Below, piece after piece: positions 1 through 38,463 of a stretch of 38,463 nucleotides of DNA. The first letter of the stretch is position 1. Every line of letters begins with the position of its first letter. The notes beneath the pieces were generated by a model that saw nothing but the letters and a program-made list of their open reading frames with translations, had not been told where the DNA came from and did not search any database. Both the position numbers and the translations under genes were made by a program. Location of the stretch: assembly GCA_938023075.1 (NCBI GenBank), contig CALHDG010000006.1:1-38463 (forward strand), written 5' to 3'. This DNA is from an uncultured Chitinophagales bacterium. Lineage in GTDB: Bacteria > Bacteroidota > Bacteroidia > Chitinophagales > JAHDHT01.

Positions 1-18
1 CCCTTCAAAATTGAAGGG
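1..18. repeat. Short perfect hairpin
   Basis: Arms CCCTTCAA and TTGAAGGG are separated by two bases. It lies at the very edge of the window. It may belong to the 3' end of a gene outside the window or to a repeat element. No T-run follows it, so a terminator role is not shown. Confidence 0.4.
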
Positions 19-56
19 GAAGGCATGCTGCTAACCTAAAACCTTGCTTAAACAAA

Positions 57-91
57 AACAGGTTTCTAAGCGGTGTACTTAGAAACCTGTT
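57..91. terminator. Perfect 14-bp stem-loop, probable transcription terminator
   Basis: AACAGGTTTCTAAG is followed after a 7-base loop by its exact reverse complement CTTAGAAACCTGTT. A T-rich stretch (GGTTTATTTTGG) follows on the plus strand and an A-rich run (AAACAAAAACA) precedes it, so it could end transcription from either side. It lies just beyond the stop of the remnant at 136-348 on the minus strand. Confidence 0.6.
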
Positions 92-135
92 GGTTTATTT
101 TGGTTGAACAAGTTAAAAACTTGCCTTGGTTTTAG

Positions 136-348
136 TCACAATTGGTACAGGCTTTTGTCTTTTTTTGAAGTTTGATAGACTTGTTCATATTTAGGAAATT
201 TAAAACCATATTCGGAATCCCACATAATCGTAACAGTTTCATTATTAAAATGGTTTCCGGTTCTACGATATTTATCAAAATAAGGATTATTTTCAGGCGT
301 ATTTTGATATATATCAACATGGTTGGAAAAACTCGTGGCATGAATGGT
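136..348 (-). pseudogene. C-terminal remnant of an unrecognised protein
   Basis: Reading the minus strand in the frame that ends at a TGA at 136-138 gives 70 residues of clearly protein-like composition. The frame contains HVDIYQNTPENNPYFDKYRR, then GNHFNNETVTIMWDSEYGF, and ends KKDKSLYQL. It has balanced charged, aromatic and polar residues, unlike the Ile/Leu-rich translations of the overlapping frames. The frame is closed upstream by an in-frame TAA at 349-351, and there is no usable start codon before the conserved-looking part. I read it as the tail of a gene whose front has been lost or is frameshifted. I do not recognise the family. A frameshift to an upstream part beyond 348 was not found by eye. 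Confidence 0.4.
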
Positions 349-448
349 TTACTGAATGTTTAATTTAGGCAAGAGTATAGAAAAATATTTCTCATAATTC
401 TTGATTAAATATCACCAAGTATAGTGAATAGGTAAATATCAATACATA

Positions 449-1177
449 TTACAAACTTTCATTTTTAAAAATTTCCGCATCAAAGCGTTTGGCAAAATGC
501 TGCTTAAGCTTTTGCTGTACTTCTTTTAGATCAATAGCCAAACCGGTTTCTTGTTGAAGAGAAGTAACCGCTTTGTCAGCAATGCCACAAGGTATAATTT
601 TTTTAAAATAATCTAAATTGGTTTGAACATTTAAGGCAATGCCATGCATGGTTACCCAACGGCTAGCTCTAATACCCATCGCACAAATTTTACGGGCGGT
701 CTGTTTTTTTGCATCAATCCAAACACCGGTAGCCCCTTCAATCCTGTCACCATGAACATGGTATTCGGCAATCGTTTGGATAACACATGCTTCTAAAAAA
801 CGCAAAAACCGGTGGATGTCGGTGAAGAAATTATCTAAATCTAAAATAGGGTAAACCATTAACTGACCAGGACCGTGGAAAGTGATATCTCCTCCCCTAT
901 TATTTCTAAAAAATTGTATGTTCTGAGCCTGCAAACTATTTTCTTGTACTAACAGGTGTTCAATTTTTCCACTTTTACCTAAGGTATATACGGGATGGTG
1001 TTCACAAAATATTAAGTAGTTATTGGTTGGAGTGGGCGTTTCCTTTTTTCGATTAGCCACTTTTTGGTTGATTACACTTTGGAAAAGTTTGGTTTGTTTA
1101 TCCCAAGCCGTTTTATAATCAATTAAACCCCAATCCAATACTTCGACACGTTTATTTTTCAATTTGCTGCAGATCAA
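449..1177 (-). CDS. lipB: Octanoyl-[acyl-carrier-protein]:protein N-octanoyltransferase (lipoate biosynthesis)
   Basis: Transfers octanoyl from acyl carrier protein to the lipoyl domains of 2-oxoacid dehydrogenases and the glycine cleavage H protein in the cytoplasm, the first step of lipoate synthesis. Family hallmarks are visible: EHHPVYTLGKSG near residue 60, the substrate-pocket motif RGGDITFHGPGQ (94-105), the catalytic lysine in ARKICAMGIR (K163) and the acyl-carrying cysteine in IIPCGIAD (C197), matching the Lys/Cys pair of LipB. Length (242 aa) is normal for the family. The only start that keeps the N-terminus is a TTG at 1177, because a TGA lies one codon upstream and there is no nearby in-frame ATG. 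It sits 24 bases after the stop of the isomerase gene and is probably co-transcribed with it. Confidence 0.93.
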   Translation of the reverse strand: MICSKLKNKRVEVLDWGLIDYKTAWDKQTKLFQSVINQKVANRKKETPTPTNNYLIFCEHHPVYTLGKSGKIEHLLVQENSLQAQNIQFFRNNRGGDITFHGPGQLMVYPILDLDNFFTDIHRFLRFLEACVIQTIAEYHVHGDRIEGATGVWIDAKKQTARKICAMGIRASRWVTMHGIALNVQTNLDYFKKIIPCGIADKAVTSLQQETGLAIDLKEVQQKLKQHFAKRFDAEIFKNESL

Positions 1178-1201
1178 TCAATAATTAATAATCATTAATT
1201 T

Positions 1202-2191
1202 CTAAGTCTTAGATAACTCACCTTTCAAATAATCGATCACATCAACTTCAACCGCATCCACTCCTCTTAATTCGGCAATATAAAACGATACCCAATCTCC
1301 TAAATGGATCATGTGCAACATCTGTTCCATTTTATTTTCCCCAACCGCATCTAACTCAATAATATGAGGTGTGTATTTTTGAGTAATATCTTTGTTGATC
1401 AATTTTCTGGTTTTAATTCGTTCATACACATTTTCAAAATCGAAGAACACCACTGCTAAATCATCTCGTTCCGTTCTCCAACCCACCAATTCATTGTGGT
1501 TCATTTCTGGTATAATATGATGCCAACACAACAGCTTTCCATTTTCATTAATTTGTTGACGCCATCTAACAGCAACGGATTCGTACTGATCGGGCGCATA
1601 CAAAACGGCAATTCTATTATATAAGATATTGGCAATGTTTTTTGCCTGAGTTTTAATGGCTTCACTTTGCTCATCCAATAACTTGATAGCTCCTTCAATT
1701 TCTTGTATAAAGTTATTATTAACAAAACCATGCTTATGTAAAGTGAATAATTGTAAAATGAAACTATAGCCCAAACAGGCTCTGGGCGAAGGCTTACCTG
1801 CTGGGATAGATACTAAATCATAACCTTTAGCAGTTGCTGCAGCTGCTAGTTTACCACCAGAAGTTACACAAGTAATTTTGCAATGATGTTGTTCTACTCT
1901 TTGTAAAGCTTCAATGGTTTCTTCCGTATTACCGCTGTACGAATTGAGCAAGACAAAGGTATCTTCATCTACAAAGCCAGGGATAAAATAATTTTTATTG
2001 ACAATCATTGGTATAGTTAACTGATCGCCCACCAAATCTCTAACCAAATTGGCACCAATACCTGAACCACCGAGACCACAAGCCAAAATATTTTTATATT
2101 GTTTATTGGTTGTATGCACATGCAAGTCGTTGCCAATCTCCAGAGATTCTTTTAATTGCTTTGTAAAATCTCCAATTAATGTATCCATCAT
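1202..2191 (-). CDS. Bifunctional phosphoglucose/phosphomannose isomerase
   Basis: A single-SIS-fold isomerase interconverting glucose-6-phosphate or mannose-6-phosphate with fructose-6-phosphate. The N-terminal sugar-phosphate binding segment shows CGLGGSGIGANLV (residues 38-50) and LLNSYSGNTEET (81-92). Further on are the SPRACLGYSF stretch and the IPEMNHNELVGW segment typical of the bacterial/archaeal PGI/PMI family. The 329-residue length fits this two-domain family and not the larger classical Pgi. Two adjacent ATG codons start the gene; either is possible. It is the first gene of a likely two-gene unit with lipB and is divergent from the YraN-like gene, with starts 43 bases apart. Confidence 0.9.
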   Translation of the reverse strand: MMDTLIGDFTKQLKESLEIGNDLHVHTTNKQYKNILACGLGGSGIGANLVRDLVGDQLTIPMIVNKNYFIPGFVDEDTFVLLNSYSGNTEETIEALQRVEQHHCKITCVTSGGKLAAAATAKGYDLVSIPAGKPSPRACLGYSFILQLFTLHKHGFVNNNFIQEIEGAIKLLDEQSEAIKTQAKNIANILYNRIAVLYAPDQYESVAVRWRQQINENGKLLCWHHIIPEMNHNELVGWRTERDDLAVVFFDFENVYERIKTRKLINKDITQKYTPHIIELDAVGENKMEQMLHMIHLGDWVSFYIAELRGVDAVEVDVIDYLKGELSKT

Positions 2192-2234
2192 AATATAATT
2201 GCTTACTTTGGGGTAAAGATAAGGATTTTAAAAC

Positions 2235-2603
2235 ATGGCAGCGCATCTAAATTTGGGTAAAAAAGGAGAAAGTTTAGCAGTTGACTTTCTACTTAAAGAA
2301 AAGTACCGCATTGTTGCCCGCAATTACAAAGCTGAAAAATATGAATTGGACATTGTTGCCATTAAAGACGGGATGTTAGTTTTTGTAGAAGTAAAAACAA
2401 GATCAACTGACCGGTTTGGTGAACCGGAAGAAAGTGTAGGATACCAAAAAGAACATCACATTGCCGAAGCTGCCGAACATTTTATGGAACATTTTGAAGA
2501 CCATTTTACTGATGTACGGTATGATATTATTTCCATTATTTTAAATGATACAAATACAAAAATCAAACATATTGAAGATGCTTTTTTTCCGAAGGGTTTT
2601 TGA
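2235..2603 (+). CDS. YraN/UPF0102-family protein, predicted endonuclease fold
   Basis: A 122-residue protein with the UPF0102 pattern: LGKKGESLAVDFL near residues 7-19, NYKAEKYELDIVA (30-42) and LVFVEVKTRS (49-57). The E/D...D...ExK arrangement (D39, E52, K54) is that of the restriction-endonuclease-like fold. The family is widespread in bacteria and has no settled function; a role in DNA processing is inferred from the fold only. It faces the aminotransferase gene tail to tail, with a palindromic repeat filling the gap. Confidence 0.88.
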   Translation: MAAHLNLGKKGESLAVDFLLKEKYRIVARNYKAEKYELDIVAIKDGMLVFVEVKTRSTDRFGEPEESVGYQKEHHIAEAAEHFMEHFEDHFTDVRYDIISIILNDTNTKIKHIEDAFFPKGF

Positions 2604-2610
2604 ACCGGTA

Positions 2611-2697
2611 GAGGTCGCAATTTTTGCGACCTGCAATTTTTGCGACCTGATTTTTTAAAATTGTAAACAATTTTAAGATCGCAAAAATTGCGACCTC
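2611..2697. repeat. Compound inverted repeat filling a convergent gene gap (likely bidirectional terminator)
   Basis: The whole gap between two converging stop codons is palindromic. A 22-base block (2611-2632) containing GGTCGCAATTTTTGCGACC reappears inverted at 2676-2697 with one mismatch. A third, partial copy (GCAATTTTTGCGACCTG) lies at 2633-2649. A smaller palindrome AAAATTGTAAACAATTTT (2657-2674) sits in the middle. Each outer block is itself self-complementary. Function as a terminator for both genes is inferred; the sequence also looks like a dispersed Bacteroidota hairpin repeat. Confidence 0.7.
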
Positions 2698-3807
2698 CTA
2701 CGTAAAAAATGCCTTGATCGATTCAACAACAAACTCAATTTCATCATCCCTCAATTCTGCATAAATAGGCAGAGATAACACACACTTTGAAGCGTTTTGA
2801 GCAATCGGAAAATCATCAGCTTGATGTTGTAAATGTTCATAAGCTTTTAGCTGATGTAAAGCAATTGGGTAATGAATGCCTGTTGCAATTCCTTTATTTT
2901 TAAGATGATCTTTTAAGGCATTCCGCTTGCTTTCGGCTACTTGTATAACATATAAGTGATAGGCAGATTGATCTTCGGGTTCATCTTTAGGTAATTGGAT
3001 ATGGGGATTATCTTGAAGCAATTCACTATACAAACGGGCAATGTGTTGTCTCCGTTCAACCCAATCATCTAAATAATTTAGTTTAATGTTTAAAATAGTG
3101 GCTTGTAAAGCATCCATCCGGCTGTTTCTACCAATTATTTCATGGTTGTACTTGGCAATTCTGCCGTGATTGGCTATTCTTTTGGCTTGGTTATATAATG
3201 CTTCGTTATTAGTGACAATTGCACCGGCATCGCCATAAGCGCCCAAGTTTTTGCCGGGATAAAAACTGTAAGTAGCGGCATCGCCATAATGTCCTGACAT
3301 TTTACCACCATATCTTGCACCGTGTGCTTGAGAGGCATCTTCAATAAGCAATAATTGATGCTGCTTTGCCAATTGTTGAATGGCTTGCATTGGGGCAATT
3401 CTTCCATACAAATGAACCGGCATAATGGCTTTGGTTTTTTGATTAATCAGCGGTTCAATTAAAGCCACATCAATATTATAAGAACGTGGATCAACATCAC
3501 AAAAAACAACTGTTGCCCCACAATTGGAAACGGCTTCGGCAGAAGCAACGAAACTATTGGCTGGTACAATTACTTCATCTCCGGCACCAATACCCAAAGC
3601 TGTCATAGCAATTTCAAGGGCATCTGTTCCGTTTGCTACTGGAATACAATAGGTACACTCGGCATATTGAGCAAAGGCATCTTCAAATTGTTTTAGTGCT
3701 GTACCGCCAATAAAAGCGGTATTTTGTAGGCTATCAAAAATAGCCTCATCTATTTCTTTTTTAATGGATAGATATTGACGTTTTAAATCTACAAATTCAA
3801 TGTTCAT
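2698..3807 (-). CDS. DegT/DnrJ/EryC1/StrS-family PLP-dependent sugar aminotransferase
   Basis: This 369-residue protein belongs to the family that makes amino sugars for lipopolysaccharide, O-antigen or glycosylation by transaminating keto-sugar nucleotides. Visible hallmarks: N-terminal EFVDLKRQY, PVANGTDALEIAM (56-68), EVIVPANSFVASAEAV (78-93), the PLP-ring stacking region IEDASQAHGARYGGK (155-169, D157), and the Schiff-base lysine in SFYPGKNLGAYGDAG (K186). A C-terminal LSLPIYAELRDDEIEFV segment is typical. The ATG at 3807 gives the canonical N-terminus. No sugar-biosynthesis partners are adjacent, so the precise substrate cannot be named. It lies downstream of the helicase gene on the same strand with a 50-base gap. 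Confidence 0.9.
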   Translation of the reverse strand: MNIEFVDLKRQYLSIKKEIDEAIFDSLQNTAFIGGTALKQFEDAFAQYAECTYCIPVANGTDALEIAMTALGIGAGDEVIVPANSFVASAEAVSNCGATVVFCDVDPRSYNIDVALIEPLINQKTKAIMPVHLYGRIAPMQAIQQLAKQHQLLLIEDASQAHGARYGGKMSGHYGDAATYSFYPGKNLGAYGDAGAIVTNNEALYNQAKRIANHGRIAKYNHEIIGRNSRMDALQATILNIKLNYLDDWVERRQHIARLYSELLQDNPHIQLPKDEPEDQSAYHLYVIQVAESKRNALKDHLKNKGIATGIHYPIALHQLKAYEHLQHQADDFPIAQNASKCVLSLPIYAELRDDEIEFVVESIKAFFT

Positions 3808-3857
3808 AATTCGACTTTGAAAGAGCTATTTTTATATATGAATTTTTATTAAAAAGT

Positions 3858-6800
3858 TTAAATTGTAGAACCCTTTGATAATACAATATCTTCAGAAACA
3901 CCATTCAACTCAATATCATCTTCTTCCGTAGCTTCCGGTAGTTTGTCATAATTGTTTTCAACAAAACTGCACCATCTGCAATAAGGGTCGCGGCATTCTC
4001 CGTCAAATTGATGCGCTTGTATGCCATTCCATGCTTCCTCAATTTGTTCTCTTACTAAGCTAAGATCATCTTCAACAATAGGCACCAACTTCTTTTGAAA
4101 AATATCTTTTTCTGCATCTTTTTCTAAAAAATCGAATTCGGTGGAGACCACATTCCATTTTGTGGAGGCATCGGCATCTACTAAAATTTTATAAAAAACA
4201 CCTTGCCGCCAATAGTCACCGCCATACTGCTCGGCAAAAGTTGGGTTTTCTTGATCTTTCCACTTTTCCGGAGGCTTGGGTTTACTAAATTTTTCGGCTT
4301 TGTATTTTCCGGTTTTATAATCTACTACATTGGCATCATTTCCGTTAAATTCAATTTTATCTAAGATGCCTTTTATAGGAATATCTTGAACAATTACGTG
4401 TTGAACTACATGTTCTAAAGAAACAATTTGATGCCATTCGTTTATATAACGGTCATAATATTGAGGTAATAAATGATGTCCGTATTCTTTTATCTGATCA
4501 AATTTTTCATCGGTAAAAGAATCGCTGTTAAAGCGCATATATTTATCAAAATAATTCAACAATTCTGCCTTGCTTGGAAAGCTATCGTGCTCACGCATCT
4601 TTTGAAAATATTCTTCTAAAGTTTGATGCATCACATTACCAAAAGCCATATTATGATTACTGGCAGCGGGTACACGTAAAATGTGATTGAAATAAAAATT
4701 TCGTGGACACTTTAAATAACTACTCAAATGGGTTACACTTAATTGATATTTTTGCAACACCCGGTCAATCAATTGCTTTTCAATTTTAACGATATCCTTT
4801 GCTGGTTTTTCTTGCAATAAGTTCAATTGAAAATCGGTAATTTCGTTAGCCGATAAATCTATACATTGCTCAGTAACGGCATCACATGTCAACACCTCTG
4901 TCACAAATTGACTGCGGGCTAATTCTTTGTCTTTATGATTATATTTAGGCAATGATAAATAGAGGTGTTCTTTGGCACGAGTGATCGCTACATAAAACAA
5001 GCGGCGTTTTTCTTCGGTATCCGAACTTTGGTCGCCGCCCACTAAATTGCCCGGTAATTTAAATCGCATGGAACTACTGCGCTGTTTCTCCCATGCCTCT
5101 TGCGTGCATTGTATCAGATAAACCTGTTCAAATTCTAAACCTTTTGACCCGTGTGCAGTGGTCAACATCACCCCATCCGGATCGCCGGTTAGTTTAAAAA
5201 CCGGCAGACTAATTTCATTGCTTTTCATATCGTTAATGCTTGCCATTAAGCCAGCAATATTCAATCCAACCGCTCTTGAATTTTCTTCTTTTACAAAATC
5301 ATAAAACGTACGCAACTCTTCCATTAAGCTAATTTTTTCTGGTGATTGCATCACATAGTTCAACAGTCCACTTTCTGCAATTACCTTTTCAATTAAAACC
5401 GGTACGGTTACACTTTTGCTATCGGGTATCCATTTTTCAATAAAGGTACTTAGCTTTCTTACTTTGGCTAATTGTTCGGTTTTTCCAACATTAAAAATAT
5501 CCGGTTGTTGATCTAAACCGTGGGTAGAAACAATTTCCCGCCAAAAACCTTTGCGCTTATGTCGCATTTTGTAAGCAATGGAAGCGGTAGTTAAGGAATG
5601 AATTCCAAACCACGGATAATGCATCATTTCAAACAACAAATCTTCGCGACTATGAGGTCGTGTGCCTTCTTCATTAACATAAATTAGAATATTTAAAAGA
5701 TTATTAATAAACACAGACTCCAACACATTATACCGCAACTTTACCTGATAGGGAATTTCTTTTACATCAAAATACTGCATAATATCTTCAGCGTATTTGT
5801 GTTTGCTGTAGATGATGGCAACTTCATGTAAAGGCTTTTTTTGGTTCAATAGATCTTCTATTTCGGTAGCAATATGGTACGATTGCTGTGCTTGATTTTG
5901 ATAGATTCTAACCTGCGGAGCCAATTCACTTTTTCTTAAAGCGGCATTTAAATTTTTAGTAAGATGCGCTAGTTCATTCACCAAGCGTTCGTTATTAAAG
6001 CTAATTAAATGATGAGCCGCATCTAACACTTGTTGGGTAGAGCGGTAATTTTCTAACAGTTCAATTACCTTTAAATGTTGGCTATACTTTTGGCTAAACT
6101 CGGTAATATTCGCCACGTTCGCTCCCTGAAAACGATAGATGGATTGGTCATCATCGCCCACCACAAACACATTGGGTTCATCCCAATAACTGATTAAATG
6201 ATAGAGTAATTGATTCTGCGTTCCATTCGTATCTTGATATTCATCTACTAAAATATAATGATATTGTTCCTGATAATCGCGTAGTAAATCCTGGTGTTCT
6301 TCATCTTCAAATTTATCCAATACCCATCTGATCATATCATTGTAATCATAGCGTCCAATCTCTTTCATCATATTTTGATAAGTTGGATATTCAGCCACTG
6401 CCGATTTCAACAAACGCATCGGTTTTAATACTTCTTTTTCGTACTGACCTTCTTTTAAATCACCCTTCTTTTTGTCTTTATATTTACGTTGGTAGATGTA
6501 TTTATCGTTCAATTTTTCATCTTCAATCCATTGGTTAATCTTCTTGATTAGCCAATCGGGTTGCCACATTTCTTTTTTCATGGTATCAAACAAGCCCTTC
6601 AATTTTCTTCGATCATACACATTATCACCTTTCCACTTTTTTAAAGGATGCCCTGCTGGAAAAGCCATAATCAGTTTCTCTAACAATTTCATTTCCTCCA
6701 AATCAGAAATCGGTTCTAAAGCACCTTTGGCAAATAGATAAGGATGTTCTTGTATGATATTATTACTAAAAGCATGAAACGTATTGATGTTAATTTTATA

Positions 6801-7061
6801 AGCCTCCGGACCAATAAACTCAATTAAGCGTTTGCGCATGGCGATAGTTCCGGCATCCGTAAAAGTTAATGCCAAAATGTTTTCTGGTCCGGTATCGGTT
6901 TGTTGCAAAATAGTGCCAATACGAGCAGCGAGTATTTGTGTTTTGCCGGTACCCGGTCCGGCAACTACCAAAACCGGACCTTCTAAATGCCGGACTGCTT
7001 CTTGTTGCTGTGCATTCAGCTTGTTAATCGCTTCGTTAAAAGATTGGTTAAAATTGACCAA
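3858..7061 (-). CDS. UvrD/Rep-type superfamily 1 helicase fused to a C-terminal PD-(D/E)XK nuclease with cysteine cluster
   Basis: The 1,067-residue protein opens with the Q-motif-like LNAQQQEAVRH and Walker A GPGTGKT (residues 35-41). It has motif II LVDEYQDTNGTQ near 270 and later SF1 motifs such as VVGDDDQSIYRFQGA, TAHGSKGLEFEQVY and RRLFYVAITRAKEHLYLS. The last 300 residues form a RecB/AddB-like nuclease: HLSSYLKCPRNFYF (Cys near 785), DKIEFN, VVDYKTGKY near 912, and a terminal ECRDPYCRWCSF (Cys x4 Cys x2 Cys near 1022-1030). One upstream and three C-terminal cysteines match the AddB/Cas4 iron-sulphur arrangement. It probably unwinds and resects DNA in repair. The N-terminus requires a TTG start at 7061; no in-frame ATG precedes the conserved region before a stop. 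Confidence 0.9.
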   Translation of the reverse strand: MVNFNQSFNEAINKLNAQQQEAVRHLEGPVLVVAGPGTGKTQILAARIGTILQQTDTGPENILALTFTDAGTIAMRKRLIEFIGPEAYKININTFHAFSNNIIQEHPYLFAKGALEPISDLEEMKLLEKLIMAFPAGHPLKKWKGDNVYDRRKLKGLFDTMKKEMWQPDWLIKKINQWIEDEKLNDKYIYQRKYKDKKKGDLKEGQYEKEVLKPMRLLKSAVAEYPTYQNMMKEIGRYDYNDMIRWVLDKFEDEEHQDLLRDYQEQYHYILVDEYQDTNGTQNQLLYHLISYWDEPNVFVVGDDDQSIYRFQGANVANITEFSQKYSQHLKVIELLENYRSTQQVLDAAHHLISFNNERLVNELAHLTKNLNAALRKSELAPQVRIYQNQAQQSYHIATEIEDLLNQKKPLHEVAIIYSKHKYAEDIMQYFDVKEIPYQVKLRYNVLESVFINNLLNILIYVNEEGTRPHSREDLLFEMMHYPWFGIHSLTTASIAYKMRHKRKGFWREIVSTHGLDQQPDIFNVGKTEQLAKVRKLSTFIEKWIPDSKSVTVPVLIEKVIAESGLLNYVMQSPEKISLMEELRTFYDFVKEENSRAVGLNIAGLMASINDMKSNEISLPVFKLTGDPDGVMLTTAHGSKGLEFEQVYLIQCTQEAWEKQRSSSMRFKLPGNLVGGDQSSDTEEKRRLFYVAITRAKEHLYLSLPKYNHKDKELARSQFVTEVLTCDAVTEQCIDLSANEITDFQLNLLQEKPAKDIVKIEKQLIDRVLQKYQLSVTHLSSYLKCPRNFYFNHILRVPAASNHNMAFGNVMHQTLEEYFQKMREHDSFPSKAELLNYFDKYMRFNSDSFTDEKFDQIKEYGHHLLPQYYDRYINEWHQIVSLEHVVQHVIVQDIPIKGILDKIEFNGNDANVVDYKTGKYKAEKFSKPKPPEKWKDQENPTFAEQYGGDYWRQGVFYKILVDADASTKWNVVSTEFDFLEKDAEKDIFQKKLVPIVEDDLSLVREQIEEAWNGIQAHQFDGECRDPYCRWCSFVENNYDKLPEATEEDDIELNGVSEDIVLSKGSTI

Positions 7062-7169
7062 AGTAAATTTATTTTGATTTGATAATCGAGTAATTTAATG
7101 GGATGCTTTTGTTTTTGCAAATGGAGTTATGCACAAAGTCATGTTTCGTATTATTCATTTAATATTTAG

Positions 7170-10100
7170 ATGCTTGTACAATACTTAACAATTGGATTAA
7201 CTCTAAAATTTGACTATTTTGCATTTATGATTCTAATGAAATATATAGCTCCATTTCTAACATTTTATGGTCAACTATTTATCTTATCCCTACTGATTTC
7301 TATAAACGCATCAGCACAAAACCATGATACCATACAAACAGCGCACAAAAGTAACGATTCCCTTATTCAATACGTCAATCCTTTTATTGGCACAGGCGGG
7401 CATGGACATACATACCCCGGCGCAACTATGCCTTTTGGTATGATGCAGTTAAGCCCAGATACCCGTTTAGAAGGTTGGGATGGCTGTTCGGGCTATCATT
7501 ACAGCGACAATTATATCTATGGTTTTTCACATACGCATTTGAGTGGTACCGGTGTTTCTGATTATGGTGATATTTTATTAATGCCAACCAACAAAGTAAT
7601 CTTTAACAATGGTGCGAATGGGGAAAAAGGATACCGGGCTCATTTTTCGCACAAAAATGAAATCGCTTCTCCTGGTTATTATGAAGTATTATTGGATTCA
7701 ACCAACATACAGGTTGCACTAACAGTAACTCAAAGGGCAGGCATTCATCAGTATACTTTTCCTAAAGGCGAAAAACAAATCGTCATATTAGATTTAGAAC
7801 ATCGGGATGCAGTTTTAGATCATCAAATTAATTTGTTATCGGATTCTACTGTAAATGGTTACAGGCACTCGAAGGCATGGGCTGAAAAGCAACTGTTGTA
7901 TTATCATATTGAATTTTCAAAACCTTTTATACAAAAAGAACAAACGGACAATGGACAAAAAATGGCTTTTGAATTTGACGCAACCAATAGCGAATCTTTG
8001 TTTATCAGAATTGGTATTTCGGCAGTAGATAAAGAAGGAGCAAAATTGAATTTAACAAATGAGATCGGCAACCAATCTTTTGCTGACATTAAACAACAAG
8101 CGGAAACTGCTTGGGAAAATCAAATGCAAAAAATTGTAATTGAAACCAATAACTACGATTATAAAGTGAACTTTTACACCGCGCTATATCATACCATGTT
8201 AGCACCCAATATTTATCAGGATGTAGATGGTCGATACCGGGGGATGGATTTGAATATTCATCAAACTAATGAGTTTGATTACTATACCGTTTTTTCATTA
8301 TGGGATACGTATCGCGCAGCACATCCCTTATATACTATTATTGAACAGGATCGAACCAACGATTTCATCAATACCTTTATCGCTAAATATGAGGAAGGCG
8401 GCATTATGCCTATTTGGGATTTGTCTGCTTGCTATACCCATTGTATGATTGGTTATCACGCCGTGCCCGTTATTGCCGATGCCTATTTAAAAGGGATTCA
8501 AGATTATGATGCCTTAAAAGCTTTTGAAGCGATGAAACATAGTGCCAATCAAGATAAATTGGGTTTGAAATCGTATAAAACAATGGGTTATATTCCAGTA
8601 GAACAAGAGGGTGAATCGGTTTCAAAAACTTTAGAATATGCTTATGATGATTGGACAATAGCACAAATGGCAAAGGCTTTGAATAAAGCAGCGGAGGTAA
8701 AAATTTTTACCCAACGGGCTCAATATTATAAAAATGTGTTCGATCCGTCAAGCAATTTTATGCGTGGAAGAATTCGCAATACCTGGTTTCAACCTTTTGA
8801 TCCTTTTGAAGTGAATTTTAATTATACTGAAGCCAACGCATGGCAATATAGTTTTTATGTTCCGCAAGATGTTAGTGGATTTATTGATTTGTTAGGCGGT
8901 AAAAACATTTTAGAAAAGCAGTTAGATGATCTGTTTAATGCCAGCAGTCAAACTACCGGTGCCAATCAGGTTGATGTAACCGGACTGATTGGTCAATATG
9001 CACACGGCAACGAACCCAGTCACCATATTGCCTACTTATATAACTTCATCAACATACCACATAAAACCCAGGAAAAAGTGCACGAAATTTTGACTACCAT
9101 GTATAGCAATGCACCAGACGGTATTTCGGGGAATGAAGATTGCGGACAAATGAGTGCATGGTATGTGTTGAGCAGTTTGGGTTTTTATCCGGTTACACCA
9201 GGCTACAACACTTATATTATCGGTAAGCCACTTTTTGATAAAGCGACTATTCATTTAGAAAACGGTAAACAGTTTGTAATTGAAGCCTATCAATTGAATG
9301 AAGAAAATATTTATATCGAATCTGCCAAATTGAATGATCAGGCTTATCCTTTTTCTTACTTAAAACATGAAGACATTATGAAAGGAGGACAACTCACTTT
9401 TACTATGACGGATACGCCTTCTGATTGGGGAACTCAAGATGCACATATCCCATCTACCGAAATTACAAAACATTTGATTGTACCTGCCCCTTACATTGCA
9501 AAAGGCGATATAGCCTTTAAGGAAAAAACCACTTTAGTTTTAGAAAATACCTTAGCTGAAGCTGATATTTATTATTCCTTAGGTGATGGAGATTTCAAAA
9601 AATATGACCATCCGTTTTCAATTACCGAACCTGTGACTTTGCAAACTTATGCGCAATTGGGTGATGAAAAAAGTCCGGTTATTTCAACTGATTTTCATCT
9701 GATCAATACCAATTTAAGTATTCAATTAGAAAGTGACTATGCCAATCGCTACAATGGTGGTGGCGATGAAGCTTTAATTAATGGAATGCGAGGAACATTA
9801 GATTATCGATCGGGAACATGGCAAGGTTATTATGATACCGATTTAATAGCGACCGTTGATTTGGGCAAACGGCAAAAAATAAAACAGGTTTCTATTGGTT
9901 TTTTACAAGATCAGCGCAGTTGGATTTTTTATCCTAATCAAGTAGAATTTTGGACTTCTAAAGATGGTGTGCAATGGCAAGCACTTGAAGAAAGCACCTA
10001 TACTTATCTTCCAGAAGCTGATGATGAACCTCAAATTTTACAAGTTCAAGCCAATCAATTCTCTAAAAAAATAAGATACCTAAAAATTAAAGCCAAAACA

Positions 10101-10184
10101 ATTGGTGATTTACCGGAGTGGCATATTGGGCATGCTCATGAGGGTAAGACCTGGATTTTTGTGGATGAAATTGTTATTAAGTAA
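7170..10184 (+). CDS. Glycoside hydrolase family 92 protein (exo-alpha-mannosidase), exported
   Basis: GH92 enzymes are calcium-dependent exo-alpha-mannosidases that trim N-glycans or yeast mannans. This protein has the family blocks VNPFIGTGGHGHTYPGATMP (69-88), DGCSGYHYSDN, YGFSHTHLSGTG, NEPSHHIAYLYNF and GNEDCGQMSAWYVLSSLGFY (around 655). After the roughly 700-residue catalytic core come a small beta-sandwich-like segment and a C-terminal galactose-binding/F5-8-type module near 850-1004 (DYRSGTWQGYYDTDL, WTSKDGVQWQALE). The likely start is the ATG at 7227 or 7236, which gives a clean signal peptide (MKYIAPFL...INASAQ). The earlier ATG at 7170 adds 19-22 unsupported residues. I see no T9SS sorting tail, so it is probably periplasmic or otherwise surface-associated. 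Confidence 0.9.
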   Translation: MLVQYLTIGLTLKFDYFAFMILMKYIAPFLTFYGQLFILSLLISINASAQNHDTIQTAHKSNDSLIQYVNPFIGTGGHGHTYPGATMPFGMMQLSPDTRLEGWDGCSGYHYSDNYIYGFSHTHLSGTGVSDYGDILLMPTNKVIFNNGANGEKGYRAHFSHKNEIASPGYYEVLLDSTNIQVALTVTQRAGIHQYTFPKGEKQIVILDLEHRDAVLDHQINLLSDSTVNGYRHSKAWAEKQLLYYHIEFSKPFIQKEQTDNGQKMAFEFDATNSESLFIRIGISAVDKEGAKLNLTNEIGNQSFADIKQQAETAWENQMQKIVIETNNYDYKVNFYTALYHTMLAPNIYQDVDGRYRGMDLNIHQTNEFDYYTVFSLWDTYRAAHPLYTIIEQDRTNDFINTFIAKYEEGGIMPIWDLSACYTHCMIGYHAVPVIADAYLKGIQDYDALKAFEAMKHSANQDKLGLKSYKTMGYIPVEQEGESVSKTLEYAYDDWTIAQMAKALNKAAEVKIFTQRAQYYKNVFDPSSNFMRGRIRNTWFQPFDPFEVNFNYTEANAWQYSFYVPQDVSGFIDLLGGKNILEKQLDDLFNASSQTTGANQVDVTGLIGQYAHGNEPSHHIAYLYNFINIPHKTQEKVHEILTTMYSNAPDGISGNEDCGQMSAWYVLSSLGFYPVTPGYNTYIIGKPLFDKATIHLENGKQFVIEAYQLNEENIYIESAKLNDQAYPFSYLKHEDIMKGGQLTFTMTDTPSDWGTQDAHIPSTEITKHLIVPAPYIAKGDIAFKEKTTLVLENTLAEADIYYSLGDGDFKKYDHPFSITEPVTLQTYAQLGDEKSPVISTDFHLINTNLSIQLESDYANRYNGGGDEALINGMRGTLDYRSGTWQGYYDTDLIATVDLGKRQKIKQVSIGFLQDQRSWIFYPNQVEFWTSKDGVQWQALEESTYTYLPEADDEPQILQVQANQFSKKIRYLKIKAKTIGDLPEWHIGHAHEGKTWIFVDEIVIK

Positions 10185-10194
10185 ACTGTTCTTA

Positions 10195-10350
10195 CACCAA
10201 ATTGACCATAAAATGTAACACAAATTTCGTTTTATTATTGGCGATATTTTCGTTAAAAATACTCGCCGTAGCCGCTGGCTATGACTGCGTTTGAATCTCA
10301 CCAAAATAAATTCGAAATTTTAGTGTCACTTTTTATAATCAAATTGGTAT
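10195..10350. repeat. Large imperfect palindrome (REP/MITE-like element)
   Basis: The left end ACCAAATTGACCATAAAA..GTAACAC..AAATTTCG is mirrored at the right end, whose reverse complement reads ACCAATTTGATTATAAAA..GTGACAC..AAATTTCG. The centre carries a GC-richer hairpin GTAGCC-GCT-GGCTAT. The element is about 155 bases, begins 10 bases after the GH92 stop and encodes no protein. TTA occurs just outside both ends, possibly a 3-base target duplication. It resembles dispersed Bacteroidota intergenic palindromes from memory; copy number could not be checked. Confidence 0.65.
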
Positions 10351-10358
10351 TATTCAGT

Positions 10359-10511
10359 TCAAATTAGCAGCACATCACTCTTAAACAAGCCTGCCTTTTC
10401 CAATTGACTTGCCAAACCAAGCAAGGTAAGCTCATCACACATCTTACCATAAAATTGTATACCTATCGGTAAGCCTTCTAAAGAAACATAAAGTGGAACG
10501 AACATAGCTGG
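10359..10511 (-). pseudogene. C-terminal remnant of an amidase-signature-family protein
   Basis: The minus strand encodes 50 residues then a stop (10359-10361). They begin PAMFVPLYVSLEGLPIGIQF and continue YGKMCDELTLLGLASQLEKA. This is the classic C-terminus of amidase-signature enzymes (PAMSVPL...GLPIGVQF...DE..LL.LA.QLE). The codon immediately before is an in-frame TAG, and no further amidase sequence lies upstream, where the nuclease gene's stop is only 30 bases away. The rest of the gene, including the Ser-Ser-Lys catalytic region, is gone. The 3' end of the remnant lies 9 bases from the palindromic element at 10195-10350. Confidence 0.7.
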
Positions 10512-10541
10512 CTAACTGGAAATAATACCCAAATCTCCTAT

Positions 10542-12281
10542 TTATTTATAAATAATAATTTTGTTGATGTCAATGAATGCAGAAGTTGTTAATTGAAGAT
10601 AATATACTCCTGAGAGAAGGTTGGAGGTGTTAAATTTCAATTGATGTGCGCCGTAGGTCGAGTTTTTTTGAGGAAAAATAGTTAAGGCATTACCCATTTG
10701 ATTGATCAATTGAAGGTGAATAAAATCCGCTTGAGGTAGGCTGAAAGAAATTGTGATCATTTCAAAGGATGGATTGGGATGTACTGTTAGATTACTATAA
10801 TATTGATTTGAAGTTGCATCATTGATGGCAGTCAAGTTTTTAAATTGAAAATCGGCAACAATGGGAAGATGATCGGAGGCGAAGAGAACATCATCGGTTG
10901 ACAAATTAAATGCATGGAGGCTATCTTCTGGTAAAAATGGTGTAAATAATGAATAGCTATTTTGAAGCATTAAATTTGAACCACTGTAAATAATATAATC
11001 TAATTTGCCTGGACTAAAGCTACTGCCTTCATCATACCAAGTATAAGAAAATGGAGCATTGGTAATATATGGATGGCTATCTAATAAATGATTGCCATCC
11101 CAATCAGGATTGAAATCAGTTCCATAATTAGATTCATCATAAATATCTCCAGAAAGCAAGGTCTCTAATTGACGATGATCACCAACTAAATTCATATCTC
11201 CTACAATAACAATTGGTGTACCCGATTTAATTGGGATAGGTCCATGACCATTCTTTGCTTCTCTTAAAAACTTCATCATGGCATCCACTTCCATTTGCCT
11301 GTCAACATTATTTGCACAGCAGGGTGGATGTGCAACAATCAACAACATTTCTGTTTCAACATTTGGTACGTCTAACAAAAAAGCACCATTGCCAGAAATT
11401 AGTGCACTTTCCAAAATGGGGTATCTACTAATAGCATGACAATCTGGTCCTTCTTTGGCGTTATACCACTGTTGGTAATTGGAAGAAGGTAAGATCGATT
11501 CCAGTTGATTTGCAACTTGTTCAGATGTAAATTCGTAAATCTCCTGAAACCCAATAATGTCTGGTTGAATTGCTTGAAATATTCTTGTAAAGGCTGGTAT
11601 TCTACTTGAATCAAAAAAACCATTGGATAGTACGTTGTAAGAGACTATTCTTAAATCAGAATCACTAAGTTTCTGAATAGAATAAGCAGGAAGCGGTTCA
11701 GCGCTATTTGATGTAAAGGTATATTGAATTACTTCATTTGGAGCTGGCATGATATCTCCATTTGTCTTATTATCTTTAAAAACTATTTTGATGTCATCAT
11801 TTCTAAAAACTTGAAATCCTGATAAAGTGGTATTTCGTTTGATGGCAATTTCAAACTGGTTGGATGTTACCGTTGGAGCAGTAATCAATCCTATATCTTG
11901 ATGAAAAATCTCATACGAATTACTTGATCTAAAAAAAATACCACTACGACTGCCAAAATTATAGCTTATTTCAGCACCAATTTCATTAATGGAAAATCCT
12001 GTATCGGCATTATTATCTGTATCAAGATAAATAGTAACATCATTCAAATCTTGAAGATTAATTTCGGTGCCGGTCTCTAATAGAAAAAAAATATAATGTA
12101 CGTTGTTATAAACTTTCAGTAGCCCAAAATCTATCCCAGATAAATCAGCATCGCCTTCTGCATCGGTATAGGTTACTGGTAAGTCTTTCCATTCCTCAAA
12201 TAGACCATCTACTAAAATTTGATTTTGTGCGCGGCAAATAAGTGGTGAACAAAAAAGTAGGAAAATGATGAAACACTTCAT
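10542..12281 (-). CDS. Secreted endonuclease/exonuclease/phosphatase-family protein with T9SS sorting domain
   Basis: The 579-residue protein starts with a signal peptide (MKCFIIFLLFCSPLICRAQN). An N-terminal beta-rich module of about 170 residues follows (LVDGLFEEWKDLPVTYTD, IYLDTDNNADTGF), resembling CBM9-like surface domains. The EEP catalytic domain runs from about 208 to 475: LRIVSYNVLSNGF, PDIIGFQEIYEF, VIVGDMNLVGDH (near 360), LDYIIYSG and FASDHLPIVADFQF (near 469), giving the metal-binding Asn, Glu, Asp/Asn and His residues. The last 80 residues (LTVHPNPSFEMITISF...GVYYLQL...KIIIYK) are a type A T9SS sorting domain. It may be an extracellular DNase or a phosphodiesterase; the substrate is not determined. 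ATG start at 12281. It stands alone on its strand. Confidence 0.85.
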   Translation of the reverse strand: MKCFIIFLLFCSPLICRAQNQILVDGLFEEWKDLPVTYTDAEGDADLSGIDFGLLKVYNNVHYIFFLLETGTEINLQDLNDVTIYLDTDNNADTGFSINEIGAEISYNFGSRSGIFFRSSNSYEIFHQDIGLITAPTVTSNQFEIAIKRNTTLSGFQVFRNDDIKIVFKDNKTNGDIMPAPNEVIQYTFTSNSAEPLPAYSIQKLSDSDLRIVSYNVLSNGFFDSSRIPAFTRIFQAIQPDIIGFQEIYEFTSEQVANQLESILPSSNYQQWYNAKEGPDCHAISRYPILESALISGNGAFLLDVPNVETEMLLIVAHPPCCANNVDRQMEVDAMMKFLREAKNGHGPIPIKSGTPIVIVGDMNLVGDHRQLETLLSGDIYDESNYGTDFNPDWDGNHLLDSHPYITNAPFSYTWYDEGSSFSPGKLDYIIYSGSNLMLQNSYSLFTPFLPEDSLHAFNLSTDDVLFASDHLPIVADFQFKNLTAINDATSNQYYSNLTVHPNPSFEMITISFSLPQADFIHLQLINQMGNALTIFPQKNSTYGAHQLKFNTSNLLSGVYYLQLTTSAFIDINKIIIYK

Positions 12282-12392
12282 TGATATAATTTTAAATAGT
12301 TATTCAAGAAAGAGCAAAAATAACATAGGTTCTTGAATTCCTAATTTAATTTAAGGGTATACTTTGTTCATTTAAAAAACCAGAATAAGCAA

Positions 12393-12950
12393 TCAATTTT
12401 TAACAAACCTGTATCCTAAAGATACTCGAAGCCAAATATCGGCATCAGAATTCATGTCAAATATTCTGCCTGTTTCTGCTGCAATGGGGTCGTTATACAC
12501 AGAGCCCGGACTAAAAGTTTTACCCAAAAATAAGTCTGTTTCCAAAATAACATTATTGTTAAATAACCATTTATGACCAATGTTGCCTCCTATAAAAAAT
12601 TGTTTGAAGTAGTAACCAAAATCAATGTTTGAAAAAAATTCACGGTATTCTTTTTTACGCATTCCAGTATACAATCCAGCATACCATTTATCACCTTCTA
12701 TCGAGGGTTGAAAATAATGTCGTCCAATAAACATAAAGCGATAACCTGATTTTATTACATCTTTATCAAGAAATACGTTACCAAGGTCTACAAATCCAGC
12801 AACACTCACACTGTAATTTTCGCTGATAAGCAGTTCCGTTTCAATGTTAGGCCTATTAGCAATAGTAGAAATTAAATCCGTCTTAAGGTCGAGCTGACCA
12901 TAAACCGATATAGTGATTAAATGCATAAGTACAGTCTGAAAAATTTTCAT
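12393..12950 (-). CDS. Small outer-membrane beta-barrel-like protein, DUF3575-like
   Basis: 185 residues with a signal peptide ending near VYGQ. The mature part begins LDLKTDLISTIANRPNIETE, like the conserved opening of DUF3575-type outer membrane proteins. Alternating amphipathic strands with many aromatic residues follow (YRFMFIGRHYFQ, WYAGLYTGMRKKEY, FDIGYYFKQ-type turns, FIGGNIGHKWLF), and it ends with the aromatic-basic ...WLRVSLGYRFVKN. Barrel topology and surface location are inferred from this pattern. Function is unknown. It lies 111 bases upstream of the secreted nuclease gene on the same strand, and could share a transcript with it. Confidence 0.6.
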   Translation of the reverse strand: MKIFQTVLMHLITISVYGQLDLKTDLISTIANRPNIETELLISENYSVSVAGFVDLGNVFLDKDVIKSGYRFMFIGRHYFQPSIEGDKWYAGLYTGMRKKEYREFFSNIDFGYYFKQFFIGGNIGHKWLFNNNVILETDLFLGKTFSPGSVYNDPIAAETGRIFDMNSDADIWLRVSLGYRFVKN

Positions 12951-13395
12951 CCTATCAATTTTAATATTTATTTAATTAATTATATTGTTCATGCTATTAA
13001 AAGATAGTTTGCTAGTGTATTTGTCAGATAACTTTTGGTTGAGTTCTTCTAAATCCAACAGCCACTTTAATGCTTTTGGTCAGTTTGCTGTATCGTTAAA
13101 GTTTCAACTTAAAACATTCATTTTATCAAAGGTATATACAATAAACCATACTTTGAAGCATTTTACTTTTTTTGTTAAAATGAGCTAATGAGACAGTTAA
13201 AAGAAAGGAGTCTTCGCACTTGAAGAAGCATTATTGTGGGTCAACGTTGGGTTAGTCCTTTTTTTTAAGTAAAATTAAGCAACCCATTCCCAAAATACAC
13301 ATAAACATAAATGAGTTGAAATTAAAAATGTAGTTTCAAGTAAATTTGAAATTTTTCGTATTTCCAGTAAAAATCTCAATTTTGTATAAAAAAAA
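12951..13395. other. Intergenic region, no supported gene
   Basis: An AT-rich stretch between the barrel-like gene and the retropepsin remnant. A 67-codon open frame at 12985-13188 has Ser/Phe-rich low-complexity content, no recognisable domain and no convincing leader, so I do not call it. No tRNA, hairpin repeat or clear promoter was recognised. Confidence 0.4.
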
Positions 13396-13530
13396 ATGGA
13401 TTTGAATAAATATCTAGTTAAAGAACACCAATTTAAGGCTGTGGAACTAAAAAAATCCTGCATCGGTCATTTATTTTAAAGCTTCCATAAACGGAGTTGA
13501 AGGTGTGTTTATATTGGATACAGCGAGTAA
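13396..13530 (+). pseudogene. N-terminal remnant of a retropepsin-like aspartyl protease
   Basis: An ATG at 13396 after an A-run begins MDLNKYLVKEHQFKAVELKK, then SCIGHLF and a stop at 13477. One frame over, the reading continues without interruption as YFKASINGVEGVFILDTAS up to about 13527. Restoring two bases (TA) in the TTATTTT stretch joins them as GHLYFKASINGVEGVFILDT. That is the approach to the catalytic DTGAS motif of Bacteroidota retropepsin-like proteins, here shortened to DTAS. The rest of the gene is missing; the sequence runs directly into the aceA terminator hairpin. Family assignment rests on this short motif. Confidence 0.5.
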
Positions 13531-13563
13531 AAAAAAGAGACCCAACCTTGCAGCCAAGCCTCT
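13529..13563 (-). terminator. Probable rho-independent terminator of the aceBA operon
   Basis: Downstream of the aceA stop on the minus strand, AGAGGCTTGGC can pair (with several G-U pairs) with GGTTGGGTCTCT across a short loop, and is followed directly by eight T residues. It is 32 bases past the stop codon. The stem is long but wobble-rich, so the call is moderate. Confidence 0.55.
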
Positions 13564-13594
13564 TCGAGAATTTGTTTGATGGTCTGTTTATTAT

Positions 13595-15217
13595 TTAAAC
13601 TAGGCTAGTAGCTATTTCCAATTTTTCTTTTACAACAATTTCATTACTGTCAAACTGATTACTGGTATTTTTAGCACCTCCGGCTTTTAAAGCTTTATCG
13701 CCGGCAAAGAAGGTTTTATGGTCATCACCCAAATCAGAACCTGCCATACGTTGATGTTTTACACAAGAAACGCCCTTGCGAATTTCTTGCCGTTGAACCC
13801 CTTGCACATAAGCCAGCATGCCCATCTCGCCAAAGTAGCCTTCAGTTAAATCGCTCATATGTAAGGCGGTGGTATGATAAGTGGGCAAAGTAATTAAGTG
13901 ATGAAAAATACCAGCATCGCGAGCGGCATCTACCTGAAATGTTCGGATCATTTCATCTGCCTTTTTCGACAATTCAGTATCATCGTATTTGGCATGCATC
14001 AACTCACTTCTATTGTAGGCAGATATATCCTCACCAGCCTCTAACATGGCATCAAAGGCTTGTTGTCTAAAGTTAAGCGTCCAATTAAAAGATGGCGAAT
14101 TATTATATACCAATTTAGCATGTGGTACTTGCTCTTTAATGCGATTTACCATATGCGCAATCTGACCAATGTGTGGCGTTGGGGTTTCTATCCACAATAA
14201 ATCGGCTCCATTTTGTAAACTGGTTACACAATCAAGCACAACACGATCTATATTAGAACCTTCTTTAAATTTGTATAAACCATTGGGCATGCGTTTCGGA
14301 CGAACTAATTTTCCATGGCGCTTTAATAACACATCATTTTCTTTAACCTCTTCAATCGCCACTTCTTCAGCATCTACAAAATCAATATATTGCGATGCCA
14401 AATCGCCTTCTTTAACACTAACCGGTAATTTTTGCGTTAAGCCAGCACCTTCCGAATCAGTACGTGCCACAATAATTCCATCTTCTACGCCTAACTCTAA
14501 AAACGCATAACGCAAGGCATGAAGTTTAGCAATAAAATCTTCATGAGGTACGGTTACTTTACCATCTTGGTGACCACATTGCTTAGCATCTGAAACCTGG
14601 TTTTCAATTTGTAAGGCACAAGCACCTGCCTGAATCATTTTTTTAGCCAACAAGTAAGTGGCTTCTTCATTGCCAAAACCGGCATCAATATCAGCAATAA
14701 TCGGAACCACGTGGGTTTCAAAATTATCAATATCGGCTTGTACATCTTCGCCGGCATCTAAACGACGAAACAAATCATTCAACTCCACTGCATCCGCCTG
14801 TCGAAGAAAGGTATAGATCTCCTCTATTAATTTGGGAACAGCCGTTTTTTCATGCATCGATTGATCTGGCAATGGACCTAATTCCGACCGCAAAGCCGCA
14901 ACCATCCAACCCGATAAATACAAATATTTTTTATTGGTTGTACCATGATGCTTTTTCACCGAAATCATTTTTTGCTGTGCCACAAAACCGTGCCAGCAAC
15001 CCAACGATTGGGTATATTTTGACGAATCGGCATCATACTCAGCCATATCTTTTCGCATAATAGCGGCAGTGTATCTGGCAATATCCAATCCAGTTTTAAA
15101 TTGATTTTGAACCGCCATCCGTGCTGCATTTTTAGCACTTATTGTTGTCCAGGAATCTCCGTATGTTGCCTTCAAATTGCGTATAACGTCTATGGCAGTA
15201 TTATAATTTTGTTCCAT
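13595..15217 (-). CDS. aceA: Isocitrate lyase
   Basis: Cleaves isocitrate to glyoxylate and succinate, the first dedicated step of the glyoxylate shunt, allowing growth on acetate or fatty acids. The catalytic loop reads AKQCGHQDGKVTVPHEDF (nucleophile C214) and belongs to the longer Pseudomonas-type class (about 530 residues; here 540) instead of the 430-residue E. coli class. Other conserved blocks: VPIIADIDAGFGNEEATYLL (171-190), GIIVARTDSEGAGLTQKLP, LLWIETPTPHIGQI and LVYNNSPSFNWTL. Start ATG at 15217. It follows aceB on the same strand, 424 bases downstream, separated by a small open frame and a hairpin repeat. A terminator candidate follows it. Confidence 0.96.
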   Translation of the reverse strand: MEQNYNTAIDVIRNLKATYGDSWTTISAKNAARMAVQNQFKTGLDIARYTAAIMRKDMAEYDADSSKYTQSLGCWHGFVAQQKMISVKKHHGTTNKKYLYLSGWMVAALRSELGPLPDQSMHEKTAVPKLIEEIYTFLRQADAVELNDLFRRLDAGEDVQADIDNFETHVVPIIADIDAGFGNEEATYLLAKKMIQAGACALQIENQVSDAKQCGHQDGKVTVPHEDFIAKLHALRYAFLELGVEDGIIVARTDSEGAGLTQKLPVSVKEGDLASQYIDFVDAEEVAIEEVKENDVLLKRHGKLVRPKRMPNGLYKFKEGSNIDRVVLDCVTSLQNGADLLWIETPTPHIGQIAHMVNRIKEQVPHAKLVYNNSPSFNWTLNFRQQAFDAMLEAGEDISAYNRSELMHAKYDDTELSKKADEMIRTFQVDAARDAGIFHHLITLPTYHTTALHMSDLTEGYFGEMGMLAYVQGVQRQEIRKGVSCVKHQRMAGSDLGDDHKTFFAGDKALKAGGAKNTSNQFDSNEIVVKEKLEIATSLV

Positions 15218-15237
15218 TTTTAAACAGGTTTATACAG

Positions 15238-15429
15238 TTACTTTTTTATTCTTCTATTTCCAACAACTAAATGAGGGGCATTGCCGCGGTTAAGCGCAAT
15301 AGTCCGCACCTTTGGCAAAGGTTCCATACGAGCTTCTGCCTGTAATTTAGAAGCCGGATCCATTCGATCACTTAAAAATCCATTATACTCGGTGCTTCTT
15401 AAATCTTTTCTTGTTACTCGATTATTCAT
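15238..15429 (-). CDS. Small hypothetical protein between aceB and aceA
   Basis: A 63-residue basic open frame beginning MNNRVTRKDLRSTEYNGFLS and ending VVGNRRIKK, with an ATG preceded by an A-rich leader (AATATAAAAAATATG) as for real genes here, and only 20 bases before the aceA start. It shows no signal peptide, membrane segment or known domain. It may be a real small protein translated with aceA, or a chance frame through operon-internal repeat DNA. I cannot decide from one sequence; conservation between aceB and aceA in relatives would. Confidence 0.35.
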   Translation of the reverse strand: MNNRVTRKDLRSTEYNGFLSDRMDPASKLQAEARMEPLPKVRTIALNRGNAPHLVVGNRRIKK

Positions 15430-15511
15430 ATTTTTAATATTTTATGATTTATTAATTTTATTATTATTTATAATTTTTTTTGAAGCGAAACAGTTTTTCT
15501 CGTAAATACTT

Positions 15512-15600
15512 TGGGTCCCGCTGTCCGCTAAATCTTTCCCGCACTTCGCGACGGGAAAGGATACCGCTCCCATCGGGGCTATATTGCCTAGCTCGCTCCG
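15512..15600. repeat. GC-rich hairpin repeat inside the aceBA operon
   Basis: GGGTCCCGCTGTCCGCTA is followed by arms CTTTCCCG and CGGGAAAG around a loop containing ACTTCGCGA, then GGATACCGCTCCCATCGGGG. It is noticeably more GC-rich than its surroundings. The arrangement matches, from memory, a very common Bacteroidota/Flavobacteria intergenic repeat (GTCCCGCTGTCCGCTA ... GGATGCCGCT..ATCGGGGC). Here it sits between two co-directional operon genes, where it could attenuate or process the transcript. Confidence 0.65.
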
Positions 15601-15641
15601 TCGTGTTAACCTGAACCTTTTGATATTGCCACCAAACCATT

Positions 15642-17270
15642 CTATAAGTATTCATATGCTGGTATGGTTAAAAATTCTTCGTAATTTTCTTGCTCAACTA
15701 ACTGTGTAAACAAGTCAATGGCTTTTTCAAACTTCCCCTCAGTATAATTTTGCTCACCTACATAATTTTTGATGATAGGAATTTCCTCTTCAATCATTTG
15801 GTAGACTAAGGCTTTTGTTACTTTGGTTCCATCTTCTAAAGTGACTCCCTTGTGTAACCATTGCCAAACTTGCGTTCTGCTAATTTCGGCAGTTGCGGCA
15901 TCTTCCATTAAATGATGAATAGCTGCTGCGCCATTTCCACGCAACCAACTTTCTATGTATAAAATGCCTACATTAATATTTTGTTGAAGCCCGGCTTTGC
16001 TAACACTACCTTTTGGAACTTCTATCAAATCGCTTGCAGCAATATGAACATCAGTTCTTAAATTTTCAATCTGATTTGCCTTAGGCATGTGCTCGTCAAA
16101 AATATCCATTGCTACTTTCACCAATCCCGGATGTGCCACCCAAGTTCCATCGTGTCCATCTTTTACTTCTCTTAACTTATCTGCCCGAACTTTTTCAATT
16201 GCTTTTTGATTAGCTGCTTCATCATTTTTTATAGGAATTTGAGCTGCCATGCCACCCATAGCATGTACCCCTCGTTTATGGCAAGTTTGGATGACCAATT
16301 GCGAATATGCCTTCATACAAGGAGCAGTCATTCCAACTAAAGCTCTATCCGGAAAAACAAAACCTGCTCTGTTTCTAAACCGTTTTATAAAGCTGAAAAT
16401 GTAATCCCACCTACCACAATTAAAACCTGCTGAATGATCTTTCAATTCATATAAAATTTCATGCAGTTGAAAGCTGGCTAATATAGTTTCGATAAGTACC
16501 GTAGCTTTGATGGTTTGCTGGGGAATATTCATATAATCCTGGGCAAAAACAAAGACCTCATTCCATAAACGTGCTTCGGTATAATGCTCTAATTTTGGCA
16601 AATAAAAATAGGGACCAGAACCATTTGCTAATAAAGTTTTTGCATTATGAAAAAAATACAAACCAAAATCTAACAATCCGCCACTTACTTTTTCACCATC
16701 AATAGTAAGGTGTTTCTCCTCCAAATGCCAACCTCTTGGACGAACCATTAAAGTTGCCACTTCATCATTTAAGGCATAGTTTTTATCTTTTGCCACATTG
16801 TAAAAAGTAATGGTTTTATTAATCGCATCTCTTAAGTTGATCTGTCCTTGCATGTTATTATCCCACGAAGGTGCATTGCTGTCTTCAAAATCAGCCATAA
16901 AAATTTTAGCACCAGAATTCAAGGCATTAATCACCATTTTCCGGTCAACCGGTCCGGTAATTTCAACTCGTCTGTCCAACAAATCTTTGGGTAAAGGCGC
17001 AACCGTCCATTCACTTTCTCTAATGTTTTTAGTTGCTGCTAAGAAATCAGGCAAATTGCCATCATCTAAATATTGCTGTGTAGCTTTTCTATTTTCTAAA
17101 AGCTCTAATCTTTTTTCATTAAATTGTTGATGCAATGCTTTAATAAATTGCAAAGCCTCATCGGTCAGTATTTCGGTATATTCCGGATTAAAAGCACCGG
17201 TAATTTTCACAGATTCTATTGTGGTGTATGTATTTTGCTCTATAATTTCCATGGTAGTCAACTCATCCAT
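15642..17270 (-). CDS. aceB: Malate synthase A
   Basis: Condenses glyoxylate with acetyl-CoA to malate, completing the glyoxylate shunt. The 542-residue length and blocks identify the A isoform: KIFMADFEDSNAPSWDN, LMVRPRGWHLEEKH, LIETILASFQLHEILYEL, GRWDYIFSFIKRFR, ALVGMTAPCMKAYS, DGTWVAHPGLV and ESWLRGNGAAAIHHLMEDAA with the catalytic-base region and following TAEISRTQVWQWL. The annotated ATG is at 17270; a second in-frame ATG at 17252 is also possible. A TATGTTTG -7 box and an inverted repeat lie just upstream. First gene of the aceB-aceA operon. Confidence 0.96.
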   Translation of the reverse strand: MDELTTMEIIEQNTYTTIESVKITGAFNPEYTEILTDEALQFIKALHQQFNEKRLELLENRKATQQYLDDGNLPDFLAATKNIRESEWTVAPLPKDLLDRRVEITGPVDRKMVINALNSGAKIFMADFEDSNAPSWDNNMQGQINLRDAINKTITFYNVAKDKNYALNDEVATLMVRPRGWHLEEKHLTIDGEKVSGGLLDFGLYFFHNAKTLLANGSGPYFYLPKLEHYTEARLWNEVFVFAQDYMNIPQQTIKATVLIETILASFQLHEILYELKDHSAGFNCGRWDYIFSFIKRFRNRAGFVFPDRALVGMTAPCMKAYSQLVIQTCHKRGVHAMGGMAAQIPIKNDEAANQKAIEKVRADKLREVKDGHDGTWVAHPGLVKVAMDIFDEHMPKANQIENLRTDVHIAASDLIEVPKGSVSKAGLQQNINVGILYIESWLRGNGAAAIHHLMEDAATAEISRTQVWQWLHKGVTLEDGTKVTKALVYQMIEEEIPIIKNYVGEQNYTEGKFEKAIDLFTQLVEQENYEEFLTIPAYEYL

Positions 17271-17283
17271 TTTAATGACTGCG

Positions 17284-17291
17284 CAAACATA
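17284..17291 (-). promoter_or_regulatory. Candidate -7 box of the aceB promoter
   Basis: On the minus strand the sequence TATGTTTG fits the Bacteroidota TAnnTTTG -7 consensus, 13 bases upstream of the first aceB ATG, implying a very short leader. No clear TTG-type -33 element is visible; the inverted repeat at 17308-17328 occupies roughly that side, as would suit an activator-dependent promoter. Confidence 0.45.
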
Positions 17292-17307
17292 AAACTATTT
17301 TTCTGTA

Positions 17308-17328
17308 TTTAGCGGAATTTTCGCTAAA
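17308..17328. promoter_or_regulatory. Inverted-repeat operator upstream of aceB
   Basis: Half-sites TTTAGCG and CGCTAAA are exact inverted repeats separated by seven bases (GAATTTT). A nearly identical site lies upstream of the regulator gene at 19556. The centre is about 30 bases upstream of the -7 box. I infer that this is the binding site of the regulator encoded at 19578-21089. Confidence 0.6.
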
Positions 17329-17890
17329 TAATTTATATTCTTTTTTAGGGTTGTTTCTGTTTTGTAAGATAGGTGACTGAAATCAATAGAAATTTAAGTT
17401 ATGGGAGGGAGCAAATGCTATGTAAACTGTTAACAAGCAGACTTTACTGCCCAAAATGAAAAGGCACAGTTTTATATTTAATAGCTGTTAATTAAAGATT
17501 TGACTTTAACTGTTTTTGATAGGAAGATTTCTCCCTTTGCTTGAAAGAACACAGTGCTTGTCACTACAACCGAAGAGAGAGGTTTCGCGAAATCATACAA
17601 CAGACTTCTGATTTGATGTGCAGTTCATTTTACGGGCTAACCGTCAAAGTCCAAACAGTAGCAAACAAGGCAGATATTGCACAAATAATTCCACTCCCCT
17701 TCAGATACTGAATCAAGTTCAGCACAAGTTTCGCAGCGTGATGGTTTAGCTACCCAAAACTGTCATGCTACGATTCACTAGGCAACTTTGAATGCGCAGT
17801 ATCTTCTTTATATGCGTCGATTGAAATTCACTTGTGCTCCGCCTTAGACAGGTAGCCATTTTATGCAGAGTCAGGCGTTTTGAGATTAAA
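17329..17890. other. Intergenic region upstream of aceB, no supported gene
   Basis: No coding frame with protein-like composition was found on either strand. It contains a 30-base sequence (17703-17732, beginning AGATACTGAATCAAGTTCAG) that recurs with four changes at 26362-26391. Another hairpin-like patch lies around 17530-17600. It looks like accumulated repeat debris between the operon and the toxin-antitoxin pair. Confidence 0.5.
17703..17732. repeat. Dispersed 30-bp repeat, copy 1
   Basis: AGATACTGAATCAAGTTCAG followed by CACAAGTTTC; copy 2 at 26362-26391 is in the same orientation and differs at four positions. The inner GAATCAAGTTC is partly self-complementary. It resembles a widespread short intergenic repeat, which could not be checked here. 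Confidence 0.5.
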
Positions 17891-18196
17891 CTAAAAATTT
17901 TTAAATGGATTAGAAGCAGGATTTTGGCAATCATCAAAAATATAAACAATTACTAAGCTTTTACCCTGCTGACGATAATACAATTTTTTATATTTATCTA
18001 TTCGGTATTGTCTGATCGTCTTTTTGTTTTTTGTCCGTCTTCCTATTTCCGGATACTTAGTCAATTTTTCAATTAAGCCATCTACATTTTTCACAAATTC
18101 CATTGCCGCTTTTTCTGACAATTCAGTTTCGAGATAGCTTACAATTTCATCAAATTTTATAGCCGCTTTTTTGTTCCAAATTATTTGCCGAGCCAT
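17891..18196 (-). CDS. RelE/ParE-family toxin
   Basis: 101 residues with the ParE pattern: a start MARQIIWNKKAAIKFDEIVSYL, then ALEFVKN-like helix (AAMEFVKNVDGLIEKL), the YPEIGRRTKNKKTIRQYRI beta-entry and the C-terminal strand pair KKLYYRQQGKSLVIVYIFDD(C)QNP. Such toxins either poison gyrase (ParE) or cleave mRNA at the ribosome (RelE); the sequence favours the ParE/RelE superfamily without settling the target. The ATG at 18196 lies inside the end of the upstream antitoxin gene, a 16-base overlap typical of coupled toxin-antitoxin operons. Confidence 0.85.
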   Translation of the reverse strand: MARQIIWNKKAAIKFDEIVSYLETELSEKAAMEFVKNVDGLIEKLTKYPEIGRRTKNKKTIRQYRIDKYKKLYYRQQGKSLVIVYIFDDCQNPASNPFKNF

Positions 18197-18435
18197 TTTG
18201 CGTATTTCTTCATCACGTCTATATGCGTAACATGATTAGATTCATCTTTACTTTCTTCAATAGCTATTATTAGCTGACTTTTTTCCTGAGTCCCTAATTC
18301 ATCCCAATAATCTGTATCCTTTATCCAGTGTCCTACAAAGTCATTAACCAAATTTTTCAACTCCGTTAAAACAATATCATCATCAATTGATTCAATTAAG
18401 TCTACAATATGGCTCTTGGTTTCTAATGCACTCAT
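18181..18435 (-). CDS. Antitoxin partner of the ParE-family toxin
   Basis: 84 residues, acidic, beginning MSALETKSHIVDLIESIDDD and ending THIDVMKKYAKWLGK. It precedes and overlaps the toxin, the usual antitoxin position. Helical and Asp/Glu-rich, it has no obvious ribbon-helix-helix or helix-turn-helix motif; the C-terminal IDVMKKYAKWL helix is of the type that wraps around ParE/RelE toxins. In Bacteroidota many toxin partners are such small acidic proteins without a recognisable DNA-binding domain. Assignment rests mainly on position. Confidence 0.75.
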   Translation of the reverse strand: MSALETKSHIVDLIESIDDDIVLTELKNLVNDFVGHWIKDTDYWDELGTQEKSQLIIAIEESKDESNHVTHIDVMKKYAKWLGK

Positions 18436-18873
18436 ATAAAATTTTATTTTAGCTTTTTGACTTCCTTCAAATTTAAGTCAATAATCTTGCAAATCAAAAT
18501 AAGAAACCCAAACCATTCATCCTCCCAAACCAACCATTCAACATTTAATAAAGTAGTCCTGTCAATTTGAAGTTGAAAATATTGGCTTAGCAATTATTTT
18601 AGTGTCAAAATTAGCTGATTAATGGTAAATCTTGATTTTAAAATATACTAATATATAATGAAAAGAATAGTGGTACTTTTTTGCAAATTTGTAAGCTATT
18701 GATGAAATCTGAGGAGCTTGCGGAATAGATTATCATGCATCTCTCCCAAAAATCAAAACAGCTTGTGTTAAAATTTGGGCGAGATCGCTGATATTCCGTT
18801 TCGCTTCACTACACGGAATTCTGCGATGACGGCAGTGGTCATTAAAATTCTTAAATCAAAAAATCTCAACAAA
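18436..18873. other. Intergenic region between antitoxin and TPR pseudogene
   Basis: No convincing gene. Near the right end (18784-18827) is an inverted repeat: ATCGC..ATTCCGT and ACGGAAT..GCGAT around a loop containing TTCGCTTCACTA, followed by GACGGCAGTGG. It immediately precedes the pseudogene's start region. Confidence 0.45.
18784..18827. repeat. Inverted repeat in front of the TPR pseudogene
   Basis: Outer arms ATCGC/GCGAT and inner arms ATTCCGT/ACGGAAT give a two-part stem. It is more GC-rich than the flanks and resembles a Bacteroidota intergenic hairpin element. Confidence 0.5.
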
Positions 18874-19533
18874 ATGAAATTAAAACATTTTCTACCCATT
18901 GTTGCTCGCCTTGTTTTTTGCAACACCTACGCCCAACATAACAATACCCTGCGTGGTAAGTCCTTTATCTAATCAGTAGCAAACAACCTGCTGTGGGCGT
19001 AAAAATTTCGGGCGAGGTAAAGGGTGTTGGAATATAGCATGCCAATGTTCAATACACCACTTCCAAGGGTTCTTTCGAATTGGTTTTTCCTGCCGAAAGA
19101 GACGGACACCAGGTCGACCTTGAAATAGGAGCGGAAGATCAATTTGGAAAGGCAATAGAAGTAGTGAATGATAAAGAAGTGGAACTATGTCGTATACCCG
19201 CTATTGCCGGCGATGAATTTGAAATTATAGTTTGTCCTTTAGGCGAAAGAGATTTGGTGGCGAAACGCTATTACAACATTATAAAAACTTCTGCTGATTT
19301 AGCTTTGGAAGAAAAGAAAAGAGAGCTTAAAAAATTATTGGCAGCTAAAGGAAAAAACTATGAACAAATAACGGCATTGAGTGCAACAATCAATTACCTA
19401 TCTTAAAAAAGCCATTGCCTTAGGTTTCGATGCTTTGGAATGGTTGAAAACCGATGATAGTATGGATGGTTTAAGAGAGAAGTTTGAGTTTATTGAAATA
19501 ATGGAGCAATTGGAAAGGGTAATGAAAAAGTGA
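18874..19533 (+). pseudogene. Decayed gene for an exported TPR-type protein (both ends present, centre deleted, frameshifted)
   Basis: The ATG at 18874 starts a signal peptide (MKLKHFLPIVARLVFCNTYAQ) followed by HNNTLRGKSF and an early stop. In other frames the reading resumes as SSKQPAVGVKISGE, then ANVQYTTSKGSFELVFPAER and on through EIGAEDQFGKAIEVVNDKEVEL to ITALSATINYLS (stop near 19404). A further frame ends ALGFDALEWLKTDDSMDGLREKFEF...ERVMKK with a stop at 19531. These pieces match the two ends of large Bacteroidota periplasmic proteins with a carboxypeptidase-regulatory-like N-terminus and C-terminal tetratricopeptide repeats. At least three frame breaks are visible, and the body of the protein is missing. 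Confidence 0.65.
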
Positions 19534-19555
19534 AATCGTAAATGCATATCTGCTT

Positions 19556-19576
19556 TTTAGCGAAATTTTCGTAAAA
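19556..19576. promoter_or_regulatory. Inverted-repeat operator upstream of the regulator gene
   Basis: TTTAGCGAAATTTTCG followed by TAAAA. It shares the core TTTAGCGRAATTTTCG with the site upstream of aceB at 17308-17328; the right half-site lacks one C of CGCTAAA. It suggests autoregulation by the downstream protein. It ends 2 bases before the first ATG at 19578, which argues that translation starts further downstream. Confidence 0.6.
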
Positions 19577-19577
19577 G

Positions 19578-21089
19578 ATGTTTAAAGATATGAATTTGTT
19601 TATTTTTGCTCATTGTATGATCAATGACCAAAATCTCATAAAACTAATCTTCGGATTAAAAATTAAATACCTGCGCAACCAAAAGGAGTTATCTTATAAA
19701 GAATTGTCTGAAATTTCTGGTATCGGACTTTCGTATTTACACGAAATTGAGAAGGGAAAGAAATATCCGAAGGCTGATAAAATAATGAAACTATCGGAGG
19801 TGTTGGAGGTAGATTATGATGATTTGGTGAGCTTAAAATCGAACCGGACTTTGCAGCCCATTTTGGATTTGATTAAATCTGACATTTTTAAAGTATTTCC
19901 TTTAGAGAATTTTGGCTTGGAGCGCGATAAACTCATTGAACTGTTTTTGTACGCCCCTGAGCGATTAAATGCTTTTGTAAGTACCATCGAAAAAGTGATC
20001 AGAAGTCATCATATTAGTTTAGATGATTTTTATTTGAGTGCCTTATCATCTTACCAAAATATTCATAATAATTATTTTAAAGCGTTAGAAGAAGCGGTTA
20101 TTCAATTTAAAAAAGAGCATAAAGTAAAAACGGGTACTATTTTAAAACAAGCTCAATTGCTAAGGCTTTTAAAAAAAATTAGGAAGGTTAATGTGGATAT
20201 TGAAAAGATTAACCAACACAAGGAATTACGTGAAATTCGTTCTTTTTATAATGTAAAACAAAACACGCTTTTTTTAAATGGAGAATTAAATGATGCTCAA
20301 ATATGTTTTTTGTTAGCTCGAGAAATTGGCTTTGTTTATTTAAACTTAACGGAAAGACATTATGAGACTCGAATTATACAAATCAGCAATTACGAAAAAT
20401 TATTGAACAACTTTAAAGCCTCGTATTTTGCCGGTGCCTTACTAATTGACGAAAGTAATTTGATTAAAGACTTGAAGACGTTGTTTAGCAAAGCAACATG
20501 GCAACCCAATTATCTATTAGATCTCCTTAAAAAATACAAAGCCACACCCGAAATGTTTTTTCAGAGATTAACCAACATCTTACCAGAACATTTTAATATT
20601 AATGATTTGTTTTTCTTGCGTTTACACAGTAGCAGTGATCTGAAAGTTTTTTCCATTACCAAAGAACTTCATTTAAACCGCTTACATGCCCCTTATGCCA
20701 ATTACAACGACGAAAAATATTGTCGTCGTTGGGTTTCTATTGAAGTGCTTAAAAAGGTGCGGGTGAAAAAAGAAGAAAATGCCTTAGTAGCGAACGGACA
20801 AATTTCAGATTATCATAATTCAGATAATCAGTATTTACTTTGGTCGGTTGCGAAAAAAAATCATCAAAACCCAAAAGAGGGAACTAGTGTAAATATTGGT
20901 TTAAAAGTAGATGCACATTTGCGCAACACTATTCAATTTTTAAGTGATGATAAACTGAGTACCCAAAAAGTACACACTACTTGTCAACGTTGTTCTATTG
21001 AAGATTGTCTGCAACGTGCGGCTAACCCAGAAGTTTTGGAGAAAGAAAATGAGTTGAAAGAAATTGAGGAAATCTTAAAGCAACTATAA
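19578..21089 (+). CDS. XRE-type transcriptional regulator resembling the RamB/PrpR/ScfR (short-chain fatty acyl-CoA regulator) family
   Basis: 503 residues from the first ATG. The likely start is the third ATG at 19617 (MINDQNLIKLIFGLKIKYLR). An N-terminal helix-turn-helix (about 22-85: LSYKELSEISGIGLSYLHEIEKGKKYPKADKI) is followed by a long helical region, an IrrE-like middle part (NGELNDAQICFLLAREIGFVYL) and a C-terminal domain. That domain includes YCRRWVSIEVLKK and the signature CQRCSIEDCLQRA (C469, C472, C477), which matches the C-terminal Cys motif of RamB/PrpR-type proteins. In actinobacteria these control isocitrate lyase, malate synthase or methylcitrate genes in response to acyl-CoA or acetate, and PrpR carries an iron-sulphur cluster. 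Divergent from aceBA at 2.3 kb and sharing its operator, it is probably the aceBA regulator. The VOC gene follows by 3 bases. Confidence 0.8.
   Translation: MFKDMNLFIFAHCMINDQNLIKLIFGLKIKYLRNQKELSYKELSEISGIGLSYLHEIEKGKKYPKADKIMKLSEVLEVDYDDLVSLKSNRTLQPILDLIKSDIFKVFPLENFGLERDKLIELFLYAPERLNAFVSTIEKVIRSHHISLDDFYLSALSSYQNIHNNYFKALEEAVIQFKKEHKVKTGTILKQAQLLRLLKKIRKVNVDIEKINQHKELREIRSFYNVKQNTLFLNGELNDAQICFLLAREIGFVYLNLTERHYETRIIQISNYEKLLNNFKASYFAGALLIDESNLIKDLKTLFSKATWQPNYLLDLLKKYKATPEMFFQRLTNILPEHFNINDLFFLRLHSSSDLKVFSITKELHLNRLHAPYANYNDEKYCRRWVSIEVLKKVRVKKEENALVANGQISDYHNSDNQYLLWSVAKKNHQNPKEGTSVNIGLKVDAHLRNTIQFLSDDKLSTQKVHTTCQRCSIEDCLQRAANPEVLEKENELKEIEEILKQL
19601..19608 (+). promoter_or_regulatory. 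Candidate -7 box for the regulator gene
   Basis: TATTTTTG fits TAnnTTTG and lies 8 bases before the ATG at 19617. It implies a nearly leaderless transcript and supports 19617 as the real start. No strong -33 element is visible. Confidence 0.4.
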
Positions 21090-21092
21090 CGT

Positions 21093-21476
21093 ATGGAAGT
21101 CAGATTATTAAATGTTGTAGTGATGTGTGATGATTTTGAAGGGCAGGTCAATTGGTACAAAAATACATTTGACTTAAAAGAACTACTAAAAGAAAGTGGT
21201 GCTTATAATTATGTAGAGCTTGGTCACGATAACCTTGTTATTGTTGGGTTGACACCAGCAAAAGAAATGGAACATCAACCTGCGAAACTTAGAAATAATT
21301 CTACCCTGTTACAAATTACCGTAAAAGATATGAAAACACTTTTTGAAAAAATAAAAGCCAATGGAGGGAAAGTAAAATTTGGTCCCTCCTATCAAGAAAA
21401 ATACAATTTCAAATATGGTGCTATTGCCGATTTAGAAGGGAACGAAATTTGGGTGATTGAAGAGTTGGAGGAATGA
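21093..21476 (+). CDS. VOC (glyoxalase/bleomycin resistance) family protein
   Basis: 127 residues with the paired beta-alpha-beta-beta-beta plan: MEVRLLNVVVMCDDFEGQVNWYKNTF, then YNYVELGHDNLVIVGLTP, and in the second half LLQITVKDMKTLFEKIKANGG, AIADLEGNEIWVIEEL. The family binds a metal between the modules and acts on glutathione adducts, dioxygenase substrates or epimerises methylmalonyl-CoA; nothing here fixes the substrate. Placed 3 bases behind the regulator, it is almost certainly co-transcribed with it, so a small-molecule link to acyl-CoA or glyoxylate metabolism is plausible but unproven. Confidence 0.85.
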   Translation: MEVRLLNVVVMCDDFEGQVNWYKNTFDLKELLKESGAYNYVELGHDNLVIVGLTPAKEMEHQPAKLRNNSTLLQITVKDMKTLFEKIKANGGKVKFGPSYQEKYNFKYGAIADLEGNEIWVIEELEE

Positions 21477-21488
21477 AGTCATTATCCC

Positions 21489-22100
21489 TTACTTCACAGC
21501 ACAGGTCAACATCAACTCATCTTCTAAAAACAATTCCAACTCATCGCCAATACTAACCGGACCTACGCCTGCAGGTGTACCGGTAAAAATATAATCTCCT
21601 TTCTGTAATAAAATATATTTTGAAATATGATGGATGAGATAACTGAAATTGAAAATCAAATCTTGGCTAAAGCCATTTTGTTTTTCTTCTCCATTTTGTT
21701 TTAAACTAAAATTAATGTTTTCAGTATTTTTTAAAGAATTCAAAGGAACAAATTGGCTGATGGGCGCACTGCCGTCAAAGCCTTTCGCTATTTCCCATGG
21801 ATGTCCTTTTGCCTTCAAGGCGTTTTGTAGATCTCTTGCCGTAAAATCAATACCAACCGCTATTTCATCAAAATATTTATGCGCAAACTTTACGTCAACG
21901 TGTTTGGCATGGCGGCTCATTTTTATCACTAATTCGGCTTCAAAATGAATTTCTTTACTAAAATCAGGATAATAAAAAGGTTTATTATCCTTCAACAAAG
22001 CCGTAATGGGTTTCATAAAAACCAAGGGCTGTTTGGGCACCGGATTTTTTAACTCTTTAGCATGATCCACATAATTTCTACCAATACAAAATATTTTCAT
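21489..22100 (-). CDS. Fumarylacetoacetate hydrolase (FAH) family protein, FAHD1-like
   Basis: 203 residues, the short FAH-fold form. Hallmarks: FCIGRNYVDHAKELKNPVP at the N-terminus, PLVFMKPITALL, the metal-binding acid cluster in KEIHFEAELVIKM (around 50-62), VGIDFTARDLQ with its aspartate, AKGFDGSAPIS and the C-terminal GDYIFTGTPAGVGPVSIGDELEL. Relatives act as acylpyruvate hydrolases or oxaloacetate decarboxylase/tautomerases in the cytoplasm; the exact substrate is not determined. It converges with the VOC gene, leaving 12 bases between stops, and lies 15 bases downstream of the acetyltransferase gene on the same strand. Confidence 0.88.
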   Translation of the reverse strand: MKIFCIGRNYVDHAKELKNPVPKQPLVFMKPITALLKDNKPFYYPDFSKEIHFEAELVIKMSRHAKHVDVKFAHKYFDEIAVGIDFTARDLQNALKAKGHPWEIAKGFDGSAPISQFVPLNSLKNTENINFSLKQNGEEKQNGFSQDLIFNFSYLIHHISKYILLQKGDYIFTGTPAGVGPVSIGDELELFLEDELMLTCAVK

Positions 22101-22115
22101 ACCACAATTATAAAA

Positions 22116-22556
22116 TTAACAATCCCAAAAATAATAATAATGACTTTCATCTAGCTGAAAACCGGTTTTAGGGTAAAGATGCTTACCTTCTACATTTGCT
22201 TTTTCAGTTTCTAAAAACATACCACACGATCCACTTTCTTTACATAATCTTTTGGCAGCATCAATTAAGGCAATTGAGTAGCCTTGTCTTCTATAAGCCT
22301 TTGCTACAAATAAATCATTTAATATCCACAAACGCTGCATTCGGGTTGAGGAAAAAAGTGGGTATAATTGTACAAAGCCCGTTAAGGTTTCTTCCTTGTT
22401 ACAGGCTACATATATTATTGATTCGTTTCGCTCTATACGAGCAGTCAAAAATTGTTTAGCCGCTTCCAAGTCAGATGCTTTTCGATAAAAAACCCGGTAT
22501 TGATCGAATAAGTTACTGAGTTGGTCGATGTCTGTTAATGTTGCTTTTCTTACCAC
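22116..22556 (-). CDS. GNAT-family N-acetyltransferase
   Basis: 146 residues. The acetyl-CoA binding region is visible as ILNDLFVAKAYRRQGYSIALIDAAKRL (R/Q-x-x-G-x-S variant of the usual pyrophosphate loop), preceded by ETLTGFVQLYPLFSSTRM and followed by FLETEKANVEGKHLYPKTGFQ, a common GNAT ending. It probably acetylates a small amine or protein amino group; the substrate is unknown. The start is a GTG at 22556 that overlaps the last seven bases of the upstream ATPase gene (GTGGTAA), implying translational coupling. Confidence 0.88.
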   Translation of the reverse strand: MVRKATLTDIDQLSNLFDQYRVFYRKASDLEAAKQFLTARIERNESIIYVACNKEETLTGFVQLYPLFSSTRMQRLWILNDLFVAKAYRRQGYSIALIDAAKRLCKESGSCGMFLETEKANVEGKHLYPKTGFQLDESHYYYFWDC

Positions 22557-23692
22557 AAAGTATGTATTTTCTTCAATTCATCCACTTTTTCTTTCAATAC
22601 TTCTTTTGAAGCTCCTTCTTCTTTCATTTTCATCACGCTATCTTTAAGTGTAGAAAATTCCATGAGCTTTGAGGTGCGATCATCATTACTGTCAGTTTCT
22701 AAATCAAAAACTTTTGTTAAAATTTCATCATACCTCAAATACTTGGGATTAATATAATAATGATCAACATGGTTTTTCCCTCTAAAATAAGGTTCTCTAA
22801 ACACGGTGCCGTTATCATTATATTTTAACTCTACAACTTCCCATGGTTCAAAATTAGAGGCTATTAAAGGAGAATGAGTTGCGTAAACAAATTGACAATT
22901 TACGGTAAAACTTTTATAAAAGTCTATTAGCTGATTTTGAATATCCGGATACAAACTGTTTTCAGGCTCATCAATGAGTATGATGGTATTTTTAGGCTCC
23001 AACACAAATAGCGGAATAAACTTATAGATCATTTTAAAAACTCCAGAACTCCATGAATTTTGAGGAATGGCTTTTTGATCTAAGGTTTCAATTTCCAAAA
23101 ACTCTAAATTTTCATAAGACTCGAATTCAAATTCGGTCTTAATCTTTACGTTTAGATTTTTTAATATCGGATCAAATTTTTCAGCAATTTTTTTAAGCGG
23201 ACTTTTATTTTTTTTAAGTTCTTTTTGCAGCTTATCGAGCTCCAGTTGAACTAAACGAGTATCACTAACTTTCTCCAATTCCTTAGAAAAATTGACTCGT
23301 TGCTTAACTTCATTTTCTTTATGGGTTCTTATCAATTTTTTAAAAGAATCCCATATTTCTTTTACTCTAATTTTATTAACAATAGTTCCTTTTAAAGGAA
23401 TGGTTGGAGCAATTGAATCACTTGCCGGAAAAAATAATATTTCAGGAAATTCGGATGAATTTTTACTGATATTTTCATAGCTACTTTTAAAATGATCTTC
23501 TATCGATTTCACTTTATCATTAATCATTTTTTTAAGCAAGGTTGTTTTGCCTGTAGCACTTTGCCCAATAATACATATTTTATCTAAGGGCATACCTTCT
23601 TTTTGATGCCCCTTAGGATAAGTTAGATCTAAACTAAAATCTTTAAACTGTTGAAAATCTTTTATATACAGACCATCAATTTTCATACTCAA
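22550..23692 (-). CDS. AAA-family ATPase, SMC/OLD-like, stand-alone
   Basis: 380 residues with an ABC-type ATPase core: N-terminal LYIKDFQQFKDFSLDL, Walker A GQSATGKT (43-50), a central helical insertion rich in Lys/Glu (about 110-185) that may form a coiled coil, a signature-like NSWSSGVFKM replacing LSGGQ, Walker B NTIILIDEPENSLYP near 236 and the H-loop VYATHSPLIAS near 270. The pattern is that of RecF/OLD-like chromosomal or anti-phage ATPases (AAA_21 group). No TOPRIM or nuclease domain is fused; the C-terminal 70 residues are charged and helical. Its gene overlaps a GNAT gene. Function is unknown; a defence or repair role is only a possibility. Confidence 0.85.
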   Translation of the reverse strand: MSMKIDGLYIKDFQQFKDFSLDLTYPKGHQKEGMPLDKICIIGQSATGKTTLLKKMINDKVKSIEDHFKSSYENISKNSSEFPEILFFPASDSIAPTIPLKGTIVNKIRVKEIWDSFKKLIRTHKENEVKQRVNFSKELEKVSDTRLVQLELDKLQKELKKNKSPLKKIAEKFDPILKNLNVKIKTEFEFESYENLEFLEIETLDQKAIPQNSWSSGVFKMIYKFIPLFVLEPKNTIILIDEPENSLYPDIQNQLIDFYKSFTVNCQFVYATHSPLIASNFEPWEVVELKYNDNGTVFREPYFRGKNHVDHYYINPKYLRYDEILTKVFDLETDSNDDRTSKLMEFSTLKDSVMKMKEEGASKEVLKEKVDELKKIHTLW

Positions 23693-23729
23693 ATGTACTA
23701 AATTTTGCCATAACCAGTATATACAACAC

Positions 23730-24869
23730 CTACTTCAAAATACCTCTCGCTATCACAATGCGCTGCACCTCCGAAGTACCCTCGTAAATTTGCGTAATTT
23801 TGGCGTCACGCATCAAACGCTCCACGTGATATTCTTTCACATAACCATAGCCCCCATGAATTTGAACCGCTTCCACCGTAGTTTTCATAGCCACTTCACT
23901 ACAAAACAATTTTGCCATCGCTGAAGATTGTCCATAATCCAACTGTTGATCTTTATCAAATGCCGATTTTAAACACAGCAAACGAGCCGCTTCAATTTCC
24001 ATCGCCATATCTGCCAACTTAAACTGTATGGCTTGATGATGCATAATTTCCTTACCAAACGCTTTGCGTTCTTTGGAGTAAGCCAATGCCAACTCATATG
24101 CGCCAGAAGCAATTCCAAGAGCTTGCGCCGCTATGCCAATTCTACCACCCGATAAGGTTTTCATGGCAAACTTAAATCCAAAACCCTCTTCCCCAATCCG
24201 GTTGGCTTTAGGTACTTTCACATCTTGAAACATCACCGAACAAGTATCAGAAGAGCGAATGCCCAACTTTTGTTCTTTCCCTCCGGTGGTCACCCCAGTC
24301 GTGCCAGCTTCTACTATAAAGGCATTGATGCCTCTATGCCCGGCTTCCGCATTGGTTTGTGCCATCACCAAATACACACCGGCTTGCTTGCCATTGGTAA
24401 TCCAATTTTTGGTGCCGTTCAACAAATAGTGATCGCCTTTATCTTCTGCTGAAGTTCTTTGCATAGTAGCATCGCTGCCGGCTTCTGGTTCGCTTAAACA
24501 AAAAGCACCAACCATTTCTCCTTTCGCCAAGGGTACTAAATATTGTTGCTTCTGCTCTTCTGTACCGAAAGTTTCTATACCCCAACACACTAACGAATTG
24601 TTCACCGACATACAAACTGATACGGAATTATCAATCTTAGAAATTTCTTCCATCGCCAATACGTACGAAGTCGTATCCATTCCGCCGCCGCCATATTTAG
24701 GGTCAACCATCATACCCAAAAAACCGAGCTTACCCAACTCGCTAATTTGTTCCGTAGCCACTTCCATTTTATCATCGCGCTCAATTACACCAGGTTTACA
24801 CACGTTTTGTGCAAAGTCTCGCGCCGCCTTTTGTATCATTTTGTGTTCTTCCGTTAACTGAAAATTCAT
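23730..24869 (-). CDS. Acyl-CoA dehydrogenase (short/medium-chain or butyryl-CoA type)
   Basis: Oxidises acyl-CoA to trans-2-enoyl-CoA with FAD, passing electrons to electron-transfer flavoprotein. Starting at the ATG at 24869 gives 379 residues and the canonical N-terminus MNFQLTEEHKMIQKAARDFA; a longer frame to 24926 adds 19 untypical residues, and the A-rich GAG leader favours 24869. Visible blocks: GMMVDPKYGGGGMDTTSYVL, GAFCLSEPEAGSDATMQRTSA, YLLNGTKNWITNG, FGFKFAMKTLSGGRIGIAAQ, RKAFGKEIMHHQAIQF, EAVQIHGGYGYVKEY and IYEGTSEVQRIVIARGIL with the catalytic glutamate. Supplies acetyl-CoA by beta-oxidation, which fits the nearby glyoxylate-shunt genes. Confidence 0.93.
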   Translation of the reverse strand: MNFQLTEEHKMIQKAARDFAQNVCKPGVIERDDKMEVATEQISELGKLGFLGMMVDPKYGGGGMDTTSYVLAMEEISKIDNSVSVCMSVNNSLVCWGIETFGTEEQKQQYLVPLAKGEMVGAFCLSEPEAGSDATMQRTSAEDKGDHYLLNGTKNWITNGKQAGVYLVMAQTNAEAGHRGINAFIVEAGTTGVTTGGKEQKLGIRSSDTCSVMFQDVKVPKANRIGEEGFGFKFAMKTLSGGRIGIAAQALGIASGAYELALAYSKERKAFGKEIMHHQAIQFKLADMAMEIEAARLLCLKSAFDKDQQLDYGQSSAMAKLFCSEVAMKTTVEAVQIHGGYGYVKEYHVERLMRDAKITQIYEGTSEVQRIVIARGILK

Positions 24870-25005
24870 TGCTCTTTTTTTAAGCTGACGAAGATATAAA
24901 GATTTAACATCCTTAGCAACATTCATTTTTTTTAGAAACGAAACCTATGGTATATACATCAACGCGCAGCCTGCCATCCGTTCAAATGCTGCGGCTATGC
25001 TGCAA

Positions 25006-25050
25006 AGCCAACCCTTCAGGCAGCATAACCACTGCTGTCAGGGTTAGGCT
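25006..25050. repeat. Inverted repeat upstream of acyl-CoA dehydrogenase
   Basis: AGCCAACCCT at the left is matched by AGGGTTAGGCT at the right with a one-base bulge. The 24-base loop carries CTGC/GCAG-like complementarity (GGCAGCATAACCACTGCTGTC). It probably belongs to the dispersed intergenic repeat class. Confidence 0.5.
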
Positions 25051-25180
25051 TCCAACTTCGCCCCGTTTCAACAAGCAACTTGAGTTTCGTAGTAAATCAT
25101 AACATAATAAATTACTGATGCTTCCGGTAATTTCGAGAGAAACGTGAAATCCTAATATTAAAAACAAGTAAATCAATGCT

Positions 25181-25411
25181 AAGCTCCAAAGGAGCGTAAT
25201 CTTGGTAGCAAAAAAACATAGATATAGCCAAGCTCCAGAGGAGCGTAATCTTGGTAGGACCGTAATCTTGGTAGGAGCGTAATCTTGGTAGCAAAAAAAC
25301 ATAGATATAGCTAAGCTCCAGAGGAGCGTAATCTTGGTAGGACCGTAATCTTAGTAGGACCGTAATCTTGGTAGCAAAAAAACATAGATATAGCTAAGCT
25401 CCAGAGGAGCG
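25181..25411. repeat. Nested tandem repeat array with GCTCC-N3-GGAGC hairpins
   Basis: Outer units begin AAGCTCCAGAGGAGCG and end CAAAAAAACATAGATATAGC. Unit 1 (25181-25229) is 49 bases; units 2 (25230-25312) and 3 (25313-25395) are 83 bases; unit 4 (25396-25411) is truncated after the hairpin. Within units an inner 17-base block GAGCGTAATCTTGGTAG or GACCGTAATCTTGGTAG occurs once in unit 1 and three times in units 2 and 3, exactly accounting for the 34-base length difference. The GCTCC/GGAGC hairpin resembles a common Bacteroidota intergenic motif. Confidence 0.85.
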
Positions 25412-25490
25412 ATACATTATAATATTACTTATACAGTTATCAGTAGTACCTAAGGGGAGTGCTGTTTTAATTTAATCTTACAATTTCGAT

Positions 25491-25724
25491 TCAGCTTAAT
25501 TTTATTGTTTCACTAAATAGTAAATCAAACACTATCAAATCAGATGCTTGTTTTTCTAAGGCTGCTATGCTTTCGCAGGTGACGTTTATCATATAAAAAT
25601 CTTTCGCCCCTTTCATCATTTGCCAACTGTCATAAATTGTGGAGGATAATGATTTATGACTTTTAAACGTTACCACATTCAGCAATAGTATATAACAAAT
25701 ATAATTAACATATTTTTTATTCAT
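25491..25724 (-). CDS. Doubtful small exported protein
   Basis: A 77-residue frame with a hydrophobic N-terminus (MNKKYVNYICYILLLNVVTF) resembling a signal sequence, followed by an unremarkable mature part with one cysteine. No family is recognised. It lies in repeat-rich DNA between two better-supported genes, so it may be a chance frame or a gene remnant. Confidence 0.25.
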   Translation of the reverse strand: MNKKYVNYICYILLLNVVTFKSHKSLSSTIYDSWQMMKGAKDFYMINVTCESIAALEKQASDLIVFDLLFSETIKLS

Positions 25725-25899
25725 AATATCAAAATATCAAAAATGTTAATTTTTTTTGACGATTTGCCAAAAGGAAAAAATTATACCGAGAAATATATCG
25801 GATTGAAAATATTTGAACAATTGATTATTCGGCGGTCATATGATCTGCAAAACCTCTATGCATGTTTTGTTTTCAATCTTTTCGAATGTTGTTTGATCG

Positions 25900-26073
25900 C
25901 TAGTTGTTAAATTGGCTAAAAACCAAGGAATGATCTATTTGGTTTCCAAATTGTGTATATTCAACATTGTTTTCGTTTTGAGAAACTTGAGGTAAATACT
26001 GCACACACGATGCCAGGATAAGCACAATCAATACTAATAGAAGGGTGAATAAATTGCTAAACAGCTTAATCAT
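25900..26073 (-). CDS. Small lipoprotein, probably frameshifted
   Basis: The ATG at 26073 starts a 57-residue frame (MIKLFSNLFTLLLVLIVLIL, then ASC) with a lipobox LASC and Cys23 as lipidation site, then VQYLPQVSQNENNVEYTQFG to FSQFNN and a stop at 25900. The leader is A-rich as for real genes. The next frame runs on from the same place without a stop: FLANLTTSDQTTFEKIENK and TCIEVLQII, ending at 25836. A single frameshift near 25920 would therefore extend the protein to about 78 residues. Either a short lipoprotein or one with a recent frameshift; function unknown. Confidence 0.45.
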   Translation of the reverse strand: MIKLFSNLFTLLLVLIVLILASCVQYLPQVSQNENNVEYTQFGNQIDHSLVFSQFNN

Positions 26074-26467
26074 ATTGGTTAATGGTTATGTTAAAAATTT
26101 AACTGATTACTCGAAGTAACAATTACTTATCTGTTTAGAAGTAAAAAATTTAATAAGGCACGTTTTTTATATCACAAAATTTGTATTTAATTCAAATATT
26201 GAATTATAAAACTATTTAAATAATTAAATATCAATATAATAAGTAACATTAGGGCTAACTGTCTAACAACGGACAAATAGCCTAGTTCTGAGAGGACGCT
26301 GAACGAATTGAAATTACTTGCTCTGCATCTATCAGAAAAAAAAAGAGTATGGCTTCGCTCCAGATACTACATCAAGTTCAACACAGGTTTCAGTATGGCA
26401 AGGGTATCTGAACTTAGACGAGCAGCCCAAATTAACTGTAAACAAACTTTAGAAATTTGATACTTAT
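26074..26467. other. Intergenic region, no supported gene
   Basis: AT-rich for the first 180 bases, then a patch carrying copy 2 of the 30-base repeat (26362-26391) and repeat-like sequence around it. No coding frame of convincing composition on either strand. Confidence 0.5.
26362..26391. repeat. Dispersed 30-bp repeat, copy 2
   Basis: AGATACTACATCAAGTTCAA followed by CACAGGTTTC, same orientation as copy 1 at 17703-17732, 26 of 30 positions identical. Confidence 0.5.
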
Positions 26468-26767
26468 TTAAACGAACTCAGCTATTTGTTTTAAATTGCA
26501 GCTAGAGATACTCCCCTCTTTATAACAACCATACCAATCATTCGCATTTGGAATATTTGCCATGTCCTTTTCTGCATTTTTGGCATCTTGTTCATTTTGC
26601 CAATATACAATATCGGTAAAGGTTCCTTTTTTATTGCTGTGTATCTCCCATTGAATAAAGCCCGGTTGGTTTTTCATCCAACTGTTACATACTTGTTTGG
26701 CAACTTGCAGTAAATGTTCTTGACTTATATTTTCCGCTAATTCGTAATGGATAATATCTTTGTACAT
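26468..26767 (-). CDS. Small dimeric alpha/beta-barrel protein (ABM-like)
   Basis: 99 residues: MYKDIIHYELAENISQEHLLQVAKQV, then SWMKNQPGFIQWEIHSNKKG, FTDIVYWQNEQDAKNAEKDMA and a C-terminal SISSCNLKQIAEFV. The pattern PGF..WEI...G.FTDIVYW.....A..A is that of antibiotic-biosynthesis-monooxygenase/ferredoxin-like dimers of the Dabb/ABM type, many of which have no known substrate. ATG at 26767. It lies 100 bases downstream of... the opposite-side giant gene's start side is far away; its own nearest same-strand neighbour is the giant gene, which ends 127 bases upstream of it, so a separate promoter is likely. Confidence 0.65.
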   Translation of the reverse strand: MYKDIIHYELAENISQEHLLQVAKQVCNSWMKNQPGFIQWEIHSNKKGTFTDIVYWQNEQDAKNAEKDMANIPNANDWYGCYKEGSISSCNLKQIAEFV

Positions 26768-26894
26768 ACATTTTCATTTTATTGTACAGTAAGAAACAAT
26801 AAATTTTTGAAATTGAAAAGTAATAGGCACTCCATAAAAAAAAGCGGAACTGAAAAAATCAATCCCACTTTTTGAAAACTATTTATGATAGATA

Positions 26895-29800
26895 TTATTT
26901 GACTATAAACTGTTTCGTTTCAACTGTATCCCCATTAACCGTCATCACAAAATAGATGCCTTCGCTTAAATGGTTGATGTTGGTTTTATACACTACTCCA
27001 TCAAAGTTGATCTCGTTATGACCAAGCATAATTTGACCGGCAGCATTGTAAATGGTAATAACATCTGCTTCCGTTTCATCGCTCAATCTGATTTCAATTT
27101 GATCGACCGCCGGATTTGGATAAATTGAAATAGAATGGTTATCACTTAAGGTAATATCTCCTCCTTCACCTTTACAATTAGTAGTGGTAAAGCTAATTGG
27201 CACACTTTTGTCTGATTGAACACCATCTTGACAATACACGCTTAAGGCAAACTCATAGCTGGTACAATCATTCAAACCTAACAACACTACAAATGGAATT
27301 GGTGTTGTATAAGTTTTATAGCTGCTTTCTCCAATTTCTTTGTAATGTAAACGATATATTGTTCCTGGGACCACATCCCAAGCTAAAATGGCTGAAGTTC
27401 CTTCAACATTAAAAACAAACATTTCTAAATCAGCTGCTGAACAATCAATACAACCAGTAGTAGTTGTTGTTTTAATGGGTGAGAAAATATCTGAACCATT
27501 ACAAGAACTCTTTAAACGTAACTGATAATCTGTACATATGCGCAACAATGATAATACAGCATATCCATCCGTTGAATGGTGGCTTTGCCAGGTTGATTCG
27601 CCTGCTGCACGGTATTGTAATTCTATAGTAGAGCCATCACCTAACCAACTTACAATTAAGGTTTCATCTAACACCCCTGTAATTGATGGTGCAGCAATAA
27701 AGTTGTTACAGTTATTAACCGCTAAACCATTTTGACAAGCATCAGAAAAATCATCTAATCCAGGACATTGGTCGTCGCCATCACAAACACCATCTCTGTC
27801 AGAATCGCCTGTAGGACACTCGCAACCATCTGGAATACCGTTGTTATTCATGTCAACATTATCATTAGAACCCGGACAAACATCATCTTCGTCACAAACG
27901 CCATCTAAATCGCTATCTATACAAGTGCAATCACATAAATCACAAGCATCTGGTATTCCATCGCCATCAGTATCAATAGAATCGTCAAAGTTAGGGCAGA
28001 TGTCCACTTCATCACAAACGCCATCCAAATCAACATCTGAGCATGGTTGTACATTACCACATTCGTTGCCACAAACTCCTGTAAAAAATCCTAAACCTTC
28101 ACCAATGTAAATTTTGCTATATGTTGGATTTGCAACTGGAGAATTACTACCTGTTCCATATACAATTTTAACTTCATCAATACATTGATCAAAAGAAACC
28201 ATAACGCTTTCTTCCTGTCCACTATCTGCTGAGTTAACGGTTGATTGTGCACAGTTTCCTTGTATATTAATATGACCTTCTCCTAATGAAATATTTGGAT
28301 TAACTAAAACACCATTTAAATAACCATATACACAAACGGCTTCTTGTTGGTTTGAACTTTGGTTACCATAATGCTTCCGGTCTAAATCTCTAATTTTAAA
28401 AGAAACATCATTGGCAATAGTTGAGAAATTGTAAGTGATTACTACTTCATCGTGCACATCTTTTGGTTCAATACCAATTAGTAAACCTTGGCCATGCTCG
28501 TAAGTATCTTCTAAAATACGATCGGCATCTTCAATGTTGATTGTATACGTTTGGTTGCCCACCGTGTAAACACCGCTAGTTGCATTGGTTGCCCAGTTAA
28601 CACCTGAATTTTGGAAATTTAAGTACTCATTAGAACATGCCTGAGCAACTTGTCCACCATCGCAAGGCACATCGCAAAACTCTGCAAAAATACCATTGCC
28701 TTCACCAATGTAAATTTTACCATAGGTTGGATTTACAACTGGTGAGTTACTACCTGTACCATATTTAATACAAACTTGATCGATACATTGATCAAACTCT
28801 ACCAAAATACTTTCGTCTTTACCGTGTCTGGAATCCGTAGTTGCTTCCGCTACATTACCGGTAATTTTTACACTACCATTTAAGCTGCTTAACTGTGGTA
28901 AAACCTCACTGCCATTCAAGTATCCGTTAACACAAACCGCTTCTTGTTGGTTAGAGCTCTTATATCCATACCTTTTATAATCTAAATCTCTAATTGTGAA
29001 AGAAATATTATCAGATACATTGCATAGATCATAGCAAATATTTACAGATTGATTCACATTTTTTGGATCCATGCCAATCATTAAACCACCGCCAGACTCT
29101 TGAGTATGCTGTAATATATGATATGGATCAGAAATATTAATATTGGCACATTGGCCATTGTTGCTTAAACTACCAGTCAAATCACCATCGTGCCAGCTAT
29201 TGCCCGGGTGTGTAAAATTAAAGAAAACATTCTCGCAATTGTCACAACCATCAGGTATTCCATTACCATCTGTATCTAAGTTATCATCTGCACCAATGCA
29301 AATATCATCTGCATCACAAACACCATCATTATCAGAATCGGGGCAAGCTGGGGTAACCGTTTCACAACCATCTGGTATTCCATTAGCATTGTTGTCTACA
29401 CTATCATCATATCCCATACATACATCATCCGGATCGCATATTCCATCACCATCTGAATCACAATTAATAACCGTCATTTCTTGTGTGCAACTGGTTGTTC
29501 TTCCACAAGCGTTATCTGTAACTGTATAAGTAAAGCTGTAGATCGAACCTCCACAGAACATATCGCCTGAAACCAAGTTAGGTCCATCAACACTTAATGT
29601 ACCACCTTGTCCACAACCAATTGTATAAGTTGGTGTTTCTGCTACTAATTCATCAAAGCAAGTCACTAATTTATCCATTGGACAAACCAATTGAATATCA
29701 TTTGCTATACTGATCGTTTTAGTACAAGAAGCCGTTCTGCCACAATCATCAACAACAGAGTAAACTATATTGTATAATGCACCATTGCAATTAGGCACAC

Positions 29801-32800
29801 CTGCAATTAAGGTAGGACCTTCTGTTACAATAGAAGCACCTAAACCACAGCTGGTTGTATACTGGGGAGTTTCATCTGTAATATTTTCAATACAAGTTAC
29901 CACTTCCGCATCTACACAAGTAATTGTTGGTTCGGCATTATCTAAAATAAAGCTTTGCGTACAAGATGCTGTTCTGCCACAATCATCAGTAGCCGTATAT
30001 CTAATTTCATAAGTAGCACCTGAACAATTGGCATCACCATTTACTAATACCGGACCTACTGTACTTAATGTTGCATTTACTCCGCAGCTACTGCTTACAA
30101 AAATGGTTTCTTCAACAATTTCTGCTTCACAACTAACAATTTTACTATCAGGACATACAATAGATGGACCATCGTTAACCACCGTAAAAGTTTGTGTGCA
30201 ATTTTCTGTTCTACCACTTCCATCGGTAACACTATACACTACTTGATAAACTGCGCCATTACAATCTGGCTGTCCACTTACTAAATTAGGACCAACCGTT
30301 GATAAAGAACCTGTGCCATCGCAGCTAATGCTGGTAATGGGCGAACCGATTTGAATGTCGGCTGCACAAGTAACAATAGCATCTGATGGACACGAAATTA
30401 GTGGAGCATTATTTTGAATAGTAAACCTTCTTGAACATGTAGCCGTAGCTCCACAAGCATCGGTAGCGGTATATACTAATTCGTACACAGCACCTACAGC
30501 TTCGGACTGGCCGCTTATTAAAGTTGGACCAACCGTAGTTACTTCAGCACCGAGATTACAACTTGTTTCAAACGTAGCCGCACTTATCACAATATCATCT
30601 GAACAAGTAACCGAAACATCTGCCGGACAAGAGATTGTTGGTGGAGCATTGTTGATCGAAAATTCTTGACTACAACTTGCCGTTCTTCCACATTCGTCTT
30701 CTACAGTGTATGTAATTGCATATGTTTGAGGGCAAGCTTGAGTACCTGCAATTAAAGTAGGTCCTTCGGTTGTTACCAAGCCAAAGTTTCCACAGCTAAT
30801 GGTAAAATTTGCTTCACCTGCTACAATATCAGATTCGCAATTTACAACTTGGTTAGCCGGACAACTAATAGTTGGCATAGCTTGATCTAAGGTAATGTTT
30901 TGTGTGCAAGTTGCGGTTCTTCCACAAGCATCAGAAACTGTATAAATAATGGAATAGACTGCACCATCGCAATTGTCATTACCTTGTATTAAAGTTGGTC
31001 CTTCTGAACTTAAAGAACCTGCTCCACAACTGGTTTCAAAAGCTGGTGAACCTACCACTATATCAGCAAAGCAACTTACGGTAGCATCGGCTATACAAGT
31101 AATGGAAGGAGCCGCATTTGAAATGGTAAAAGTTTGTTCGCACGAAGCCACTCTATTACAGTTATCCGTTACCGTATAAGTAGCTACATAAACAGCACCA
31201 GTACAATTTGGTGTACCTTCTCTTAATAAAGGTCCGTTGGCAGTTACGGTTGACTCACCGGCACAACTGGTTTGAAACACTAAGTTATCAGCCAAAACAA
31301 TATCATCTAAACAAGTTACCGTTTCATTTACCGGACATTGAATGCTTGGTGCATCATTTTCGATAGCGAACAGTTGCTCACAAACAGCAGAATTACCACA
31401 AGCATCCATAACGGTATAGTTTACCGCATAAACTGCTCCATTACAATTTTCTTCTCCTAAAAACAAGGTTGGACCAACCGTAGTAACATCCGCAGTAACG
31501 CCGCAACTGGTTGTAAAGGTTGGAGTGCCGGTAACAATATCAGCAAAACAAGAAACTACCTGAGTAGGTGGACATTCAACAACCAAAGGATCATTATTAA
31601 TAATAATGCTTTGTGTACAATTTGCAGTTCTGTTACAAGCATCGGTAACCGTATAAGTAATTTCGTAAACCGAACCCGAACAATTTGCTTCACCAGAAAC
31701 TAAGACGGGAGCAGAATTGGTAACTGTACCGGTTTCCCCACAACTAACCGTATAAATAGGTTCTATTGGAGTGATATCTGCCGCACAAGAAGCCGTCATT
31801 CCACTTACGCATTGTATAGTTGGTGCAGCGTTACTAATTGTAAATGGTTGTGTACATGTTGCGCTTGAACCACAATTGCTGGTAACGGTATACGTAATTT
31901 CATACACGGCACCATCGCAATTAGCCGTACCCGAAACTAAAACCGGATCGCCTGAAGTTACCTGAGCAGTGCCAGAACAATTTAAAGTATACGTTGGCAC
32001 TTCCGCTACTATTTCTGTAGCACATGTAACTCTTATACCTGCCGGGCAAGTAAGCACCGGTAAATTCTCTCTTAAAGTAAAATTTTGAGTACAAGATGCG
32101 GTAGCACCTACATTATTTACAGCAGAATAGGTGATACCATAAACTGCACCACCACAGTTAGCTTGACCGCTGATTAAAGTAGGGCCGGTTACTGATCTTT
32201 GAACACTTCCTCCACAATTACTTGAGATATTGGCTTCGCCTTCAACTATATCTCCTACACAATCAACTATAACATCTGCCGGACAAGTAATGGTTAAAGC
32301 ATCGCTGGTAATGGTGTAAGTTTGTGTACAGCTTGCCGTTCTTCCACATAAATCTGTTACCGTATAAACTACTTCATACACTGAACCCGTTTGATTTTGC
32401 ATACCGCTGACTAAAGTAGGACCCATGGTATTTACTGTATTTCCAGTTCCGCAAGAATTAGTAACCATCGGTACTAATGGATTAATATCGGCAACACAAG
32501 TAACCTGACCATTATCAGGACAAACAATTTCCGGTGCATCATTTATCAATTGAATTGATTGAACACATGAAGCTGTTCTTCCACAATCATCCGTAATAGT
32601 GTACGTAACCTCATATTGTGCACCATCACAATTTGCGCTTCCAGAAGCTAAGCTGAGTGTGGCAGAAACCGTACCTGAACCACAGCTTACCGTAAAATCA
32701 GGCGCAAAAGATAAAGCCGCTTCTTCACAATTAGCAGTAGCTGGTATAGAGGCACAACTAATGGTTGGCGCATCACCTACTAAGGTTAATCTTTGAATAC

Positions 32801-34931
32801 AATCTGTGGTTCTATCACAATTATCCGTTACAGAATAAGTTACTTCGTAAATTGCACCGTCACAATTTGCATTTCCTTCAACAAGCACAGGAGTAGAAAC
32901 GGCAGTTGCTCCATCGCCTCCACAGCTTATGGTGAAGCTTGGCATATCTGCAACAAAAGAATCTACACAAGTTATATTTCTATCTGCCGGGCAATCAACT
33001 GCCGGAAAGCTATTGTTAATGGTAAAGTTTTGCTCACAAGTAGCAATTCTTCCAAATTGATCAGTAGCCGTATAGGTTACCGTGTAAATTGATCCTAAAC
33101 AATTAGGCATACCTGCAGTTAAAGCTATACCAGAAGTTTCCACTGTTGCATTACCACACTCAACCGTTAATTGAGGCTCAACTGGAGTAATATCTGCCAC
33201 ACAAGTTACATCTTGTCCATCAATACAAGAAAATTGTGGCAAAGCAGGCGTTTGTATTTCAATTCTTTGCAGGCAAGAAAGCTCTAAATCATCTGTGGTA
33301 ATTGTTGTACCATTATTATCTATCACCGTATAGGTTCTCATAATGGTAAAAGTACCATCTAATATATTACCGGTTTCAACATCCGTAGAAGTAATAGTAA
33401 GATCTCCACAAGATTGAATAACGGTAATTAAACTAACATCTGCCGGAGGAGCAGCACAGCTTGCTGTTACCAAAGGAGCAACACAAGCAATTTCTAAAGT
33501 ACAAGTAGTACTACTGCCACCATCTGTAACTGTAAAGTTTCCATCTTGAGCGGCAAAACCGGTATTGTTATTAGTTGTCCAGTTAGTAGCGTCAAAAACT
33601 GCACTACTTATGGTAGTAGTAGAACCTTCTACTACTGAAAAATTGTAGGTAGCATTATCAACTTCTGGATTAAGAGAAATTGAACTAACTCCATCAGTAA
33701 GTACGGTAGGTTGGGCACTGCTTGCTGAAGAAGTTCCCTCTGCATCCCAACTTCCGTTCATTTGAATAGCCGAAATAAAACCGGATTGATCTGCCGGCGT
33801 AGGTTCCGTACCTTGATAAGCGAAAATTTGATCACCTGCAGTAGTTAGGTTAAGTGGTGTACCCGTGTAAAAGCCTACCGTAGTTCCGTTTTGATTTAAA
33901 ACATTTCCGTCGGCATCAATATAAACCTGATCTCCAGGTAAAAGCGTTTGCGTAAACGTTACTGTAATAGTAGATTCTCCAGCAGAAGGTGGGTTAAAAC
34001 CAGAGCTTGTTGTCCAACCTCTGTCGGTAAAAGAAATTTCTGTTCCTGGAGTAATTCCTTCAAAAGTAACAAAACCAAATTGGTCTGTTCCTGTACCGGC
34101 AGGTACAGTTGGATCAGAATTGTAAGAAGTAAATGCAATATCTCCAGGACTTAAGCTAGTTTGACTAACCTGAGTTCCGATGGAAAAATTACCATCTTGT
34201 GGAGCGATGCCCATACTGTCGTTAGTTGTCCAGTTAGTTGGGTCTAAAACCGCATTGCTTACTGTTGTAGATGAGCCGCTCACAATAGAAAAATTGTAAG
34301 TAGCATTATCAACCTCTGGATTAAGAGAAATTGAATTAAGTCCATCTGTAAACGTAGTAGGTTGAGCACTGTTTTGTGACGTACTTCCGTTTGCATCCCA
34401 ACCTCCATTCATTTGAATAGCAGAAATAAAATTTGTTTGGTTAGCAGGTGTAGGTTCTGCACCTTGGTAAACAAAAATTTGATCGCCTGCCGGATCTAAG
34501 CTAAGTGGTGTACCTGTGTAGTTGCCCACTACGGTTCCGTTTTGATTAAGTACATTACCAGCAGCATCAATGTAAACCTGATCTCCAGGAGAAAGTGCTT
34601 GCGTAAAGTTAACCATAATAGTTGATTCACCAGTTGAAGCCGGCGCAAAGCCTGTGCTTGATGTCCATCCTCTATCTGTAAAAGATAAAAGCGTGCCTGG
34701 AGCAATATTGGTTAAGGTTAAAAAGCCAAATTGGTCAGCCTCTGTTCCAGCCGGTACCGACTGATCTGAATTATAGGAGATAAAAATGAGCTCTCCTAAG
34801 TTTAAACTGGATTGAGCTTGAGCTTGGTTAAGGCTACAGAGACTCAATACCAGTAGACTAATAAATGCAAGTAATGGTTTTTTACAGCAGCATTTACAGT
34901 TCATAAAAAAAGTGGTTAAATTTTGATACAT
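26895..34931 (-). CDS. Giant modular secreted protein: LTD-like x2, 16 Cys-rich HYR-like repeats, TSP3-like repeats, FN3-like modules, T9SS sorting domain
   Basis: 2,678 residues; the better start is the ATG at 34904, giving signal peptide MNCKCCCKKPLLAFISLLVL...AQAQ. Order by residue: two near-identical modules of about 210 residues (42-255 and 260-470; SYNSD..VPAGT..DQFGF, SFTDRGW, GDQVYIDA), a linker, then sixteen repeats of about 78 residues (about 570-1820). Their consensus is TC..DI....P..T.SCG, GPTLVSG.ANC.GAVYE, ITYTVTDDCGRTASCTQ. Next come Asp-rich thrombospondin-3-like segments (DSDGDGICDPDD, DTDGNGIPDGCD), a duplicated 190-residue module (SFTIRDLDYKRYGY, SSNQQEAVCVNGYLNG, KYGTGSNSPV), more TSP3-like segments, two FN3-like modules and a type A T9SS sorting tail (IYPNPAVDQIEI...GIYFVMTVNG...KQFIVK). 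Probably a calcium-stabilised cell-surface or secreted adhesin/matrix protein; no enzymatic domain is visible. Confidence 0.88.
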   Translation of the reverse strand: MYQNLTTFFMNCKCCCKKPLLAFISLLVLSLCSLNQAQAQSSLNLGELIFISYNSDQSVPAGTEADQFGFLTLTNIAPGTLLSFTDRGWTSSTGFAPASTGESTIMVNFTQALSPGDQVYIDAAGNVLNQNGTVVGNYTGTPLSLDPAGDQIFVYQGAEPTPANQTNFISAIQMNGGWDANGSTSQNSAQPTTFTDGLNSISLNPEVDNATYNFSIVSGSSTTVSNAVLDPTNWTTNDSMGIAPQDGNFSIGTQVSQTSLSPGDIAFTSYNSDPTVPAGTGTDQFGFVTFEGITPGTEISFTDRGWTTSSGFNPPSAGESTITVTFTQTLLPGDQVYIDADGNVLNQNGTTVGFYTGTPLNLTTAGDQIFAYQGTEPTPADQSGFISAIQMNGSWDAEGTSSASSAQPTVLTDGVSSISLNPEVDNATYNFSVVEGSTTTISSAVFDATNWTTNNNTGFAAQDGNFTVTDGGSSTTCTLEIACVAPLVTASCAAPPADVSLITVIQSCGDLTITSTDVETGNILDGTFTIMRTYTVIDNNGTTITTDDLELSCLQRIEIQTPALPQFSCIDGQDVTCVADITPVEPQLTVECGNATVETSGIALTAGMPNCLGSIYTVTYTATDQFGRIATCEQNFTINNSFPAVDCPADRNITCVDSFVADMPSFTISCGGDGATAVSTPVLVEGNANCDGAIYEVTYSVTDNCDRTTDCIQRLTLVGDAPTISCASIPATANCEEAALSFAPDFTVSCGSGTVSATLSLASGSANCDGAQYEVTYTITDDCGRTASCVQSIQLINDAPEIVCPDNGQVTCVADINPLVPMVTNSCGTGNTVNTMGPTLVSGMQNQTGSVYEVVYTVTDLCGRTASCTQTYTITSDALTITCPADVIVDCVGDIVEGEANISSNCGGSVQRSVTGPTLISGQANCGGAVYGITYSAVNNVGATASCTQNFTLRENLPVLTCPAGIRVTCATEIVAEVPTYTLNCSGTAQVTSGDPVLVSGTANCDGAVYEITYTVTSNCGSSATCTQPFTISNAAPTIQCVSGMTASCAADITPIEPIYTVSCGETGTVTNSAPVLVSGEANCSGSVYEITYTVTDACNRTANCTQSIIINNDPLVVECPPTQVVSCFADIVTGTPTFTTSCGVTADVTTVGPTLFLGEENCNGAVYAVNYTVMDACGNSAVCEQLFAIENDAPSIQCPVNETVTCLDDIVLADNLVFQTSCAGESTVTANGPLLREGTPNCTGAVYVATYTVTDNCNRVASCEQTFTISNAAPSITCIADATVSCFADIVVGSPAFETSCGAGSLSSEGPTLIQGNDNCDGAVYSIIYTVSDACGRTATCTQNITLDQAMPTISCPANQVVNCESDIVAGEANFTISCGNFGLVTTEGPTLIAGTQACPQTYAITYTVEDECGRTASCSQEFSINNAPPTISCPADVSVTCSDDIVISAATFETSCNLGAEVTTVGPTLISGQSEAVGAVYELVYTATDACGATATCSRRFTIQNNAPLISCPSDAIVTCAADIQIGSPITSISCDGTGSLSTVGPNLVSGQPDCNGAVYQVVYSVTDGSGRTENCTQTFTVVNDGPSIVCPDSKIVSCEAEIVEETIFVSSSCGVNATLSTVGPVLVNGDANCSGATYEIRYTATDDCGRTASCTQSFILDNAEPTITCVDAEVVTCIENITDETPQYTTSCGLGASIVTEGPTLIAGVPNCNGALYNIVYSVVDDCGRTASCTKTISIANDIQLVCPMDKLVTCFDELVAETPTYTIGCGQGGTLSVDGPNLVSGDMFCGGSIYSFTYTVTDNACGRTTSCTQEMTVINCDSDGDGICDPDDVCMGYDDSVDNNANGIPDGCETVTPACPDSDNDGVCDADDICIGADDNLDTDGNGIPDGCDNCENVFFNFTHPGNSWHDGDLTGSLSNNGQCANINISDPYHILQHTQESGGGLMIGMDPKNVNQSVNICYDLCNVSDNISFTIRDLDYKRYGYKSSNQQEAVCVNGYLNGSEVLPQLSSLNGSVKITGNVAEATTDSRHGKDESILVEFDQCIDQVCIKYGTGSNSPVVNPTYGKIYIGEGNGIFAEFCDVPCDGGQVAQACSNEYLNFQNSGVNWATNATSGVYTVGNQTYTINIEDADRILEDTYEHGQGLLIGIEPKDVHDEVVITYNFSTIANDVSFKIRDLDRKHYGNQSSNQQEAVCVYGYLNGVLVNPNISLGEGHINIQGNCAQSTVNSADSGQEESVMVSFDQCIDEVKIVYGTGSNSPVANPTYSKIYIGEGLGFFTGVCGNECGNVQPCSDVDLDGVCDEVDICPNFDDSIDTDGDGIPDACDLCDCTCIDSDLDGVCDEDDVCPGSNDNVDMNNNGIPDGCECPTGDSDRDGVCDGDDQCPGLDDFSDACQNGLAVNNCNNFIAAPSITGVLDETLIVSWLGDGSTIELQYRAAGESTWQSHHSTDGYAVLSLLRICTDYQLRLKSSCNGSDIFSPIKTTTTTGCIDCSAADLEMFVFNVEGTSAILAWDVVPGTIYRLHYKEIGESSYKTYTTPIPFVVLLGLNDCTSYEFALSVYCQDGVQSDKSVPISFTTTNCKGEGGDITLSDNHSISIYPNPAVDQIEIRLSDETEADVITIYNAAGQIMLGHNEINFDGVVYKTNINHLSEGIYFVMTVNGDTVETKQFIVK

Positions 34932-35458
34932 GTGTGAATATCGATTTAAAAGTGATTAAATAAATATGTTAAAAAATTATTAAAAGAAGTTTTTGATTTA
35001 CATTTATTTTATGAGTTTTTTAACTAGTGATTTATTTGAAATCATTTCAATAAAAAGATGAATATTAAGAAAGAGAAGCTAGTAGGTTAAGGTAGGTCTC
35101 AGTAAGCTATTTTGGTCAATTTGATAGACTTTACTATTTTATTAAAGTAACAACAATTTAAAAAAAATATACACAAATTATTAATAATCAATATTTTAAT
35201 AATAAATTCACATTAAGAAAAGACATAATACAATTTAACAAAATATTTATGTTGCATTTATAGTGTTTAGCAAAAACTATTCCAATATTGATTGGTTAGT
35301 TACTTAATGAGCGTTTTTATTTCAAAAACAAGCATAATTTTTGTTGCTTATTCTTATTAATTAGTGTTTGTTATTTTTTTTAAAAACAACTTTAATCATC
35401 TAGTTAACATCTAATAAGTGTGACACAATTTTATGTAAAAAAAAATTAGGAAATAGGT
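34932..35458. other. Divergent intergenic region between giant protein and metalloprotease
   Basis: About 527 bases, very AT-rich, with no coding frame. It must carry both promoters. A purine-rich AGGAAATAGGT directly before the metalloprotease ATG could act as its ribosome binding site. I could not assign a convincing TAnnTTTG box to either side. Confidence 0.5.
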
Positions 35459-37810
35459 ATGAAAGGTATAAAGATCAAATTTTTTTGTGGAATGTTATTT
35501 ACGTTAGGCATTAGCCTAGCAATTAATGCTCAAGTCAAAAAAAATAATTTAACCAGGAATAAGATTGAACATTGTTTAACCATGGATGCGCTTGAAAAGA
35601 GATTAAAAAATGACCAGGCTTATCAATCTTTTTACCGAAATGCGTACCAAATTTCTAAAGTGAGCAAACAAGCTCAAAAAAGAATGGTTATGGATGATAT
35701 AGTTGTACCAGTTGCTTTTCACTTTGCTCCCAATGTAGTTAACTGTAATGATTTAGCATGTATTTTAGCGGAGGTTCAAGATCAAATGGATGCATTAAAT
35801 GAAGCATTTGCAGACAACACTGGCACTAGTGCAGAAGCAATTTGTCCATCGGCATATCAAGATGCCAATGGAAATAGCGTTGCTTCTACTGGCTCTGGAA
35901 TTAGTTTCTGCTATGCCACCCCACCGCAAAACAATGCGCAAGGTTTAGATCCTATTTGTGATCCACCAATTACCTTAGGCGCTTTTACAGGAGGGGCCAG
36001 TATTGGTGGACTTGGTGCGCCGGGTTGGGAAGGAATCTTAAATATTTTCATTACTCCCGATGATTGTTTGGGTATTTCGGATGGAATACCCGGAGCAGCT
36101 GATGGTGACGGAGTAACCGTTTGTGCCGCAGCTTTTGGCGGTCAAAGTCCAACAAGCGGTTGTGGTTTAGATACTGAAGTCTATTATGGATTAGGCAAAA
36201 CCCTTACTCACGAAGTTGGACATTACTTGGGTTTATTTCATACTTTTGAAGGAGGCTGTAGTGACGAGCCAAACAGTGCCGGACCCTACAATGTTAATGA
36301 TACTCCAGCAATTGCTGAAGATACCGCAGGTTGCCCTTCTACTTGTGTAAATGGAGGCTGTGGTTCGAATGTTGCCTTTGCCAATTTTATGGACTATTCT
36401 GATGATGCTTGCTTAACCATGTTTACGCAAGATCAGGTGTTAGTGATGAATTATTGGGCAAACCAATTATTTGGAAATACTTCATCCGCTTGTTCTGGAT
36501 CTAATTCAACCGCATTAACTGCTTTATGCGATAACCAACCTTGTGTAAGCGTTTGCCCTACCAATGTAGTAACATCTATAAATATACAAAACGATTTTTG
36601 TGGATCAACCGGAAATTTAAACTTTCCTAACCCCATTGCCAACGGCTTAATTTTAAATGCCGATAGTAATGACCCTAAATTTGTATGGTCGGTAAATGGA
36701 TATTTAAGCGCAAATGGTACTCCAATTAACAATCCTGCAATAGTCAATTCAAGTTTGTGTTCCGTTAATGCACAAACCTATTATTTAAATATTGATTGTA
36801 ACAGCACACCGCTTACTAATCTTCTGCAAGGTGGTATTTACACCATTCGTGTATATCCTAACAGACCTAATGATTTGACCAACTTAATTAGCATTACCAA
36901 TGAAAATACATGTATTGAACCCATTATTACACCTTTACCCGGTTGCCAAAACTACATTGGTATTACTCCAAATTCAAGTAATGTTTCTTTTCCGGTAAAT
37001 TCTGGTGATATGGGAATTGTTTCATATGAACTGGAGTACCTACCTAATGCTAATGGACCGGATTGCTGTACCACAACTGACACTGAAGGGGAGATAATTG
37101 AAAATGGTAATTTTGAAATGGATGTAGCAAATTGGATAGAAACAGAAGAAGTACCAGTAGGTACACCTAATCCAAATCCTTTTGGGATTATTGGAGTTTC
37201 TGATAATTTAAGCATTTACGGTTCAATCGACGCATGGTTTGGAGGTTGGCAGCAAAGTTCATATACTGCTATTGAGAAAACGATTATTATACCAGTTTGC
37301 GATGAACTAGCCTTATCGTTTGATTACGCAACTTTTAGTTGTAGTAATTTTGGCAATACAATTTTAAATGTGATAATAGGCAATGTCACTGTAGCCACTG
37401 TTTTTTGTGAAAGTTCCGGATATTCTATTAATAACTTTGGACCCATAAATGTTAAATCGTTTAATGTACCAATTGGCGAGCAAGTTTTAAAATTAGAAGC
37501 CATTGAAACCGGAATATCTGGTGGGAGTATCATTGTTGATAATTTATCACTCATTTCATCTGCTTGTACTAAACCGGTTGATTGTAATGAAGAAATTACT
37601 TTAAATTATAATTGTAATTGCGATAATTCTTTAAACTTTAACAATACTCATCAAGTATCAGTCAGCTTTCATGCGGGTGTAAGTATTGAATCGAGCGCAA
37701 TTGTTAATGCTACCGTACACTATAAAGCTGGTACTCGAATTACTTTAAATTCTGGTTTTTCGACACAGGTGCCCAATCAATTTTCTGCGTATATAGAGGC
37801 ATGCTTTTAA
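35459..37810 (+). CDS. Secreted M43-family (pappalysin/cytophagalysin-like) zinc metalloprotease
   Basis: 783 residues with a signal peptide (MKGIKIKFFCGMLFTLGISLAINAQ). The catalytic domain (about 70-340) holds the zinc motif HEVGHYLGLFH (H251, E252, H255, H261) and a Met-turn in FANFMDYSDDACLTMFTQDQ (M311). N-terminal features such as VVPVAFHFAPNV, CPSAYQDANGN and GWEGILNIFITPDD are family-typical. Downstream lie Cys-containing beta modules, a carbohydrate-binding-like jelly roll (GEIIENGNFEMDVANWIE to DNLSLISSAC, about 545-705), and a C-terminal repeat (FHAGVSIESSAIVNATVHYK, AGTRITLNSGFST) matching the 3-coathanger-stack domain, without a usual T9SS type A tail. ATG preceded by AGGAAATAGGT. 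Divergent from the giant surface protein. Confidence 0.88.
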   Translation: MKGIKIKFFCGMLFTLGISLAINAQVKKNNLTRNKIEHCLTMDALEKRLKNDQAYQSFYRNAYQISKVSKQAQKRMVMDDIVVPVAFHFAPNVVNCNDLACILAEVQDQMDALNEAFADNTGTSAEAICPSAYQDANGNSVASTGSGISFCYATPPQNNAQGLDPICDPPITLGAFTGGASIGGLGAPGWEGILNIFITPDDCLGISDGIPGAADGDGVTVCAAAFGGQSPTSGCGLDTEVYYGLGKTLTHEVGHYLGLFHTFEGGCSDEPNSAGPYNVNDTPAIAEDTAGCPSTCVNGGCGSNVAFANFMDYSDDACLTMFTQDQVLVMNYWANQLFGNTSSACSGSNSTALTALCDNQPCVSVCPTNVVTSINIQNDFCGSTGNLNFPNPIANGLILNADSNDPKFVWSVNGYLSANGTPINNPAIVNSSLCSVNAQTYYLNIDCNSTPLTNLLQGGIYTIRVYPNRPNDLTNLISITNENTCIEPIITPLPGCQNYIGITPNSSNVSFPVNSGDMGIVSYELEYLPNANGPDCCTTTDTEGEIIENGNFEMDVANWIETEEVPVGTPNPNPFGIIGVSDNLSIYGSIDAWFGGWQQSSYTAIEKTIIIPVCDELALSFDYATFSCSNFGNTILNVIIGNVTVATVFCESSGYSINNFGPINVKSFNVPIGEQVLKLEAIETGISGGSIIVDNLSLISSACTKPVDCNEEITLNYNCNCDNSLNFNNTHQVSVSFHAGVSIESSAIVNATVHYKAGTRITLNSGFSTQVPNQFSAYIEACF

Positions 37811-38463
37811 ATTTCACGTTCTATTTTTAGATGTTTCTAAACCCGACAACGGTTTGCAACTTAGCCCCAATTTCCAAGCCAACAGCACTAAAGTGCATTG
37901 GGTTGTTTAACAGTTAGGTGATGTTTTTCGAATGGAAAAAATTCATCATTCAAAATTGGGTGTTCGGTGTTTGATAATCAATATTTTGTTGGATGATCAT
38001 TTATGGAGTAATGAATATTGATAGACGGATAATGAATGTTGAAGTGTCAATCCCTAATTTAGGTTAACCGCTTTTTGTAGTTATTAAATATCATCTTTTG
38101 TTAATATTGGGCAATGCCAGTTACTGGTATTTTTGTAAAAAGTAGTGTATTGTTTTTTTAAACACTCTATAAAAAGCCAGCAATTTATTAATGCTATATT
38201 AAATGCAACAAACACGTTTAGAAAATATGTTGAGCCAAGACAAAACATTTATAACAAGGTACAGCATTCCAAAAAATTTGTAAATTGTGCGCCTCTTGAA
38301 TTCATTTGAGTATAAAAAAATTTGTAATTATTCAGCGTAGAATAACAATAAATTTGGACAAAACTAGTTTTTTAGTAATTGATACCAAAAAAGCTACAAG
38401 TTCGGATAACTCAACTGCCTAAAGAATCAAGGGTTCTTATAGAGTTGGTTAACTCATTATATA
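37811..38463. other. Gene-free end of window with one hairpin
   Basis: No protein-like frame on either strand over 650 bases; composition becomes strongly AT-rich toward the end. The only structure seen is the hairpin at 37879-37901. Confidence 0.5.
37879..37901. repeat. Hairpin downstream of the metalloprotease gene
   Basis: CCAA-CA-GCACT-AA-AGTGC-A-TTGG: a 5-base GC-containing stem extended by a second 4-base stem. It begins 69 bases after the stop and is followed by GTTGTTTAA, so it might end the transcript, although no strong T-run is present. It also resembles short dispersed GCACTAAAGTGC-type repeats. Confidence 0.45.

Follow-up and report, generated by a model that had tools for sequence, protein, structure and literature searches.

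Short palindromes scattered through a genome, frequently paired in inverted orientation or clustered, which also flank the low-copy gene of a Y1 HuH transposase, are described for REPtrons, the systems of the class 2 RAYT (TnpA-REP) enzymes, in the passages cited here (PMC3733652, PMC6006769, PMC8266576), and both traits recur in the genome analysed below. Inverted REP-like pairs that act as one non-autonomous palindrome, as in the REPINs, have a counterpart here as well (PMC3116915, in the part cited). A further resemblance is to TIRtrons, Y1 genes flanked by inverted repeats of which some are dispersed and some are double palindromes; the examples in the section cited come mainly from Pseudomonas, Stenotrophomonas and Acidobacteria (PMC3733652). 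For TnpA subclass 1.2, the table of Quentin et al. 2018 (PMC6006769) gives no REP, and the accompanying passages describe the group as generally without typical terminal IS200 structures; in the excerpts returned by our literature search, no report of repeats for this subclass was found. Here we describe a nested tandem repeat from an uncultured Chitinophagales bacterium, which we consider likely to be an unpaired end, expanded in place, from a family of REP/REPIN-like mobile elements that is associated with a HuH transposase.

The array occupies positions 25183-25415 (+ strand, as are all its parts) of the window, the whole stretch of 38,463 bp that was analysed. Its parts are four hairpins with perfect 5-bp stems (GCTCC-NNN-GGAGC), seven blocks of 17 bases and three spacers of 24 bases that are nearly the same. 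The hairpins, at 25183-25195 (A1, loop AAA), 25232-25244 (A2, loop AGA), 25315-25327 (A3, loop AGA) and 25398-25410 (terminal hairpin B, loop AGA), are spaced 49, 83 and 83 bp apart. The block reads GGA[G/C]CGTAATCTT[G/A]GTA and starts at 25191, 25240, 25257, 25274, 25323, 25340 and 25357; it is single in unit 1 (25191-25207) and stands three times in tandem in unit 2 (25240-25290) and unit 3 (25323-25373). An 18-base pattern was matched seven times in the window and never in 100 dinucleotide shuffles. Two levels of tandem duplication, as the preliminary description had proposed for this intergenic array, are thus present, and the length step that it reported is exact, given that 83 - 49 = 34 = 2 x 17, with three blocks in the longer units and one in the short unit. 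The two 83-bp units differ from each other at 2 bases, and adjacent blocks overlap at their boundaries by only AG. Spacer 2 (25291-25314) differs from spacer 1 (25208-25231) at one base and is the same as spacer 3 (25374-25397); a CRISPR-like array, which needs different spacers, was rejected because the three are alike but for that base.

The idea that every unit carries a hairpin holds for the four hairpins themselves and needs refinement for the blocks. Within each 83-bp unit only the first block has a GCTCC partner on its 5' side, and GGAGC is replaced by GGACC in three of the four extra blocks, from which it follows that the extra blocks are copies of the tail and not of the hairpin. The last hairpin has no block and is followed directly by GATAC (25411-25415), which marks it as the B hairpin of the larger element described below, in which the same box recurs. 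The order of the array is therefore A-A-A-B, rather than four equal units, at a copy number that is as assembled in a draft of 288 contigs.

A plain intergenic tandem repeat, grown by slippage and with no mobile-element origin, would have near-identical units and short overlaps at block boundaries, as observed, and the block is indeed nearly restricted to this array: the genome-wide count suggested in the preliminary description, made with the 19-base pattern GGAGCGTAATCTTGGTAGC at up to 2 mismatches, gave 7 matches over the 6.1 Mb of the genome, and 6 of these lie in the array. A genome-wide family of the 17-base block was rejected on this count. When the genome collection was scanned with an exact pattern, one match each was obtained in an Ignavibacteriales and a Chloroflexi record. 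A looser pattern matched the genome 101 times, against 47 times for the reversed control, and most of 20 stretches picked from these places share one architecture. Each element end consists of hairpin A, 6 nt, TTGGTAG, about 23 nt, hairpin B and GAYAC. The stems of hairpin A are ACTCC, GTTCC or GCTCC, also ATCCC and GCACT, and that of hairpin B is mostly GCTCC. Twenty ends, none from the window, align well, with GAYAC after hairpin B in 19 and GTTAC in one. In their stems 4 of 10 pairs are changed on both sides (15 cells), a level reached by none of 500 shuffles, and the pairing was lost when the partner strand of the stem alignment was slid.

From these 20 ends, with the window left out, we built the covariance model R1. 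It finds the array at 25183-25249 (67.4 bits), 25271-25332 and 25357-25415, and gives at least 99 matches on 39 contigs of the genome among the 150 of 7,656 candidates that were scored. Related copies, the absence of which would have spoken against a repeat family in expansion, therefore exist, although it is not the 17-base block that spreads. The earlier account is incomplete in this respect: the dispersed entity is a larger double-hairpin element tied to a HuH transposase. That the repeat unit is one end of such an element, with a fixed place around the transposase gene in relatives (see below), already disfavours a plain tandem repeat as the origin of the array, and we regard that explanation as quite unlikely. 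Elsewhere in the genome, element copies stand in tandem with much longer steps of 123, 181 and 152 bp, in which flanking sequence is repeated as well (L035, L039 and L043, on contigs C131, C168 and C79), so these elements have been duplicated locally several times and in different ways. Another repeat, at L047 480-892 (contig C64), ends in TTTCGGTAG and has its copies at a distance of 78 bp; it is apparently unrelated to the double-hairpin element.

Neighbouring elements are mostly inverted. When contig C218 is excluded, 28 of 36 cases of R1 matches at most 200 bp apart face inward (the rest being 4 ++, 2 -- and 2 -+), with gaps of 17-20 or 44-47 bp and palindromic units of 143-182 bp. Two palindrome cores of 150 and 149 nt, folded as single-stranded DNA, gave z = -8.5 and -4.6. 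The window array has no inward partner, by R1 or by sequence, which counts against a mobile-element origin. One subfamily of 13 copies aligns over about 275 bp between unrelated outer flanks and, read by eye, has TIR-like ends (CTAGTG..TTAAG.ACTAA) outside the hairpins. Conserved ends in that position count against a REP-like system and would suit ordinary MITEs, moved by a DDE-type transposase via TIRs outside the hairpins, with the hairpins and the HuH gene as passengers or insertion targets. Of the properties expected of MITEs, the length of about 275 bp and the TIR-like ends (by eye) belong to this one subfamily, and the window array is without a partner end.

The genome has nine matches to Y1_Tnp (PF01797). 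The gene at C218:15110-15571 (- strand; E = 3.2e-22, 79.3 bits, cut-off 23) encodes a 153-aa protein with DHIH, WQ and YILNQPEHH, and its locus is the genome's only match to that protein at E <= 1e-10. The protein scores above the cut-off of the curated IS200/IS605 model (NCBIfam NF033573, 60.2 bits, cut-off 55) and falls below the RAYT cut-off (NCBIfam REP_Tyr_transpos, 30.3 bits, cut-off 80). Its HuH motif, Y---Q--HH and length of about 150 aa form the signature of subclass 1.2, not the class 2 Y motif, and on these motifs it would belong to that subclass, whose description in the passages cited also includes DHIH, WQ, a low copy number and the same phylum, Bacteroidota (PMC6006769). Upstream of the gene, A-tail-B-GATAC stands near the ATG, and an inverted copy lies downstream, the pair facing inward. 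Beyond both ends are arrays of hairpin-TTGGTAG in steps of 41-54 bp, longer than the window array, and here too the tail has been copied, as blocks of 13 or 14 bases. The upstream array (L051 1880-2408) is open on both strands in several frames, with ORFs of 144-166 aa made of 18-residue repeats; several frames are open because the length of the main unit, 54 bp, is divisible by three, and these ORFs are probably not coding. On the window's own contig, the PF01797 search found no Y1 transposase, which again counts against a mobile-element origin of the array.

Relatives of the C218 protein (E <= 1e-20) occur in 135 of 395 genomes of the phylum. We compared 70 transposase loci, namely the genome's own, 29 that were fetched and 40 hand-picked from the list of relatives, for the most part a single locus from each genome, with matches that contain in-frame stops left aside. 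The H-x-H and Y...Q..HH frame is present at all 70, with DHTH in some relatives. Hairpins are concentrated next to the gene, with 296 (7.05 per kb) in the nearest 300 bp versus 39 (0.96 per kb) at 700-1000 bp, and 261 in the 250-bp flanks versus a shuffled mean of 15.9; they stand on both sides at 52 loci and are missing from one side or both at 18. Inverted repeats between the two flanks of one gene (score >= 15) were found at 33 of 70 loci, compared with 7 of 210 mismatched flank pairs. At E <= 0.01, R1 gave 125 hits in 42 of the 69 relatives' loci and none in the other 27. Among these 125 hits, from a total of 167 at E <= 0.1, the nearest one within 150 bp of the gene was on the + strand in 24 of 27 cases upstream and on the - strand in 25 of 27 cases downstream. 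Tandem hairpin units occur at 14 of the 70 loci, with steps mostly of 48-55 bp. The closest relatives, two near-identical loci (L059 and L060) with proteins that share 67% identity with the C218 transposase, carry beside the gene the unit GCTCC-NNN-GGAGC-GTAATCTTTGTAA, which is close to the window unit and in L059 has a 49-bp step.

At genome level, R1 matches were found in at least 71 of the 395 genomes (13 candidates per genome scored), 55 of which have the transposase at E <= 1e-20 and 16 of which do not; 13 of these 16 have no transposase match even at E <= 1e-5 and the other three have a weaker match. With the genome's own entry excluded, 54 genomes have both, 16 only R1, 80 only the transposase and 244 neither, an odds ratio of 10.3 that, like all phylum counts given here, ignores kinship. 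By motif test, no Y1-like frame was found in eight stretches surrounding R1 matches, of which six come from four of these 16 genomes and two from genomes that have the transposase; the double hairpin is visible in several. One genome (G225; L212 and L213) has strong R1 matches in several copies and no detected subclass 1.2 transposase match; the gene may have been lost, its contig may be missing, or another enzyme may be at work.

The 13 genomes with elements and without a HuH gene, together with the TIR-like ends of the 13-copy subfamily, are what would be expected of ordinary MITEs. Against this, the hairpin ends bracket the HuH gene in a fixed inward orientation throughout the phylum, and the two ends of one locus match each other better than the ends of different loci do. 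Both observations disfavour random insertion, and we consider MITEs with passenger hairpins decidedly unlikely.

The preliminary description had placed the array upstream of a fatty-acid oxidation gene. The neighbouring gene, about 310 bp from the array and taken as lying outside the element, is an acyl-CoA dehydrogenase gene at 23730 to 24869 or 24926 (- strand; PF00441, PF02771 and PF02770). A structured RNA, or control at the RNA level (processing, stability or attenuation) of the flanking genes, with stems kept for RNA folding, would account for an intergenic array, and compensatory stem changes suit RNA as well as single-stranded DNA. However, no Rfam family was found over the array or over six element loci, no terminator-like site is present at the array, and R1 found the element at none of 29 orthologous acyl-CoA dehydrogenase loci of the order. 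An Rfam RNA identity, a terminator and a conserved regulatory element of the dehydrogenase were each rejected on these results, which leave an effect of the array on the gene unsupported. The inward pairing around the transposase gene also suits DNA elements better, and a role as RNA appears very improbable beside that of a mobile DNA end.

Several other features of the window were recorded. An AAA ATPase gene (AAA_15/AAA_21) at 22550-23692 (- strand) has weak MAD3/PtuA anti-phage similarity, well under the curated cut-offs. The Rfam Flavo-1 RNA is present at 15510-15584 (- strand; 62.2 bits, gathering score 42) and is adjoined by a short AT-rich repeat at 15422-15479. A gene at 26895-34931 (- strand) encodes a secreted-type protein of 2,678 aa with many repeated domains, including DxDGxxD-type calcium-binding repeats, to which a 120-bp tandem repeat at 29242-29459 belongs; the C-terminus of the protein resembles, by eye, what we take to be a type IX secretion signal. 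Such a C-terminus and the Flavo-1 RNA suggest, as gene content, a member of the Bacteroidota.

The nested repeat is probably a by-product of the non-autonomous elements of the C218 transposase. In the mechanism that we propose, the ancestral end had the order hairpin A, N6, TTGGTAG, a spacer of about 23 nt, hairpin B and GAYAC; the transposase would recognise the hairpins in single-stranded DNA and move non-autonomous ends in trans. Where the A and B stems, 49 bp apart, were identical, replication slippage or recombination could then add A-tail-spacer units, a second slippage across the AG overlap could add tail blocks of 17 bases, and the resulting three-block unit of 83 bp may itself have been duplicated afterwards. 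No benefit to the dehydrogenase gene would be required. In a set of 67 composites taken from fetched loci, smaller than that of the 99 R1 matches, the A and B stems are exactly equal nowhere but at the two expanded loci, the window array and C218; one unexpanded end at C218 likewise has equal stems. This distribution supports local slippage or recombination, given that misalignment over 49 bp is easiest there, although equal stems could be the result of expansion and not its cause. Together with the near-identical units and the AG-only overlaps, it fits the slippage-type growth first suggested for the array, and slippage is plausible as the last step.

In both expanded loci the inner duplicated block ends at GGTAG, being 17 bases long in the window and 13-14 at C218. 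This is the basis for a variant, which we think unlikely, in which subclass 1.2 would have a double-hairpin substrate of its own throughout the phylum, and the nested arrays would be made by the enzyme, through cuts at the TTGGTAG tail that are then re-joined. An array expanded by slippage or recombination from a transposase-linked end remains our preferred explanation. On this reading, a HuH transposase group listed as REP-less would have matching double-hairpin repeats in many genomes of a single phylum, which provides a defined candidate DNA substrate for that group. The element may also explain why short palindromes between genes, and tandem arrays of ~50-bp units, are common in these bacteria.

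Among the known systems, GTAG-REPs carry a GTAG-type tetranucleotide no more than 2 nt from the 5' foot of the hairpin, which is lacking here: in the 20 aligned ends NA stands before hairpin B and GAYAC or GTTAC after it, and GTAG sits 9-10 nt 3' of hairpin A. REP/RAYT repeats also differ in that each end here has two hairpins with TTGGTAG between them, and RAYT enzymes in that the C218 protein lies under their cut-off and has Y---Q--HH. Repeats are nonetheless dispersed in the genome and flank the transposase gene, as in GTAG-REP/RAYT systems. The element works like a REP system; tetranucleotide and transposase class both place it outside that group. REPINs, in the part of the source cited, belong to another transposase group and have another end anatomy (PMC3116915), and the TIRtron motif GGGGWSAS, as given in the section cited, differs from that of the window unit (PMC3733652). 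With IS200/IS605 (subclass 1.1) the system shares a score above the NCBIfam cut-off and hairpins near the ends of the transposase gene, but its ends are mutually inverted with two hairpins each, and it has one gene copy, arrays and many non-autonomous copies. The enzyme has the signature of subclass 1.2, and in contrast to that subclass as described in the passages cited (PMC6006769), inverted double-hairpin ends and dispersed copies are present both in this genome and in its relatives.
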